Assembly: GCF_016859125.1 (NCBI RefSeq)
Contig: NZ_CP069338.1
Span: forward strand, 6,449,501-6,513,500
Source: Archangium violaceum
GTDB lineage: Bacteria > Myxococcota > Myxococcia > Myxococcales > Myxococcaceae
Direction: 5' to 3'
DNA length: 64,000 bases
Shown here: one piece after another, positions 1 to 64,000 of the stretch
Layout of the letters: the number at the start of each line of letters is the position of its first letter
Position numbering within the stretch: the first letter of the stretch is position 1
Position numbers and translations under genes: made by a program
Notes under the pieces: generated by a model
Seen by the model: only the letters and a program-made list of their open reading frames with translations
The model's database searches: none
What the model was told of the DNA's origin: nothing

Positions 1-436
1 GCTCATCAACGGCGAGGACAAGGGCGTGGCCCCACTCGACAGCGTGATGCTCCCGGCGGGCTCCTATGAGATCGTCGTCCAGCGCGAGGGCTTCCGCCCC
101 GAGTCGCAGCGTATCGCCGTGCGCGCAGGCAAGGAGTACACCGTCGGCGTCAACCTGCGTCCGGAGGCGCTCGCCCAGACCGACCAGCCGCGGGCGCCGA
201 TCCTCACCCCGAGCAGCACCGAGACGCCCTCTCCGCTCACCCAGGAGGTTCCGGCCGTCTCCACCAGCACTCCGCTCACCAAGCGCTGGTACTTCTGGGC
301 CGGTGTGGGCGCGGTGGTCACCGCCGCCGCCGTGGGCACGGTGATCGCCTCGCAGCCGCTCGACCCGGACAAGGTCTGTGGTGGTACCTGCGACGGGGTC
401 ATCAACAAGCCCACGGGTGGGTTGTTCCAGTTCTGA
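1..436 (+). CDS. PEGA-domain membrane protein, C-terminal part (partial)
   Basis: The open frame runs in from the left edge (codons from base 2) and ends with TGA at 434-436, so the N-terminus and any catalytic domain lie outside the window. The visible 144 residues begin inside a PEGA repeat (a G-x-Y-E-I-V-V strand followed by the G-F-R pattern), continue through a Pro/Thr/Ser-rich linker and a single hydrophobic helix at about residues 98-118, and end in a short tail with two cysteines (C-GGT-C). PEGA repeats in myxobacteria sit in cell-surface sensors, often behind Ser/Thr kinases or in TPR proteins; which one applies cannot be seen. The kinase at 35435 is a separate gene with the same repeat type. 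A REP-like palindrome follows the stop codon. Confidence 0.8.
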   Translation, partial: LINGEDKGVAPLDSVMLPAGSYEIVVQREGFRPESQRIAVRAGKEYTVGVNLRPEALAQTDQPRAPILTPSSTETPSPLTQEVPAVSTSTPLTKRWYFWAGVGAVVTAAAVGTVIASQPLDPDKVCGGTCDGVINKPTGGLFQF

Positions 437-448
437 ACCGGGGTGTAG

Positions 449-486
449 ACCCTCACCCCGGTCCTCTCCCTGAGGGAGAGGGAGGG
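449..486. repeat. REP-like palindrome, copy A
   Basis: A GC-rich interrupted palindrome (CCCTCACCCC, then CTCTCCC-TGA-GGGAGAG) between the PEGA gene stop and the peptidase start. It matches three other copies in the window at 54511, 56789 and 60160, and is in the opposite orientation to those. All four sit at gene ends. A transcript could fold it into a strong stem, so a role in termination or mRNA 3' protection is plausible but inferred. Confidence 0.75.
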
Positions 487-510
487 CATGGGAGGGTGTA
501 ACATCCCCTC

Positions 511-2271
511 ATGCTCGCCCACCTGCGTCGCTGGCCGTTGTTGGCACTGCTGCTCGTGCCTGGGGTTGCTCCCGCTGGGAACTTCGTCCCGCCCGAGGTG
601 CAGTTCTCCCTCCAGCACCTCAAGTCCGAGGAGCGGGCCCGGGCCGCGCAGGCGCTCGGCCCCCTCGAGGACCTGCCTCGCTACCAGGTGCGGCTCGAGG
701 TGGATCCGAAGGCGCGCAAGGTGACGGGCCACCTGCGGGTGGAGCTCTCCGTGCGCAACCGCCCCCTGGAGGCCGTCCACCTGCGCGTCACGCCCAATGC
801 CTTCGATCCGCGGGTGGCGCTCTCGGAAGTGAAGGTGAATGGGCAGCCGGTGAAGCCGGAGCGCCCCGAGGACAGCCTCTACCGGTTGCCGCTGGCCAGC
901 CCCGTTGCCCCGGGTGACTCGGCGGTGGTGGAGCTCGACCTGGAGGCTCGCGTGCCTCGCGCGCAGCCCGGCTCGACCTCGTTGCTGGGCTCGTTGGGCG
1001 CCTCGGGTGGGGGAGGGGACTACGGGGCCTTCGCCGCCATGGACGACTTCATGAGCCTGGTGGGCGTGGTGCCCCTCGTCCCCCCGCTCGACACGAGCGG
1101 CAACCCCTGGGCCGGTCCCTCGGGAGTGGGGGACCTGGCGCTGTACGAGCCCTCCAACGTGCTCGCCAACATCATCGTCCCGTCGGGCTGGAAGGTGTTC
1201 GCCACGGGCGTCCCCATGGGCGAGCTGCCCCAGAAGGACGGCCGCATCCGCTACAGCTTCGCCGCGGGCGCGGTGCGGGACTTCCCCGTGTTCGCCTCGC
1301 GCGGCTACCAGAGCGCCACCGCGACGGTGAATGGCGTCACCGTGGAGAGCCACTTCGCCGCCCGTGACGCCGCGGTGGGCAAGCGCGTGCTCAAGTACGC
1401 CAGCGACGCGCTCACCGAGTTCGAGCGGCGTCTGGGCCCCCTGCCGTTCAAGTACTTCCGCGTGGTGGAGGCTCCGCTGTCGGGGGGCGCCGGTGGCATG
1501 GAGTTCCCCGGCCTCGTCACCGTGGGCACGGCCCTGTATCGCGGGGCGGCGAACCCCGGCGGCGCGCTCGAGGGGCTGAAGGGGATGGAGCAGATGCAGC
1601 AGCTCCTCCAGGCCATGGGTGGGGACGCGGCGCCGCTCGCGCAGCTCGGCAAGACGTTGGAGCGCACGCTCGAGTTCACCGTGGCCCACGAGGTGGCGCA
1701 CCAGTACTTCGCGGCGCTGGTGGGCTCGGATCCCATCAACGCACCCGTGGTGGACGAGTCGCTGGCCCAGTACGCGGCGCTGCTCTACATGGAGTGGAAG
1801 CACGGGCGCGCGGCGGCGGAGCAGACGCGGCAGGAGTCGCTCGTCTCGGCCTACCACCTCTTCCGGCTCTCGGGCGGCAAGGACGCCCCGGCGGACAGGC
1901 CCACCTCCGACTTCGAGGACTCCATGCAGTACGGCGCGCTGGTGTACGGCAAGGCGCCGCTGCTGCACCACGCCTCGCGCAAGCTCATGGGGGACGAGGC
2001 CTTCTTCAAGGGCCTGCGCTCCTACGTGGACACCTACCGCTTCAAGTGGACGTGCGGCGACTGCCTCACCCGGGAGCTGGCCAAGGCGAGCCCCTCGAAC
2101 GCCAAGGAGCTCGAGCGCCTGCGCGTGCGCTGGTGGAAGGAGGCCCACGGAGACGAGGACCTCGGCCAGGCGAACATGGGGGCCCTGCTGACCGGTGGAG
2201 CCGAGCTCGATCCGGAGACGCAGAAGCTCATCGAGGAGCTCCTGCCGGGCCTGCTCCAGCAGCAGGAGTAG
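511..2271 (+). CDS. M1-type (gluzincin) zinc metallopeptidase, secreted
   Basis: 586 aa with a signal peptide (MLAHLRRW, hydrophobic core, cleavage near P-A-G). The zinc signature H393-E394-x-x-H397 followed by E416 gives the HExxH-x18-E spacing of the M1 aminopeptidase family. A Gly-Gly-Met-Glu-Phe stretch near residue 330 takes the place of the M1 exopeptidase GAMEN motif; the changed residues leave aminopeptidase versus other specificity open. The N-terminal 150 residues read as a beta-rich M1 saddle domain. A Gly-rich loop at about 165-175 is unusual. The product probably acts in the periplasm or outside the cell on peptides, consistent with proteolytic feeding. The gene converges on ftsY with only 3 bases between the stops. 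Confidence 0.85.
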   Translation: MLAHLRRWPLLALLLVPGVAPAGNFVPPEVQFSLQHLKSEERARAAQALGPLEDLPRYQVRLEVDPKARKVTGHLRVELSVRNRPLEAVHLRVTPNAFDPRVALSEVKVNGQPVKPERPEDSLYRLPLASPVAPGDSAVVELDLEARVPRAQPGSTSLLGSLGASGGGGDYGAFAAMDDFMSLVGVVPLVPPLDTSGNPWAGPSGVGDLALYEPSNVLANIIVPSGWKVFATGVPMGELPQKDGRIRYSFAAGAVRDFPVFASRGYQSATATVNGVTVESHFAARDAAVGKRVLKYASDALTEFERRLGPLPFKYFRVVEAPLSGGAGGMEFPGLVTVGTALYRGAANPGGALEGLKGMEQMQQLLQAMGGDAAPLAQLGKTLERTLEFTVAHEVAHQYFAALVGSDPINAPVVDESLAQYAALLYMEWKHGRAAAEQTRQESLVSAYHLFRLSGGKDAPADRPTSDFEDSMQYGALVYGKAPLLHHASRKLMGDEAFFKGLRSYVDTYRFKWTCGDCLTRELAKASPSNAKELERLRVRWWKEAHGDEDLGQANMGALLTGGAELDPETQKLIEELLPGLLQQQE

Positions 2272-2274
2272 GGG

Positions 2275-3840
2275 CTAGTCGAACAGCGCCTGGACGAACT
2301 CGCGCGGCTCGAAGCGGCGCAGGTCGGCGACCTTCTCGCCGACGCCCACCCACACCACGGGCAGCTTCAGCTCGTCGCAGATGCCGATGATGACGCCGCC
2401 CTTGGCGGTGCCGTCCAGCTTCGTCAGCGCGATGGCGGTGACGCCCACCGCCTCGTGGAACTGCTTGGCCTGCTGGATGGCGTTCTGTCCGTTGGTGGAG
2501 TCCAGCACCAGCAGCACCTCGTGGGGAGCCCCGGGAAGCGCCTTGTCGATGACGCGCTTCACCTTCTTCAGCTCGTCCATCAGGTTCACCTTGGTGTGCA
2601 GTCGGCCCGCCGTGTCCGCGATGACCACGTCGGCGCCCATCTCCTTCGCCTTCTTGATGGCCTCGAAGATGACCGAGCTGGGATCCGCGCCCTCGGCCCC
2701 CTTCACCAGCTCCGCCTTCGCCCGGTCCGCCCACACGTCGAGCTGCTCGGTGGCGGCGGCGCGGAACGTGTCGCCCGCGGCCAGCATCACCTTCTTGCCC
2801 TGGCCGGTCAGCTTCGCCGCCAGCTTGCCGATGGTGGTCGTCTTGCCCGCGCCGTTGACGCCCACCACCATCACCACGTGCGGTGGGCCTCCGCCCTCCA
2901 ACGTGCGCGGCACCGGCAGGTCCACGATGCGCGTCACCTCCTCGCGGATGAGCCCCTTGATGCGGTCCGCGTCGCTCAGTTCGTTGCGCTTGAGCTTCTC
3001 GCGCGCCACCTCCACCAGGTTGGACGCCGTGCGCACGCCAATGTCCGCGGTGAAGAGGATCTCCTCCATCTCCGCCAGCACGGACTCGTCCACCTTGCGG
3101 TTGGAGCCGAAGAGGCCGTTGAGCCGCGCCATGAAGCCCTGGCTGCGCGTCTTGTCCAGGCCCTGCGCCAGCGTCCGGCCCGCCTCGGCCTCGATCTTCG
3201 CGCGAGCCGCCGCCTCCTCCGCGCGCCGGGCCTCCTCGGCCGCAGCCGCCTCGCGGGCCTTCTGCTCCGCCAGCAGCCGCTCGGCCTCCTCGCGCTCGCG
3301 CTTGCGCCGCTCCCTCGCCTCGTCCTCCGCGGCCTTCTTCGCGCGATACTCGGCGCGCTTCTCCTCCTCCTCACGCTCCTTGAGGGCCCGGGCCTCGGCC
3401 TCCAGGCGGGCGCGCTCGGCGGCGTCCGTGGTGATCTTCGCGGCGCGGGTGGCCTCCTCACGCTGGCGGGCGAGCGCCTCGGCGCGGGCGTGGATCTCCT
3501 CCGCCTCGCGGCGCCTGGCGAGCTCCGCCTCGGTGGGCGGCAGCTCCGGCCGCTCCGCCGGCAGCTCGGGCTTCTCCTTCGTGGGCGGTACCGTGGGCGC
3601 CCGGCCGGGCTCCTCGGGGCGGCGCTTGAAGAAGAGCTTGCGTGCCGCCGCCACCATCAGCGCCACGAGCAGCACCGTGACGCCAACGCCCACCACGGTC
3701 TCCACGGGGCTTCCCTCGGGCGGCGGCGGCGTTCCCGTCTCCGGCACTCCAGGTTGAGCCTGGGGCGGCTCCTGGGGCGGGGTGGGCTGCGGCGACGGCG
3801 CCTGCGCGAGGAGGAAGGGAAGGGCGGTGGGCGTCTTCAT
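2275..3840 (-). CDS. ftsY: Signal recognition particle receptor FtsY
   Basis: 521 aa. The C-terminal half is an SRP-type NG GTPase: G1 motif GVNGAGKTTTIGK near residues 327-339, DTAGRLHTK, and TKLDGTAKGG. FtsY docks SRP-ribosome complexes at the inner membrane for co-translational insertion. The N-terminus differs from the E. coli type: a Pro-rich segment, one membrane helix at about 48-66, a basic stop, then roughly 150 residues of Ala/Glu/Arg coiled coil before the N domain. This start (ATG at 3840) is chosen because it places the Pro-rich segment and helix at the front; the frame stays open further upstream to 4224, but that would run through the neighbouring lipoprotein gene. Divergent from that gene. 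Confidence 0.95.
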   Translation of the reverse strand: MKTPTALPFLLAQAPSPQPTPPQEPPQAQPGVPETGTPPPPEGSPVETVVGVGVTVLLVALMVAAARKLFFKRRPEEPGRAPTVPPTKEKPELPAERPELPPTEAELARRREAEEIHARAEALARQREEATRAAKITTDAAERARLEAEARALKEREEEEKRAEYRAKKAAEDEARERRKREREEAERLLAEQKAREAAAAEEARRAEEAAARAKIEAEAGRTLAQGLDKTRSQGFMARLNGLFGSNRKVDESVLAEMEEILFTADIGVRTASNLVEVAREKLKRNELSDADRIKGLIREEVTRIVDLPVPRTLEGGGPPHVVMVVGVNGAGKTTTIGKLAAKLTGQGKKVMLAAGDTFRAAATEQLDVWADRAKAELVKGAEGADPSSVIFEAIKKAKEMGADVVIADTAGRLHTKVNLMDELKKVKRVIDKALPGAPHEVLLVLDSTNGQNAIQQAKQFHEAVGVTAIALTKLDGTAKGGVIIGICDELKLPVVWVGVGEKVADLRRFEPREFVQALFD

Positions 3841-3913
3841 GGCGCGCACCGCATACCTCAAGATGCATCCCGAGTCCCATCCCTCTTCGACCCGGGCCCG
3901 GACGCGCGCCGGT

Positions 3914-3974
3914 CCCGGCATGGCATTGAACGCTTCAGGAAGAGAGACCACGGGCCTGTGGATGCCATGCCGGG
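3914..3974. promoter_or_regulatory. 12-bp perfect inverted repeat in the ftsY/lipoprotein divergent region
   Basis: CCCGGCATGGCA at 3914-3925 and its exact complement TGCCATGCCGGG at 3963-3974 flank 37 bases. The right arm ends 23 bases before the lipoprotein ATG (3998), and the left arm lies 74 bases from the ftsY start. It could be a two-site operator or a stem-loop in the lipoprotein leader. No function is known. Confidence 0.4.
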
Positions 3975-3997
3975 AAGCCGGTAGAACCGGGGGCGCC

Positions 3998-4555
3998 ATG
4001 AGCCGTCCCTCGTTCCTCGCCTTCCTGGTTCCCGTGTCCCTCCTCAGCGCCTGCATCGTCGAGGCACCCGGTGGTGCCAGCCCCAACGAGCGGCGCCAGG
4101 CCGTGGTGACCCAGGTGCCGCCGCAATCTGTGCGCAACGGCGCCAACTTCGGGGAGCGCGTGGAACTGGTGGGCGCCACCGTCAATCCGGGCCGCCTCGC
4201 GCCGGGCGAGGCCGCCCGTGTCACCGCCTACTTCAAGGTCCTCAAGCCCCTGGAGGAGGACTACATGATCTTCGTCCACGTGGAGGACGCCGAGGGCCGC
4301 ATGGAGCGCCTCAACGTCGACCACAAGCCGGCCGGTGGCCTCTACCCCACCACCCAGTGGAAGGCCGGCGAGACGGTGAAGGACGAGTTCAACATCATGC
4401 TCCCGCCCGGTGCCTCCGCCCGCCAGCTCAACGTCTGGCTGGGGTTCTGGGAGCCCAAGACGGACGAGCGCCTGCAGCTCAAGAACCCGGACGCGGTGCG
4501 CAACGATGGGCGCAGCCGCGTCCTGCTGCTGCAGCTGCCCGTGGAGCAGCGGTAG
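3998..4555 (+). CDS. Putative lipoprotein with beta-sandwich-like domain
   Basis: 185 aa. A type II signal peptide ends in L-L-S-A-C with the lipid-accepting cysteine at residue 19. The mature part carries a run resembling the beta-sandwich domain found at the ends of some glycosyltransferases and mannosyltransferases: F-V-H-V-E-D, a Y-P-T-T-Q-W element, G-E-T-V-K-D-E-F, L-P-P-G and a final W-L-G-F-W strand. That domain often binds sugar chains, but no activity can be assigned here. It probably sits at the periplasmic or outer membrane surface. Start ATG 3998 is chosen over upstream in-frame codons because it gives a clean lipobox. It converges with rnpB. Confidence 0.7.
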   Translation: MSRPSFLAFLVPVSLLSACIVEAPGGASPNERRQAVVTQVPPQSVRNGANFGERVELVGATVNPGRLAPGEAARVTAYFKVLKPLEEDYMIFVHVEDAEGRMERLNVDHKPAGGLYPTTQWKAGETVKDEFNIMLPPGASARQLNVWLGFWEPKTDERLQLKNPDAVRNDGRSRVLLLQLPVEQR

Positions 4556-4560
4556 GTACA

Positions 4561-4571
4561 GGGAAAAAAAA
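4561..4571 (-). terminator. U-tract terminator of rnpB
   Basis: On the minus strand the last P1 helix strand of RNase P RNA runs straight into a tract of eight T (4564-4571). The P1 helix plus the U run acts like an intrinsic terminator. It also faces the end of the converging lipoprotein gene. Confidence 0.6.
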
Positions 4572-4963
<392 letters not shown>

Positions 4964-5038
4964 CACACGCCTCATACAACAGTCGTGGCTCCGAGGTCAC
5001 TCCGGGCGAGCGGGGAGGGTTCACTTCACCCGCGCGCG

Positions 5039-5644
5039 CTACATCCGCTCGTCGATGGCGCGGTTGCTCATCTCGTCGGCGGCCTTGTTCTTCTCGCGCG
5101 GCACGTGGACGAGCTTCACGCGGGGGAACTGCTTGAGCAGGGCGACGGCCTCCTCGTAGAGGGGGCGGAGGGTCGGGCTCTTCACCTGGTAGCGCCCCTG
5201 GAGCTGGCGGATGAGCAGCTCGCTGTCGGCGGCCACCTCGAGCTGCTTCACCCCCAGGCTCAGGGCATGCTTCAGGCCGAGCAGCAGGCCCATGTACTCG
5301 GCGTAGTTGTTCGTCTGGACGCCGAGGAACCTGCCGAGCCGGGCGACCACCCGTCCCGCGGAGTCCACCAGCACCGCGCCGGCTCCAGCGGGACCCGGAT
5401 TGCCGCGGGCGGCTCCGTCCGAGAAGAGCTTGAGGCTCTGAGGTGGTCCGCTCGAGACGGGCGGCTCCGGGGGACGCGGCTCCGGGATGGGCTCGGGTGG
5501 GAGGGCCGCGAGCCGTCCGGCCGCTGTCTCCAGGAGGCGGCTCAGGTCCTCGCGGGTGAGCCCCGGAAAGGCCCGCACCGTCCCCGAGAGCGGCTCCTCG
5601 CGCCCGATGTAGCGGAGGATGTCGACGAGGTCCGGCGGGGCCAT
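5039..5644 (-). CDS. Ribonuclease HI family protein
   Basis: 201 aa from ATG 5644 (a GTG 12 bases upstream is possible). The C-terminal 130 residues form an RNase H fold: F-S-D-G-A-A-R-G-N-P-G holds the first Asp, N-N-Y-A-E-Y the Glu, A-D-S-E-L-L the second Asp, and N-K-A-A-D-E-M-S-N the last Asp, so all four catalytic acids are present. The fold lacks the basic-protrusion handle and resembles the plant and archaeal-type RnhA set. The first 60 residues form a small helical domain of unknown role. It would degrade RNA in RNA-DNA hybrids. It lies just after the zinc-ribbon gene (about 14 bases) in the same direction. Confidence 0.88.
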   Translation of the reverse strand: MAPPDLVDILRYIGREEPLSGTVRAFPGLTREDLSRLLETAAGRLAALPPEPIPEPRPPEPPVSSGPPQSLKLFSDGAARGNPGPAGAGAVLVDSAGRVVARLGRFLGVQTNNYAEYMGLLLGLKHALSLGVKQLEVAADSELLIRQLQGRYQVKSPTLRPLYEEAVALLKQFPRVKLVHVPREKNKAADEMSNRAIDERM

Positions 5645-5658
5645 CGTGTTCGAGGGCA

Positions 5659-6384
5659 CTACTTCTCCGCCGGCGTCTCGAGCGCCTCGATGGCGTAGAT
5701 GATGCGGTTGCAGGACGGGCACACGTCCGTGCCCAGCGACACGCGCAGGTTGTTGTAGAGCTGCGGCGGCACGTTCATGTTGCAGCCCTGGCAGGTGCCA
5801 TTCACCACGCCCACCATGGCCGGCAGCTTCTTCTTTCGTACCGTCTCGTAGCGGCGCAGCAGGGTGGGGTCCACGCGTGAGGACACCTCGGAGCGCTTGC
5901 CCTCGAGCGTCTTCACCTGGCCCTCGGCCTGGCTCTGCTTGCTCCGCAGCTCCGCCATCCGGCTGGAGAGCTGCTCCTGACGGGAGGCGAACTCGGCCTC
6001 CTTGGCCTTCACCGCCTCGCGCGCGGCGCCGAGCGTCTTGCTCAGCTCCACGAGCTCGTCGGCCATCGTCTGATTGGCCTTCTTGGCGATATCGATTTCC
6101 CGGGCGAGCGCGGAGTACTCACGCGTGGAGCGCTGCTCGGCGAGCCGCGCCTCCCACTTCTTCACCTTGTCCTTCTCGTCGGTGATGTTCTGCTCGAGCG
6201 TCGTCTTCTGCCGCTCGATGTCCGCAACGCGGTTGCGCTCCGCTTCGATGGCGCTGCGCGCGGCGCCCAGCTCGCGCTCCAGTTCCGCCAACTGCCGGGG
6301 ATGCACGTCCGCAGCCTTTCGGAGCGAGGCGACCTCGAGGTCCACCTTCTGCAGCTCCGCCAGCGCCTTCAGTTTCTCCCGCAA
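5659..6384 (-). CDS. Coiled-coil C4-type zinc-ribbon protein (CT398/DUF164-like)
   Basis: 241 aa. Residues 1-175 are a long two-stranded coiled coil rich in Glu/Lys/Ala heptads. The C-terminus has a C4 zinc ribbon: C-Q-G-C then C-P-S-C about 24 residues later, with a buried hydrophobic N-M-N-V-P-P stretch between. Chlamydial CT398 is the structural model of this family and is proposed to bridge secretion or transcription factors; the cellular role in myxobacteria is not established. It is paired with RNase HI downstream, an arrangement worth noting because both contain nucleic-acid-linked folds. Divergent from the cupredoxin-like gene. Confidence 0.85.
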   Translation of the reverse strand: MREKLKALAELQKVDLEVASLRKAADVHPRQLAELERELGAARSAIEAERNRVADIERQKTTLEQNITDEKDKVKKWEARLAEQRSTREYSALAREIDIAKKANQTMADELVELSKTLGAAREAVKAKEAEFASRQEQLSSRMAELRSKQSQAEGQVKTLEGKRSEVSSRVDPTLLRRYETVRKKKLPAMVGVVNGTCQGCNMNVPPQLYNNLRVSLGTDVCPSCNRIIYAIEALETPAEK

Positions 6385-6546
6385 ATTTGCTGCCTCCCAA
6401 TGGGGGCCCTACCCCGGGGCCCGGCCCCTTCTACCAACAAGGTTTTCCAGGGTCCAACGCCCAATTTGACTCCATGTCATCCCCTCATGATGCGGACGGG
6501 CGGGCTCGGTTTGAAATGCCTTCACACTCCAGTTAGACGGGCAGGG

Positions 6547-7311
6547 GTGCGCCGTCGCCCGCTTCCGCTGCTCGCCCTGACCACGCTGCTTCCCTTCACC
6601 CCAGATTGCAAGGCGCCCACTGCCTCACCGGGAGGGCAGGCGGCCAACACCCCCCCGGGTGTCATCGTGGGCACCCTCCGTCTCTCGGGGAGCCCGCCCA
6701 CGCTGCCACCCCTGCCCACCATTCCCTCGGTGGCTTCCGTCTGTGGGACCTCGGTGCCGGATCGCTCCATCGTCGTGGGGGAGGGGGGGGCGCTCGCCTA
6801 CGTGGTGGTGGCGCTCGCCGATGGGACCGAGGCGCCCGCGCCCGACCCGGACGCCCCCCCGGCCCAGCTGGAGCAGAAGCAGTGCGCCTTCGAGCCGCCG
6901 GTGCTCGCCGCCCGCGCGGGCTCCCGGTTGGAGGTGCGCAACTCGGATGCCGTCTTCCACACTGTCGACGCCCTGGCCGGCTCGCACAGGCCCATCCTCA
7001 ACGTGGCCCTCCCCATCGAGGGCTCCCGCGTGCGCTGGCCGCTGCCGGGCGCGCCGGGCATCCTCGCGGTCCGCTGCGACCTGCACCCGTGGGTGAGCGC
7101 CGTCGTCCGGACCTTCGAGCACCCCTGGTTCACCACCACGGACGCCTCCGGCCACTTCCGCCTGGAGGTGCCTCCGGGCACGCACTCCGTCTTCCTCTGG
7201 CACCCCCGCCTGCCCGGCGTCTCCCGCTCCATTTCCGTGCGCGGCGGGGAGACGGTCCGGCTCGACCACGCCTGGGCCTCGGAGGAGGTTCGCCAGCAGT
7301 CCGCCCCCTGA
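6547..7311 (+). CDS. Secreted cupredoxin-like / methylamine-utilization-type protein
   Basis: 254 aa from GTG 6547; an earlier ATG at 6487 would add 20 basic residues. The GTG start is preferred because it puts R-R-R directly before the hydrophobic signal core. The domain order matches a widespread family: V-R-N-S-D-x-x-x-H-T-V-D (first copper-ligand region), then C-D-L-H-P-W (Cys and His ligands), then a carboxypeptidase-regulatory-like beta domain with T-T-D-A-S-G-H-F-R-L and P-P-G-T-H. Relatives are periplasmic or extracellular blue-copper-like proteins. A C-rich position near the signal end (P-D-C) is not a good lipobox. Ligands are present, so copper binding is likely; the partner is unknown. 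Confidence 0.75.
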   Translation: MRRRPLPLLALTTLLPFTPDCKAPTASPGGQAANTPPGVIVGTLRLSGSPPTLPPLPTIPSVASVCGTSVPDRSIVVGEGGALAYVVVALADGTEAPAPDPDAPPAQLEQKQCAFEPPVLAARAGSRLEVRNSDAVFHTVDALAGSHRPILNVALPIEGSRVRWPLPGAPGILAVRCDLHPWVSAVVRTFEHPWFTTTDASGHFRLEVPPGTHSVFLWHPRLPGVSRSISVRGGETVRLDHAWASEEVRQQSAP

Positions 7312-7317
7312 AAAGAG

Positions 7318-7357
7318 AGCAGGAATGAAAAGTTTCCGTCCTGGCGGAAAGCCTGCT
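7318..7357 (+). terminator. Nested stem-loop after cupredoxin-like gene
   Basis: AGCAGG (7318) pairs with CCTGCT (7352-7357), and inside it TTTCCG (7333) pairs with CGGAAA (7345-7350). It starts 6 bases after the stop codon. There is no T run, so termination is inferred from position only; it could instead be a leader structure for the small gene that follows. Confidence 0.35.
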
Positions 7358-7391
7358 ACAGGGTGCGCCCATGGAACGAGGGGGACGACCC

Positions 7392-7556
7392 ATGCAGCCG
7401 AAGAAGCGATCGAATCCGAGGGCGACCGCCGCCCCGCGGATGGCGGTCAAGCGCCAGGAGCCAGTCCGCCCGGTGGGCATCCAGGCCCTGGGAACCGTCC
7501 GCTACGAGCAGCTGCGCCGCGCGCTCCACCAGCTGCGCGAGACGGCCGAGCGCTGA
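7392..7556 (+). CDS. Small basic hypothetical protein
   Basis: 54 aa from ATG 7392 (an in-frame ATG at 7371 would give 61). The product is rich in Arg, Lys and Pro in its first half and ends in an amphipathic helix (Y-E-Q-L-R-R-A-L-H-Q-L-R-E). I do not recognise a family. Codon choice ends strongly in G or C like the neighbours, supporting a real gene. A stable hairpin follows the stop and the next gene converges. Possible nucleic-acid binding is only a guess from its charge. Confidence 0.5.
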   Translation: MQPKKRSNPRATAAPRMAVKRQEPVRPVGIQALGTVRYEQLRRALHQLRETAER

Positions 7557-7575
7557 ATCACCCACCCGGCGAGAA

Positions 7576-7606
7576 GGGGGGCCGCCACCCGCGGGCGGAG
7601 CCCCCC
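7576..7606. terminator. Hairpin between convergent genes
   Basis: GGGGGGCCGCC (7576-7586) faces GGCGG-A-GCCCCCC (to 7606) across a short loop, a very stable stem in the 64-base gap between the small basic gene and the convergent FYDLN gene. It would work for both strands. No U run is seen, as is common in high-GC genomes. Confidence 0.5.
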
Positions 7607-7620
7607 TCTCTCTGGGGGAC

Positions 7621-7908
7621 TCAAATGTCCTCGTCCTCGTCGGCCGGGACCTCGGCATCCTCGTCGTCGAACTCGGCCAGTTCCTCGTCCTCGCTCTCCG
7701 CCGCCGGCTCCTCGGGCTCGATGGGCTCGATGACCTTGGGGATGGAGGACAGGCGACCACGCCGGCCCTCGGAGGCCGGCTTGAGGGCCGGGCTCTCGCG
7801 CTGATCCGCGCCGCACTTGGGGCACAGAGGGTCCGGCTTCTTCATATCGTAGAACTTCGTGGAGCACTTGAAGCAGACGTACTTGTTCCCGAGGTCCTTC
7901 GCGGGCAT
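7621..7908 (-). CDS. FYDLN-acid (TIGR02300-type) zinc-ribbon protein
   Basis: 95 aa. The N-terminal 40 residues carry C-F-K-C and, 16 residues on, C-P-K-C, with the F-Y-D-M-K-K-x-D-P-x-C-P-K-C core typical of the FYDLN family. The C-terminal half is very acidic (long D/E runs). The family is widespread in proteobacteria and myxobacteria; its function is unknown. The zinc ribbon and acidic tail suggest a protein-interaction or DNA-mimic role, but this is speculative. Divergent from the gliding-type gene at 8054. Confidence 0.85.
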   Translation of the reverse strand: MPAKDLGNKYVCFKCSTKFYDMKKPDPLCPKCGADQRESPALKPASEGRRGRLSSIPKVIEPIEPEEPAAESEDEELAEFDDEDAEVPADEDEDI

Positions 7909-8053
7909 GCGCCACCTTCTGTGTCAAGAGGGTAGGGGGAGGCGGCTCTTAGTTGGGCCGGCAGGCGGAGTCAACCCGATGGTTTGCACTCCACGGCCCA
8001 GGCGCTAGCATTCCGGGCGCTCGCCCTTGTGTGCGCGCGCTGGACAGCCCCCC

Positions 8054-9727
8054 TTGAACTTCTCCTGTAACAAGTGTCAGCGGCGGTACTCCATCGCGGA
8101 CGACAAGGTCCGCGGGAAGACCGTCAAGGTTCGTTGTAAGAATTGCCAGAACGTCATCTCGGTGGAGGGCCCACCCGTCGAGGAGCAGGAGAGCACGCGC
8201 GTCGTGTCCCTGGCGGACGTGGAGCGCCTTCGCGAGCAGGAGCGCTCGCTCGCCGCCGAGGAGGAATCGGCCGCCGCCCTGGCCCAGCAGGCCGCGCCCG
8301 CCGCGTCGGCGCAGTCCTGGGAGGACGAGCCCACGCGGACCATGCCGCTGCGCGACAGCCGCTCGCCCTGGTTCGTGATGGTGAAGAGCAAGCAGGAGGG
8401 GCCGCTGGACGAGGGCGCCCTGAGCGAGCTCGTGGCCTCCGGCGCCGTCACGGCCCGTAGCTACTTCTGGCAGCAGGGCATGCCGGACTGGAAGCGGGGA
8501 CAGGACATCGCCGAGCTGGCCGGCTTCTTCGCCGCGCCCGAGGCCCCGCCGCCCGCGGCGCCGCCTCCCCCCGTGCGCGCCCCCGCGCCGCCTCCGGTGA
8601 TGGCGCCCGAGCCCGAGCCCGCTCCCGCGGAGCAGTCCGCCACCTCGTGGCAACCCGAGCCGCCGGCCCCCTCGCAGACGATCTGGCAGACCAGTCCCAC
8701 GCAGCGCCGCCCGGCGCCCATGGCCCAGGACGCCAGGCCCTGGGAGCCAGAACCGGAGTCCGAGCCGACCCCCGCCCCCGCCTCCGATGGCGCGGATGCG
8801 AACGGCGCGCCCCTGGGTGAGCTGTTCTCCGACCTGGACCTCCCCCAGTCCGAGCCGCAGGGCGAGCTGGGGCCGGACATGCTCGCGGGAGCGCAGCAGG
8901 AGGATCCACTCGCCGCGCTGGGCAAGGAGCCGGAGCCCAAGCGCGCACAAGCGGAGAACACCCAGTACTTCGTGAAGAAGGCGGGAGTGCATCGGCGCAA
9001 CCCGCCCTGGAAGATCGCCCTCTTCATCGTGCTGCTGCTGGGGATTCCCGTGGGCGTGTTGTACGCGCTCACCGAGCTGCAGGTGGTGCCGCTGCGTGTC
9101 ACCCGTGTGGATGGGCAGGGCAACACGGTGCAGGAGCCCGTGTCCGTCTTCTCGTCCGAGGGCATGAGCGAGCTGAGGGATTTGATGCTCGGCCGCTCCA
9201 AGCCGCCTCCGCCTCCCGCGCCGAAGCCCGCGCCGAAGCCCAAGGCGCGCCCCAGCGAGCCGGCGAAGCAGGAGCCGCCGCCGCAAGAGGCCGCCCAACC
9301 CCAGGCCGAGGCGCAGCAGGGCGTGACGCAGCAGGAAGTGGCCGCGCTCTACGCCGAGGGCGAGAAGAAGGACGTGGGCCCCGAGGTGCGTGAGAACACC
9401 GAGGTGGCCGCCACGGACTCGGCCGCGCAGTCCGGCCCGCCCCAGGAGGCGATCGCCCGCGTGGTGGCGCAGTCGCAGTCCGCCTTCAAGTCCTGCATCG
9501 AGGCGGCCCTGCGCAAGAACCCGAGGCTGCGCGATGGCAAGCTGCTGCTCACCGCGACCGTGGGCAGCTCCGGCACGGTGAAGAAGGTGTCCTTCGACCG
9601 GAGCGACCTGGACGGCTCTCCCATGGGCAACTGCATCAAGGGGCGCGCCAGGCGCATGGTGTTCCCCTCCTTCTCGGGGGATGACGTCGAGATCGAGATT
9701 CCGCTCGTCCTCTCGAAGTCCATGTAG
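8054..9727 (+). CDS. MJ0042 zinc-ribbon / GYF / AgmX-type TonB-like protein
   Basis: 557 aa from TTG 8054; GTG 8027 is the alternative. TTG is preferred since family members begin N-F-x-C-x-x-C-x-x-R-Y-S-I. Order: MJ0042 zinc ribbon (C-N-K-C ... C-K-N-C, residues 4-30), GYF_2 domain (about 100-155, with P-W-F-V-M and W-Q-Q-G-M-P-D-W-K), Pro/Glu-rich linker, one membrane helix near 317-337, a second Pro/Lys-rich linker, and a C-terminal AgmX/PglI domain with TonB-like topology (C-I-E-A-A-L ... G-T-V-K-K-V ... N-C-I-K-G). In Myxococcus xanthus AgmX is needed for adventurous gliding and associates with the Agl-Glt machinery. The protein would span cytoplasm to periplasm. It may be a paralogue rather than AgmX itself. 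Confidence 0.8.
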   Translation: MNFSCNKCQRRYSIADDKVRGKTVKVRCKNCQNVISVEGPPVEEQESTRVVSLADVERLREQERSLAAEEESAAALAQQAAPAASAQSWEDEPTRTMPLRDSRSPWFVMVKSKQEGPLDEGALSELVASGAVTARSYFWQQGMPDWKRGQDIAELAGFFAAPEAPPPAAPPPPVRAPAPPPVMAPEPEPAPAEQSATSWQPEPPAPSQTIWQTSPTQRRPAPMAQDARPWEPEPESEPTPAPASDGADANGAPLGELFSDLDLPQSEPQGELGPDMLAGAQQEDPLAALGKEPEPKRAQAENTQYFVKKAGVHRRNPPWKIALFIVLLLGIPVGVLYALTELQVVPLRVTRVDGQGNTVQEPVSVFSSEGMSELRDLMLGRSKPPPPPAPKPAPKPKARPSEPAKQEPPPQEAAQPQAEAQQGVTQQEVAALYAEGEKKDVGPEVRENTEVAATDSAAQSGPPQEAIARVVAQSQSAFKSCIEAALRKNPRLRDGKLLLTATVGSSGTVKKVSFDRSDLDGSPMGNCIKGRARRMVFPSFSGDDVEIEIPLVLSKSM

Positions 9728-9744
9728 CCGCGCGGGAGCCCGGG

Positions 9745-10337
9745 CTTGGACATCGCCGCTCCTCGCGCGGGCCGCCTGCCGCGCACCGTGGTGCTGCTCG
9801 GCTACGGCCTGTCCAGCCTGATGCGCCCGCTGATGGTCTTCGTCACCCTGGCCTGGCAGCCCATCGCCATCCGCGCGCTGGACCGCGTGGGCAAGGGCCT
9901 GCGCTCGAGCCCCCGCGACGCGCTCATCGCCCACTCCGTTTCCGCGGACTCCCATGGCAGGGCCTTCGGCTTCCACCGCGGCATGGACCATGTGGGCGCC
10001 GCGGTGGGCTCGCTCGCCGCGATGGTGCTGGTGGCCGTGGGGCTGCGCGTGGAGCAGGTGTTCTTCGTCGCCGCCGTGCCGGGCCGGCTCGCGGACCGGC
10101 AGGGGGCCTCGCGGCTCGTGCTGGCGGGCTGGTCCCTCTACGCGCTGAGCTACGTCGCGCTCGCCTGGGCCCGGGGGGTAACCCTCACGGTGGCCGTCAT
10201 CTGCGTCTACGGGCTGTACCACGCCCTGTCGGAGGGCGCGGAGAAGTCGCTTCCTCATCGCCGGAGTGCTCGCCGGCTCGAGCGCGCTGCTGCTCGTGTG
10301 GCTGCTGCCTCGCGCGCGTCCTCCGGCTCCGGCCTGA
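9745..10337 (+). pseudogene. Decayed MFS transporter
   Basis: The frame reads clear MFS sequence: L-G-Y-G-L-S-S-L, D-R-V-G-K-G-L-R, S-P-R-D-A-L-I-A and H-G-R-A-F-G-F-H-R-G-M-D-H. Three parts of a normal transporter are gone: the N-terminal helices up to the first G-Y-G, a central block (the text jumps from V-F-F-V-A-A-V-P straight to G-R-L-A-D-R), and the segment after E-G-A-E-K-S. At that last point the frame also breaks; the final helix F-L-I-A-G-V-L-A-G-S-S-A-L-L-L-V-W-L-L continues in another frame to TGA at 10335-10337. About 190 residues remain of an expected 400. Substrate unknown; no function can be retained. Confidence 0.85.
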
Positions 10338-10346
10338 GTGCCCGGA

Positions 10347-10586
10347 CTACAGGTCGAAGTCCCCGGGCGGTGGCGTCTTCTTCTTCATGGCCCGCTTGCG
10401 TGCCTTGCGCACCTCGGCGCGCAGGCGCTCGGTGGCGGCCGGGTCCACCGTCATCGTGTCCAGGTCCAGCACGTCTCCCTCGCGCGCCTCGGGCGGCAGC
10501 TTCCCGCGGGGGCGCGTCACCTCGCGCCCATCCACGATGAGCACGGCGAGCTCGTCCTCGAATCGGTCCAGGGTGGCCTTGGTCAT
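10347..10586 (-). CDS. DUF3006 domain protein
   Basis: 79 aa. It follows the DUF3006 pattern: D-R-F-E-D-E-L-A-V-L-I-V-D-G near the start, P-R-G-x-L-P-x-x-A-x-E-G-D-V-L-D-L in the middle, then a basic helical tail. In many bacteria DUF3006 genes sit next to ComEC/Rec2-like metallo-beta-lactamase genes, as here. Its ATG overlaps the TGA of the upstream metallo-hydrolase by four bases (ATGA), so the two are translationally coupled. The biochemical role is unknown. Confidence 0.85.
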   Translation of the reverse strand: MTKATLDRFEDELAVLIVDGREVTRPRGKLPPEAREGDVLDLDTMTVDPAATERLRAEVRKARKRAMKKKTPPPGDFDL

Positions 10587-11770
10587 GGGTCGCAGTCCTC
10601 GGAGGGGCGGCGCTCGCGCAGGGCGGCGGCCCGGCTGGTGTACACCGTGCGCTCCTTCGTCTTCGCCCGCTCGAGCGTGCCGCAGTCCTCGCGGTGGAAC
10701 ACCTTGCTGCCCTTGAGGCTCACGTAGCGCATGCCCGAGGTTCCGGAGGCCGGAGTCGCGGTCTTGTTCTCGGGGAGGGTCCCCCTGGCTGGCACGGCCC
10801 TGGTCATGGACAGGGGGCCCGTGGCGACGGGCCCGGTCACCTGTCCGGTGACGACGGTGGGTGTGCTCCCTCCCTTCTTCGGCGTGAGGGTGACGGTGGT
10901 GCCGTTGCTCACCGCGAGCACCTCTCCCTGGAGATCGGTGCGGAAGACGCGCGCGCCCGAGGCCCCGAGCCGCTGGAGGACCTCGTCGGTGGGGTGCCCG
11001 TAGTCGTTGCCCTTGCCGCAGGAGATGATGGCCGCCTGGGGCTTCACCGCCGCGAGGAAGGGCGCCGTGGAGGAGTAGCGACCGCCGTGGTGCGCCACCT
11101 TCAGCACGGTGGAGGTGAAGTCGATGGGCTTGCGCAGCAGGTAGGCCTCGGTCTCCGGCTCGGCGTCTCCCGTGAAGAGGAACGCCGTCTTCCCATATGT
11201 CAGCTTGGCGACGATGGAGTTGGCGTTGACATCCGAGCGTGTGTTGTCGAGGAATGCGTCTCGCGGGGCGCGCGGCCAGAGGATGGTGAGCGTCGCGCCC
11301 TCGCCGAGCCCGACGGTGAGTGGCGTCTCGGGCGCGCTCGGGTTGGGCGTGGGCGTCATCACCTGTCCCGCCTTCTGGCCCACCACCTCCAGCAGCTTGC
11401 GGTAGGCCTCGCTCGGGTGGTCGAAGCCCGGGTCCATGAAGCGTCTGGCGCCCACTGCCTGGATGATTCTGGCGAGCCCTCCGAGGTGGTCCAGGTGCGG
11501 GTGGGTGAGGATGACCAGATCGATGGGCCCCTGGACGAGCTGGCGCAGGCGGGGCACCAGCGCTTCATCGGCCTCGGGTGGGCCCCCGTCGATGAGGACC
11601 GTCTTGCCGGTGGGCGAGACGATGAGCGCCGCGTCCCCCTGGCCCACGTCGAAGAAGTAGACGGTGAGCGGCTTGGGTGGGGGCGTCCGCTGGGCGGGAG
11701 ACGAGGCGGCCCGGCCCGGCAGGGCGGCGAGCAGCAGGAAGAGGGCGAGAAGGAGCCGCGCGAAGGCCAT
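10583..11770 (-). CDS. Secreted ComEC/Rec2-like metallo-beta-lactamase-fold hydrolase
   Basis: 395 aa. A signal peptide ([11 protein letters not shown]) is followed by a ComEC-type catalytic domain: [26 protein letters not shown] (HxHxDH metal site), F-T-G-D-A-E and K-V-A-H-H-G. Standalone relatives lack the ComEC membrane channel and are proposed to act on extracellular DNA or nucleotides. The last 50 residues hold a small extra domain with H-R-E-D-C and E-D-C-D, resembling the Ada-type metal-binding tail seen on some of these proteins. The start at 11770 is set by the signal peptide. Coupled to DUF3006; divergent from deoC. Confidence 0.85.
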
Positions 11771-11873
11771 GGCGGGGCGGACTCTACTCCAGTGCGCGCC
11801 AGGCGGCGTGGGAGCCATTACGGGCCCGTCACGGCGCTTCCCGAGCGGCCCGGACTGGGCTAGACCGCGCCCC

Positions 11874-12707
11874 ATGTCCGAGGCCCCAGACATCAAGCGG
11901 GTTGTCGAGGAGATCGCCGACCACGTCCGCAACAGCATGCTCGGTTCCCGGGCGGGCGGCGAGCCGACCCCGCCCCCCGCCAGCAACGAGCCCCCGCGCT
12001 CCATCGGAACGGCGCGCATCGCGCCCGAGTCCATCCAGGACAACGCGGCCCTGGCCCCCTACATCGACCACACGCTGCTCAAGCCCGAGGCCACCCGCGA
12101 GGACGTCGCCCGGGTGGCGCGCGAGGCGGTGGAGCATGGCTTCGCCACGGTGTGCGTGAACTCGTGCCACGTGGCCACGGTGGCGGACATCCTGGCCGGC
12201 TCGAAGTCGGTCCCCATCGCCGTGGTGGGCTTCCCGCTGGGCGCGGCGCTCACCAGCGCCAAGGCCTTCGAGGCCCGTGAGGCCATCCGGCTCGGCGCGC
12301 GGGAGATCGACATGGTCATCAACGTCGGCGCGCTCAAGGCGAAGGACTACGCGGGGGTGCTCGAGGACATCTCCGGGGTGGTGGAGGCCAGCCGGCCCTA
12401 CCCGGTGAAGGTCATCCTCGAGACGAGCCTGCTCACCCAGGAGGAGAAGGTCGCCGGCTGTGTGTTGTCCAAGGCGGCGGGCGCGGCGTTCGTGAAGACC
12501 TCCACGGGCTTCAGCACCGGTGGGGCCACCGTGGAGGACGTGGCGCTCATGCGCCGCGTGGTGGGTGATGACGTGGGCGTGAAGGCCTCCGGGGGCATCC
12601 GCTCGGCGGAGGACGCCCTGAAGATGATTCAGGCGGGGGCCAACCGCCTGGGGGCCTCGGCGTCCGTGGCCATCGTCACCGGTCAGAGGTCCACCGCGAA
12701 GTACTAG
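11874..12707 (+). CDS. deoC: Deoxyribose-phosphate aldolase
   Basis: 277 aa. Class I aldolase cleaving 2-deoxyribose 5-phosphate to acetaldehyde and glyceraldehyde 3-phosphate. Motifs: [19 protein letters not shown], the Schiff-base lysine K208 in A-F-V-K-T-S-T-G-F, and the second active-site lysine K237 in G-V-K-A-S-G-G. About 60 N-terminal residues before Y-I-D-H are extra compared with the usual 220-260 aa enzyme and look disordered (Pro/Gly-rich). It belongs to a nucleoside-breakdown region with deoA, punA and cdd further right. The DksA-type gene follows after 21 bases. Confidence 0.96.
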
Positions 12708-12728
12708 CCACCGGGGTGGAGACGGGTC

Positions 12729-13121
12729 GTGACCCAGGCACAGCGCGAGAAGTTGAAGCAGAAGTTGCTGGCGCTCCATGCGGAGCTGACGGGCAAGACG
12801 CCAGCGAGGATCGAACCCAACCGCACGGATGATGCGCGTGTGGGCGGGGACGAGGACGAGCAGCCGCTCAACGAGATGATGCAGGCCATCGCCTCCAACC
12901 GGAACCGGAACATGGATGGCGTGCTGCAGCGCGTGCTGAAGGCGCTGGGCAAGCTGCGCGATGACCCGGACTCCTATGGGGAGTGCGAGGAGTGCGGCGA
13001 CGAGATTCCTCTCGGCCGCATGGAGGCCATGCCCTACGTGGAGTTCTGTGTGAACTGCCAGGGCCAGAAGGACGCGCCGAAGGGTGGCCCGACCCGGCGC
13101 AAACTCACCGATTACACCTGA
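12729..13121 (+). CDS. DksA/TraR-family C4 zinc-finger protein
   Basis: 130 aa from GTG 12729. The N-terminal two-thirds are a helical coiled coil; the C-terminus has the family zinc finger, C-E-E-C then C-V-N-C with Y-G-x-C-x-x-C-G at its start and P-x-x-x-F-C after. DksA proteins reach through the RNA polymerase secondary channel and, with (p)ppGpp, adjust transcription. The coiled-coil tip shows G-G-D-E-D-E-Q-P rather than the canonical D-x-x-D-x-A, so activity at the polymerase is uncertain. Placed between deoC and the sugar phosphomutase, it may be co-transcribed with them. Confidence 0.88.
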   Translation: MTQAQREKLKQKLLALHAELTGKTPARIEPNRTDDARVGGDEDEQPLNEMMQAIASNRNRNMDGVLQRVLKALGKLRDDPDSYGECEECGDEIPLGRMEAMPYVEFCVNCQGQKDAPKGGPTRRKLTDYT

Positions 13122-13208
13122 GCCCTCGCTCGGGTCTGATCATCGCTGAACAGACGGGGAAGGCGGGACACGGTCCCACGGCGTCACCGGCCTTAAGGAG
13201 GGGAGTAC

Positions 13209-14945
13209 ATGGACGCGACTGGATTGAAGGAGAAGGCCGAGGCATGGCTGGCGGCGGACCCGGATGCGGCCACCGTGGCCGAGCTGCGGGACGTGCTCGC
13301 GCGCGGAGACCTCGCGGACCTGGCGGACCGTTTCGCGGGTGACCTGGAGTTCGGCACCGCGGGCCTGCGCGGTGTGCTGGGGGCGGGGCCCAACCGGATG
13401 AACCGCGCGGTGGTTCGCCGCACCACGGCGGGCCTGGCGCGCTACCTCAAGGCCACCGTCCCGGACGTCACCACCCGGGGCGTGGTGGTGGGCCGGGATA
13501 GCCGGCGGTTGAGCGCCGAGCTCGCCGAGGACACCGCCTGCGTGCTCGCCGCCGAGGGCATCCCCGCGCACGTCTTCCCCTCGTTGGCGCCCACTCCGCT
13601 CACCGCCTTCGCCACCCTGCACCTCAACGCCGCCGCGGGCGTCATGGTGACGGCCAGCCACAACCCGCCCGAGTACAACGGCTACAAGGTGTACTGGGGC
13701 AACGGCGCTCAAATCATCCCGCCCCATGACAAGGGCATCGCCTCGTTCATCGCCAAGGTGGAGCCCGCCAACCAGGTGGAGCTGCTCACCCCCACGGAGG
13801 CGTACGCGCGCGGCCTGTGGCGGGACGTGCCGGACTCGCTCGGCGAGGCGTACCTGGACGCCATCCTCAAGCTGCGTGTGCACGGGCGTGGCTCGGACTC
13901 GCTGCGCGTCGTCTACACCGCCCTGCACGGCGTGGGGGGCTCGTGGATGGAGCGGGCCATGGAGCGCGCGGGCTTCCCCCACTTCCACGTGGTGGCCGAG
14001 CAGCATCGGCCCGATGGCTCCTTCCCCACCGTGCGCTTCCCCAACCCCGAGGAGCCGGGGGCGATGGATCTGTCGCTCGCCACCGCCCAGCGGGTGAACG
14101 CGGACCTGGTGCTCGCCAATGATCCGGACGCGGACCGGCTGGCGGTGATGGTGCGCGATGGAGCGGGGAAGCTGCGCATGCTCACCGGCAACGAGGTGGG
14201 CGTGCTGCTGGGCCACTACGTGCTGGTGCAGGGGCCCACGCGGCGCTCCAAGCCGCACCTCGTCGCCACCATCGTGTCCTCCACACAGCTCGGAGACATC
14301 GCCGGGGAGCTGGGGGCCGCGTACGACGAGGTGCTCACCGGCTTCAAGTGGATCGCCAACCGCGCCATCGAGCGCGAGAAGGCCGAGGGCACCCAGTTCG
14401 TCTTCGGCTACGAGGAGGCGCTCGGCTACGCGGTGGGCACCGTGACGCGGGACAAGGACGGCATCAGCGCGGCGCTCGTGTTCGCGGACCTGGCCGCCTG
14501 GTGCGAGTCGCGTGGGAAGACGGTGCTCGGCTACCTGGAGGAAATCCAGCGCCGGTTCGGCCTCTACGTGAGCGGGCAGCGCAACTTCACCTTCCCTGGC
14601 GCCGAGGGCGCGCAGGTCATCGCGCGTATCATGGACGGCCTGCGGAGCTCGCCTCCCACGCGCGTGGGCGAGCTGTCGGTGAAGAACGTGAGGGACTACA
14701 AGAAGGGCGAGAAGCTGCCTCCCTCCAACGTCCTCGCCTTCGAGCTGGAGGGTGGTGGACGGGTGACGGCACGGCCGTCCGGGACGGAGCCGAAAATCAA
14801 ATATTACTTCGAGCTGAAGGAGACGCCGGGTTCCGGCGAGCCGGTGGAAACCGCGCGCGCCCGGGCAGAGGCCCGACTCCACAAGCTCATCGACGCCTTC
14901 ATCGCGCTGGTGCGCGAGCGGGGGCAGCCGGAGGTGGGTGCGTGA
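13209..14945 (+). CDS. Phospho-sugar mutase (alpha-D-phosphohexomutase family)
   Basis: 578 aa, the length of the long phosphoglucomutase/phosphomannomutase branch. The phosphoserine loop is T-A-S150-H-N-P, the metal loop D-P-D-A-D-R, the sugar-binding loop G-Y-E-E-A-L-G-Y, and the phosphate-binding loop R-P-S-G-T-E-P-K. This branch includes enzymes with phosphopentomutase activity. Since deoA and punA release ribose- and deoxyribose 1-phosphate and deoC needs the 5-phosphate, a phosphopentomutase role is an attractive inference; no deoB is seen in the window. A strong ribosome site (AAGGAGG) lies 8 bases before ATG 13209. Its TGA overlaps the next GTG. Confidence 0.9.
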   Translation: MDATGLKEKAEAWLAADPDAATVAELRDVLARGDLADLADRFAGDLEFGTAGLRGVLGAGPNRMNRAVVRRTTAGLARYLKATVPDVTTRGVVVGRDSRRLSAELAEDTACVLAAEGIPAHVFPSLAPTPLTAFATLHLNAAAGVMVTASHNPPEYNGYKVYWGNGAQIIPPHDKGIASFIAKVEPANQVELLTPTEAYARGLWRDVPDSLGEAYLDAILKLRVHGRGSDSLRVVYTALHGVGGSWMERAMERAGFPHFHVVAEQHRPDGSFPTVRFPNPEEPGAMDLSLATAQRVNADLVLANDPDADRLAVMVRDGAGKLRMLTGNEVGVLLGHYVLVQGPTRRSKPHLVATIVSSTQLGDIAGELGAAYDEVLTGFKWIANRAIEREKAEGTQFVFGYEEALGYAVGTVTRDKDGISAALVFADLAAWCESRGKTVLGYLEEIQRRFGLYVSGQRNFTFPGAEGAQVIARIMDGLRSSPPTRVGELSVKNVRDYKKGEKLPPSNVLAFELEGGGRVTARPSGTEPKIKYYFELKETPGSGEPVETARARAEARLHKLIDAFIALVRERGQPEVGA

Positions 14946-15613
14946 AGCGCTGTGTCCTGAATGGATTGCTGGTGGTGGTGCTCCTCGTCTCGGGCGCCGC
15001 GGTGGCGCAGGACGTGTCGTACGGGCGTGGCCAGGGCTGGTCCGTGCTGTCGGGCCAGACGGTGGGGCAGGGCGGCACCGCGTTGGTGGGCCAGGTGGGC
15101 TGGCCGGGGCTGTCGCTGGGCCTGCTGCACGGGGCCACGTCGAAGTTCGACATCGGCGGCAAGCTCAGCTTCAACTACGGCCGCGAGGGCATCGTCACCA
15201 GCGTGGTGCCGGGGCTGAAGCTGCAGGCCTGGGTGCGGCTCATGCTGCTGCAGTCCTCGCGGGTGAACGTGGGCCTGAGCTTCGCCCCCGGGCCCTTCTT
15301 CTATTTCTACGAGAACTTCACCGACGTGGGCCTGTCACTGCCCATCGCCCTCGCCGTGGGCATCCCCGTGGGCAGCGCGCTCATGCTCAACGTGGGCCTG
15401 GACATCCCCTTCTACGTCGTCTTCGGCGCGGGCGGCGGGCCCGTCTTCCCGCTGCTCCTGGGCGGCGGGTTGGAGTACTTCGTCGACCGCAACCTCGCCA
15501 TCACCTTCAACGTGAGGATGGGGCCGTCCATCGGCGCCTACGGGGACTTCCGCGGCCGGGGCCGCGCCCGCTTCACCCTGGAGGCGATGTTCGGCGTCGC
15601 CTACAGGCTGTAG
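14942..15613 (+). CDS. Predicted outer-membrane barrel protein, hypothetical
   Basis: 223 aa. Starts at a GTG that overlaps the mutase stop codon by four bases (GTGA). It has a signal peptide (V-K-R-C-V-L-N-G-L-L-V-V-V-L, cleavage after A-V-A-Q) and a mature part of alternating hydrophobic and polar residues, many Gly and aromatic residues, and a short C-terminal strand (A-M-F-G-V-A-Y-R-L), all suggesting a small beta barrel. I recognise no named family. A link with nucleoside or sugar uptake across the outer membrane is possible from context only. Confidence 0.65.
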   Translation: MKRCVLNGLLVVVLLVSGAAVAQDVSYGRGQGWSVLSGQTVGQGGTALVGQVGWPGLSLGLLHGATSKFDIGGKLSFNYGREGIVTSVVPGLKLQAWVRLMLLQSSRVNVGLSFAPGPFFYFYENFTDVGLSLPIALAVGIPVGSALMLNVGLDIPFYVVFGAGGGPVFPLLLGGGLEYFVDRNLAITFNVRMGPSIGAYGDFRGRGRARFTLEAMFGVAYRL

Positions 15614-15637
15614 TCGTCCCGGCCGGGCCCGCGGGCG

Positions 15638-16207
15638 CTACCAGCTCGCGGTGCCCTGGTCCGGCAGCTCCACGGTGACGGTGACGGTGGTGCCCGTCAG
15701 GCCATGGTTCCTCACCGCCAGGTGCCCGCCCAGCGTCTCCACCAGCTCGCGAGCCACCGTCAGGCTCTCCGCGCGGGCGCTCCCGGCCCTCCTGTCCGGC
15801 TCCTGCTCCACGAGCTCCCTCGCCGCGTAGCGCAGGTGGAAGGAGGGGCCGTAATCCCCGAAGTCGTCCTGCGGCTCCACGCCCAGCCGCACGGCCCGAG
15901 CGGGGGCTCCCTCGCCCCGGTGCGCGCCCACTGCATCGGTGAGCAGGTGGAGCATCACCTGCTCCGTCCTCCGGCGGCTCACCCTCGCGAACACCGGCTC
16001 GTCCGGCAGCTCCAACTGCACCTCGGTGGCCTCCACATGGCCGGTGGCGTGGAGCAGGGCCACCGCATGCCGCGCCAGCGCGCACAGGTCGAGGTATTGC
16101 GAGTCGACCTCCTCCACCCGCGTGCTCACGGCGGTCAGGTGACTCCGGCTCTCGCCACTCATCACCAGCATCTGCTTCGGCCTGCGGGCCATCGCCACCG
16201 CGCTCAT
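15638..16207 (-). CDS. Orphan HATPase-like (GHKL) domain protein
   Basis: 189 aa from ATG 16207, supported by a GAGGTGA ribosome site; GTG 16246 would add 13 residues. The C-terminal half resembles the ATPase domain of a histidine kinase: a V-M-L-H-L-L-T-D-A-V-G-A helix in the place of the N box (the usual Asn is Asp or Thr), S-L-T-V-A-R-E-L-V-E-T-L-G-G-H-L after a shortened lid, and T-G-T-T-V-T-V-T-V-E-L-P at the end. No phospho-acceptor His box is evident near the start. It is either a degenerate kinase module or an anti-sigma-like regulator; ATP binding is uncertain. Confidence 0.6.
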   Translation of the reverse strand: MSAVAMARRPKQMLVMSGESRSHLTAVSTRVEEVDSQYLDLCALARHAVALLHATGHVEATEVQLELPDEPVFARVSRRRTEQVMLHLLTDAVGAHRGEGAPARAVRLGVEPQDDFGDYGPSFHLRYAARELVEQEPDRRAGSARAESLTVARELVETLGGHLAVRNHGLTGTTVTVTVELPDQGTASW

Positions 16208-16645
16208 CGCGTCACCTCGTGCTTCGTGTGTTGTGTCTGGTTTCACGTCGGCTTCCCCCCCCCCAACCGATTCAGGACGCCGACCTCGCCCCTCCGTACC
16301 CCGTCCCCGCGACCACCCTCACGTCCTGCACCAGTCGTCGCGCCATTCCATGCGATGCGCGTGCCGGTTGTGTCACGGTCCTGTTTCGACTGTGGGGCGC
16401 AGGACGTTTCACCGTTTCTTCCTTGAAATACAACTCTTTGCTGTGTTCCCAGGATGAAGGCACACTTATTCCCGCCTGGGCGCACATGAGGACAGGTGGG
16501 TCAGGATTGAATCTCCGTCAGGAATGACCCGGGTGATTCGAGACCCATCCGGTAAAGAAGTCTCATGCCCGGCTCGGAGTGGAACCGGGGTCGTACGCCG
16601 CGGGAGACGGGAGGGCTGACAAGTGGGCTGGAGGGCACACCCGGG
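16208..16645. other. 438-bp spacer without a recognised gene
   Basis: This gap lies between the HATPase-like gene and the last permease gene, both on the minus strand. It holds short runs of lower GC (about 16395-16480), homopolymer C and A stretches, and no open frame with convincing codon bias. It should contain the promoter of the HATPase-like gene. I found no hairpin with a T run and no known RNA motif. Confidence 0.5.
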
Positions 16646-17575
16646 TCAGCGGGACTCCTGTTCGTAGGGGGTGCCGAGGGCGGCGGGGGCGTGGGTGCGC
16701 TGGCCCTGGATGGCGAGCAGCGCCAGCGTCAGGAGGTAGGGGAGGGCCAGGAGGAAGCCCTGGGGCACCACCTCCAGCAGGCCGGGGGCGCTGGAGGCCA
16801 GGCCGATGCGCAGGGCGTTGCCGGCGGCGAAGAAGAGCGCCGCGAGGAAACCCCCCAGGGGAGTCCATCGGCCGAACACCATGGCGGCCAGGGCCATGAA
16901 GCCGAGGCCGGCCGGGGTGTGTTGCTCGAAGCGATCCAACACGGCGGTGGACAGGGTGGCCCCGCCGAGCCCCGCCAGCATCCCGCCCACCACCACGGCG
17001 AGCCAGCGCAGCCCCATCACGGACAGGCCCAGGGTGGCCACGGCGTGGGGCTTGTCGCCCACGGCGCGCAGCCGCAGCCCCAGGGGCGTGCGGTACAGCA
17101 CCCAGTGGAAGGCGAAGGGCAGCACCAGGGCCAGGAACGTGAGGGCCGAGTGCCCGGAGAAGGCGCGCAGCAGGGGCACCTCGGAGAGGCCGGGCAGGTG
17201 CCAGCGGGTGAGCTGCTGGATGGGGGGCGTGCCGTTGGGCCCGTAGAGGGCCTCAAGGAGGTAGGTGCCACCGGCGAGCGCCACGAGGTTGATGGCCATG
17301 CCGGACACCACCTGGTCCGAGCGCCAGCGGATGCAGAGGTAGCCGTGCACGGCGGCCATGCCGGCGCCGGCGAGCATGCCCACCATCACGCCCACGGGCG
17401 TGGGGAAGGTGATGGAGGCCACGGCCGCGCAGAACGCGCCCGCGCGCATCATCCCCTCGATGCCCACGTTCACCACGCCGGAGCGCTCGCTGAGGGTGGC
17501 TCCCAGCGTGGCGAAGAGCAGCGCCGGGAAGTACTCGAGCGTGGAGGACAGGAGGGCTTCCAGGATTTCAAGCAC
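16646..17575 (-). CDS. Nucleoside ABC transporter, permease (NupQ/YufQ-like)
   Basis: 309 aa with about eight membrane helices. The first 60 residues show the family pattern: L-F-A-T-L-G-A-T-L-S-E-R-S-G-V-V-N-V-G-I-E-G then M-M. This belongs to the branched BPD_transp_2 permeases of the BMP/simple-sugar class, which carry nucleosides. Its ATG lies 8 bases inside the end of the preceding permease gene, so translation is coupled. It is the last gene of the minus-strand operon ATPase-permease-permease. Confidence 0.92.
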   Translation of the reverse strand: MLEILEALLSSTLEYFPALLFATLGATLSERSGVVNVGIEGMMRAGAFCAAVASITFPTPVGVMVGMLAGAGMAAVHGYLCIRWRSDQVVSGMAINLVALAGGTYLLEALYGPNGTPPIQQLTRWHLPGLSEVPLLRAFSGHSALTFLALVLPFAFHWVLYRTPLGLRLRAVGDKPHAVATLGLSVMGLRWLAVVVGGMLAGLGGATLSTAVLDRFEQHTPAGLGFMALAAMVFGRWTPLGGFLAALFFAAGNALRIGLASSAPGLLEVVPQGFLLALPYLLTLALLAIQGQRTHAPAALGTPYEQESR

Positions 17576-18707
17576 GGGGCACCTCCGGGCTCGCCTCGGG
17601 CTGCCTGGCGGGCGCCACGGGTTTCTCCACCTTCCGCCGTTCTAGCAGGGCGAGCCACACCAGCCGGCCCGCCACGAAGAGCAGGGCCAGACCCTGGATG
17701 AGCTCGGGGTAGCTCTTGTGCACGCCCAGCAGCTGCATGCGCGTGCCGCCCGCGCGCAGCGCCCCGAAGAAGAGCGCGGACAGCGTCACACCCAGCGGGT
17801 GGTTGCCGCCGATGAGCGAGATGGCGATGCCGTCGAAGCCGTAGGGGGCGCCCAGCGAGCCCGGGTACTTGAACTCGGTGCCCAGCACGAGCACCGCGCC
17901 GGCCAGACCCGCGAGCGCTCCGGCCATGCCCATGGCCTCGGCGGTGCGCCGCACCACGGGGATTCCAGCGGCCCGCGCCGCCTCGGAGCCCAGGCCCACC
18001 GCGCGCGTCTCGAAGCCCGAGCGCAGCCGCGCGAGCCACACCCAGATGGCCAGTGCCACCGCCAGCGCCAGCGGGAAGCCGAGGTGCAGGCGGGACATCT
18101 CCCCGAACAGCCGGGGCAGGTGCGCGCTGGTGGCGATCTCCGCGGTGCCCGTGGTGGACAGGCCGGTGCCGGCGCCGGCCCGGAGCGGACCCACCGCCAA
18201 CCAGTTGTCCACCAGGCTCACCGCCACCCAGTTGAGCATGATGGTGGAGATGACCTCGTGGACGCCCCGGGCGAGCTTGAGGGCCGCGGCGATGAGGGCC
18301 CACAGGCCTCCGGCCAGGCCCGCCGCGAGCAGCGCCGCCGGGATGTGCAGCACGGCGGGCAACTGCACCTGCGCGCCCACCACCGCCGCCGCGAGCGCGC
18401 CCACCAACATCTGCCCCTGGGCGCCGATGTTGAAGAGGCCCACCTTGAAGGCCACCGCCACCGACAGCCCGGTGAGCAGCAGCAGGGCGGCCTTGATGGC
18501 GGCCTCGCCGATGGGACGGGTGAGCAGCGTGACGCGGCCACCGTCGAGGTACATCGGCCAGTCGCCCAGGCCCCCGCGGAGCATCTGCAGGTAGGCCTCG
18601 GTGGCCGTCTCCGGATCGCGCGTGAGGGCGATGAACACCCAGCACACCGCCAGCGCCAGGGACACGGAGAGGATGGAGGGGAGCACCGCGCGCAACCGCT
18701 CACCCAT
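17568..18707 (-). CDS. Nucleoside ABC transporter, permease (NupP/YufP-like)
   Basis: 379 aa from ATG 18707. The inner-membrane partner permease of the same importer: multiple helices, the K-V-G-L-F-N-I-G-A-Q-G-Q motif typical of this subfamily, and E-V-I-S-T-I-M-L-N-W after it. A basic C-terminal tail of about 25 residues is unlike most relatives. The gene overlaps the ATPase gene by 8 bases and the next permease by 8 bases. It forms a heterodimeric channel with the neighbouring permease. Confidence 0.92.
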   Translation of the reverse strand: MGERLRAVLPSILSVSLALAVCWVFIALTRDPETATEAYLQMLRGGLGDWPMYLDGGRVTLLTRPIGEAAIKAALLLLTGLSVAVAFKVGLFNIGAQGQMLVGALAAAVVGAQVQLPAVLHIPAALLAAGLAGGLWALIAAALKLARGVHEVISTIMLNWVAVSLVDNWLAVGPLRAGAGTGLSTTGTAEIATSAHLPRLFGEMSRLHLGFPLALAVALAIWVWLARLRSGFETRAVGLGSEAARAAGIPVVRRTAEAMGMAGALAGLAGAVLVLGTEFKYPGSLGAPYGFDGIAISLIGGNHPLGVTLSALFFGALRAGGTRMQLLGVHKSYPELIQGLALLFVAGRLVWLALLERRKVEKPVAPARQPEASPEVPRA

Positions 18708-20229
18708 GGGCCACCTCCTGTCCGGTCTGGCCGGTGCCGAGCATCCGGCAACCAATCATCCGTTCGTCGAACTCGGGGCGGGAGAAGGAGCCGGTGATGC
18801 GTCCCTCGAAGAAGACGTAGATGCGATCGGACAGGGCCAGGACCTCCTCCAGATCCAATGAGACGAGCAGGACGCCGGCGCCCTGGTCGCGCGCCTCGCG
18901 CAACTTCGACTGCACCTGCGCCACCGCGCCGATGTCCAGGCCTCGCGTGGGCTGGACCACCACCAGCAGCTTCGGCGCCGCGTCCAACTCCCGCGCCACC
19001 ACCACCTTCTGCTGGTTGCCTCCGGAGAGGGCCTGCAGCGGCACCTGGGGATCCGGCGGCCGCACGTCATAGGCCTTCAACAGCGTCTGGGTGCGCTCGC
19101 GCCGGCCCGCGAAATCCACCTGGAGTCCCCAGGCGAAGGGCGAGCGCGTCTGTCGGCCCAGGGCCACGTTCTCCTCCACCGTCATGGCCTTCACCACCGC
19201 GCGCCACAGCCGGTCCTCGGGCACGTGTCCCACTCCCCGGTTCCTCGCCTCGGCGGGCGTGAGCCCCGTGAGCGGCTTGCCCAGCAGGGTGCCTCCACCT
19301 GCGTCCAGCGGGCGCAGGCCCGTGAGCACCTCGGCGAGCTCGCGCTGGCCGTTGCCGTCCACTCCGGCGATGCCGACGATCTCCCCCGCGTGCACCTCCA
19401 GGGACACCCCGCGCAACGCCGGCCGCCCGTCGGCCCCCCGGGCCCGGAGCTCCTTCGCCTCCAGCAGCTTCTCGCCCGAGGGGGGGTGGTACGCCTGGGC
19501 CTCGGCCTGGGGGATGCGCGACTCGCCCACCATCAGCCTGGCCAGATCCTCGGGGCGGGTGTCGGCGGCGCGCACCTCGGCCACCAGCCGGCCGCGCCGC
19601 ATCACCGCCACGCGCTCGGCCACGCTGAGCACCTCGCGCAGCTTGTGGCTGATGAAGACGACCGTGCGCCCACCGGCCGCCAGCCCTCGCGCCACCCGGA
19701 AGAGCTCGTCTGCCTCCTGGGGGGTGAGCACCGCGGTGGGCTCGTCGAGGATGAGCACCTGGGCGCCCCGGTGGAGCGCCTTGACGATCTCCACCTTCTG
19801 CTGCGAGCCCACGGTGAGGGTGTCCACCCGGGCGCGCGGGTCCAGCTTGAAGCCGAAGCGCTCGCAGGTGGCGGCCACCTCCTCGCACGCGCGGTTCAGA
19901 TCCATCCGGCCCCAGCGTGAGGGTTCGCGGCCGAGCACCACGTTCTCCGCCACCGTCAGGGTGGGGACGAGCATGAAGTGCTGGTGCACCATGCCGATGC
20001 CCCGCTCGATGGCGTCCCTGGGACTGCGCAGGCGCACCGGCTGGCCCTTCACGAGCACCGAGCCCGAGTCGGCCCGGTACAGCCCGTAGAGGACGTTCAT
20101 CAGGGTGGATTTACCGGCGCCGTTCTCGCCCACGAGGGCGAGCACCTCCCCGGTACCGATGTCCAGCGACACGTCGTCCAGGGCGGTCACGGCGCCGAAG
20201 CGCTTGTGGATGTTCCGGAGGGAGATCAA
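18700..20229 (-). CDS. Nucleoside/simple-sugar ABC importer, double ATPase
   Basis: 509 aa, two fused ABC domains. First domain: Walker A G-E-N-G-A-G-K-S-T, a degenerate signature V-G-S-Q-Q-K, Walker B L-I-L-D-E-P-T. Second domain: no normal Walker A (G-V-D-G-N-G-Q-R-E), but an intact signature L-S-G-G-N-Q-Q-K and V-V-V-Q-P-T-R-G-L-D. This one-active-site layout is standard for MglA/RbsA/NupO-type ATPases. It powers the two permeases downstream. No BMP-family binding lipoprotein is found beside them. The start faces deoA across an 85-base divergent region. Confidence 0.95.
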   Translation of the reverse strand: MISLRNIHKRFGAVTALDDVSLDIGTGEVLALVGENGAGKSTLMNVLYGLYRADSGSVLVKGQPVRLRSPRDAIERGIGMVHQHFMLVPTLTVAENVVLGREPSRWGRMDLNRACEEVAATCERFGFKLDPRARVDTLTVGSQQKVEIVKALHRGAQVLILDEPTAVLTPQEADELFRVARGLAAGGRTVVFISHKLREVLSVAERVAVMRRGRLVAEVRAADTRPEDLARLMVGESRIPQAEAQAYHPPSGEKLLEAKELRARGADGRPALRGVSLEVHAGEIVGIAGVDGNGQRELAEVLTGLRPLDAGGGTLLGKPLTGLTPAEARNRGVGHVPEDRLWRAVVKAMTVEENVALGRQTRSPFAWGLQVDFAGRRERTQTLLKAYDVRPPDPQVPLQALSGGNQQKVVVARELDAAPKLLVVVQPTRGLDIGAVAQVQSKLREARDQGAGVLLVSLDLEEVLALSDRIYVFFEGRITGSFSRPEFDERMIGCRMLGTGQTGQEVAHG

Positions 20230-20243
20230 GACAGTCCACCTTT

Positions 20244-20256
20244 ATCATCAGATGAT
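20244..20256. promoter_or_regulatory. Palindrome in the importer/deoA divergent region
   Basis: ATCATC-A-GATGAT is a perfect 6-bp inverted repeat with a one-base centre, midway in the 85-base gap between the divergent ATPase and deoA starts. Its position could let one regulator control uptake and breakdown together. It is short and could occur by chance, so the operator call is inferred. Confidence 0.4.
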
Positions 20257-20314
20257 GGGAGGGCCACGGCTATCGATGGCATGCCCGCCCGCCTTCCTGG
20301 TATGGCCTGTCCGC

Positions 20315-21619
20315 GTGAGACCCTACGAGCTCATCAAGGCCAAGCGGGATGGGAAGCGGCTGGCGCCCGAGGACATCCGGGCGTTCATCGAGGCGTACAC
20401 CTCGGGTGTGGTGCCGGACTACCAGATGTCCGCCCTGTGCATGGCGGTCTTCTTCCGGGGGCTGGACTCGGTGGAACTGGGCGCCTGGACACGGGCGATG
20501 CTCGAGTCCGGCGAGGTGTTGGACCTCTCGGACACACCCGGTGTGAAGGTGGACAAACACTCCACGGGTGGGGTGGGGGACAAGGTCTCGCTGAGTCTGG
20601 CCCCCCTGGCGGCGGCCTGTGGCGTGCCGGTGCCGATGATCTCCGGCCGGGGGCTGGGACACACCGGCGGGACGCTGGACAAGCTGGAGTCCATCCCCGG
20701 GTTCAAGGTGGACCTGCCGGTGAGCGAGTACCGACGGCTGGTGCGCGAGGTGGGGTGCTGCCTCATCGGCCAGACGGCGTCGGTGGCGCCCGCGGACAAG
20801 AAGCTCTACGCGCTGCGGGACGTGACGGCCACGGTGGATTGCATCCCGCTCATCGCCAGCTCCATCATGAGCAAGAAGCTGGCGGAGGGCATCGACGCGC
20901 TGGTGTTGGACGTGAAGGTGGGCAGCGGCGCCTTCATGAAGAAGGTGGAGGACGCGCGCACGCTGGCCCGGACGATGATTGGCATTGGCGCGGAGATGGG
21001 CCGCAAGGTGACGGCGCTCCTCACGGACATGGATCAGCCGCTGGGGCGCGCGGTGGGCAACGCGCTGGAGGTGGTGGAGGCCGTGGAGATGCTGCGCGGC
21101 CGGGCCCCGGCGGACTACACCGAGGTGACGCTGGCCCTCACGGCGGAGATGCTGGTGCTGGGGGGCAGGGCGGGCTCCATCGCCGAGGCGCGTCAGAAGC
21201 TGGAGGCGTCCGTCTCGGACGGGAGCGCGGTGCGCAAGTTGAAGGAGATCGTCCAGGCGCAGGGCGGAGATCCGCGCGCCATCGATGACTACGCGCTGCT
21301 GCCCCAGGCGCGCGCCACCGTGGACGTGGTGGCGCCCCAGGAGGGCTTCGTCACTGGTATCGAGACGGAGGCGGTGGGCCTGGCGGCGGTGGCGCTGGGC
21401 GCCGGGCGTCAGCGGGTGGACAGCCGGATCGACCCCGCCGTGGGCTTCACCCTGCTGCGCAAGGTGGGCGAGCCCGTGAAGGCGGGCGAGCCGGTGGTGC
21501 GGGTGCACTACAACGACCCGGCCCCCGTGGAGGAGGTGAAGGCGCGGTTGCTCGCGGCGTACCGCTTCGGGCCCCAGGCCCCCGCGCCCCGGCCGCTGGT
21601 GGTGGAGCGGCTGGAGTAG
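20315..21619 (+). CDS. deoA: Thymidine / pyrimidine-nucleoside phosphorylase
   Basis: 434 aa from GTG 20315. The signature K-V-D-K-H-S-T-G-G-V-G-D-K and S-G-R-G-L-G-H-T-G-G-T-L-D-K-L-E-S are those of the DeoA/Pdp family; the C-terminal domain with F-V-T-G-I and A-V-G-F-T-L-L is complete. It cleaves thymidine, deoxyuridine (and uridine in the Pdp type) to free base and sugar 1-phosphate. The choice between DeoA and Pdp cannot be made from motifs. First gene of the plus-strand scavenging series; opposite to the ABC importer. Confidence 0.94.
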   Translation: MRPYELIKAKRDGKRLAPEDIRAFIEAYTSGVVPDYQMSALCMAVFFRGLDSVELGAWTRAMLESGEVLDLSDTPGVKVDKHSTGGVGDKVSLSLAPLAAACGVPVPMISGRGLGHTGGTLDKLESIPGFKVDLPVSEYRRLVREVGCCLIGQTASVAPADKKLYALRDVTATVDCIPLIASSIMSKKLAEGIDALVLDVKVGSGAFMKKVEDARTLARTMIGIGAEMGRKVTALLTDMDQPLGRAVGNALEVVEAVEMLRGRAPADYTEVTLALTAEMLVLGGRAGSIAEARQKLEASVSDGSAVRKLKEIVQAQGGDPRAIDDYALLPQARATVDVVAPQEGFVTGIETEAVGLAAVALGAGRQRVDSRIDPAVGFTLLRKVGEPVKAGEPVVRVHYNDPAPVEEVKARLLAAYRFGPQAPAPRPLVVERLE

Positions 21620-21683
21620 TCGCCGGGTGGGGCGGAGCCGTTGTCAGGATCCCCGGCCTCTTCCGTCCCTCTGGCCACCCACG

Positions 21684-23579
21684 ATGGCACATCAAGAGCG
21701 TTTCCCGCCCCGGCTGGACGTCTTCGGAGACCCCTTGCCCCCGCAGGCGCTCAGCCGCTGCGGGACTCTTCGCCTCTGGCATCCTCCGGAGGAGGGCCGC
21801 CCCCCCGACTCACTGGAGGCGGTCTCCTTCTCTCCCGACTCCCGGAGGGTCGTCTCCGCGAGCGGGTGTACGGCACGCGTCTGGGACCTGGAGGACGGTC
21901 GAGAGCTCCTTGCGCTCTCCGGCCACCGCGACACCGTGCGTGCCCTGCACTACGTCTCCAGCACGCGGATCGTGACGGCGAGTCGGGACGACTCGGTTCG
22001 ACTGTGGGACGCGGAGAGTGGTGCCGAGCTGTGCCGGTGGTCGCTGCACGGCGGCGGTGCCACCTGCCTGGCGCTCTCGCCCGACAAGCGCACGCTCCTG
22101 GCGGGCTCGTGGTCCGCGAATGGCTTCGCGGTCATCGATCTCATGACGCAGGAGCTCCTCCGCTGGGTGTGCCCGGAGGGGGAGGTCGGCAACACGGCGT
22201 TCCTCGTCTTCTCCCCGGACGGTTCGCGGGTCGCCACCGTCGAGCGGACCTTCGATCTCTCACGCTTGTGCATCCTGGACGTGGCGACCTGGTCCCTGTG
22301 CTGGTCGGCCGAGGACGGGGGGGAGTACACACCCGCGTGGGCCGCGTTCTCGGAGGACGGCCGGAGTGTGATCCGTGATGTCAGCACCGTGGGTTGGCGG
22401 ACGCTCCGGCGTACCTTCGACACGCGAACGGGCGCCCTGCTGGCGGAGGCCGAGAATCCCCTGAACCTGCCCATTCCCCTGTCCGACGGGACGTCCGTCC
22501 GGGCGTCCTCGGGCCAGCTCGAGTTCCTCCGAGATGGCGAGGTGGTGCGGGGAGCGGACCTTCGGGTCCGCTCCTCCGATATGAAACATGGGCTCGTGGT
22601 GTCGCCCGACTCGCGGTGGGCGCTCCTCACGGGAGGACCGGCGACGCTCGCTCTGATCGAGTTGTCGAGCGGGCGGGTGTTGCCGGCGCGAGCCCATCGG
22701 GATTGCGTGATGCAGCTCACCTTCTCTCGCGATGGAAAGCACCTGGTGTCGTCCTCCCTGGACGGGTCGGTGCGGACCTGGAACTGTGCCACTGGCATAC
22801 AGGAGGCCTGTGCCGACCTGGGACGAGGCTCTGACCACTGGTGGATCTGCCTGACCCGGGGTCGCGCGCTCCAGGTGCGACAATACGGGGATGTCTTCAT
22901 CCGGGATGTGCTCGCCGGGACCGAGGTGGAGCCGGAGATCGGTCACATCCCGTCCCGGATCGCCTGGTCCGTGGATGGTACGCTGCTCGCCCATCTCGAC
23001 TCCTGGTACGGCGATCAGTTCGCCTTCGTGCACGACACCCGCACGGGGAAGCTGATTCGGAAGGTCGCCCTCCGCCTCGAGAACGACCGCCCGTGCGCCC
23101 TCTCCCGGGACGGCCGCTTCCTCGTCACGGGCGCGCGGTTCCAGGGGCGGAGCTCCTCCTACGGGTTCCGGCTCTGGGACCTGGAGGACGGCACGGTGTG
23201 TTTCGAGCAGGCTCTGCCGCACGACATGGGGACGCTCGTGTTCTCCCCGGACGAGAGGTGGCTTGCTTTCGAGGAGGGGCCGGACGCGCTCGCCCTTCTC
23301 GAGCTCAAGCATCCGGAGCGCCGCCTCCGGGTGGAGTTGTCCGCCAGGCTCTCCGCTTTCGCCTTCTCCGAGGACGGACGTTTCCTGGCCACGGGAGACC
23401 AGGAGGGGCGCGTCCAGGTGTGGCGCGTGAATGGCGAGTTGCTCGGGGTGCTGGAGGGGCACCGCGCTCTCGTCAATGCCCTGGCCTTTTCCTCGGACGG
23501 CGCCCTGCTGGCCTCGGGCGGCGCCGACACGACCGTGCTCCTCTGGCCCGAGCGCGCGTGGCTCCCGGGAGGGCGTTGA
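21684..23579 (+). CDS. WD40-repeat beta-propeller protein
   Basis: 631 aa. Repeated units of about 40 residues with the F-S-P-D-S-R / V-R-L-W-D and G-H pattern can be followed nearly end to end (for example V-R-L-W-D near 120, V-R-T-W-N near 370, V-Q-V-W-R near 590, V-L-L-W at the end), enough for one large or two smaller propellers. No kinase or other enzymatic domain, no signal peptide. In myxobacteria such proteins often accompany kinases or act as scaffolds. It is an odd insertion between deoA and punA: 64 and 123 bases of spacer, no overlaps, and somewhat looser codon use than its neighbours, so it may be a later arrival. Confidence 0.85.
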   Translation: MAHQERFPPRLDVFGDPLPPQALSRCGTLRLWHPPEEGRPPDSLEAVSFSPDSRRVVSASGCTARVWDLEDGRELLALSGHRDTVRALHYVSSTRIVTASRDDSVRLWDAESGAELCRWSLHGGGATCLALSPDKRTLLAGSWSANGFAVIDLMTQELLRWVCPEGEVGNTAFLVFSPDGSRVATVERTFDLSRLCILDVATWSLCWSAEDGGEYTPAWAAFSEDGRSVIRDVSTVGWRTLRRTFDTRTGALLAEAENPLNLPIPLSDGTSVRASSGQLEFLRDGEVVRGADLRVRSSDMKHGLVVSPDSRWALLTGGPATLALIELSSGRVLPARAHRDCVMQLTFSRDGKHLVSSSLDGSVRTWNCATGIQEACADLGRGSDHWWICLTRGRALQVRQYGDVFIRDVLAGTEVEPEIGHIPSRIAWSVDGTLLAHLDSWYGDQFAFVHDTRTGKLIRKVALRLENDRPCALSRDGRFLVTGARFQGRSSSYGFRLWDLEDGTVCFEQALPHDMGTLVFSPDERWLAFEEGPDALALLELKHPERRLRVELSARLSAFAFSEDGRFLATGDQEGRVQVWRVNGELLGVLEGHRALVNALAFSSDGALLASGGADTTVLLWPERAWLPGGR

Positions 23580-23599
23580 CGCGGGCGGTCGATGGGGCG

Positions 23600-23618
23600 T
23601 GTTGCCCGGAAGGCAACA
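23600..23618 (+). terminator. Short hairpin after the WD40 gene
   Basis: TGTTGCC-CGGAA-GGCAACA forms a perfect 7-bp stem with a 5-base loop, 21 bases after the WD40 stop codon. It has no T run, so a terminator role is only suggested by position. Confidence 0.35.
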
Positions 23619-23702
23619 GGGACGTACCGGGGGGTCACCTGCGCCACACCCATCCTCGTGAGTCCGTGCGGTGGGCGCGCAGGTGGGTATGATGCGCCGA
23701 CG

Positions 23703-24551
23703 ATGGGGCTCTACGAACAGGTGCAGGAGACGGTACGGGCCATCCGGCACCGGGCGGGGAGTGTCGCTCCCAGGGTGGGCATCATCCTCGGCAGCGGGTT
23801 GGGCGGCTTCGCCGACGGCTTCGAGGACAAGGTCACCATTCCGTACGCGGAGCTCCCGCACTTTCCCCACTCGTCGGTGCCGGGCCACGCGGGCCGGCTC
23901 GTCCTGGGGCGCGTGCGAGGCGAGCCGGCGGTGGCCATGCAGGGCCGCGTGCACGTCTACGAGGGCCATACCCCGACCCAGGTGGCCTTCCCCGCGCGGG
24001 TGCTGTGCGCGCTCGGCATCCACACCCTGGTGGTGACCAACGCCGCGGGGGGCGTGAACCTGGACTTCCAACCGGGCGACCTGATGGTCATCACCGACCA
24101 TCTCAACCTCTCGGGGTTCAACCCGCTCAACGGGCCCAACGACGAGCGCCTGGGGCCACGCTTCCCGGACATGACGACCGCCTATCCGGCCGACCTCCGG
24201 GCGCGGCTGCTGGAGTCGGGGCAGCGCGTGGGCGTGGCGCTCAAGCAGGGCGTCTACGCCATCCTCGCCGGCCCGTCCTACGAGACGCCGGCGGAGATCC
24301 GCATGCTGCGCGTCCTGGGCGCCGACGCGGTGGGAATGAGTACCGTGCCCGAGGTCATCGCCGCCAACCACATGGGCGTGCGCGTGGCGGGCGTGAGCTG
24401 CATCACCAACCTGGCGGCGGGCATTGGTGGGAAGCCCTTGTCTCACGAAGAGGTGGCGGAGACGGCGAACCGGGTGAAGGATCTCTTCACCCGGCTCCTC
24501 GAGGATTTCCTGCCCACGGTGTCCCGCGCTGGAGCGAGTAGAGGCATATGA
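23703..24551 (+). CDS. punA: Purine-nucleoside phosphorylase
   Basis: 282 aa, the trimeric PNP length. Motifs: I-I-L-G-S-G-L-G near the start (phosphate site), G-R-V-H-V-Y-E-G-H, N-A-A-G-G-V-N, G-P-S-Y-E-T-P-A-E and M-S-T-V-P-E, then I-T-N-L-A-A-G. It splits inosine, guanosine and their deoxy forms into base plus (deoxy)ribose 1-phosphate. ATG 23703 is chosen because the family starts just before this point; upstream in-frame codons lack support. The last four bases overlap the PilZ gene start (ATGA). Confidence 0.96.
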   Translation: MGLYEQVQETVRAIRHRAGSVAPRVGIILGSGLGGFADGFEDKVTIPYAELPHFPHSSVPGHAGRLVLGRVRGEPAVAMQGRVHVYEGHTPTQVAFPARVLCALGIHTLVVTNAAGGVNLDFQPGDLMVITDHLNLSGFNPLNGPNDERLGPRFPDMTTAYPADLRARLLESGQRVGVALKQGVYAILAGPSYETPAEIRMLRVLGADAVGMSTVPEVIAANHMGVRVAGVSCITNLAAGIGGKPLSHEEVAETANRVKDLFTRLLEDFLPTVSRAGASRGI

Positions 24552-24928
24552 GCGAGCAGTCCAAGGAACGGAACCAGCGGCCGGTGGAAGACCGGCGTGA
24601 ATCCCCTCGCGTGTCGATGCGCATCCGCGTGAGGCGGGCGGGCACCTCGGACGCGTTCGAGTCCCGGGAGGGCAACATCTCACTGGGGGGCTTCGCCTGG
24701 TTCGGCTGGGCCATGCCGGTGGGCACGAAGGTGGAGGCGCGCTTCTCGCTGCCCGGCTCCGACGAGGAGCTCCAGGTGCGAGGCGAGGTGCTCCACGTGG
24801 GGCACGGCTCGCGCGGCTCGTCCGCGCACGTGCGCTTCCTGGAGCTATCGGCGGAGGCGGAGCTGCGCATCGCTCGTTACATCGACGAGATCGAGCTGGC
24901 GGAGTCCAAGGCACGAGGCGGAGCATGA
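24548..24928 (+). CDS. PilZ-domain protein (candidate c-di-GMP receptor)
   Basis: 126 aa. A single PilZ domain: the R-R-E-S-P-R-V arginine switch near residues 17-23 and N-I-S-L-G-G-F (the N/D-x-S-x-x-G motif) about 25 residues later, both needed to bind cyclic di-GMP. No other domain. It overlaps punA upstream by four bases and cdd downstream by four bases, so it is made as part of the nucleoside-salvage operon. A regulatory or signalling link between c-di-GMP and nucleoside use is implied by this arrangement only. Confidence 0.88.
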   Translation: MSEQSKERNQRPVEDRRESPRVSMRIRVRRAGTSDAFESREGNISLGGFAWFGWAMPVGTKVEARFSLPGSDEELQVRGEVLHVGHGSRGSSAHVRFLELSAEAELRIARYIDEIELAESKARGGA

Positions 24929-25329
24929 GCGCGAACATTCCCTGGGAGCAGTTGTTCGAGGCGGCGATGAAGGTGCGGGAGCGCGCGCATGCGCCGTACT
25001 CGCGCTTTCCGGTTGGCGCGGCGGTGCTGTACGACGATGGCTCGGTGGTGACGGGCTGCAACGTGGAGAACTCCTCCTACGGGTTGTCCGCGTGCGCCGA
25101 GCGCAACGCGCTGGCGGCCGGGGTGGCGCAGGGGCATGGCCGACCGGTGGCGGTGGCCATCGTGGTGGACACGCCCACGCCGTGCCCGCCGTGCGGCATG
25201 TGCCGGCAGGTGATGCTGGAGTTCGCCCCCAAGGAACTGCCGGTGCGCAGCCGCAACCTCCGGGGCAACGAGGCGCGCTACTCGCTCGGGGAGCTGCTGC
25301 CGCACGCCTTCACCCGCGATTTCCTCTGA
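24925..25329 (+). CDS. cdd: Cytidine deaminase
   Basis: 134 aa, tetrameric-type length. Zinc ligands and catalytic residue are in place: C57-A-E59 in S-A-C-A-E-R-N-A, and C87-P-P-C90 in P-C-P-P-C-G-M-C. F-P-V-G-A-A at about residue 27 and the G-C-N-V-E-N-S-S-Y motif bind the nucleoside. It converts cytidine and deoxycytidine to uridine and deoxyuridine, which deoA can then split. Starts inside the end of the PilZ gene. Confidence 0.96.
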   Translation: MSANIPWEQLFEAAMKVRERAHAPYSRFPVGAAVLYDDGSVVTGCNVENSSYGLSACAERNALAAGVAQGHGRPVAVAIVVDTPTPCPPCGMCRQVMLEFAPKELPVRSRNLRGNEARYSLGELLPHAFTRDFL

Positions 25330-25461
25330 GCTGTCGGGCCCGCGCCCCCCTGCTCGCGGCCCGAACGGGGCACCCCGGGCCCATGCGGGGTTCAGTACTT
25401 TCCGTCAGGTCGCGAACGGTCCGCGAGTCGGGGCGCGAACCGTGGTAATACCTGTTGGACC

Positions 25462-26877
25462 GTGGATCTCCTCCTCACCAACGGCACCGTCGTGACCATG
25501 AACCGCGAGCGCGAGGTGCTCGCGGATGCCGATGTCCTCATCCAGGATGGGCGCATTGCCCGGGTGGGGCGGAACATCCGCACGAGGGGCGCGGGCCTGC
25601 GTGTCCTGGACGTGGCCGGCAAGGTGGTGTTGCCCGGGCTCATCCATGGCCACCTGCACGCCTGCCAGACGCTCTTCCGCAACCGGGCGGACGGGCTGGA
25701 ACTGCTGGACTGGCTGCGCGAGCGCATCTGGCCCTTCGAGGCCGCGCACGACGCGGACTCCATGCGGGCCTCGGCGGATCTCACCTTCGCGGAGCTCATC
25801 CGCTCGGGGGCCACGGCGGCGCTCGACATGGGCACGGTGCGCCACTACGACGCCGTCTTCGAGTCGGCCCGGGACTGCGGCTTCCGGCTCACCGGTGGCA
25901 AGGCGATGATGGACGCGCCCGACGTGCCCACGAGCCTGCACGAGTCCACGGAGTCCTCGCTGGCGGAGAGCCTCGCCCTGCTGGAGCGCTGGCACGGGAC
26001 CCAGGGAGGCAGGCTGCGGTATGCCTTCGCGCCGCGCTTCGTCCTCTCCTGCACGGACAAGCTGATGCGGGAGGTGGGGCGCCTGGCTCGGGAGAAGGGC
26101 GTGCGCATCCACACCCACGCCAGCGAGAACCGCACCGAGTGCGACGTGGTGCGCGAGCGCACCGGCAAGGGCAACGTGGCCTACTTCCACGAGGTGGGCT
26201 TCACCGGCCCGCACGTGACGTTGGCCCACTGCGTGTGGCTCGCGGAGGAGGAGCAGCGGTTGCTGCGGGACACGCGCACGGTGGTGTGCCACTGCCCCGG
26301 CTCCAACCTCAAGCTGGCCTCGGGCATCGCCCCGGTGCCCGAGCTGCTCGACGCGGGCGTGTCCGTGTGCCTCGGCGCGGATGGCGCGCCCTGCAACAAC
26401 AACCTGGACATGTTCATGGAGATGCGGCTCGCGGCGCTGCTGCACAAGCCGCGGGTCGGCCCCCGGGGCATGCCGCCCGAGCGCGTGCTGGAGATGGCCA
26501 CGCTCGGCGGAGCCCGGGCGCTCGGCCTGGAAGCCGAGCTGGGCTCGCTGGAGGAGGGCAAGCGCGCGGACATCACCGTGGTGGACCTCTCCGGCCTGCA
26601 CTCCACCCCGTCGGACCCCCGGGACGTGTTCTCCCCGCTCGTCTACGCCGCCCGCTCCACGGACGTGGTGCACGTGCTCATCGACGGCAGGCTCGTCCTC
26701 AAGGACCGCACCCTCATCACCCTGGACGGGGCCTCCGTGGCATCGACCGCCCGCCAGCAGGCCTCGCGCATCGCCGGGCGGATCCGCCTGGCTCCGGGCA
26801 CTTCACGGGTAGGGGCTGCTCGCACTCCGAGCGGACCAGCGGCTTCCGGGGAGTCGGTTGGCAATCATCACCGTTGA
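25462..26877 (+). CDS. Amidohydrolase, amino-nucleoside deaminase type (MtaD/SsnA-like)
   Basis: 471 aa from GTG 25462. A composite-barrel amidohydrolase: H64-L-H66 in I-H-G-H-L-H, a third His in T-H-A-S-E, a fourth in A-H-C-V-W, and the metal Asp in [10 protein letters not shown]. This pattern fits S-adenosylhomocysteine, methylthioadenosine, 5'-deoxyadenosine or guanine deaminases. Context with punA and cdd supports a purine base or nucleoside as substrate. It begins 132 bases after cdd, so it may have its own promoter. The exact substrate is undecided. Confidence 0.88.
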
Positions 26878-26895
26878 GCGAGCGTAGACCCGGGG

Positions 26896-26917
26896 GTATT
26901 CGTCATACGTGGAATAC
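26896..26917. promoter_or_regulatory. Inverted repeat upstream of the pspA-like gene
   Basis: GTATTC (26896-26901) and GAATAC (26912-26917) flank ten bases in the only AT-richer part of the 97-base gap before the PspA-family gene. It may be an operator or promoter element; no sigma-54 box with correct -24/-12 spacing is visible. A GGAGGAGG ribosome site sits further down. Confidence 0.35.
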
Positions 26918-26974
26918 GGTGGGTTGGTGTAAGGTCCCCACTGCGATTCAAATTGGAGGAGGTAGACACCCGCC

Positions 26975-27709
26975 ATGTGGCCACGCTTCAAGAGGGCAAT
27001 GCGCAGCTTCTTCGGATTCTTCGTCTCCTCCATCGAGGATCCGGAGCTCATCCTCGAGCAGAACATCCGTGACCTGAACGATCAGGTCCCGAAGATGAAC
27101 GAGTCCATCGCCATGGTGCGGGCGAACCTGACGCTCCTGGAGAAGGAGAACGCCAAGTACCAGCAGGACATCCGCGACCTGACGGCCAAGGTGAAGGCGG
27201 CCATCCAGGCGGGGCGTGACGACCTGGCGGCGCAGTACGCCACCAAGCTGCAGACGGAGAGGGCGGCGCTCGAGCGCAACGAGCAGCAGCTGGCCACCGC
27301 GAAGCAGGCGTACGAGAAGGCCATGAATCTGAAGAAGGCCTTCATGCGCGAGAAGGATCGCAAGACGCAGGAGGCGATGAACGCCATCCGCGACGCGCGC
27401 CGCGCGCAGTGGCAGTCCAAGGTGGCCGACGCCATGGAGTCCTTCCAGGTGGCCGGCATCGACGCCACGCACGACGAGATGCTGCGCAAGGTCCAGGAGA
27501 AGGCCGCCATCAACGAGGCGCGCATGCAGATGGCGCTCGAGTCGGTGGACCACCAGTCCGTGCAGATCGAGGAGGACGCCGAGCGCCTGCAGGCCATGGA
27601 CCTGGTGAAGCAGATGAAGATGGAGATGGGTCTGGACAGCCCCGCGCCGGTGTCCGAGGTGGGCGCCGGTCCGGAGAAGACCATCGGCAAGAAGGTGGAG
27701 ATCAAGTAG
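26975..27709 (+). CDS. PspA/IM30 family membrane-stress protein
   Basis: 244 aa, nearly all helical. The amphipathic N-terminal helix ([12 protein letters not shown]), the P-E-L-I-L-E-Q motif and long coiled-coil helices fit the ESCRT-III-like PspA/Vipp1 family, which polymerises on damaged inner membrane. The last 40 residues are a Glu/Pro-rich tail. There is no pspF, pspB or pspC nearby, so control must differ from the E. coli system. It leads a three-gene cluster (substrate-binding protein, coiled-coil membrane protein) with small gaps of 28 and 40 bases. Confidence 0.92.
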
Positions 27710-27737
27710 TGACGAGGGGACGGAGGAGGCCGCTCGG

Positions 27738-28925
27738 ATGGCAGTGAGACGCGGACCCGGCCTCTATCCGTTCCTGGCGTTGTGTCTCCTGGGGGCGGTG
27801 TACCTGGTGGCCTCGAGGCAGGGCTACCTGAATCGCCTCCAGGCGCGCTTCTTCCCGGCGGCGAAGGAGGCCGTGCGCCTATCGCCGGGAGACTTCCCCG
27901 CGGGAGTGGCGGCCCCGGTGGCGGACCTGGCGTCGGTGCCGTTGCGGCCCACGCTGATCGGCTTCACCGCGCGCGGCTCGGCGGCGGCGCTGCTCCTGGC
28001 CACCGGTGGGGCCTCGACGTTGGACAACCCCGGGGCTCCTCCGGGCGCGGCGCAGGGTGTGCTGAAGACGGCGTACGCCATGGACGCGCGCGCCGTCGTC
28101 TTCGCCACCGACGAGGAGCTCCGGCAGGCGCTGGCGGTGGGCGCGGAGCATGGTGGGGTGGACATGGCGGCCATTTCGGTGGACCGGCTGGCCGCCTGGC
28201 TGCCGTCGTTGCGAGACGCGGCGCCCCGCACGGTGATGCTGGTGGGGCGCAGCCGCGGCCAGGAGGCGCTGGCGGCGGTGGGCGTGCCGGACCTGGCCTC
28301 GCTGCGCGGCAAGCGGCTGGGCGTGTACACCTCGGGCGCCTCGTACTACTTCTCACTGTGGGTGCTGTCGCGCGCGGGCCTGCGCATGACGGACGTGCGG
28401 TGGGTGGATCTTCCCTCCACGCTGGACGCGGGCCGGGCGCTGCGCGAGGGCAGGGCGGACGCGGTGTCGGGATTGTGGGGTGACGTGGAACTGGCCGCTC
28501 GGGATCGGGGGGGCACGGTGCTGGCCACCACGGCGGACGCGCCGCACCTGGTGGCCACGGTGCTGGTGGCCCGGGGTGACTACGCCGCGCGCTACCCGGA
28601 CGCGGTCCGCCGGATCATCCGTGGCCTGTTGGATGCCGGCGCCAGCGTCCAGAAGGAGCCAGGGCCCGCGGCGCGGCTGTTGGGCGAGGTGGCTCCCTAC
28701 CTGGGAGATCCCACGGAGGCCATCCGCAGCGCGCCCCCGGCGACACTGGCGGACAATCGGGCCTTCTTCGGACTTTCCGGCGAGGCGCCCGTCACCTATG
28801 ACGAGCTCTTCCAGAGCGCCTCGGCGCTCTACCAGAAGATCAGGCGCACGGCGGTGGCTCCGCCGGCCGAGGACACCCGCGACCTCGGCGCGCTGAAATA
28901 CGTGTCGGAGGCGCGAGGGCCCTGA
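27738..28925 (+). CDS. Membrane-anchored ABC-type solute-binding protein (NMT1/TauA-like)
   Basis: 395 aa. An uncleaved N-terminal helix (about 10-27) anchors a periplasmic two-lobe domain. From about residue 190 it follows the NMT1/SsuA type: [30 protein letters not shown], then [11 protein letters not shown]. No ATPase or permease gene is adjacent, which is odd for an importer. It could instead serve as a sensor or chaperone partner of the PspA-type protein. Ligand unknown. Confidence 0.7.
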
Positions 28926-28965
28926 GCCCTCTGAACCGCGAGGCGCCTCGCTGGCGAGGACTTCC

Positions 28966-29775
28966 GTGGCCCGCACACCCAACTTCCTGAAGGCCGCCTT
29001 CATGATGCCCGCCAACCTGGTGGGGCTGTTGACCGCGGGGGCCTCCTCGGCGCTCACCGGGGAACCGCTGCCGGCGCTGGTGGCGCTCGGGGTGGAGGGG
29101 CTGTACCTGGGGGTGGTGTCCTCCTCGAAGCGCTTCCGGCGGGCGGTGCGCTCGCGCACGCCGGACACGCAGGACGCGGAGGCCGCGCGGCAGCAGGTGG
29201 ACGCGCTGTTGGCGGAGCTGGCCGCTTCTCAGCGCGAGCACTACCAGCAGCTGGTGGGGCTGAAGGAGAAGATCCTGGCCAACTACGCGAAGCTGCCCGG
29301 AGGACGGGTGCTGGCGGCCAGCAGCGAGCAGCGGTTGGACGCGTTGCTCACCTCGTTCCTGCGGCTCATCTCCACGCTGAACCAGTACCGGACGTACCTC
29401 AACTCGGCGGAGCGGCAGTCGCTGGAGAAGGATGTGCGCACGCTGGACGCGGAGGTGGCGCAGGAGACGAATCCGCGGCTCAAGGAAGTGAAGGAGAAGC
29501 GGCTGGAGATCCTGAAGCGGCGGCTGTCGCGCTTCGAGCAGGCGAGCGAGAGCCGCGAGGTGGTCAGCCACCAGCTGGCGAGCATCGAGGATCTGATGCG
29601 GCTGACGCACGAGCAGTCGATCGCGATCCGGGATCCGGAGAGCGTCAACCGGCAGCTCGAGGCGCTCAGCGCGGAGGCCCACGCCACGGACGAGACGGTG
29701 CGGGACATGGAGCGCTTCCTCGACTTCACCGAGGAGACCTCGGGCCCGCTGCCGCACGGGACGCGGGTGCGCTGA
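28966..29775 (+). CDS. Coiled-coil membrane protein, hypothetical
   Basis: 269 aa from GTG 28966. A hydrophobic segment near 12-52 (possibly two short helices) is followed by about 190 residues of charged coiled coil ([23 protein letters not shown]). I recognise no family. Its place right after the PspA-type and solute-binding genes suggests the three act together at the inner membrane. It ends 25 bases before a disrupted lipoprotein gene in a region of different base composition. Confidence 0.65.
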
Positions 29776-29800
29776 GGGATTCCCGACAGCGCACGGCAAC

Positions 29801-30227
29801 ATGACGCGGGATTCCTTGCTGCGAGTGCTCCTGCTGGCGGCGCTGGCGCTGTTGCTGGAGGCGTGCGCGACCGTTTCGGGCGGGCACATCCCGCCCTCGG
29901 CTTTCGAGTTCCACGATGTCGTGTCCGCGCAGGGTCCAGAGCCTGGGGGGTGGAAGATTGCCCAGGTGAACATCCTGCTATCCCGGGTGTCTCGGCACAG
30001 GCCGTTGCAAGCGCTCGATTTCGAATGCGGTCGCGCAGAAGAGGGCGTCAGAAGCCGCTGATGCGGCTGCCCAGTTGATTCTGAGTGGACCCGAGACCGT
30101 TTCGGCACTTGCCTGCCAGCAGTTCCGGCAAGAGATGTTGAGGTTGTTGGTGAAGTCCATCAGGGGCGCCACGGTGACGAAGTTCGTTCGGCAGGGAATC
30201 GAGCCGAAATCCTTCCCTGAGGATTGA
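29801..30227 (+). pseudogene. Frameshifted lipoprotein gene
   Basis: The first frame codes for a lipoprotein: basic start, hydrophobic core, and lipobox L-L-E-A-C near residue 24. After K-I-A-Q-V-N-I the sensible reading moves into a second frame (I-P-G-V-S-A-Q-A-V-A-S-A) and then a third (I-S-N-A-V-A-Q-K-R-A-S-E-A-A-D-A-A-A-Q), which runs to TGA at 30225-30227. Two small indels therefore split one original protein of about 140 residues. GC is visibly lower than in the flanks. The gene sits directly before a small orphan gene, a layout like myxobacterial lipoprotein toxin and immunity pairs; this reading is tentative. Confidence 0.6.
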
Positions 30228-30239
30228 GGGGTAGACAGC

Positions 30240-30821
30240 ATGGATGAGCGTTTTTCCGCGGAGTCCCTCATCAAGCTCGTGCATCGCTACTACCCATCGG
30301 GCATCCATGGGGATGAGCCGCGACATCGACAGAGCGAGGAATACAAGCGGTTGGCGGCCGCGCGTCAGACAGTACAGCAGGATGACGCGGTTTGGATGGG
30401 CTTCCGGCAGCGTGTGCGTGAGCAGCTCCCCGAATGCGTACAATGGGAATTGCCCGGGCTCCCTTACGACCCGAGTCGCCACGTCCGGGTCTACTTGCCT
30501 GGCACGCAGAAGTCCCAGCGAGAGAGGAAGTGCATCGTGGTGTTCGTGAGCATCCTGGCTCCGGTGCACCTCCTCCATGCTTCTCGAGAGGTGGAGCTGG
30601 ATGATGATGAGCGGTCGGCCTCCGAGGCCTGGTTCCCTCCACTTCCTCCCGAGCTCCAACCTCTCGAGGCGAAGCTGGATGCGCTCGTTCGTGAGTCTTT
30701 CGGGTCGGTCCGTTTGCCCAATGACGTGCTCTTCACCTCCGTGCCGGACCTCCAGGTGGGCAACACCAGCTTCGGCAAGGTGAAGCTCCTCCACTGCCTC
30801 TTCTCCGACAACATCTGGTGA
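30240..30821 (+). CDS. Orphan hypothetical protein (possible immunity partner)
   Basis: 193 aa, cytoplasmic, no signal or membrane helix. Acidic, with aromatic clusters (W-E-L-P-G-L-P-Y, W-F-P-P-L-P-P-E-L). I do not recognise a family. Codon choice is less GC-biased than flanking genes, consistent with acquired DNA. It starts 12 bases after the broken lipoprotein gene. If that gene was a transferred toxin (Sit-like or similar), this intact gene would fit the retained immunity gene, but nothing in the sequence proves this. Confidence 0.6.
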   Translation: MDERFSAESLIKLVHRYYPSGIHGDEPRHRQSEEYKRLAAARQTVQQDDAVWMGFRQRVREQLPECVQWELPGLPYDPSRHVRVYLPGTQKSQRERKCIVVFVSILAPVHLLHASREVELDDDERSASEAWFPPLPPELQPLEAKLDALVRESFGSVRLPNDVLFTSVPDLQVGNTSFGKVKLLHCLFSDNIW

Positions 30822-30965
30822 GGAGACCCGCCGGGTCGCGGGTCAAGCGCCCGCTCTCCCAGTACTGTTCGGGGAGGGGCAAGGTCGGCCCCCGGACGGC
30901 CTTTCAGGGGAACCCCGCAGGAAGAAATTGACTCCGGGCCCCGGGCCGTCTGCACTCCCGGTTCC

Positions 30966-32570
30966 ATGCACCGCCGCGCCCCTTCCTGGCTCCTGCTCGT
31001 CCTGCTCGTGTTCGCCGGCTGCTCCCGTTGCGGTGGGCAGCAGGGCGGGACGAAGGTGACCAGTCCCGCCCGTTTCCTGCCCCGTGGCGCCCCGGCCGCC
31101 CTCGTCGTCCCCGATCTCGGGGCCCTCGGCGAGAAGCTCGCGCGCTTCCAGAACCTCAAGCTGGCCAACTTCATCGCCCAGCTCCAGAACGCCCGGACCG
31201 CCGAGTCCTACGTCTCCAGCATCATGCGGCAGGTGGGCGTGGACCTGCGCAGCCGCCAGGCCATGGAGGCCGCTGGCATCGACCCGGCCCGGGGCGCGGG
31301 CGCGGCCCTGCTCGGCGGCAACCAGGCCTTCTCCGTGCTCGGCGTGAAGGACGAGAAGGCCCTGACGGACACCTTCGCCAGGCTCGCTCGGGAGCGACTC
31401 GGGGCCTCCGAGCGCGCCGAGCAGAAGGTCCCCGGTGGCACGCTCATCACCTTCAGCAGGTCCGGCGCGCAGCAGCCCGCGCTGGGTCTCCTCTTCTCCG
31501 AGGGCTACGCCCTGCTGGGGGCGGGCGCCATGGTCTCCCAGCTCTCCAGCTACGCCACGTTGCCCGCGGAGAAGTCGCTCCTCCAGGAGCCGCTCCTCAC
31601 CGCCTCCCTGAACCGGCTGCCCGCCGAGCGCGACTTCTACGCCTTCCTCCCAGGGGGCGTCGGCCTCCTCGTCCCGGCCGGGACCACCCAGTCCGTCACC
31701 CTGACGGGTTCGCTCGGCGATCGCGCCGTGACGCTGCGCATGGACACGCCGTGGCCCGACACGCAGGCCTCGCTCGCCGCGCTCACCCCGCAGCAGGGGC
31801 CGGATCTGCTCGGCTACCTTCCCGAGGACAGCTTCCTCGTGGCGCGCTACCGGGGCGATCCCTCTCAGTTGAACGGCGTCTGGCCCTACCTCGTCGGCTC
31901 CTACGTCACCCGCGCCGTGCAGGAGACGGGCTTCGACGTGAAGGGCGAGCTACTCGACAAGTTGAAGCCCGGCGTCGTCGCGGGCGTGTCCCTGTCGCCC
32001 ACGGTGCAGCTCGGGGCCGGCATTCCATTGCTGGACCCGCGGCGCACCAACCCCTTCCGCTTCGTGCACATGGTGGTGATGGGCGAGTCGGAGGACGCGG
32101 CCGGCTTCGCCTCCACGCTGGAGAAGTTGCCCTCCATCGCGCCTCGCTTCGGTGCCGAGGTGAAGCCCTCGGACATCAACGGCCAGCGCGTCTACCTCAC
32201 CTCGTACCGGCAGGGAGAGGGCGCGCACTTCGCCATGGTGGGCGACAAGGTGGTGCTCTCCGCGCCGCGGTCCCGCCTCGAGGCGGCGCTCACCCGGCTC
32301 CAGGGCCCCGCTGGCAACAGCCCCGTGGCCGAGGATCTGCGCGCGTCGCTCCAGGGCCCGGTGCTGAGCGCGGTGTTGGACCTGCGGCGCCTGTCCGATG
32401 CGGTGAAGGCGCTCCCCTCCGAGGCCTGGGGCATTGGCGGCTTCGCCATCAAGGCGACCACGGTGCGCTGGCTGGACGCGACGAATGACCTTCGCGCGGT
32501 GACGCTGGGCCTCTCCGAGAAGGAGAAGGCCCTGCAGGCCGAGCTCACCCTCTGGTTGGCACCCCAGTGA
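30966..32570 (+). CDS. Lipoprotein, DUF3352-like
   Basis: 534 aa. Type II signal with lipobox L-V-F-A-G-C (C19). The mature part is built of repeats about 120 residues long with the pattern F-L-P-x-G-A-P-A-A-L-V-V-P-D, A-A-L-L-G-G-N and S-F-L-V-A-R-Y, resembling DUF3352 proteins of unknown role found in myxobacteria and cyanobacteria. The TGA stop overlaps the next GTG by four bases, so it is co-translated with the ABC exporter downstream and may be its substrate or periplasmic partner. Confidence 0.7.
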   Translation: MHRRAPSWLLLVLLVFAGCSRCGGQQGGTKVTSPARFLPRGAPAALVVPDLGALGEKLARFQNLKLANFIAQLQNARTAESYVSSIMRQVGVDLRSRQAMEAAGIDPARGAGAALLGGNQAFSVLGVKDEKALTDTFARLARERLGASERAEQKVPGGTLITFSRSGAQQPALGLLFSEGYALLGAGAMVSQLSSYATLPAEKSLLQEPLLTASLNRLPAERDFYAFLPGGVGLLVPAGTTQSVTLTGSLGDRAVTLRMDTPWPDTQASLAALTPQQGPDLLGYLPEDSFLVARYRGDPSQLNGVWPYLVGSYVTRAVQETGFDVKGELLDKLKPGVVAGVSLSPTVQLGAGIPLLDPRRTNPFRFVHMVVMGESEDAAGFASTLEKLPSIAPRFGAEVKPSDINGQRVYLTSYRQGEGAHFAMVGDKVVLSAPRSRLEAALTRLQGPAGNSPVAEDLRASLQGPVLSAVLDLRRLSDAVKALPSEAWGIGGFAIKATTVRWLDATNDLRAVTLGLSEKEKALQAELTLWLAPQ

Positions 32571-33262
32571 TACGCGCACGCGACATCGTCAAACAGTACC
32601 GGGACGGGGATGGCACCGAGGTGCGCGTCCTCGATGGAGCCTCGCTCGACGTGGCGGACGGTGAGTTCGTCGCGGTGGTGGGACCCTCCGGCAGTGGAAA
32701 GTCCACGCTGCTGCACCTGCTGGGTGGCCTGGACGTGCACTACCAGGGCGACGTGGAGGTGGCCGGCGTGAAGCTGTCCGGCCTGAAGGACAAGGAGCTC
32801 GCGCGCTTCCGCAACCAGCACGTGGGCTTCGTCTTCCAGTCCTTCCACCTCATCCCCAACCTGTCCGCGGTGGAGAACGTGCTGATGCCCTCGCACTTCG
32901 GCCCCGCTTCCCCGGAGGCGCACAAGCGCGCCGAGTCCCTGCTCGACCGGGTGGGCCTGCTGGCCAAGAAGGATCGCACGCCGGTGCGGCTCTCCGGTGG
33001 CGAGCGCCAGCGTGTGGCCATCGCCCGCGCCCTCTTCACCGGTCCGCGGCTGCTCCTGTGTGACGAGCCCACCGGCAACCTCGATGCCGCCACGGGCGCC
33101 GGGGTCATCTCGCTCTTCCAGGAACTGCACCGCGAGGGCCTCACCCTGCTCACCGTCACCCACGAGGAGCGGATGAGCTCGGCGGCCCGGCGCGTGTTGC
33201 GCCTCAAGGAGGGCCGGCTCGTCGAGGAGCCCCGTCCCGCGCTGGCGGGAGGTGTGTCATGA
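32567..33262 (+). CDS. ABC transporter ATPase, MacB/LolD type
   Basis: 231 aa from GTG 32567. Complete ATPase: Walker A G-P-S-G-S-G-K-S-T, signature L-S-G-G-E-R-Q-R, Walker B L-L-L-C-D-E-P-T-G-N-L-D, and H-E-E at the switch. The Q-S-F-H-L-I-P-N loop and size fit the MacB/LolD/FtsE group, which drives extrusion or lipoprotein release rather than uptake. It overlaps both neighbours by four bases. Confidence 0.94.
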   Translation: MIRARDIVKQYRDGDGTEVRVLDGASLDVADGEFVAVVGPSGSGKSTLLHLLGGLDVHYQGDVEVAGVKLSGLKDKELARFRNQHVGFVFQSFHLIPNLSAVENVLMPSHFGPASPEAHKRAESLLDRVGLLAKKDRTPVRLSGGERQRVAIARALFTGPRLLLCDEPTGNLDAATGAGVISLFQELHREGLTLLTVTHEERMSSAARRVLRLKEGRLVEEPRPALAGGVS

Positions 33263-34542
33263 GGCTGGCGGCGCTGTCCCGGCTGGTGCGGTTGAGCCTC
33301 GCGCGCGAGCGGCGGGGCGCGTTCTTCTCCGCCTTCGGCGTGGCCATGGGGGTGGGGGCGCTCGTCTTCTTCCTGGGCCTGGGCCTGGGCGTGGGCCGCG
33401 TCATCCGCGAGAAGATCTTCCCCAACGACGCGAGGCTGGTGGACGTGGTGCCTCCGGCGGTGTCGCTCGGCTCGTTCCTCGGTGGCGGCAAGCTGGACGC
33501 GGCCATGGTGGAGCGCCTCCAGGCGTTGCCGGACGTGGAGACGCTCTACCGGAAGATGAGCGTGCGTGTCCCCGCGGCGAGCCTCTACAACGGGGACTTC
33601 TTCGGCCGCAGGCTGCGCATGGGTGTGGACGTGCTCGCCGTGGGCGTGGACCCCGGCCTCGTCGAGGGCGACGTGCAGATGGGCAAGTTCGTCGATCCGG
33701 GGCCGGGCCAGCCGTTGCCGGTCCTCATCTCCACGCGGCTGTTGGAGATCTACAACAACACCTTCGCTCCGGCCCGGAAGCTGCCGAGGCTCGCGCCGGG
33801 GATGCTCGTTGGCTTCACCTTCCCGGTGGACTTCAACCGCTCCTACGTGGCCGCCCCTCAGCCGAACGCCCCGGTCATCTCGTCCCAGTTGCAGGTGGTG
33901 GGCGCGTCCGACCGGGCGCTGCTCGCGGGCGTCACCCTGCCGCTGGACACGGCCATCCGCCTCAACCGCGAGCTGGGCCAGGACGCGGACACGTTCACGG
34001 GTGTCACGCTGGTGGCCAGCAGCCCCGGCGCGGTGCCCGCCATCGTGGCCGCGGTGAAGGAGATGGGCCTGGAGATCGACGACCAGGAGCGGCGGCTCGC
34101 GGAGAACGTGGGCGCGGCGGTGACGCTCACCACGTCCGCGCTGGCGCTGCTGTCCATCCTCATCTGCGTGCTCGCGGCGGTGAACATCGCCCACGCGCTG
34201 AGCGCCTCGGTGCGCGCGCGGGCCAAGGAGATTGGCGTCATGCAGGCGGTGGGCGCCTCTCGCTCGGACGTGCGCAACATCGTCCTGGCCGAGGCGGGGG
34301 TGGTGGGGCTGATCGGGGGCTTCCTGGGCACCCTCGCGGCGCTCCTCCTCGCGCTGCTCATCGATCGGCTCGCGGCCTCCTACCTGCCGCAGTTCCCCTT
34401 CAAGCCCGAGAGCTTCTTCTCCTTCCCCTGGACCGTGGTGGTGGGCGGAGTGGTGCTCGGGCTGCTGGCCGCGGTGGCCGGGGCCTGGTTCCCCAGCCAC
34501 AGGGCCGCCGCCACCGACCCCGCCCGAACGCTCGCCGGATGA
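33259..34542 (+). CDS. ABC transporter permease, FtsX/MacB type
   Basis: 427 aa. Topology: one N-terminal helix (about 25-47), a large periplasmic domain of roughly 240 residues, then three C-terminal helices beginning A-L-A-L-L-S-I-L-I-C-V-L-A. The R-A-K-E-I-G-V-M-Q-A-V-G-A-S coupling-helix motif is diagnostic for the MacB/LolC/FtsX group. Works with the ATPase before it. Substrate unknown; a lipoprotein is plausible given the operon. Confidence 0.92.
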   Translation: MRLAALSRLVRLSLARERRGAFFSAFGVAMGVGALVFFLGLGLGVGRVIREKIFPNDARLVDVVPPAVSLGSFLGGGKLDAAMVERLQALPDVETLYRKMSVRVPAASLYNGDFFGRRLRMGVDVLAVGVDPGLVEGDVQMGKFVDPGPGQPLPVLISTRLLEIYNNTFAPARKLPRLAPGMLVGFTFPVDFNRSYVAAPQPNAPVISSQLQVVGASDRALLAGVTLPLDTAIRLNRELGQDADTFTGVTLVASSPGAVPAIVAAVKEMGLEIDDQERRLAENVGAAVTLTTSALALLSILICVLAAVNIAHALSASVRARAKEIGVMQAVGASRSDVRNIVLAEAGVVGLIGGFLGTLAALLLALLIDRLAASYLPQFPFKPESFFSFPWTVVVGGVVLGLLAAVAGAWFPSHRAAATDPARTLAG

Positions 34543-35333
34543 AGCTGCCTTCGTTCAAGACGCTCCTCGCCAACATCGTCTGCCTGTTCACCCTCGCGTG
34601 GCTCTACGGAGGGGACCTGTGGGACTCCCTGCGCGCCCGGACCGCGGAGGTGTCCGCCTTCCTGGCGCCGCCTCCGCTGGTGTGGCCCGCCGTGGTGCTG
34701 GCCGCCACGGGCGTGGCGCTCGGGCTCGTCCTCTGGGGGCTGGTGCGTGGCCGCGCCGAGGGCTTCAAGGGCTACCGGTTGCTGCCCATCCTGTTGGTGA
34801 GCGCTCTCTTCTTCGACCTGGTGCTCGCCGAGGGGCAGGTTCCCCTGCTTCCCGAGGACGTGGCCTCCCTGGTGCTGGACCATTTCCAGGAGAAGGCCGC
34901 GGCGCTGGCCAACGGGAAGGCGGTTCCCTCGGAGCCGGCGGTGTTGAGACCCCTGCTCGACGAGCTCGCCCCGCCGCCATACCTGGTGAAGGGCGAGCGT
35001 GTGCCCGCCTGGTCGCTCCAGGTGCGTGAGCAGTGCCAGGGGCCCGTCCTGGAAGCTCCAGGACTGGCGGTGGGGACGGTCATCTACTGCGTGGCCCCGG
35101 GTCACGAGAAGGCCTGGGTGACCCTGGTTGGCCTCCCGGCGGGCGAGCGCTTCGGCCTCCCAGCGGTGTTCTCCGTCGAGGGACAGCCGCACGTGGCGGT
35201 CGTGCGGCCCGTACTCCGCGAGGGGAGTGGGATGGCGGAGCTCCCCTTCCAGGGGGGGATCGGGGCTCCGGCGCCCGTCGGGTCCGAGGAGTCCCTGGAC
35301 GCCGGGGTGGTGGCGCCAGCCCCCACACCCTGA
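34539..35333 (+). CDS. Inner-membrane protein in the exporter operon, hypothetical
   Basis: 264 aa; ATG overlaps the permease stop (ATGA). Three hydrophobic segments in the first 95 residues (about 7-26, 43-66, 76-95) are followed by a periplasmic domain with two cysteines (E-Q-C, Y-C) that could form a disulfide, and a Pro/Ala-rich end. No family recognised. Co-translated with the MacB-type pair, so probably an accessory of that exporter. Confidence 0.65.
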   Translation: MKLPSFKTLLANIVCLFTLAWLYGGDLWDSLRARTAEVSAFLAPPPLVWPAVVLAATGVALGLVLWGLVRGRAEGFKGYRLLPILLVSALFFDLVLAEGQVPLLPEDVASLVLDHFQEKAAALANGKAVPSEPAVLRPLLDELAPPPYLVKGERVPAWSLQVREQCQGPVLEAPGLAVGTVIYCVAPGHEKAWVTLVGLPAGERFGLPAVFSVEGQPHVAVVRPVLREGSGMAELPFQGGIGAPAPVGSEESLDAGVVAPAPTP

Positions 35334-35434
35334 GCGGGGCAGGGGAGCCTTCTCGATGTGCGCAACTTCGCGCGGTTGACCCTGTGGAGGCGCGGTCGAT
35401 AGGCTCGGCCATCCACCCCGAGCCACGTACGCCC

Positions 35435-37945
<2,511 letters not shown>

Positions 37946-38020
37946 CCTGGCAATCAGACAGATGCCCACCCGGCCGGGGTGGGCGCGAGCGCCCCGGGAA
38001 GGGGCCGGAGGGGTGTGTCC

Positions 38021-39775
38021 GTGACCAAGTCACGCAAGGTGGATGCAGCGGATCCGCTCGCGGATCTACCCGGGTGGGCTCGGAAGCTGGCCCAGAAGTA
38101 CTACACGAAGACCGTCAGCACGTTCCTCCTCTACGGAGCGGTGAGGGACCTCCAGCCCACCACCCAGGAGGATGGCAGCCGGGGGTTCGGCCCCCTGCGC
38201 ACCTTCCTCTCCGAGGAGCTCTTCGGCGGGCGCGACCACGTCCTCTTCTACGATCGCTCGTCCGGCGTGCGCTCCGCCTCTCCGGAGACGCAGAAGGAGC
38301 TGCAGCGGACGATGGCCGGCTATGACGCGCTCTACGGCACGGACTACGCCAAGAGCCTGCCGAGGGATCCGGCCCGGGCGCTGCAGATTCTGGAGAACTT
38401 CCTGCGGATGCGCGTGAGCGAGGGCAAGTCGCTGGCGCTCATCATCGACTTCGCGGAGACGCTGGTGCCGGGCGGGGAGATGAGCCACCTGTCCGCCGAG
38501 GACCGCTTCGTGCTGGCCACGCTGGAGAAGTGGGCGCACGACCCGCAGTTCCTCGCGGGCGACGTGTCCGTGGTGCTGCTGGCGGAGAACCTGGCGGACA
38601 TGTCCCAGCGCCTGACGCGCAACCCCTACGTGGCGCCCATCGAGCTGCCGCTGCCCACGGAGGAGGAGCGGCTCGAGTACGTGCGCTACAAGCTGGAGGG
38701 CAAGAAGCTGGCGGCGGTGTCGGACGTGCCGCTGGCGGGCCTGGCGAAGATGACGGCGGGCCTGTCGCGCATCAACCTGGACCGCGTGCTCACCGAGGCC
38801 CTCGAGCATGGCGTGCGCATCACCTCCGACCTCCTCAAGGAGAAGAAGAAGGAGCTCATCCAGGCCGAGTGCCACGGGTTGCTCGAGTTCATCGAGCCGG
38901 TGCACACGCTGGACGCGGTGGCGGGCCACGCCAAGGCCAAGGAGATGCTGCGCAACGCGGCCAACGCGTTGAAGAAGGGGCGCATCGAGGTGATGCCCAT
39001 GGGCTACCTCGTGAGCGGCCCGGTGGGCACGGGCAAGACGTTCCTCGTGTCCTGCTTCGCGGGAGAGATTGGCATTCCGGTGGTGAAGTTCCTCAACTTC
39101 CGCAGCCAGTGGCAGGGCGTCACCGAGGCCAACCTGGAGAAGATCTTCAACCTGCTCAAGGCGCTCTGGCCGGTGGCGGTGATGGTGGACGAGGCGGACA
39201 CGTTCCTGGGCAACCGCGACTCGGGCGGGGACTCGGGGACGAGCAGCCGCGTGTTCGGCTCCATCGCCTCGTTCATGGGCAACACGGTGTACCGCGGGAA
39301 GATCGTCTGGTTCCTGATGACGGCGCGGCCGGACCTGCTGCCCATCGACCTCAAGCGCCAGGGCCGTGCCGAGGAACACCTCGCGCTCTTCTATCCGGAG
39401 ACGGAAGAGGAGCGGGAGGAGCTCTTCAAGGTGATGCAGAAGAAGACGGGCCTGAAGCTGGAGGTGCCGTCCATCTCCGAGCTGATTCCGACGGGGACGC
39501 GCCAGCTGAGCGGCGCGGACATGGAGGCGGTGCTGGTGCGCACGCGCTTCCGTGCGCTGGCCCAGGGGCGCGAGCAGGCCACGGTGGAGGACCTCAAGGC
39601 TGTCTTCGAGGACTTCGTGCCGCCGAGCTACCCGCTGGAGATCGAGCTGCAGAACCTGGTGGCGGTGCAGGAGTGCACCAGCCGCGAGCTGTTGCCCGAG
39701 AGCTTCCGCCGGCTGGACCGCGACCACATCACCCGGCGCGTGCGCGAGCTGAAGCTGCTGCTCGAGCAGGGGTGA
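38021..39775 (+). CDS. AAA+ ATPase with degenerate first domain
   Basis: 584 aa from GTG 38021 (GGAGGGG site seven bases ahead; GTG 38015 is too close to it). The second half is a full AAA module: Walker A G333-P-V-G-T-G-K-T, Walker B V-M-V-D390-E-A-D, sensor F-L-M-T-A-R, arginine finger region R-Q-G-R. The first half (about 20-250) looks like another AAA fold with hydrophobic Walker-B-like A-L-I-I-D-F-A and sensor-like V-V-L-L-A-E-N but no Walker A at the expected place (L-L-Y-G-A-V-R-D). NSF-like tandem ATPases have a similar shape. Partner unknown; probably a remodelling factor. Confidence 0.85.
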   Translation: MTKSRKVDAADPLADLPGWARKLAQKYYTKTVSTFLLYGAVRDLQPTTQEDGSRGFGPLRTFLSEELFGGRDHVLFYDRSSGVRSASPETQKELQRTMAGYDALYGTDYAKSLPRDPARALQILENFLRMRVSEGKSLALIIDFAETLVPGGEMSHLSAEDRFVLATLEKWAHDPQFLAGDVSVVLLAENLADMSQRLTRNPYVAPIELPLPTEEERLEYVRYKLEGKKLAAVSDVPLAGLAKMTAGLSRINLDRVLTEALEHGVRITSDLLKEKKKELIQAECHGLLEFIEPVHTLDAVAGHAKAKEMLRNAANALKKGRIEVMPMGYLVSGPVGTGKTFLVSCFAGEIGIPVVKFLNFRSQWQGVTEANLEKIFNLLKALWPVAVMVDEADTFLGNRDSGGDSGTSSRVFGSIASFMGNTVYRGKIVWFLMTARPDLLPIDLKRQGRAEEHLALFYPETEEEREELFKVMQKKTGLKLEVPSISELIPTGTRQLSGADMEAVLVRTRFRALAQGREQATVEDLKAVFEDFVPPSYPLEIELQNLVAVQECTSRELLPESFRRLDRDHITRRVRELKLLLEQG

Positions 39776-39790
39776 GTGGCTGGCGCTGGC

Positions 39791-40768
39791 TCATGCGCGC
39801 CAGGAGCGGGCGTCCGCGCCGCTGGTGCGCCGCAGCGCGGCCGTGAGCCAGAGGACGCCGGTCAGCGTTGGACGCCGGACGAGGGCCAGGACTCGGAACC
39901 AGACCCGTCCGGAGCTGTCGACCCACGAAATCCGCGGTGCGCGGGACAGATCCAACCGCAGGTCCCCGGGCAACCGCCGCCACGAGCCCAGGGACAGCGG
40001 CCCCACGCGGCGGCGTATCTGGACTCCGTCCGGCTCGACCCGCAGCTCCCAGTGGGAGAAGGCGTACAGGCTGGTGAAGAGCGCCACCGCGGCGGCGAGC
40101 ATGCCCGTTGCCGCCGCGAACAGCTGGCCTCCCGGCCCGGACGACATGAGCGCGAGCGCCACCACGGGCAGCACCACCAGCAGTCCGGACATCAGGAACA
40201 GCATCGCGAAGGGGCCCCATCCGGCGGGCACCCGGCACCGCCCATCGGGCTCCACCTCCACGCCGCTATCCGGTGGGGGTCGAGGCGGAAGCTCCGCGTC
40301 CGTCGCGGAGAACGTGGCCGCGCCCCACCGCTCACGCACGACCTCCACGTTCCCACCACCGCCCGCTCCCATTCGCACCGGGCCGAACAACGGCGAGAAG
40401 AGCCAGACGGAGTACTGCTCCGCGTGCACCCCGTTGGACAGGGGCCGCAGCTCCACCTCCACCCGGGCGGGGCCCCGCGCCGGCATGAACACCTGCTCGC
40501 CGGTGGACATCACCTGTCCGATGAGCTTCCCGCCCTCGTTCCGCCACAGCAGCAGTCCGCGGCGGCCCAGCTCGGCCACGGCCACCATCAGCACGGCGAA
40601 GGACAGGGACAGCCCCGCCAGCCCGATGAAGAACAGTCGCTTCTGCTGCGAGCCGTCCCCCGGCAGCACCCGCGCCAGCAGGAACACGCCGAGTCCACCC
40701 GCTCCGAGCGCCGCCACATAGCAGATGGCCGCCAGGGCTCGCGAAGGAGGAGGGGGCGTCAGAACCAT
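39791..40768 (-). CDS. Four-helix membrane protein (candidate T6SS immunity)
   Basis: 325 aa from ATG 40768. Helices near 9-32 and 43-65, a loop of about 125 residues, then helices near 190-215 and 225-245, and a cytoplasmic tail with W-x-x-L-P-G-D-L. It overlaps the LysM gene stop by ten bases, so it is translated with it. Genes directly behind membrane-acting T6SS effectors usually encode membrane immunity proteins (for example TsiV2 behind VasX), which fits here, but no sequence family is recognised. Confidence 0.6.
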   Translation of the reverse strand: MVLTPPPPSRALAAICYVAALGAGGLGVFLLARVLPGDGSQQKRLFFIGLAGLSLSFAVLMVAVAELGRRGLLLWRNEGGKLIGQVMSTGEQVFMPARGPARVEVELRPLSNGVHAEQYSVWLFSPLFGPVRMGAGGGGNVEVVRERWGAATFSATDAELPPRPPPDSGVEVEPDGRCRVPAGWGPFAMLFLMSGLLVVLPVVALALMSSGPGGQLFAAATGMLAAAVALFTSLYAFSHWELRVEPDGVQIRRRVGPLSLGSWRRLPGDLRLDLSRAPRISWVDSSGRVWFRVLALVRRPTLTGVLWLTAALRRTSGADARSWRA

Positions 40769-42657
40769 GAGCGGATCCTCTCCGTCACCGACGGCGACAG
40801 TTTGGCCGAGCGCTTGTACGTCATCGTCTTGCCGTCGTTGTAGGCGTCCACGAGCATCTCCACGCGGAGCTCCGTATACAGCACCTGCTTCCGCTGACCT
40901 GGAGGCTGGGGCACGGTGATGGTGATCTCCGTCACCCGGTTGCCCTCCAGCTTGAGGGACGCGCTGCGCTCGTCGAGCAGGCGGTTGCGCCAGTGCTGGT
41001 ACCCGCCCAGGTCCCACGCGGCGCCAATGGTCATGCGCACCTGCGAGCACGTCAGCACCATCGATGGCTTGATGACGATCTGATGCCGCTCCTCGCTGAA
41101 GCTGCCCTCGAACTCGACGAGGGCGAGTGCGTCCTTGAGTCCCTCGAGCTGCCTGGTGGGGTTGTTCTTCCACTCGCGGAACTCACTGGCGGGGTCATCG
41201 CCATCGTTGCCGAAGCGGTTGTTGAGCACCCAGAGCTGGAGCGCGGTGTCATCGAAGTTGCCGAACACCGAGGCGAGGGCCGCTCCCAGGGACACGATGG
41301 CCCCGGCCAGCAGCACCACCACGCCGACGCCCGTCCAGGAGGTGCCCGCGCCGAAGACGATGAGCGAGGCGCCGACCGCCGCCGCCGCGCCTCCCGCCGC
41401 GCCCGCCCCGTAGAGCAGGGCCGCGTCGTAGTCACCCTTGGAGGCGCGGTCCCAGGCGTCCATGCTGCCGGTGACGGCGTCGCACACGCCGGTGATGATC
41501 GCCAGCACCGAGGCCTCGGTGCCCGCGCCGGCCACGCGCATCCACTTGCGCGCCGTGAGCACGGTGGTCACGGACTTGAACTGCTCCAGCATGGCCGCGA
41601 CCGCTCCCACCGCGGAGAGGATCTCCTTGGTGCCCTGCTTCTTGCTCAGCTCGTTGAGCGCGAGCGCCAGGTTGATGGCCTCGAAGGCCTTGTTCAGGAA
41701 ACCGCTGATGCGCTGGGCGTTGGGGGTCTCGTTGAGGCGGATGTGCTCGGGCGTCAGCACGGTGATGGTGAACGTCTGCCGGACGCGCACGATGGTCGTC
41801 GTCTCGTAGAGGTTCACCTTCTTGCGCAGCAGGTCCACCGAGATGCCCCGCACGCGCTGGATGATGAGGTGCTCGATGTACCCCAGCGCCTCTTCCTGCT
41901 TCCACCGGACGATCGTCGGTGCGAACTCGGCGAGCCACTTCCAGAAGGCACCATTGGCCTCCTTCATGATCTTGAAGACGCCGGTCAGCAGGGCCGAGGG
42001 ATCGCTCTTCTCCGCCTTCTTGAGCTCCTGGAGGATGAAGGTGCGGCCCACGTTGGACTCGTTGAAGGCCTCGGTGAGGTCCGCGTAGCACTGGGCCCGA
42101 TCCTCGTCCGCGAGCGTGTCGAACTGGCGCTTGAAGGACTGGATGAGCATCAGGTTCACCAGCTCGCGGCACTTGGACTCGTAGGCCTCGCGTTGGGGCT
42201 GGGCCTCCTTCTCGTAGTCCTCCTGGAACTTCTCGAGCCGGGCCTTGTTGGCACGGCTGCCGTAGGCATCCGCGTCCTGGCTGACCAGGGACCGGGTCCA
42301 CTCCGCGATGGAGAACCAGCTCGCGCGCTCCTTGTCGGACACCCAGGTCATGTACTTGTCGCGCAGCCGGATGTACTCGGCACTGAGCTGCCGGGCGCGT
42401 TTGATGAGGCCGAGGCCATCGGCCGGCTGGCGCTGGAACTTCTGCGGGCCGCCGGTGACTCCCTGGACGCGGGTGGGCGGGCGCGCGGGGATGGCCACCT
42501 CGTCGCCCGGGTAGATGAGCATCGGGTTGGGGCGCTTCTTGCGGAGCGCCGCGTTCTCGGGGGCCTGGTAGAGGGCCTGCCAGTCGTCGACGAACCCGTA
42601 CTTCTCCGCGATGCTGGTCAGGGTATCGCCCTGCTGAACCTTGTGTGTCTTGGGCAT
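40759..42657 (-). CDS. LysM protein with hydrophobic hairpins (candidate T6SS effector)
   Basis: 632 aa. Residues 3-55 form one LysM domain (H-K-V-Q-Q-G-D-T-L-T-S-I-A-E-K-Y), which binds peptidoglycan or acts as a loading module. The middle is helical. At about 410-470 lies a long Ala/Gly/Val-rich hydrophobic block with two likely helices, unusual for a soluble protein. The end has a beta-rich region. No glycosidase, amidase or lipase motif is seen. It starts 18 bases after vgrG and is followed by a membrane-protein gene. LysM-headed effectors that depend on a cognate VgrG are known; a pore-forming mode is inferred from the hydrophobic block. Confidence 0.65.
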   Translation of the reverse strand: MPKTHKVQQGDTLTSIAEKYGFVDDWQALYQAPENAALRKKRPNPMLIYPGDEVAIPARPPTRVQGVTGGPQKFQRQPADGLGLIKRARQLSAEYIRLRDKYMTWVSDKERASWFSIAEWTRSLVSQDADAYGSRANKARLEKFQEDYEKEAQPQREAYESKCRELVNLMLIQSFKRQFDTLADEDRAQCYADLTEAFNESNVGRTFILQELKKAEKSDPSALLTGVFKIMKEANGAFWKWLAEFAPTIVRWKQEEALGYIEHLIIQRVRGISVDLLRKKVNLYETTTIVRVRQTFTITVLTPEHIRLNETPNAQRISGFLNKAFEAINLALALNELSKKQGTKEILSAVGAVAAMLEQFKSVTTVLTARKWMRVAGAGTEASVLAIITGVCDAVTGSMDAWDRASKGDYDAALLYGAGAAGGAAAAVGASLIVFGAGTSWTGVGVVVLLAGAIVSLGAALASVFGNFDDTALQLWVLNNRFGNDGDDPASEFREWKNNPTRQLEGLKDALALVEFEGSFSEERHQIVIKPSMVLTCSQVRMTIGAAWDLGGYQHWRNRLLDERSASLKLEGNRVTEITITVPQPPGQRKQVLYTELRVEMLVDAYNDGKTMTYKRSAKLSPSVTERIRSWF

Positions 42658-42675
42658 GGGACGGTCTTCCTGTCA

Positions 42676-45171
42676 TCAGCCCCGGCCGAGGTTTCCATCC
42701 AGCTTGGGGAAGGAAATCCAATACTTGCCGGGCGGTACGTTCTCGACGCGCGCGCGGCCGTTGGCGTCGACCTTGCCGCTCTTCTTCGTGCCGTCCTCCA
42801 GCTCGATCTCGAACTCCACGTCCTTGAGGGGTTTGCCCTCCTCGTCCTTGAGCTCGAACTCCATGTGGGGCTTCTTCGGGTCGGCGTCGGGGAGCTCCTC
42901 GATGTCCTTGTTCTTGACGGACCTGCCCGACACCGAGCCGGCCCCGAGCAGCTTGACCTTGCCACCCTTCGCCGTGACGGCGGAGCCGTCGAGGGTGATG
43001 GTCTTGCCGGCCAGCGTGATGGCTCCCGACTTCTCGACGCAGAGGTACAGCTTGTCGCCGACGATGACGGAGAACTTGTCCGCCGACAGGCTGAATGTCT
43101 TGGCCAGCCAGCTCGAGGGCTCGACGACGGTCACCTCGGTGTCGAGCCCCGTCTGGGTCTTGGAGTCCTTGCCGACGGTGAGCGTGCAGACCCCGGTGAC
43201 TTCTATCTGGAAATCACCCCCCACCTTCGTCTCCTTGTCCTTGGCGACCGTCTCCTGCCGGCTGCCGAGGACGAGCTCGGTGTGGGCGGCGCCGATCTGC
43301 TCGAGGAACGCCGCGCCCACGGCCTCGTTGTAGGCGAGCGCCACATTGACGATGGAGCCAGCGCCGATGGTGGTGGCCTTGGCCGCGCCCACGCTCTCCG
43401 AAGACGTCTGGAGGACGTCCACCTGGAGCTCCTGGGCCACGGTGATGGACTGATTGCCCTCCACGTCCTCGGAGTGGCTGCCCGACACCGAGGTGGTGCG
43501 GTTGCCCTTCACCAGGAGGGACTGATTGCCCTCGATGAGGCCCGTGTCGTCCAGCTGGACGTTCAGCGTCTGATTTCCCTCGATGGTGCGCTGGCGCTCC
43601 TTCTTCACCAGGAGGTCCTCGTAGCCGACGACGTGCTGGGACTTGTCGTTCTCGGTGACGAGGTCCTCGTCCTTCTGGGCATGGGTGAAGATCTCCTCCT
43701 CACCCGCCGCGTCTTCAATCCGGAACTCGTTGAAGCCGTCGCTGCCCAGGCTGGAGGCGCTCTTGAGCGTGGACTTCGTCTTGTCGTCCGGCAGCGCGTA
43801 GGGCGTGGGGTTGCCCCCGTTGTAGACGGTGCCGGCGATGAGGGGCCTGTCCGGGTTGCCCTCGAGGAAGCGCACCACCACTTCCTGGCCGATGCGCGGC
43901 AGGTACACCGCGCCCCACGCCGGGCCCCCCCATGTCTGGCTCACGCGCACCCAGCACGAGGCCTTGTCGTCCCGCTGGCCCTCCCGGTCCCAGTGGAACT
44001 GCACCTTGATGCGCCCGTGCTCGTCCGTGTGGATTTCCTCTCCCGAGGGCCCCACCACCGTGGCCGTCTGCAAACCCATGAGGTGCGGCACGGCGGTCGT
44101 CCGCCTCGGCCGGAAGGGGACGCTGGATGGCATGCACTTGAAGTGGTTGCGGTACAGGCTGCCTGGCGCCTCGCTGTGTCCGGGGGTCTCCGGCTGCCGG
44201 CCCCAGTGCACCACCTCCACCGCCACGTACTCGCCGGCGTAGGTGCCTTCGTCCTCCACCTCGAAGCGGTAGCCCGCCGTCAGCCGGGGGCAGACTCCCT
44301 CGCCCTCCAGCGTACGTGCCGCCTGCACCGCCTCCTCCAGGCGGACCTTCGCCGCGCCCTTGCCCACCGCGGGCGCCACGTACTCGCCCGGGTAGTCGTA
44401 CACCTCCAGCGCGTCCTGGCCGTTGCTGGAATCCTGCGTCCTGCCCGACACGTCCAGCGCGGGCTTCTCGAAATCGAAGTCCTTGAGGTGCACCTTGCCC
44501 GGCCTCATCCGGTGCACCCGCTGCAGCGAGGACACGAACTCCCCGGTCGCCGCCCGCCGGTCGTTGTCGCGCAGAGGCAGCTTCGCTCCGCCTGGAAGCG
44601 CCTCGTGCACGTTGGGCTTGTCGCCCACCACCATCACGTGCCCGCCCTCGGTGTGCTCGAAGAAGTAGAAGAGGCCCTCCCACTCCATCAGCCGGCTGAC
44701 GAAGGCGAAGTCCGTCTCCCGGTACTGGGTGCAGTACTCGCGCGCCTCGTAGCTGCCGCTCAGCGACAGCTTCACCTGCACGCCACCCTCCTCCAGCACC
44801 GCTTTGACGATTTGCGGCACCGTCCTGCCCTGGAAGATGCGGCTGCGCTTCACCTGGCTCAGCCACCACACCCTGGGGACGACCCACACGCGGTAGCGCC
44901 AGAGCCCGGCTTCCTGGCCCAGCGAGTCCACCGCGCGCACCAGCCCGTGCACGTAGCGAGCGCCGCCATCAGGCAGCTCCACCTTCAGCAGCGCCTCGCT
45001 TCCGAGCATCTCCTGGGCTTCCAGCGGCTCGGGCGCCAGGGGGTGGAAGTCCACTCGGAACTCGTACGGGCGGCTCAGCGCCTCCGTTCCCATGAAACGG
45101 CTGACGACCAGTTGCCCTGGCTCGTGCGGTTTGACCGAGAAAGAGACGGCGGGCGCTCGTGTTCCTGCCAT
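42676..45171 (-). CDS. vgrG: Type VI secretion tip protein VgrG (TssI)
   Basis: 831 aa. The N-terminal gp27-like part (about 1-370) and gp5-like OB fold, with W-V-R-V-S-Q-T-W-G-G and G-N-P-D-R-P-L-I-A-G, are typical. A beta-helix needle of V/T-rich repeats (E-G-N-Q-S-L / S-G-S-H-S-E-D-V-E-G-N-Q) follows. The last 80 residues form a small beta-sandwich (D-E-E-G-K-P-L-K-D-V-E-F, then N-V-P-P-G-K-Y), a transthyretin-like tail that carries effectors in related VgrGs. No other structural T6SS gene is in the window, so this is a satellite (solo) VgrG cluster. Confidence 0.95.
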   Translation of the reverse strand: MAGTRAPAVSFSVKPHEPGQLVVSRFMGTEALSRPYEFRVDFHPLAPEPLEAQEMLGSEALLKVELPDGGARYVHGLVRAVDSLGQEAGLWRYRVWVVPRVWWLSQVKRSRIFQGRTVPQIVKAVLEEGGVQVKLSLSGSYEAREYCTQYRETDFAFVSRLMEWEGLFYFFEHTEGGHVMVVGDKPNVHEALPGGAKLPLRDNDRRAATGEFVSSLQRVHRMRPGKVHLKDFDFEKPALDVSGRTQDSSNGQDALEVYDYPGEYVAPAVGKGAAKVRLEEAVQAARTLEGEGVCPRLTAGYRFEVEDEGTYAGEYVAVEVVHWGRQPETPGHSEAPGSLYRNHFKCMPSSVPFRPRRTTAVPHLMGLQTATVVGPSGEEIHTDEHGRIKVQFHWDREGQRDDKASCWVRVSQTWGGPAWGAVYLPRIGQEVVVRFLEGNPDRPLIAGTVYNGGNPTPYALPDDKTKSTLKSASSLGSDGFNEFRIEDAAGEEEIFTHAQKDEDLVTENDKSQHVVGYEDLLVKKERQRTIEGNQTLNVQLDDTGLIEGNQSLLVKGNRTTSVSGSHSEDVEGNQSITVAQELQVDVLQTSSESVGAAKATTIGAGSIVNVALAYNEAVGAAFLEQIGAAHTELVLGSRQETVAKDKETKVGGDFQIEVTGVCTLTVGKDSKTQTGLDTEVTVVEPSSWLAKTFSLSADKFSVIVGDKLYLCVEKSGAITLAGKTITLDGSAVTAKGGKVKLLGAGSVSGRSVKNKDIEELPDADPKKPHMEFELKDEEGKPLKDVEFEIELEDGTKKSGKVDANGRARVENVPPGKYWISFPKLDGNLGRG

Positions 45172-45254
45172 GGTGCATCCCCTTTTGCCGTTTCAGGGGA
45201 GCGTAATCGGTTGTCTGACAGGCGACAATCGAGCCCGGCTCTTGGTGGACGAGC

Positions 45255-47249
45255 CTACGGCGCCTTCACCACCAGCCGCAGGCCGGTGGGCAAGCGAGTC
45301 GTGTCCTTGATGTTGTTCCAGCGCTTGATGTCCTCGACGGACACGCCGTAGCGCTGGGCGACGCTCCACAGCGACTCTCCCGCGGCCAGCTCGTGCACGC
45401 CGCTGGGGCGGCCCGCGTTGCCGGCGGGGGCGCGCTGGGCGATGACGGTGCCCGCGCGCTCCTCCACCTGCTTGGGGGCGTTGTCCGGCCACAAGTAGAG
45501 CACGGAGCCCACCTTCAGGGCCTTCTTGCTGGCGCGCACCGTCAGGTTGTTCCACTTCCGGATGTCGTCCACGTTCACCTGGAAGCGCTGGGCGATGGCC
45601 CACAGGCTGTCACCCGACTGCACGCCGTAGGTGACGCGCTTGCGGCCGTTGATGGTCTCCGTCTTGATGGGGCCGGTGGCCACCGGACCGCGCGGCGTCC
45701 CCGCAGGCACCTCGTCCTCGGGGCGCAGCACCGACACGCCGCTGCGCCGCGCCTGCGCCACCTTGCGGGCCAGCGCGCTCGCTCCACCGGCCGGTTTGCC
45801 TCCACCGCGCACGGCTGGCACGGGAATCACCAGCTCCGCGTTCACCCTCAGCGTTCGCACGCTCTTGAGCCGGTTCATCTGCAGGATGGCCTCGGGGGCC
45901 GTGCCGTAGGTGAGGGCGATCTGCGACAGCGTGTCGCCTCGCTTCACCTTGTGGACGCGGAAGGTGAGCCGCTCCTTGGGTGACAGGCGCGCGAAGTTCT
46001 CCGCGAACTGCTGGGCCGAGCCCTTGGGCAGGCGCAGGACGTAGGGGTTCTTCGCGGTCGCGGGCGGGGTGCACCAGCGCCGCAGCTCGGGGTTGAGGTC
46101 CTGGATCTGCGCCACGGACACGCCGGCCGCCCGGGCGATGACATCCAGGTCGGTGGCGTCGGTGAGCTTCACCTCGTCGAAGGTGAGGGGCTGCTCGTAG
46201 ACGAACTCCTGCTCGGAGAAGCCGAAGGCCGCGGGGTGCTTGGCGATGAGCGCCGCGGCGATGAGCTTGGGCACGTAGTGCCGCGTCTCCAGCGCCAGTC
46301 CCTTCTCCGCGGGGGAGGAGATGGCCCAGAAGTCGTTCGTGCCCAGCCGCTCCATCAACCGCCGCACCCGGCCGCTGCCCGTGTTGTAGCCCGCCCACGC
46401 CAGGTACCAGTGGCCCAGCTCGGCGTAGAGGTCCTTCAGGTAGCGCGCGGCGGCGTAGGTGGCCTTGATGGGATCCCTGCGCTCGTCCACCCAGAAGTCC
46501 TGGCGCAGCCCGTACTGGCGGCCGGTGCTGGCGATGAACTGCCAGGGTCCGGAGGCGTGCGCCCACGAGTAGGCGGTGGGGGAGAAGCCGCTCTCGATCA
46601 TCGCCAGGTACACCGTGTCACGAGGCAGCCCGTGGGCCTCGAGGATGGGCTGCATCACCGGCAGGTAGCGCGTGGAACGGCTCACCCACTTGCTGAACCA
46701 CTTGCGGCCCGGCCCCTGGAAGAACTGGATGTACTGGGCCACCAGCGGCTGCATCTCCACCGGGATGTCGTAGCGGGCCTGCACCCGCGAGACGTCGAAG
46801 TTGGAGAGGTCCGTCATGAGCGGCAGCTCGCCGGTCTCCTCGTCCTCGCGGAAGGTGGGCTCCTCCAGCGCGTCCAGCATGCGCAGGCGCAGCGGGTTGG
46901 CCATGCCCAGGCGGCGCAGCGACTGGAGCACCTCGGCGTTGGGCCGGGCGCCGGGATCCAACGTGGCCCCCTCCAGGGCCCGCAGCTCCTCGAGCTCGGT
47001 GGACTCCTCCGAGGCCTCGTCCTCCTCGGCGGCCCCGGCGTCCTCGGTGGGCTCGTTCGCCAGATCCTTGAGGATCTCCTCGGCGGATTGGATGGGGACC
47101 GCGGGCTCCTGGGCGGCGCCCGCTACGCGCATCGGCTTGTCTTCGGCGCCGGGCGCCCGCATGGCGGGGGGGACCGAGGGCGTCGGCACCGCGTCCCTGG
47201 ACGGCGGGACGGAGGCGAGAACCAGGAGGAGCAGGCTGAAGGGCGGCAT
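45255..47249 (-). CDS. MltD-type lytic transglycosylase with three LysM repeats
   Basis: 664 aa from ATG 47249. Signal peptide, an acidic Ala/Glu-rich spacer (about 60-150), then a family 1 lytic transglycosylase domain: catalytic Glu in I-E-S-G-F-S-P, A-S-G-P-W-Q-F-I, and W-Y-L-A-W-A-G-Y-N-T-G. Three LysM units follow (K-R-G-D-T-L, Q-S-G-D-S-L, A-A-G-E-S-L). It cuts peptidoglycan between MurNAc and GlcNAc with anhydro-product formation, for wall turnover. It is placed upstream of vgrG by 83 bases and may help T6SS assembly, but it also fits general growth. Confidence 0.9.
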   Translation of the reverse strand: MPPFSLLLLVLASVPPSRDAVPTPSVPPAMRAPGAEDKPMRVAGAAQEPAVPIQSAEEILKDLANEPTEDAGAAEEDEASEESTELEELRALEGATLDPGARPNAEVLQSLRRLGMANPLRLRMLDALEEPTFREDEETGELPLMTDLSNFDVSRVQARYDIPVEMQPLVAQYIQFFQGPGRKWFSKWVSRSTRYLPVMQPILEAHGLPRDTVYLAMIESGFSPTAYSWAHASGPWQFIASTGRQYGLRQDFWVDERRDPIKATYAAARYLKDLYAELGHWYLAWAGYNTGSGRVRRLMERLGTNDFWAISSPAEKGLALETRHYVPKLIAAALIAKHPAAFGFSEQEFVYEQPLTFDEVKLTDATDLDVIARAAGVSVAQIQDLNPELRRWCTPPATAKNPYVLRLPKGSAQQFAENFARLSPKERLTFRVHKVKRGDTLSQIALTYGTAPEAILQMNRLKSVRTLRVNAELVIPVPAVRGGGKPAGGASALARKVAQARRSGVSVLRPEDEVPAGTPRGPVATGPIKTETINGRKRVTYGVQSGDSLWAIAQRFQVNVDDIRKWNNLTVRASKKALKVGSVLYLWPDNAPKQVEERAGTVIAQRAPAGNAGRPSGVHELAAGESLWSVAQRYGVSVEDIKRWNNIKDTTRLPTGLRLVVKAP

Positions 47250-47331
47250 GGTCACCTGGAGGCCGGCTGCCGGGTGGGCCGGGTTGATTGGGGTCTCAAG
47301 TGTTCGATGCTTTTCAATCCGCTCAAACAAG

Positions 47332-47393
47332 CATCCAGGCGGGCCATCTTCCCTCCGGACGCTTTAAGCGGGAAGAATCGTACCGCCTGGATG
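47332..47393 (-). terminator. 11-bp stem-loop between cytochrome and transglycosylase genes
   Basis: CATCCAGGCGG (47332-47342) and CCGCCTGGATG (47383-47393) are perfect complements, with a second nested pair CTTCCC / GGGAAG inside. It begins 5 bases past the cytochrome gene stop (minus strand) and is followed on that strand by CTTGTTT. A terminator for the cytochrome gene is the simplest reading. Confidence 0.5.
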
Positions 47394-47397
47394 TGTT

Positions 47398-48948
47398 TCA
47401 CGGCTTGCGCTTCACTTCCAGTGGCTTGCCATGGCCGGGGCCGAGGATCTTCGGCACGTAGGTGGCGAAGTCGAAGTGAGGCGAGTTCTCCGGGTTGTGG
47501 CAGGTGACGCACACGGCCTGCCCCGGGTGGGCGGTGATGTTGTCGGTGGAGGGGTCCTCGACGTGGAGGGAGCCCGGGCCGTGGCAGCTCTCGCACCCCA
47601 CGTTCTCGCGGCCGGCCACCTTGTCCAGGCGGCACACTCCGCCGGGCTGCTCCCAGCCGGTGACGTGGCAGCTGGTGCAGTTGAGGTGGAACTGCTTGCC
47701 CACCTCCTCCAGCGTCTTCCAGGCCCGGGTGTGCTTGGAGGCCTCCCACACCGGGAAGGTGTCCGCGTGGCACTCGGCACAGGCGGCGCTGCCCACGAAG
47801 GCGGCCTGTCCCTTCTGGGGGGCCGGGCAGTCCTGACCGTGCTCCCGGGCCCACTCCAGGTTCATCTTCCCCACGTCCGCGTCATAGGCGTTCACCACCG
47901 CCAGGGTGTCCGGATCCGAGGGGAGGGTGGACTCGAGGGGGACGAAGCGCAGGGTGAAGCTGTCGGTGTCCCCGGCCGCGGCCACCGGCGCGGTGAGCAG
48001 GGCCTGCCGGCGCGCGACCAGCTCCTCGCGCTTCTGCTGCTTGAGGCGCTTGAGTTGGGGGTCGACGCCAGGGAGGTTGATCTCCCTGTCCAGCAGCTCC
48101 ATGCGCCGGTCGATGGAGGCGGCCTCCTTCTCGGCGTCCTCCGCCGTCTTCTGCGGGGTGAAGCGGCCCGGCTTCGCGCCGTAGGACAGGTCCACGCGCA
48201 GCAGCGAGCGGCCCTTGCTCTGCAGCGCGACCACGGGCACCGCGTCGCGCGTCAGCTTGTTCTGCTCGCCGTCGAACTCGGAGGCGGTGTGGGTGGCCAG
48301 CACCAGGTCCACGCCGAGCTCCGGCGTGGCGGCGGCCCGCTGCGCGTCCTCCATGGTGCCGTGGAAGAGGCCCACCACGAAGGAGGCGCCCCCGGCCCGG
48401 GCCCTGGCACCGGCCTGCTTCAACCCGGCCGCGTCCGAGGCACTCACCACACCCACCTTGCGAGCCCCCGCGGCAATCACCTTCTCCCCGCCGGGCGCGA
48501 GCTCGGGCAGTCCCAGCCCCTGGCGGAAGTCGGCGCCGCGCGTGTCGTCCAGCTCGCCCACCGCGCGCACCTTCAGGCCCATGTGCTTCATGGCCTCGGC
48601 GAGCGCCTTCGCCTTGCGCTCCTCCTGGGGCACCTGCTCCGGCTTCAGGGTGGAGTGCCCGAAGAGGCTGTCACCGCCGTCCACGTAGAAGACGGGCAGG
48701 GCGCCCTTTCCGGCCTCCTTCACCTGCGAAGCCGCGCGCGCGATGCCTCCGCGCATGTTCTCGCTGCAGCCGCAGGGGCCCAGGTAGCCGCGCACGTCGG
48801 CGGAGAAGAACAGGATGGCCCCTCGGGCCTCCGTCTTCGCCGGGGTGTCCACGCGCGGGGCCGCTTCCGCCTCGGCGGGGCGCGACTCCTTGCGCGAGCA
48901 CCCCGAGAGCGCCGCCAACAAGGCCATGCTGGTGACGAGCCGCCTCAC
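47398..48948 (-). CDS. Metallophosphatase-like / tetraheme cytochrome c fusion lipoprotein
   Basis: 516 aa from GTG 48948. Lipobox L-S-G-C in the signal. Residues about 35-230 resemble a UshA/5'-nucleotidase-type metallophosphatase: Y-L-G-P-C-G-C-S-E, V-D-G-G-D-S-L, G-E-L-D-D, L-V-L-A-T-H-T. The usual first D-x-H metal motif is not clear, so catalysis is doubtful. A helical linker leads to a C-terminal cytochrome domain with four heme sites: C-A-E-C-H, C-T-S-C-H, C-E-S-C-H and C-V-T-C-H. The fusion is known in scattered bacteria; its electron donor is unknown. Follows the receiver gene by four bases. Confidence 0.85.
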   Translation of the reverse strand: MRRLVTSMALLAALSGCSRKESRPAEAEAAPRVDTPAKTEARGAILFFSADVRGYLGPCGCSENMRGGIARAASQVKEAGKGALPVFYVDGGDSLFGHSTLKPEQVPQEERKAKALAEAMKHMGLKVRAVGELDDTRGADFRQGLGLPELAPGGEKVIAAGARKVGVVSASDAAGLKQAGARARAGGASFVVGLFHGTMEDAQRAAATPELGVDLVLATHTASEFDGEQNKLTRDAVPVVALQSKGRSLLRVDLSYGAKPGRFTPQKTAEDAEKEAASIDRRMELLDREINLPGVDPQLKRLKQQKREELVARRQALLTAPVAAAGDTDSFTLRFVPLESTLPSDPDTLAVVNAYDADVGKMNLEWAREHGQDCPAPQKGQAAFVGSAACAECHADTFPVWEASKHTRAWKTLEEVGKQFHLNCTSCHVTGWEQPGGVCRLDKVAGRENVGCESCHGPGSLHVEDPSTDNITAHPGQAVCVTCHNPENSPHFDFATYVPKILGPGHGKPLEVKRKP

Positions 48949-48952
48949 GGCG

Positions 48953-49336
48953 TCACCAGATGATGCTCTGCACCAGCTCGTCGATCTTCTCACCCATCTT
49001 CTCCAGTCCGTTCACCTTGGACAGGCTGCCGTCGGCACCGACCTGCTCGGCCAGCTTGCTCAGCTCGTCGTCCGGGAGGCTGGAGAAGAGGATGATGGGG
49101 ATGTCCTGGGTGCCGTACTCGTTCTTGAGCGTGCGGCAGATGTCCGTGCCCTTGGCCTCGGGCATGTGGATGTCCGTGAGGATGAGGTCCGGCTTCCACG
49201 TCTGCAGGGTCTTCTCGAACTCCATCAACGTGGATGTGGCGACGACCTCGTAGCCGCGCGCCTCCAGCACGGCCTTCTCCATGGCGAGGGTGATCTCGCT
49301 GTCGTCGATGAGGAGGATTTTGCGCTTCTCTTGCAC
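48953..49336 (-). CDS. Single-domain response regulator (CheY-like)
   Basis: 127 aa, receiver domain only. All key residues are present: acidic pair I-D-D near 10-12, phospho-acceptor Asp in L-I-L-T-D-I-H-M-P, a Ser in L-F-S-S, and the switch Lys in S-L-S-K. It has no DNA-binding output, so it must act by protein contact. Its stop lies four bases before the GTG of the cytochrome fusion gene, which suggests co-translation. Partner kinase is not in the window. Confidence 0.93.
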   Translation of the reverse strand: MQEKRKILLIDDSEITLAMEKAVLEARGYEVVATSTLMEFEKTLQTWKPDLILTDIHMPEAKGTDICRTLKNEYGTQDIPIILFSSLPDDELSKLAEQVGADGSLSKVNGLEKMGEKIDELVQSIIW

Positions 49337-49511
49337 GGCGACCTCTTCCTGGGCGGCCTTTTCTAGCCCAGGGCTGTTGATGGCTCCAAGGGTTTCTCGT
49401 CAGGCTGGAATCCAGGGGGGAGGTGTCGTCCGCTACCCTGGAAGCCGGGCGAGCATCCAGAACATTATTGATGTTGCGGGTCGGGGTCGCGGTGGGCAGT
49501 AAGAGGCGGCC

Positions 49512-51140
49512 ATGAGCCGCGCCCTGACTGGACTGTGCCTCCTGCTGTCCGTCCTCCTGCCGCCGGGGGCCTGGGCCCTCAACAACGGTCTGGGGGATCC
49601 TCCCCCCTCGGTGGACCGGCAGACGCCCTACGCGGCGGCCAAGGGGTTCTCCGATGCCGTCCACAAGGGGAACTACGAGCTGGCCGCCCACTACCTGGAC
49701 CTGGACTACCTCCCCCTGGCCCAACAGAAGGCGGAGGGCGCCCGGCTGGCCCAGCGCCTCAAGTACGTCCTGGACCACAAGCTGCCTCTGGGGGCCATCA
49801 CCAACCTGAGCAAGGCGCCGGAGGGCGATCCGGAGAATCCCCGGTTCGATCAGATCGACTCCCTCTCGGTGGGCGATGCCTCCTACCCCATCCGGCTCGC
49901 CCGTGTGCGCGTCAATGAAGGTACGCTGGTGTGGGTGTTCAGTGAGGCAACGGTCCGGGCCATCGATCCGCTCTACGAGGAGTTCGGCCCGCTGGTGGGA
50001 GATGTGCTGCCGCCGGTGTTCTTCGACAAGCCGGTGCTGGGGCTGGAGCTGTGGCAGTGGCTGGGCCTTCTGGCGACGGGAGTGCTCGCGGTCGTGTTGA
50101 GCGTGGTGCTGGAGAAGCTCTCGCTGGCGCTCCTGGGGCGGCTTGCGCGCTGGACGCGCATCACCTGGGACGACGCGCTGGTGTCCTCCATCAAGGGGCC
50201 GCTGCGGCTCTTGTACTTCTCGCTGCTCGGCGCACTGGGGACGGCGCTGCTGTTGCTACCTCCCACTGCCAAGTACGTGGCGACCCACCTCTTCACCTCG
50301 CTCCTCATCGTGTCGGTGGCGTGGTTCGTCCTGCGCTTCCTGCGGGTGACGGCGCAGGTCGTCCAGCAGTCGGTGACGAAGGATGCGAAGGACGCCTCAC
50401 GGGCCCGGGGGCTGCACACCCAGCTGGTGGTGCTGCGCTCCGTCTTCGAGGCGGCCACCTACATCATCGCGGCCGCGTTGCTGCTCATGCAGTTCGAGAC
50501 GGTGCGCAACGTGGGCGTGTCGCTGTTGGCCTCGGCCGGTATCGCGGGCCTCGTCATCGGTCTGGCCGCGCAGAAGTCCATCTCCTCGCTGCTGGCCGGC
50601 ATCCAGCTCTCCATCACCCAGCCCATCCGCATTGGCGACCAGGTGGTGGTGGAGAACGAGTTCGGCACGGTGGAGGAGATCACCCTCACGTACGTGGTGG
50701 TGCGTGTGTGGGACGAGCGGCGGCTGGTCATCCCCATCCCCCAGTTCCTCGACAAGCCCTTCCAGAACTGGAGCAAGGGCGGGAAGAGCATGCTGGGCCC
50801 GGTGCGGCTGCTGGTGGACTTCACCACGGACATGGAGGCGCTGAGGGTGGAGCTGCGGCGCATCCTGGAGAACGAGGGCAATGCGATGTGGGATGGGCGT
50901 GTGTCCACCGTCGTGGTGGAGGACGTGTTGGATCGGACGCTGCAGGTGCGCGTGCTGGTGAGCGCCGATCCGGGGAACCTCTTCGACCTGCGCTGCCTGG
51001 TGCGCGAGAAGATGATGGCGTACCTGCGAGCGCGGCCCGATTGGCTGCCCACCACCCGTACCGAGCCCCGTACCCCTCCGATCCAGCCGCCAGTCGGCGA
51101 GCAGGCGCAGCCCCCTCCGCCCGCCACTCCCCGGGCCTGA
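49512..51140 (+). CDS. Mechanosensitive channel of the MscS family
   Basis: 542 aa. A signal peptide and a periplasmic domain of about 150 residues (helical, with D-L-D-Y-L-P) precede four or five membrane helices and the MscS core: pore helix S-A-G-I-A-G-L-V-I-G-L-A-A-Q-K, I-R-I-G-D-Q-V, G-T-V-E-E-I and V-V-V-R-V-W-D-E-R-R. A Pro-rich C-terminal tail is unusual. It releases solutes upon osmotic downshock. Divergent from the receiver gene. Confidence 0.93.
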   Translation: MSRALTGLCLLLSVLLPPGAWALNNGLGDPPPSVDRQTPYAAAKGFSDAVHKGNYELAAHYLDLDYLPLAQQKAEGARLAQRLKYVLDHKLPLGAITNLSKAPEGDPENPRFDQIDSLSVGDASYPIRLARVRVNEGTLVWVFSEATVRAIDPLYEEFGPLVGDVLPPVFFDKPVLGLELWQWLGLLATGVLAVVLSVVLEKLSLALLGRLARWTRITWDDALVSSIKGPLRLLYFSLLGALGTALLLLPPTAKYVATHLFTSLLIVSVAWFVLRFLRVTAQVVQQSVTKDAKDASRARGLHTQLVVLRSVFEAATYIIAAALLLMQFETVRNVGVSLLASAGIAGLVIGLAAQKSISSLLAGIQLSITQPIRIGDQVVVENEFGTVEEITLTYVVVRVWDERRLVIPIPQFLDKPFQNWSKGGKSMLGPVRLLVDFTTDMEALRVELRRILENEGNAMWDGRVSTVVVEDVLDRTLQVRVLVSADPGNLFDLRCLVREKMMAYLRARPDWLPTTRTEPRTPPIQPPVGEQAQPPPPATPRA

Positions 51141-51184
51141 GGGCGCCGGAGTTCTTGCCCTCCTCCCCGAGTCGCGCTGAATAT

Positions 51185-51213
51185 CCCGCCCCCCTCCGCG
51201 TCCGAGGGGCGGG
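51185..51213 (+). terminator. Hairpin after the MscS gene
   Basis: CCCGCCCC (51185-51192) and GGGGCGGG (51206-51213) form an 8-bp stem 44 bases past the MscS stop and 27 bases before the next start. No T run; a terminator is suggested by position only. Confidence 0.35.
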
Positions 51214-51239
51214 TCAGCTGCACGTTCGTGGAGCCTGTG

Positions 51240-51800
51240 ATGAAGCGTCTTGCCAGGTTGTGGAGGGCCGCCCCGCTGGCGGCCGCGATGGTGGTCCCTC
51301 TGTCGGCGCATGCCCAGGGTCGGGGCCGCACCGATGGTCCCGAGGGATCCGAGTACGGGAAGGGTGGCTACTCCCGGGTGTCGGAGAACCGTTTCTCCCT
51401 GGAGCTGAACTGGGGCGCGGCGTTCGCCGCGGAGCTGTCGCGCATGGATCGGGGCCGGCCGCCGCTGTTCGTCGGTGCCACCGCCTCGTTCTGGGGTGCT
51501 GACTGGTACCAGTTCGACATCAGTGGTGCCTATGTGCTGCAGAACGAGCAGTTGAACGTGCTGGTGGGTCCGCGCTTCCGCACCTACGGCTTCCCGCTGA
51601 GCTTCAACGCGGGCCTGAAGGCCGGCGCCTTCGTCATCCCCGACGAGGGCTTCCGCTTCGGCATCTCGCCCCAGGTGGGCGTGGACATGCTGCTGGCCAG
51701 CGAGCGGGTGGTGCTCGGCCTGGGCTACGCCCTGGACATCCCCTTCGCGGACCACGGCATCACCAACCGCGTGTTCATGAACGTCGGCTACAGGTTCTAA
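51240..51800 (+). CDS. Small outer-membrane barrel protein, hypothetical
   Basis: 186 aa from ATG 51240 (a GTG 12 bases earlier is possible). Signal peptide cleaved near A-H-A-Q-G. The mature chain alternates hydrophobic and polar residues with aromatic belts (S-F-W-G-A-D-W-Y-Q-F) and ends in V-G-Y-R-F, the terminal aromatic signal for barrel assembly. Eight strands are likely. It is four bases from the next gene, so it belongs to the lipoprotein group behind it. No named family. Confidence 0.7.
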   Translation: MKRLARLWRAAPLAAAMVVPLSAHAQGRGRTDGPEGSEYGKGGYSRVSENRFSLELNWGAAFAAELSRMDRGRPPLFVGATASFWGADWYQFDISGAYVLQNEQLNVLVGPRFRTYGFPLSFNAGLKAGAFVIPDEGFRFGISPQVGVDMLLASERVVLGLGYALDIPFADHGITNRVFMNVGYRF

Positions 51801-51804
51801 CGCC

Positions 51805-52635
51805 ATGCTCGTCCACGCTCTCGTTGCCGCCCTGTCGCTCGCCACCGGTCAGGTCCGTGCGGAGTCGCCCCGGACCTCCACCGCCAGCGGCCAGCCCGTG
51901 CTGCCCTTCCCGGGCCAGACGCAGACCTACAACATCATCCAGTGGGATCCGAACCAGCTGCCGCGCATCTACGAGCGCACGGATCAGCTGCCGCTCACCG
52001 ACGAGGAGGTGGCGAAGCTGGCCCAGGCGGGCTTCGACGAGGCGCAGCTCGTGAAGATGATCGAGCAGCGCCGCTGCGCCTGCGACGCGAGCGCGGATGG
52101 GCTCATCCGTCTCAAGCAGGCGGGAGTGCCCAAGGGCGTGCTGGACGCGGTGTCCACCCACGCGCTCAAGCCCAACCGGGGGTTGGATCTGCTGGTGACG
52201 CTGGACTTCACCGGAGAGAGCCGCACGGCGCGCGAGGCCTTCCTCTACTTCTTCGTGGAGGACGGGGAGCTGACGCGCGTGTTCTCCGCCAACCTGCCGG
52301 AGCTGCTCTCGCGCCAGAACGAGCACGAGACGATGGTGGACCGCAGCGACATCCTCCGGGCCCGCACGGTGCGCCGCATCCAGCTGGCCGGGCAGGTGCC
52401 GCTCAAGACATACGGTACGCATCGGGTGATGGTGGCGGCCAGCGCCAACCCGACGCTCACCCATCCCTCCCAGCTCACCGAGACCGAGCGGGCCAAGGCC
52501 CAGCTCTACACCTTCGAGTACCCGCGTGCGTCCCTGCAGAGCCTGTGCAGGCTGACGGCCGGGTACCGGCGTGACGCGGTGCTCGCCTACAAGTGGAACT
52601 TCCAGGGCAGCCGCTTCGAATGCGAATGGAACTAG
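51805..52635 (+). CDS. Secreted protein of the LpoB cluster, hypothetical
   Basis: 276 aa. A short signal peptide (M-L-V-H-A-L-V-A-A-L) is followed by an acidic helical region with a C-A-C-D motif (about residue 90), resembling a small helical domain, then a beta-rich part with F-Y-F-F and a final W-N. I recognise no family. It is four bases behind the barrel gene and 14 before lpoB, so it is likely co-transcribed with them and acts at the outer membrane. Confidence 0.7.
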   Translation: MLVHALVAALSLATGQVRAESPRTSTASGQPVLPFPGQTQTYNIIQWDPNQLPRIYERTDQLPLTDEEVAKLAQAGFDEAQLVKMIEQRRCACDASADGLIRLKQAGVPKGVLDAVSTHALKPNRGLDLLVTLDFTGESRTAREAFLYFFVEDGELTRVFSANLPELLSRQNEHETMVDRSDILRARTVRRIQLAGQVPLKTYGTHRVMVAASANPTLTHPSQLTETERAKAQLYTFEYPRASLQSLCRLTAGYRRDAVLAYKWNFQGSRFECEWN

Positions 52636-52649
52636 GAGTGCACTCCATC

Positions 52650-53249
52650 ATGAAGACCCGTCTCATCGTCACCGTTTCCCTCGCCGGGCTCCTCGCCGCC
52701 TGCGGAGGGCCGCGCGCCTTCACCCGCGGCACCTACGAGGACCCGAACACCATCGAGATGCTGTCGGATCAGTTCAACGAGAACGATCTGCAGCTCATCG
52801 CCAAGAAGATGGTGAACTCGCTGGCTGGCGCGCCGCGCTTCTCCCAGCCCTCGCAGCAGCTGCCGGTGGTGCTGGTGGGCCGACTCAAGAACAAGACGTC
52901 CGAGCACATCGACATGGCCTCGCTGGGCGACAAGATCCAGACGGGCCTGGCCCAGACGGGCCGGTTCGCCCTGCTGGACAAGGCGGCGCGCGAGGACCTC
53001 GCCGAGGAGTACGAGTACCAGCAGTCGGGCTACGTGCGCCCGGACGCGGCCAAGGCCCCGGGCGAGCAGGCCAGCGCGGACTACCTGCTCACGGGGGAGA
53101 TCTCCTCCATCATCCAGCAGGTCGGCAACGACAAGCTCGTCTATTACAAGATGACCGCGAAGCTGAACAACGTGCGCACGGGCCTCGTGGAGTGGACGGA
53201 CGAGAAGGAAATCCGCAAGAAGTTCGAGAAGAAGCCCGTCTCCTGGTAG
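52650..53249 (+). CDS. lpoB: Penicillin-binding-protein activator LpoB-like lipoprotein
   Basis: 199 aa. Lipobox L-L-A-A-C (C18). The mature domain fits the LpoB fold: V-V-L-V-G-R-L-K-N-K-T-S-E-H-I-D, I-Q-T-G-L-A-Q-T-G-R-F, A-D-Y-L-L-T-G-E-I, and a C-terminal R-T-G-L-V-E-W. In E. coli LpoB crosses the wall from the outer membrane to stimulate PBP1B. The flanking lipoprotein and barrel genes probably help locate it. Start ATG 52650 gives the best signal. Confidence 0.88.
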   Translation: MKTRLIVTVSLAGLLAACGGPRAFTRGTYEDPNTIEMLSDQFNENDLQLIAKKMVNSLAGAPRFSQPSQQLPVVLVGRLKNKTSEHIDMASLGDKIQTGLAQTGRFALLDKAAREDLAEEYEYQQSGYVRPDAAKAPGEQASADYLLTGEISSIIQQVGNDKLVYYKMTAKLNNVRTGLVEWTDEKEIRKKFEKKPVSW

Positions 53250-53256
53250 CGCGACC

Positions 53257-54507
53257 ATGAGCCTCTTCCGCTGTCACCGCGCGAGCCCGTGGGCGGTGCT
53301 CGCGCTCGCGGGCTTGATGCTGCTGTCCGGCTGCGCGGGGGACTACATCGCGCGCACGCGGGGCCTGCGCACCGCGTACGAGTCGGAGTCGTACGAGCTC
53401 GCGCTGGCCGAGCTGGAGTCGGTGGCGAAGCATGACTCCGGCAAGGACACGCTGCTGGTGCTGCTGGACCGCGGCATGGTGCTGCACGCGGCGGGACGGT
53501 GGCGGGACAGCATCCAGGTGCTGGCGGAGGCGGACCGGTTGTCGGCGGAACTGGACGTCGTCTCCGTGAGCGAGGAGGCCGGGGCGCTCGTCACCAACGA
53601 GCGGCAGCGCGCCTACCGGGGCGAGGACTTCGAGAAGCTGATGATCTCCGTGCTCCAGGCGCTCAACTACGCGCAGCTGGGCCAGGACGAGGAAGCGCTC
53701 GTCGAGGTCCGCCGCGTGAACGAGCGTCTGGCGAAGATGATCTCCGACGAGAAGAAGCCCTACGAGCAGCTCGCCATCGCGCGCTACATCGGCGGCGTGC
53801 TCTACGAGGACCAGCGGGAGTGGGACTCGGCGTACATCGACTACGCGAAGGCGCTCGAGCTGGAGCCGCGACTGGGCGGGCTGGCGGAGCCGCTGCTGCG
53901 GCTGGCGAAGAAGACGGGGCGGCTGGACGAATACGAGCAGCTGCGTCAGCGCTTCCCGGACGTGGAGCACGCGCCACTGGGGCCGGACGAGGGCCAGGTC
54001 ATCGTGGTGGTGGAAGCGGGGTTGTCGCCGGAGAAGGAGCCCGCGGACCGGCGGATGGACACGCAAGACATCATCCAGGTGCCGGTGTACCGGGACCGGG
54101 GGAACCCTTCGCAGGCCAAGGTGTGGGTGGAGGATGGCGCGAAGCAGCGAACGGTGACGGTGACGTCACTGGCGGACGTGGCGAAGGTGCACCTGAACGA
54201 GCGCATTGGCCGGATGCTGGCGAAACAGGTGGCCGGGGTGGCGTTGAAGGCGGGGCTCGCGGCGGGGGCGGGGGCGCTGACGAAGAGCAAGGAGCTGGGG
54301 GCGCTGACCTTCGTGGTCCTGAACGCGATGAACCAGCCGGACCTGCGCTCCTGGCTGTCACTGCCGGCGGAGTTCCAACTGGCCCGCTTCCGGCTGCCGG
54401 CGGGCCACCACACGGTGCACGTGGACGCCGCGGGATTGCGTACCGCCCGGGAGGTGGAGGTGAAACCGGGCCGGGTGCACGTCGTCGTGGTGCGCAGCTA
54501 CTACTGA
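53257..54507 (+). CDS. TPR-type outer-membrane lipoprotein (COG3014-like)
   Basis: 416 aa. Lipobox L-L-S-G-C (C25) and a mature chain with TPR-like helical pairs: A-Y-E-S-E-S-Y-E-L-A-L-A-E-L-E, A-L-N-Y-A-Q-L-G-Q-D-E-E-A and Y-I-D-Y-A-K-A-L-E-L-E-P. The rest is beta-rich and ends V-V-V-V-R-S-Y-Y. COG3014 lipoproteins commonly accompany LpoB, as here (7 bases apart). They are thought to form part of the same envelope complex. A REP-like palindrome follows the stop. Confidence 0.85.
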   Translation: MSLFRCHRASPWAVLALAGLMLLSGCAGDYIARTRGLRTAYESESYELALAELESVAKHDSGKDTLLVLLDRGMVLHAAGRWRDSIQVLAEADRLSAELDVVSVSEEAGALVTNERQRAYRGEDFEKLMISVLQALNYAQLGQDEEALVEVRRVNERLAKMISDEKKPYEQLAIARYIGGVLYEDQREWDSAYIDYAKALELEPRLGGLAEPLLRLAKKTGRLDEYEQLRQRFPDVEHAPLGPDEGQVIVVVEAGLSPEKEPADRRMDTQDIIQVPVYRDRGNPSQAKVWVEDGAKQRTVTVTSLADVAKVHLNERIGRMLAKQVAGVALKAGLAAGAGALTKSKELGALTFVVLNAMNQPDLRSWLSLPAEFQLARFRLPAGHHTVHVDAAGLRTAREVEVKPGRVHVVVVRSYY

Positions 54508-54510
54508 GCG

Positions 54511-54550
54511 CCCCCTCCCTCGCCCTCCGGGAGAGGGCCGGGGTGAGGGT
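54511..54550. repeat. REP-like palindrome, copy B
   Basis: CCCCCTCCCTCGCCCTCCGG then GAGAGGGCCGGGGTGAGGGT. Same family as the copies at 449, 56789 and 60160. It sits a few bases after the TPR lipoprotein stop and before the ZIP gene, so it could end that operon. Confidence 0.75.
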
Positions 54551-54617
54551 AACGCGCCCCCCGGGTTGCACCCCGAGCGATCTGTGCTAGGTGTCGGGCC
54601 CCCCCGTCGGGTCCCCC

Positions 54618-55376
54618 ATGCCTTTCGCTGTAGCCCTCTCCTCCTACTCCTTGGTCATCCTGCTAGGCGCCGTCGTGGGGGCGCTGGTGGTGGTGCTCAC
54701 CCGCACACCGACGAAGCTGGTGACGTTCCTGGCGTTCGCGGCGGGGGTGATGTTCGGGGCGGCCTTCTTCCACATGCTGCCCGAGGCGTACCACGGGGGC
54801 GGATTCTGGGCGTTCGCGCTGGTGCCGGCGGGGTTCGTGTTCCTGATGGTGCTGGAGCGGTACGTGTTGACGCACGCGTGCGAGGAGCCGCCGGAGTGCG
54901 AGGAGCACGTGCATGGCCACACGCTGGGGCTGACGGCGTTCCTGGGGCTGTCGGCGCACACGCTGTTCGACGGAATCGCGCTGGGCTCGGCGGTGAAGGA
55001 GGGCGTGGGGCTGATGGCGTTGATGGCGATCACCTCGCACAAGGTGCCCTCGTCGCTGTCGCTGGCCTCCATCCTGAAGGCGGAGGGGAAGAGCTCGAGG
55101 CGCATCCTGCTCTTCTCGGTGCTGTACGGGCTGATGGTGCCGGTGGGGGCGGTGCTGTACTTCGCCTTCGACGCGGTGCTGCGCTTCGAGGCGCTGGCTC
55201 CGAGGGCGCTGGCCTTCTCGGCGGGCACCTTCCTCTACGTGGCGGTGTCGGACCTGCTGCCGCACGTGAACCGGCACGGCAAGGACAACCGGGGGCGCAA
55301 CCTGGTGGCGCTGGCGGCGGGCCTGCTGCTGATGCTGGCGCTCGCGCAGATGACGGAGCTGCCGGGTCACCACTGA
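54618..55376 (+). CDS. ZIP-family metal transporter
   Basis: 252 aa from ATG 54618, with eight predicted helices. It shows the family signs: a His-rich loop (E-E-H-V-H-G-H) between helices 3 and 4, H-T-L-F-D-G-I-A-L in helix 4 and S-H-K-V-P-S-S in helix 5, which together form the binuclear metal site. It moves Zn2+ or Fe2+ into the cytoplasm. No Zur or Fur box is visible in the short upstream gap. Confidence 0.92.
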   Translation: MPFAVALSSYSLVILLGAVVGALVVVLTRTPTKLVTFLAFAAGVMFGAAFFHMLPEAYHGGGFWAFALVPAGFVFLMVLERYVLTHACEEPPECEEHVHGHTLGLTAFLGLSAHTLFDGIALGSAVKEGVGLMALMAITSHKVPSSLSLASILKAEGKSSRRILLFSVLYGLMVPVGAVLYFAFDAVLRFEALAPRALAFSAGTFLYVAVSDLLPHVNRHGKDNRGRNLVALAAGLLLMLALAQMTELPGHH

Positions 55377-55499
55377 GGACGGCCGCATTGTAAGCAACCG
55401 ACCAGAGCAGTGCCGGGACGGTTGAGCCCCTGTCGGATGCAGGGGACGCTCCGAAGACCCATCCTGTGGGGTGGTGTGTCGAGCGATCCGGAGGAGGAC

Positions 55500-55907
55500 A
55501 TGCTCACCGTCGAGGAACTGATGACCCGGGAGCTGGTCACCCTGAACGAGGACGATGACATCGTCCGGGGGGACGATCTGCTGGCCCAACATGACATCCG
55601 TCACCTGCCGGTGGTGAAGGATGGAAAGCTCGTGGGGCTGGTGAGTCACCGGGACCTGATTCGGGCCCTGGCCCGTCAGGACAGGGCGCCAGGAGCGCCA
55701 CCGATGCAGGTGCGGGACGTCATGACGCGCTCACCGGAGACGTTGAAGCCGAAGAGCTCGGTGCAGGAGGCCATCCACAAGATGCTCGACCGCAAGTTCG
55801 GGTGTGTTCCGGTGGTGGAGGACGGGGGCCGGCTGGTGGGAATCCTCACGGAGACGGACCTCATCCGCCTCGCGGGCCGCCTTCTGAAACAGGAAGACCG
55901 GCACTGA
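55500..55907 (+). CDS. Two-CBS-domain protein
   Basis: 135 aa from ATG 55500, with a GGAGGAGG ribosome site directly before it. Two CBS units: V-E-E-L-M-T-R / R-H-L-P-V-V-K-D-G-K-L-V-G-L-V-S and R-D-V-M-T-R-S / V-P-V-V-E-D-G-G-R-L-V-G-I-L-T. CBS pairs bind adenosine nucleotides. No catalytic domain is attached, so it must regulate another protein; the target is unknown. Confidence 0.9.
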   Translation: MLTVEELMTRELVTLNEDDDIVRGDDLLAQHDIRHLPVVKDGKLVGLVSHRDLIRALARQDRAPGAPPMQVRDVMTRSPETLKPKSSVQEAIHKMLDRKFGCVPVVEDGGRLVGILTETDLIRLAGRLLKQEDRH

Positions 55908-55998
55908 CCGCGGAAGTCACCAGGAGGGTGACGAGCGCACTTGCTTTTCATGGCGCGGCGCCGAGGATGCATGCCGCCACGAGCGCGGCACTTCATCC

Positions 55999-56820
55999 AT
56001 GGAACGACTCTCCGACTGGTACGACCATCCCGAGTATTACGAGGCCATCTTCGGCACGGACACCGAGCGGGAGATGGACTTCCTGCTGGAGGTGAGCCGC
56101 CGTTACGGCACGGGGGGCAAGAGGTTGCTCGAGCCCGCGTGTGGGGCGGGCCGGCTCGTCGCCGAGGCCGCGCGCCGGGGCTACCAGGTGGTGGGCTACG
56201 ACATCTCCGAGAAGATGCTGGCCCACGCCCGCCGACGCCTCACTCCGGCCATGCGCCGGAGGGTTCGCCTCCATCAGGCCCGCATGGAGGAGTTCTACCA
56301 GCCGGAGCTGGAGGGGAAGGTGGACCTGGCCTTCAACCTGGTGTCCACGTTCCGCTACCTGGACAGCGAGAAGGCGGCGCTCGCGCACCTGGAGGGGACG
56401 CGGCGGCTGCTGAATCCCGAGGGCGTGTACGTGCTCGGCTTCCACCTGACGGACTATGAGCGGGACAAGGCGGAGCACGAGCGGTGGGTGGAGCGGCTCG
56501 GGAAGGACACGGTGGTGTGCAACACCCACGAGGGGTTGCCGGATCCCCGCCTGAGACGCTCGGCCATGCGGAACCGGCTGCGGATAACAGGGCCGGGGAA
56601 GGACCTGCTCATCGAGACGCACTGGTACTTCCGCACATACGATCTGCCGCAGATCCGGCGGCTGTTCCGCCGTGCGGGACTCCAGGTGTTGGCGGTCTAC
56701 GACTTCGACTACCAGGTGGATGCGCCACGGAAGCGGAGAGAAATCAGGCTCGACAGCATCTTCGTGCTGCAACCCGTGAAGACCAAGACTCCCTCTCCCT
56801 CCGGGAGAGGGTCGGGGTGA
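55999..56820 (+). CDS. Class I SAM-dependent methyltransferase
   Basis: 273 aa. Rossmann-type fold with L-E-P-A-C-G-A-G-R-L (motif I), V-V-G-Y-D-I-S (acidic end of beta 2) and V-D-L-A-F-N-L-V-S-T-F (motif IV). Substrate unknown. The last residues, S-P-S-G-R-G-S-G, are encoded by the REP-like repeat copy C, whose TGA is the stop codon. The same tail ends the unrelated gene at 59454, so the C-terminus is repeat-derived, not part of the fold. Confidence 0.88.
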   Translation: MERLSDWYDHPEYYEAIFGTDTEREMDFLLEVSRRYGTGGKRLLEPACGAGRLVAEAARRGYQVVGYDISEKMLAHARRRLTPAMRRRVRLHQARMEEFYQPELEGKVDLAFNLVSTFRYLDSEKAALAHLEGTRRLLNPEGVYVLGFHLTDYERDKAEHERWVERLGKDTVVCNTHEGLPDPRLRRSAMRNRLRITGPGKDLLIETHWYFRTYDLPQIRRLFRRAGLQVLAVYDFDYQVDAPRKRREIRLDSIFVLQPVKTKTPSPSGRGSG

Positions 56821-56824
56821 GGGT
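56789..56824. repeat. REP-like palindrome, copy C
   Basis: CTCCCTCTCCCTCCGGGAGA then GGGTCGGGGTGAGGGT. It overlaps the end of the methyltransferase gene and gives its stop codon. It sits in the convergence with the GDYXXLXY gene, whose stop is at 56827. Confidence 0.85.
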
Positions 56825-56826
56825 AT

Positions 56827-57336
56827 CTACCTGCTCTGTGCGCCGAGCGGCTGTCGTTCAGCGTCCCGCAGACCCACGAGCACGCTGGAGCCATCATCGG
56901 CCACGCGCAGCTCGCCATACTTCGCGTCGGCGTACTGGTCCGCGTGGCCCTCCTGGAAGAAGAAGGACTCCGCACCCAGGCGCACGCGACCCTTGCGTAC
57001 CCTGTAGCGCAGCAGCAGCTCGCCTGGGGCGAGCGGGGTGCCGGGCGCATCACGGCGGACGAAGCGCCCCACGCCGTTCTCGTCGAGGCGGAGCACGAGG
57101 CGCCCGTCCTCCGTGTTCGGGTCCGAGTCCGCGAACGGGTCGGGATCGCGGACCTCGCGGCTGATGGCGTAGTCGAGCACCATGTAATCGCCCTGCATGA
57201 GCGAACGCGGATCCACGGGTGCGAGCTCCAGCAGCACGGGCGTGCCGTGGGCGAGGACGAGCTCCTTGCGTACGACCAGCACCACCAGGACGAGCACGAT
57301 CAGGGCGAGTCCGCCAAATATGACGCGGGCGCGCAT
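56827..57336 (-). CDS. GDYXXLXY-domain membrane protein
   Basis: 169 aa. One N-terminal helix (about 8-24), then a periplasmic beta domain with the namesake G-D-Y-M-V-L-D-Y motif near residues 49-56 and L-L-R-Y-R-V-R-K-G-R-V-R-L-G-A-E-S-F-F-F. The family is always found after DUF4401 and DUF2157 genes, as here. Function unknown. Its ATG shares one base with the preceding TGA (TGATG). Confidence 0.92.
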   Translation of the reverse strand: MRARVIFGGLALIVLVLVVLVVRKELVLAHGTPVLLELAPVDPRSLMQGDYMVLDYAISREVRDPDPFADSDPNTEDGRLVLRLDENGVGRFVRRDAPGTPLAPGELLLRYRVRKGRVRLGAESFFFQEGHADQYADAKYGELRVADDGSSVLVGLRDAERQPLGAQSR

Positions 57337-58409
57337 CAGCGCACCTCCTCGGTAGCGGGGAAGCGGCGCAGGATGAAGAGACGCAGGCCGAGCAGCACCA
57401 GGCCGCCGCCGAGCAGCGCGAGCGACTTGGCCAACAGCGTGAGCTGGAGGTCGTAGTAGTAGCCCACGCCGAAGCCGAGCACGAAGAGCACGGCCATGCC
57501 GAGCATCACCACGCTGCGCCGATGGAAACCGAGCAGGAGCACGCCGGTGGCGGCGATGACTCCGGGGGTCTGGAGCGTGAGGAGCGCCAGAAGCCCGAGC
57601 GAGGCGAAGGCCGTCACGCCCGCGATTCCACCGGGCTCGGAGCCCGTCTCCTCCAGCACGCGCCAGGCCGAGTACAGCGTCACCACTGCGAGTCCCAGGG
57701 TCAGCACGCCGGGTGGCAGTTCCACCGCGCCGTGGCGGAAGAGTTCGCGGTAGATGTCATGGAACCAGCTGCGCATCACCAATGACGACAGGAGCGTGGT
57801 GACGAGCCCGAAGGCCGCGGGCGTCACCATCGCACCCCAGGGCCCACTCTGGAGCCGTCCCTGTTGGAGCAGGAGGTGGTGCGCGAGAAGGGTGAGGCCC
57901 ACGAGCGCCACGTCCACCAGCACGCCGGGCGCGGTGAGGCGCAGCAGGAGCATCAACGCGAAGCTGGCGAACAGCGCGGACAGGAAACGCTGGATGGCAT
58001 CCGGGTAGACGAAGAGAAGTACCCCCTGGATAGCGATGGTGGCGATGGCCGCCGCCTCCGCGCTCTCGGAGAGGACCGCGACGCCACCGATGAAGAGGCC
58101 CTGCCCGGCCAGTCCGGTGGACAGGGCGAGCTGGGTGAGGAACACGTTGTCCCCCAGACGGCGCAGGAAGACGGCACCTCCGGTGAGCAGCAGGCCCAGG
58201 ATGATGGCGCCCACCTCCTCGCCGATCACCACTCCCAGGGAGAGGAACGCCATCAGGAACAGGGAGGAGAACCAGGCTCCGAATCCGATGAGGACGCGCA
58301 CGAACCAGGGCATGGCCGCGGTGGCCTGCCGGGAGGCTGCGAGCGCGGCGCGCGCCTGTTCCTGGAACTCGGCGGGCAGAACCTCCCGGAGCGAGGGTTT
58401 GAGCGCCAT
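57336..58409 (-). CDS. DUF4401 membrane protein
   Basis: 357 aa from ATG 58409, ten or more hydrophobic helices. It belongs to DUF4401 by context and by the N-terminal pattern P-W-F-V-R-V-L-I-G-F-G-A-W. Middle gene of the DUF2157-DUF4401-GDYXXLXY operon found across many proteobacteria. Two bases separate it from the DUF2157 stop. No function is known for the trio. Confidence 0.9.
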   Translation of the reverse strand: MALKPSLREVLPAEFQEQARAALAASRQATAAMPWFVRVLIGFGAWFSSLFLMAFLSLGVVIGEEVGAIILGLLLTGGAVFLRRLGDNVFLTQLALSTGLAGQGLFIGGVAVLSESAEAAAIATIAIQGVLLFVYPDAIQRFLSALFASFALMLLLRLTAPGVLVDVALVGLTLLAHHLLLQQGRLQSGPWGAMVTPAAFGLVTTLLSSLVMRSWFHDIYRELFRHGAVELPPGVLTLGLAVVTLYSAWRVLEETGSEPGGIAGVTAFASLGLLALLTLQTPGVIAATGVLLLGFHRRSVVMLGMAVLFVLGFGVGYYYDLQLTLLAKSLALLGGGLVLLGLRLFILRRFPATEEVR

Positions 58410-58411
58410 GG

Positions 58412-59404
58412 CTACACCTCCTCCGAGCCACGCGCCTCGGCGCGCAGCCACCAGACCGAGAGTCCCACCTCGCCGATGATGACCAGGGCCATCACGAAGA
58501 AGACGTCCGGCTCGAAGCGGTTCTCATTGAACAGGGCGCGGCCAATCAAGGTGGTGACCAGCGTCATCGCGCTCATCGCGTCCAGGGTGAGAAGGAAGAG
58601 CTCGGAGCGGACGAAGCGGTGGAAGAGATACGCCGCGACCATCACTCCCAGGAGCAGGCCGAACGCCACGCGGCTCGCGGTGTCCGCCTCGCGAGGCTCC
58701 GCCACCATGTAGGTCGCCAGCGCGAGCAGCGGTGCCAGTGTCATCATCGCGAGCACCCGGGGCAGCCACCGGCCCTGAAGCCAGGGAATGCCACGCCCCG
58801 CGAGGAGCTCGTGCGCGGCCCAGGCCCCGCCGTTCACCAGCCCGAGCACCAGGAGCAGCGTGGAACCCTCTCCGAGGGCGACCTGCTCCCAATAAAGGCA
58901 GATACCCGTGTCCACGAGGAGCAGCAGCAACAGCCACAAGGGGCCAAAGCGCGCGAGCGCCACCCAGGGCAGGACGAGCAGGCTCCACCCGATGAACAGC
59001 TCATAGGGATCGGCGCCCGTCTGGTACGCCTGCCCGTAGACGGCGAGTAGCGGGCCCACGAGCACCGCCGCGAAGAGGAGGGCGAACTGTCCAGCGAGCC
59101 CCTCACCCAGACGCCAGGCCGCGAGGGACGCCGCGAGGATGGCCGCCAGCAGCAGCCCCATCTTCCCGAAGCGGTGGAGGGCCGCCCAGTTGTAGGCGAA
59201 GAAGTAGATGACGCCGGAGAGCACGAGCAACGAGCCGAAGCCGAGCAGCACGGCGGACAGGAAGCGCCGCCAGGCGGGCCGCGCTGGAGAGGCCACGGCG
59301 AGCCGCAGGGCCTGCTCCATGCCCGAGGGCGTCAGGACACCGGCATCGGCGAGCGCGCGGATGCGTTCGGGCGTGGCGGCGAAATCAAGCGGATCAAGGG
59401 ACAC
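58412..59404 (-). CDS. DUF2157 membrane protein
   Basis: 330 aa from GTG 59404. The short cytoplasmic N-terminus (helical, R-I-R-A-L-A-D-A-G-V-L-T) and about ten hydrophobic helices, beginning F-G-S-L-L-V-L-S-G-V-I-Y-F-F-A-Y-N-W, fit DUF2157. First gene of its operon. The frame stays open further upstream, but the plus-strand alkylation repair gene occupies that DNA. A 49-base divergent gap holds both promoters. Confidence 0.9.
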   Translation of the reverse strand: MSLDPLDFAATPERIRALADAGVLTPSGMEQALRLAVASPARPAWRRFLSAVLLGFGSLLVLSGVIYFFAYNWAALHRFGKMGLLLAAILAASLAAWRLGEGLAGQFALLFAAVLVGPLLAVYGQAYQTGADPYELFIGWSLLVLPWVALARFGPLWLLLLLLVDTGICLYWEQVALGEGSTLLLVLGLVNGGAWAAHELLAGRGIPWLQGRWLPRVLAMMTLAPLLALATYMVAEPREADTASRVAFGLLLGVMVAAYLFHRFVRSELFLLTLDAMSAMTLVTTLIGRALFNENRFEPDVFFVMALVIIGEVGLSVWWLRAEARGSEEV

Positions 59405-59453
59405 GGCGGTGGAGGCTAGCGCCCCGACCCCTGTCCCGGCCAGACTCCCTGTT

Positions 59454-60197
59454 GTGAGCACTCCCTCCGCGAAGAGCGTCCAGGACGAGCTGGCACGAGC
59501 GGCCGATCCCGAGAAGGCCGCCTTCTTTCCGAAGTTCTTCAAGACGGGCCCGGGGGGATACGCCGAAGGGGACGTGTTCCTGGGCGTGACCGTCCCGGAG
59601 CAGCGGCGGATCGCCCGGCGCCACAAGAACCTCCCCCTGGAGCAGGTGCGTGAGCTGTTACGGAGCAAGCTGCACGAGCACCGGTTCACCGGCTTCGTCA
59701 TCCTCGTGGAGCAGTTCGAGCGGGCGGACGAGGCCGGACGCGAACGCCTCTTCACCTTCTGCCGGGAGCACCTGGCGGGGATGAACAACTGGGACCTGGT
59801 GGACACGGTGGCGCCGCGACTGATCGGCGCATACCTGCTCGAGCATCCCGAGCACGTGCCGCAGCTCTACGACTTCGCACGCTCGCCAGTGCTGTGGGAG
59901 CGGCGCATCGCCATCATGGCGACCTTCGCCTTCATCCGGGCGGGAGACTTCACACACACGTTGAAGCTGGCGGAACTCCTGCTCCACGACGAGCACGATC
60001 TCATCCACAAGGCGGTGGGGTGGATGCTGCGCGAGGTAGGGAACAGGAACATGGCGACCGAGGAAACCTTCCTCGACCGCCATGCCGGAGAGATGCCGAG
60101 GACCATGTTGCGCTACGCCATCGAGAAGTTCCCGCCAGCCAGACGCAAACATTACATGACCCTCTCTCCCTCTCCCTCTGGGAGAGGGTCGGGGTGA
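59454..60197 (+). CDS. DNA alkylation repair protein (AlkD-like HEAT repeats)
   Basis: 247 aa from GTG 59454. All-helical HEAT-like repeats with F-F-K-T-G-P-G-x-Y-x-x-G-D-V-F-L-G-V, N-N-W-D-L-V-D and L-W-E-R-R-I-A-I-M-A-T-F, the pattern of the AlkC/AlkD glycosylase family that excises alkylated bases such as 3-methyladenine and 7-methylguanine. The Asp and Trp residues that line the AlkD cleft are in place. The final S-P-S-G-R-G-S-G is encoded by a REP-like repeat (copy D), which also supplies the stop codon. Confidence 0.9.
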   Translation: MSTPSAKSVQDELARAADPEKAAFFPKFFKTGPGGYAEGDVFLGVTVPEQRRIARRHKNLPLEQVRELLRSKLHEHRFTGFVILVEQFERADEAGRERLFTFCREHLAGMNNWDLVDTVAPRLIGAYLLEHPEHVPQLYDFARSPVLWERRIAIMATFAFIRAGDFTHTLKLAELLLHDEHDLIHKAVGWMLREVGNRNMATEETFLDRHAGEMPRTMLRYAIEKFPPARRKHYMTLSPSPSGRGSG

Positions 60198-60201
60198 GGG
60201 T
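60158..60201. repeat. REP-like palindrome, copy D
   Basis: GACCCTCTCTCCCTCTCCCT then CTGGGAGAGGGTCGGGGTGAGGG. It overlaps the end of the alkylation repair gene, giving its tail and TGA stop, and lies 27 bases before the converging nucleotidyltransferase stop. An extra CTCTCC unit makes it longer than copy C. Confidence 0.85.
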
Positions 60202-60228
60202 ATGCATTCCCGTGCTCCCACCCGTGAC

Positions 60229-61011
60229 TCAGAACCGTGAGCGCCGGAACTCGAGCAACCACGCCTCCAACTCTTCGGCGCCCACGGGCTCCTCGGGGAG
60301 CACGGAGTGCTCGCAGGCCGAGTCAAGCCGCTCGAAGGCGCGTCCCACCTGTCCGCGCCAGTGCTCGGAGAGGGATTCGGGCAACTCACTGCGCTCGCCA
60401 CGCCGCTTCCACTCGACGAGCTCGCGCGCCTCCCGGAAGCCATAGCGGTCCATCAGCGCGGTGAGGTCCGTCTCCACTTCGCCGGTGAGCAGCGCGTGAG
60501 TACCGGTGAGCGCCGTGCGCAGCACGTACAGGAGCTTCTTGGTGGAACGGAAGTCCGTCTTCTCCCACTCGCGCAACTGACTGTGGGCGAAGCCGCGGTA
60601 ATGCCTGTGCAGACGCCGCGACAGCACCCGGCGCACGAGCGGACGCAGGGACTCCAGCTCGGCCGAGCCGCGCAGGGTATGCGCTCCGAGCAGCCGCTCC
60701 ACGTAGTTGCCGTTGCCCTGGAGGACGCCGAACAGCACGGGGCCGACCTCGTTGGACGAGTAATCCACCTCGACGCCGTCCACGACCTCCAGCCGCTCGG
60801 CGGTGGCGGAGCCGCGCTGCTCCAGCCGGAGCAAATGCGCGGTGGGGGTGACGTGGACGCACTTGAGGTCCAGGTCGCTGTCGGGTGAGGGGAAGCCGTA
60901 CGCGTGGGCGCCCGAGAGGGACACGACGAGGTGCTCGCGCCGCGAGGACTCCTCGTCGAGCGCGCGGTCGGCCACGCGCCGCTGGTGTTCCGTCATCAGA
61001 TGGTCCGTCAT
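60229..61011 (-). CDS. Predicted nucleotidyltransferase (COG3541-like), second of pair
   Basis: 260 aa from ATG 61011. The N-terminal nucleotidyltransferase core reads S-L-S-G-A-H-A-Y-G-F-P-S-P-D-S-D-L-D, the G-S-x-x-x-G ... S-D-x-D pattern (Ser/Gly and two Asp for metal). A helical rest follows. Its ATG overlaps the previous stop by four bases, so it is coupled with the larger family member upstream. Substrate unknown. Related genes sit near RNA repair or toxin-antitoxin functions in other bacteria, but nothing here shows which. Confidence 0.8.
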   Translation of the reverse strand: MTDHLMTEHQRRVADRALDEESSRREHLVVSLSGAHAYGFPSPDSDLDLKCVHVTPTAHLLRLEQRGSATAERLEVVDGVEVDYSSNEVGPVLFGVLQGNGNYVERLLGAHTLRGSAELESLRPLVRRVLSRRLHRHYRGFAHSQLREWEKTDFRSTKKLLYVLRTALTGTHALLTGEVETDLTALMDRYGFREARELVEWKRRGERSELPESLSEHWRGQVGRAFERLDSACEHSVLPEEPVGAEELEAWLLEFRRSRF

Positions 61012-62312
61012 GACTCTTCTTCCTTCCATTCGACGGCCGGAGGCGCGGGGGCATCACGGCCGAGCGGCCCGGGCTCCTTCAGCACCCAGCGCCGCGCGAG
61101 TTCCTCGCCCACGCGCCGCAGCAGCCGGTCCGCGCGCCCGTAGTCCGGGAGCTGCGGCAACTTGCTGGTGCGGTGGGCCTCTTCCAGTTCCGGTGCGAGG
61201 GCCTCGGCGTCCCGCAGCACCTCCTCCAGCGGGACGCGTCCGGCCTTGATGTCCAACATGCGCGCCTTGTAGGTGCCGGTGACTTCGAAGGTGGGCACCC
61301 CGTCCCGCAGCCACCCGGTGGCGAGCACCACCAGGCGCAGCAGGTTGTAGGCGTTCTTCGGCCGCAGCTCGCGAGCGCTGGGAGGCCGCTGACCGCCGCC
61401 ACGCGCATAGCGGGTGAGGGCGGCGAAGTCGTTGGCCTCGATGAGGCCCTGGTCCCACAGCGAGCGGTAGAGCTGCTTGAGGTACGTCTTGGCCGCGAGC
61501 AGCGCGTCCTCGGGCGTGGGCGCGGAGCGCGGGGAGATGGCCGCGAGCCGCCGGGCCACCTCGTCCAGACTCGGAGTGGGCTCCTCGCACAGCCACTCGA
61601 GCACCAGGTCCCGGTGCTCGGCGAGCCGCTGGCTGCGCGTGAGCTTGTCGAGCTGGCTCATGGCGTATCGGCCGAAGCTGCCGAAGATGGCCCTGGACAC
61701 GAAGGCCTCGCGCTCGGCGAGCAACCACTCTCCCAGCTCGTCCGAGGCGCGGGCGCTGGGGACGAAGAGCATCTCCAGGGTGTTGGGGTCGGCCCGGAGG
61801 GCCTGTTCCACCGCCTTGGAGATCTCCCAGAAGGTATGGCTGCCATCGGCGCTGACGAGGTCGCGAGCCTTGTCGGCGAGGCCGAAGTGCCAGGGCAGGG
61901 GGAGGCCGAAGACGCCGCGCATGTCGACGTCGGAGGCCTCGTTGGCGAGGCCCCAGGCCTGCGAGCCCACCACGGTCTCCAGCACCACGCAGGGGCGCAG
62001 GGCGTCCCAGGTGGCGGCTCGCCGGAGCGCGAACTGGAGCTGGCCCGGCTTGCGAGGCACGAGCTCGTCACGGGCGTACCAGAGCTCGCCCACGCCGACG
62101 ATCTGGACGTCGAAGCCACCGCCACGGGCGCGGACGACGCGGCCCACCACGCCCTGGGGGATGCGCCGGTCGCCGGCCACGCGCTCCACGCGCGTCGTCA
62201 CCTCGGTGCCGTGGGGCAGGGGAACGGACAGCCGGTCCACCTGCTCGTAGCCACGGGGACGGGCCGTTGCTTCCGTCGGGTCCTGCTCGGGAGTCCTGTG
62301 TCCGCGGGCCAT
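61008..62312 (-). CDS. Predicted nucleotidyltransferase (COG3541-like), first of pair
   Basis: 434 aa. About 75 N-terminal residues form a small beta domain (V-P-L-P-H-G-T-E-V, R-I-P-Q-G-V-V-G-R-V-V-R), then the catalytic part V-V-G-S-Q-A-W-G-L-A-N-E-A-S-D-V-D-M-R-G-V-F. A helical C-terminal part of about 250 residues has no recognised motif. The two Asp of S-D-V-D bind metal in this superfamily. Translationally coupled with the shorter relative that follows. Confidence 0.8.
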   Translation of the reverse strand: MARGHRTPEQDPTEATARPRGYEQVDRLSVPLPHGTEVTTRVERVAGDRRIPQGVVGRVVRARGGGFDVQIVGVGELWYARDELVPRKPGQLQFALRRAATWDALRPCVVLETVVGSQAWGLANEASDVDMRGVFGLPLPWHFGLADKARDLVSADGSHTFWEISKAVEQALRADPNTLEMLFVPSARASDELGEWLLAEREAFVSRAIFGSFGRYAMSQLDKLTRSQRLAEHRDLVLEWLCEEPTPSLDEVARRLAAISPRSAPTPEDALLAAKTYLKQLYRSLWDQGLIEANDFAALTRYARGGGQRPPSARELRPKNAYNLLRLVVLATGWLRDGVPTFEVTGTYKARMLDIKAGRVPLEEVLRDAEALAPELEEAHRTSKLPQLPDYGRADRLLRRVGEELARRWVLKEPGPLGRDAPAPPAVEWKEEES

Positions 62313-62495
62313 GAGTGCCTCCGGGTGGGGAGTACGAGGTGCTCATGGACGTTATGGACGCGGACTCCTGACGGCCATCGGGTGGACACCTGCCTGTCTT
62401 CCGCGCGTCAACGAAATGTCACACGTGCCGCTGTAACGTGCGGCCGCCATTCCTTCTGAGGGAAGGTGAAAGCCTTTTTCTCGGGAGGAGATCGG

Positions 62496-63521
62496 ATGAC
62501 GCAGGGCCTTCAGTCCATGGATGCGGGTGCCTTCTGTGCGCGGCATGGTGGGCAGCCGGCGAGCGCCACGTGTGTGCGTTGTGGCAACTTCATGTGTGGC
62601 GAGTGCGGCGCTGGAGGCCGCGAGGACCGTTGTCCGACATGCCGGGAGCGAGTGGCGGACCCCGCTCCGTTTCCGCTCTCGCGGACGGACTGGCGCTTCG
62701 GTGCGCTCTGGACTCTCTGCTGGGATGTGTTCCGGCGCGAGTGGCTTCTGCTGAGTCTTGGGATGTTGCTGCTCGCCGCTGTCGGTCCCGTGTTCAGTCT
62801 GGGGGTGAGCCTCGTCAGCGGAGCCCTGGGGGGCGCGGCGGGAGAGGAGGGAATGGCGGTGGCTGTGGTGCTGGTGCTGCTCGCCACTCCCTTCATCCTG
62901 GTCATCCAGGGCGTGATGCAACTGGGTGTGCACCGGGTGTCCTGGGCGGTGTTGCGAGGCGGCACGGCTACCTTTCCTGACTTCCTGGGGCAGTGGAGGA
63001 AGACACTCTCCTATGTCGTGCTGGGCATGCTGGGCTCTCTGGTGGCGCTCGCGACCGTGCTCTACGCTGGCTTCATGAACATGCTCATTCCCATGTTCAT
63101 GGGCCTCGCCGTGAGCCTCGAACGGGCGGGGCTGAGTTGGTTGGGCATGCTCCTGGGGGGCGGTCTGAGCTTGGTGGTCATCCTGTTGTCGGGCTACGCA
63201 CTGTTCCGGATGAGCTTCCTGCTGAGTGTGGCGATGATGGAACTGGCATGCAATGACACGGCGGGTCCACTGGTCGCGTTCCGGATTGCCAGGGTCATCA
63301 CCCGGGGACAGCTCCGTTGGTTCCTGCTCGTCTGCCTCATCTCCGCTCCACTGCTCCTTCTGGGAGTCCTGATGTTGGGTATCGGCGTGTTTCCCGCCCT
63401 CGCCCTGGTTCACCTGCTGCTGGTCGGCCTCTACCTGACGCTCCGCAACGGTGTGGATCTTGGAGCCCGCGAGAAATCCGCCGACGCGCTCGGGGAGAAT
63501 GCGTCTGGCTCGGAGGCGTGA
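62496..63521 (+). CDS. B-box-like zinc-binding membrane protein
   Basis: 341 aa from ATG 62496, with a GGGAGGAG site before it. The N-terminus has a Cys/His cluster: F-C-x-x-H-G, C-V-R-C, C-G-E-C and C-P-T-C, a compact zinc-finger pair like the B-box type found at the start of some bacterial membrane proteins. Five or six hydrophobic helices follow, with the C-terminal half Leu/Gly/Val-rich. A short charged tail ends it. No function is known; it may be a zinc-dependent membrane regulator. Confidence 0.75.
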   Translation: MTQGLQSMDAGAFCARHGGQPASATCVRCGNFMCGECGAGGREDRCPTCRERVADPAPFPLSRTDWRFGALWTLCWDVFRREWLLLSLGMLLLAAVGPVFSLGVSLVSGALGGAAGEEGMAVAVVLVLLATPFILVIQGVMQLGVHRVSWAVLRGGTATFPDFLGQWRKTLSYVVLGMLGSLVALATVLYAGFMNMLIPMFMGLAVSLERAGLSWLGMLLGGGLSLVVILLSGYALFRMSFLLSVAMMELACNDTAGPLVAFRIARVITRGQLRWFLLVCLISAPLLLLGVLMLGIGVFPALALVHLLLVGLYLTLRNGVDLGAREKSADALGENASGSEA

Positions 63522-63718
63522 CAGTACGTCAGGGTCCTAGCCCGGGGCCTCGAGCATCTGATGGATCGCCGGACAGATCCCAGTACCCCGGCCGAGAGAA
63601 CGCGGTATGAGACCACCCCGGAAGCGCTCAAGGCTTTCATCGGGAAGTTCGACTGCATCGTCTATTGACGCATCGTCCTGGGACGCGTGGACGAGGTGCT
63701 AATCATTGCAGCCGAGGG

Positions 63719-64000
63719 TCACCGGGCTGCTGAGGTCCTGGTCTTCGCCTTGGCCGTGGTCTTCGTCTTGGGGGTGGTTTTGGCCTTGGCCGTAGTCTTC
63801 GCCTTGACCTTGGGCTGCGCCTTCTGGTCGCTGGCCGTCTTCAGCCAGCGCACGACCTCGGCGTCCACGTCCTTCTTCGCCGTGAGGACCACCTTGTGGG
63901 TGACGCGGTCGTTGCCGAGGTTCCGCGCCTTCTCCAGCCGACCCTCCGGCTCGATGCCCGGCAGCATGAGACCCAGGTCGATCCGCTCCCGGGCCACCTT
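63719..64000 (-). CDS. DUF5655-like protein with Lys/Ala/Thr-rich tail (partial)
   Basis: The frame enters from the right edge and ends at 63719. The visible residues begin R-E-R-I-D-L-G-L-M-L-P-G then R-V-T-H-K-V and D-A-E-V-V-R-W-L-K, matching the C-terminal part of DUF4287/DUF5655 proteins. A tail of K-x-K-T-T-A repeats (about 25 residues) follows, similar to histone-H1-like tails. DNA binding is possible from the tail, but unproven. The start codon lies outside the window. Confidence 0.7.
   Translation of the reverse strand, partial: KVARERIDLGLMLPGIEPEGRLEKARNLGNDRVTHKVVLTAKKDVDAEVVRWLKTASDQKAQPKVKAKTTAKAKTTPKTKTTAKAKTRTSAAR

Follow-up and report, generated by a model that had tools for sequence, protein, structure and literature searches.

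In Archangium violaceum, copies of a G/C-rich repeat are concentrated directly behind stop codons, mostly on the strand of the gene that they follow, and in a minority of cases the copy itself encodes the end of the gene. Two such ends lie in the stretch of 64,000 nucleotides analysed here (the window, i.e., the whole stretch at its full length), where a methyltransferase gene and a DNA alkylation repair gene share a tail and a stop codon. The best joint explanation, to which we assign a probability of roughly three in four, is that non-autonomous copies of the PIT/TM repeat lie behind stops, that some of them have replaced gene ends, and that the transcribed hairpin may act at the mRNA 3' end. 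The case illustrates how the ends of genes from unrelated families can be rewritten by a repeat that moves or amplifies.

The methyltransferase gene (55999-56820, plus strand; Pfam Methyltransf_25, residues 44-142) ends in TKTPSPSGRGSG, and the DNA alkylation repair gene (59454-60197, plus strand, predicted GTG start; Pfam DNA_alkylation, residues 9-226, E 6.5e-63) ends in TLSPSPSGRGSG; both Pfam domains stop short of these tails. An earlier note, made from the sequence and its open reading frames, had stated that both genes end in SPSGRGSG and a stop, inside the repeat and in the same frame of it, and this is indeed the case, the full shared tail being PSPSGRGSG. Copy A (56791-56823, plus strand) and copy B (60168-60200, plus strand), neither with a mismatch to the consensus, encode the last codons and the stop of the methyltransferase and the alkylation repair gene, respectively. 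The TGA codons themselves (56818-56820 and 60195-60197, both plus strand) fall within the GGGGTGAGGG arm. Both copies also lie between convergent genes, as the note had it, since the facing minus-strand genes end at 56827 (56827-57336, a protein with a GDYxxLxY motif, just past copy A) and at 60229 (60229-61011, a codon-usage gene call downstream of copy B). Three minus-strand genes (56827-59404), namely the one for the GDYxxLxY-motif protein and two for membrane-protein-like products, separate the methyltransferase from the alkylation repair gene; in two relatives (G003 and G005) the two genes are directly adjacent, without this block.

Two further copies, both with one mismatch, were likewise found close to the positions given in the note (449 and 54511). 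The one at 54517-54549 (plus strand) lies 9 nt past the stop of a same-strand gene (53257-54507), and the one at 450-482 (minus strand) lies 13 nt past the stop of an opposite-strand gene ending at 436. Two of the four window copies thus supply a stop, compared with 6 of 76 in the sampled genome, a mildly unusual share (P about 0.03). A search of Rfam 15 with positions 54400-60400 of the window gave no match up to E = 1.

That the tails come from the repeat follows from the orthologues, as those that lack the repeat also lack the tail. Repeat-less methyltransferase orthologues end in FVLRPV (G003), FVLRPA (G005), FVLQSMKSPA (G001), FVLQPAKGPA (G002), and FVLQPAG (G018). Ends of the alkylation repair orthologues are KLKA, KIRSAPPVA, and AR; the gene of G001 has no repeat and ends in KLKA, that of G002 carries the repeat in another phase with a longer tail (KLKPSPSISPRPPGEGRGEG...) ending in KLKPSPSISPRPPGEGRGEGARPRSPRRASKP, and that of G004 has kept a remnant of the repeat. 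A tail native to both protein families, with the DNA match being secondary, would find some comfort in the methyltransferase orthologues of two other genera, G008 and G016, whose tails (PSPSGRGTG and PSPSGRATG, respectively) are of the same kind. These two orthologues, however, carry the repeat itself at their ends, and the tail is common to unrelated proteins. We reject a native tail, which is hardly credible given that the C-termini without the repeat differ. The same tail in repeat-less orthologues would have favoured it; we looked for this, and the outcome favours the repeat. The earlier claim that the repeat extends and closes both coding frames is thereby borne out, and the PSPSGRGSG tails are repeat-derived.

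The GDYxxLxY-motif gene is found downstream of the repeat in G008 as well (76% protein identity), and its junction region can be aligned with that of the window for about 1.5 kb (77% DNA identity). Because of this shared neighbour and the aligning junction, the junction between methyltransferase and repeat is probably old and inherited, or the parts were transferred together.

The note had described the repeat as a palindrome. The palindrome is present, but the full unit is longer: it reads CCCTCTCCC-N3-GGGAGAGGG-N2-GGGGTGAGGG(T) and spans 33 bp. Five of its six frames are free of stops; the sixth, on the plus strand, reads ...PSPSGRGSG-TGA. A gene that stops within an intact copy must hence end in this way, which is why both genes have an identical tail and no second coincidence is needed. 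The type B architecture, in which a purine-rich third arm (GGGGTGAGGG) comes after a stem (CCCTCTCCC/GGGAGAGGG), is that of the PIT/TM motif (Hoyne et al. 2000, as cited; Holder et al. 2015, PMC4666352), as are the many copies and their variation among close relatives. Moreover, E. coli copy 20 in Table 1 of PMC4666352, CCCTCTCCCTGTGGGAGAGGGTCGGGGTGAGGGC, equals the window copies apart from the loop. Judged by its sequence, then, what Archangium carries is PIT/TM in its type B form, a G/C-rich intrastrand-triplex motif already described in the literature. The E. coli copies are reported to form an intrastrand triplex in DNA (PMC4666352). In our genome, the next base after the repeat is nearly always T, often as TAT or TCT. 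Several copies additionally share a stretch further downstream that resembles CCCGGGTTGAACCC, a hint of a longer composite unit.

The genome is a single contig of 12.68 Mb and holds 314 exact palindromes, compared with one for a reversed-pattern control; the window has 4 where 0.19 are expected. Both figures reject a chance origin of the repeat. The dispersal of the family, which had been proposed from the window copies, thus holds genome-wide, and related genomes also carry many copies. For position and strand, we sampled 1.6 Mb of this genome (540 kb of contiguous sequence including the window and 53 stretches of 20 kb, which were picked for holding a palindrome copy), 400 kb of the sister species G003, and 0.79 Mb of G012, from another myxobacterial genus. 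Genes were called by our own simple codon-usage method, which for the window region is consistent with the open reading frames discussed above, and copies were counted with at most two mismatches.

This yielded 76 copies in the 1.6 Mb, 63 of them intergenic. For 44 of the 63, the 3' end of a gene is no more than 20 nt away, whereas random placement in the same gaps gives 10% (P 2e-29), and 41 of these 44 close copies are on the gene's own strand (41:3, P 2e-9). Convergent gaps are enriched (23/63, 14% expected) and divergent gaps depleted (4/63, 27% expected). G003 replicates both biases (14 of 21 copies close to a 3' end; strand 12:2). In G012 the position is replicated as well (32/57), and the preference for the gene's own strand is less marked (21:11, P 0.11). 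In a multi-phylum sample the closest copies were often on the opposite strand, with mixed results by a crude longest-ORF method; these strand results are unreliable, as spurious ORFs are long in GC-rich DNA. Given the weaker bias in G012 and the opposite-strand copies in other phyla, the sense bias is not family-wide. It does give PIT/TM a strand-polarised position signal that is replicated in a sister species. The earlier reading was incomplete in this respect, as it had missed both the PIT/TM identity and the sense-strand bias directly behind stops.

Stop codons are supplied by 6 of the 76 sampled copies, all in the frame that ends in PSPSGRGxG. Besides the two window genes, these are a pseudouridine synthase, a hydrolase/OsmC protein, a sigma-54 activator, and a phosphotransferase. 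In G012, 2 of 62 copies do the same, for a CoaBC-like flavoprotein and a predicted membrane protein (tail PSPPGRGKG), and a Chloroflexi methyltransferase (L035) has the same repeat-type end. The stop-supplied genes that we tested carry real Pfam domains. A same-strand read-through tail was seen once, in a histidine kinase-like protein ending in ISPLPSGEGRGEGIG. The TGA phase is therefore in excess (8:1, with 1:2 expected; P 0.001), albeit with small numbers, and selection against long read-through would give the same excess. Two copies in long predicted ORFs (G000:C1, around 1233119 and 2309590) lie on the opposite strand in the same phase and add PHPGPLPEGEG to the predicted proteins, as is seen with Rickettsia palindromic elements.

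Of a longer form, GGGAGAGGGNNGGGGTGAGGG, our genome has 215 copies, each of five congeners about 400-470, and four further genera of the family between 62 and 202; most other relatives searched gave zero copies. A 31-base form also matched other groups, with Pseudomonas, Variovorax, Enterobacter, Chloroflexi, Acidobacteria, Nitrospirae, Planctomycetes, and others among the matches listed. Near-identical repeats were observed across many phyla (loci L026-L145), in Pseudomonas often as close inverted pairs. Between our genome and G003 (about 88% DNA identity), some sites are common and other copies are present in one genome alone. Empty orthologous sites are imprecise, and the flanks are without a clear target duplication. 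At one locus of G003 (L240; C1, about 2955795-2956794), three repeats in the same orientation, at intervals of about 450 bp, flank a pair of closely similar genes for 113-aa cysteine-containing proteins, which suggests tandem duplication by recombination between repeats.

The note had also raised a link to a REP-associated (RAYT) transposase. A RAYT-mobilised REP element would be short, palindromic, and dispersed, near 3' ends and with occasional close pairs in +- orientation, all of which the repeat shows. The transposase side does not follow: in a search of our genome and 14 relatives, PF01797 (Y1/RAYT) had no match in our genome, and the weak matches in the sister species have no repeat within about 1 kb. 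G004 and G012, moreover, have many copies and no PF01797 match. The link thus found no backing, and we consider it very improbable. Multicopy proteins of about 310-350 aa with weak Y1 matches occur in G001, G002, G003, G005, and G008 (L166-L175), unflanked by the repeat; this family had no match above the cut-off in our genome. Genes enclosed by repeat pairs, looked at as carrier candidates, are ordinary ones, with no transposase seen among them. Nor do the listed copies and their flanks have a GTAG or CGTC tetranucleotide at the repeat end, the commonest 3' continuation being TAT/TCT.

Under our preferred explanation, dispersed, non-autonomous copies of a G/C-rich palindrome come to lie, or are kept, chiefly in the first 20 nt past stops, in gene sense, with a minority sitting on, or slightly upstream of, the native stop. 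Where such a copy lies on the same strand in the TGA phase, it replaces the native end with PSPSGRGxG and becomes the stop codon; the methyltransferase and alkylation repair genes are two such replacements. Of this, the origin of the tails, the dispersal, the presence or absence of copies among related species, and the biases of position and strand are shown by the data. The transcribed hairpin would in addition have an effect at the 3' end of the mRNA: it could, for instance, block 3' exonucleases once Rho-dependent termination has taken place, or act on ribosomes that are ending translation. We infer this RNA-level role from the sense-strand bias directly behind stops. A 9-bp hairpin is possible on the transcribed strand directly behind the stop; hairpin energies of the window copies against shuffled sequence range from z -0.55 to -2.5, i.e., they are not always better. 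An intrinsic terminator is rejected, as there is no T run behind the repeat and a terminator scan found none at the repeat sites. It also speaks against the explanation that E. coli PIT/TM motifs are reported to lack promoter and terminator activity (PMC4666352).

Two other accounts compete with this. The copies could be neutral debris that spread without bias and survived where it is harmless, behind genes, the supply of stops being an accident of phase. Depletion in divergent (promoter) gaps and in coding sequence fits such a process, and so do host genes that are functionally unrelated and copies that differ between congeners. From avoidance of genes and promoters, on the other hand, one would not expect a 41:3 strand bias, nor copies that crowd into the 20 nt past the stop relative to the rest of the same gaps, which leaves neutral debris a possible but doubtful account. 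Alternatively, an insertion mechanism of fixed polarity could target DNA at stop codons or 3' ends, and this by itself would account for position and strand bias. The tight distances and the polarity suit it, and two element-less orthologous sites consist of convergent genes with a common CTAG stop. Against it stand the failure to find a transposase, our genome having no Y1 transposase, as well as the imprecise empty sites and the flanks without clear target duplication; targeted insertion is unlikely in our view. Position and polarity as such would be explained by selection at the mRNA 3' end and by a polar insertion mechanism alike.

A bolder form of the 3'-end role can be put forward tentatively, at well below even odds: Archangium PIT/TM could be a strand-specific mRNA 3'-end module, in which the transcribed hairpin, together with the purine arm, defines where the mRNA ends or governs the termination of translation. 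It is conceivable, with similarly modest confidence, that the sense orientation is selected and that the built-in TGA lets the element double as a stop. If true, this would add an RNA function to a repeat so far known solely as a DNA triplex. With the strand-polarised signal, whether PIT/TM acts as DNA or RNA becomes a question of an orientation effect.

Part of what we describe has counterparts in other repeats. Rickettsia palindromic elements (RPEs) insert inside ORFs and are translated as part of unrelated proteins. The Archangium repeat resembles them as a palindromic repeat translated in unrelated proteins; it differs in that its copies are mainly at gene ends, with two candidate internal cases in our sample. 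Closest by sequence are the E. coli PIT/TM copies, which are like the Archangium repeat apart from the loop and share its dispersal and its variability between strains (PMC4666352). By that account, every E. coli copy is intergenic, neither strand is preferred, and positions upstream of ORFs are the more frequent ones; the motif goes with increased local variability between strains and has no gene-regulatory role. The Archangium copies, in contrast, follow stop codons in gene sense and are able to provide the stop themselves.

The CCCTCTCCCXX(X)GGGAGAGGG repeats of Enterobacter sp. 638 have the same palindrome, about 100 copies, and often a location at a gene's 3' end, for which the authors presume a role in termination (PMC2869309). 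They are often duplicated or triplicated, whereas the Archangium copies are mostly single, and the portion of that account compared here describes no supply of stop codons. REPs tagged with GTAG or CGTC are located no further than 20 bp from 3' ends, both in convergent and in unidirectional gaps; the GTAG ends often provide the stop codon, and some of these REPs lie inside ORFs (PMC3733652). The Archangium repeat differs from them in sequence, lacks the GTAG/CGTC tag, and has no associated RAYT that we found. E. coli REPs near stops, from ribosome-stalling work cited in PMC12306157, also place a stem-loop within 15 nt of the stop, with another sequence. Taken together, the Archangium case is a new instance of known behaviour in a known repeat family, which combines known features. 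The comparison suggests that its strong sense-strand polarity directly behind stops is a feature that the published PIT/TM and REP accounts, in the parts compared, do not describe.
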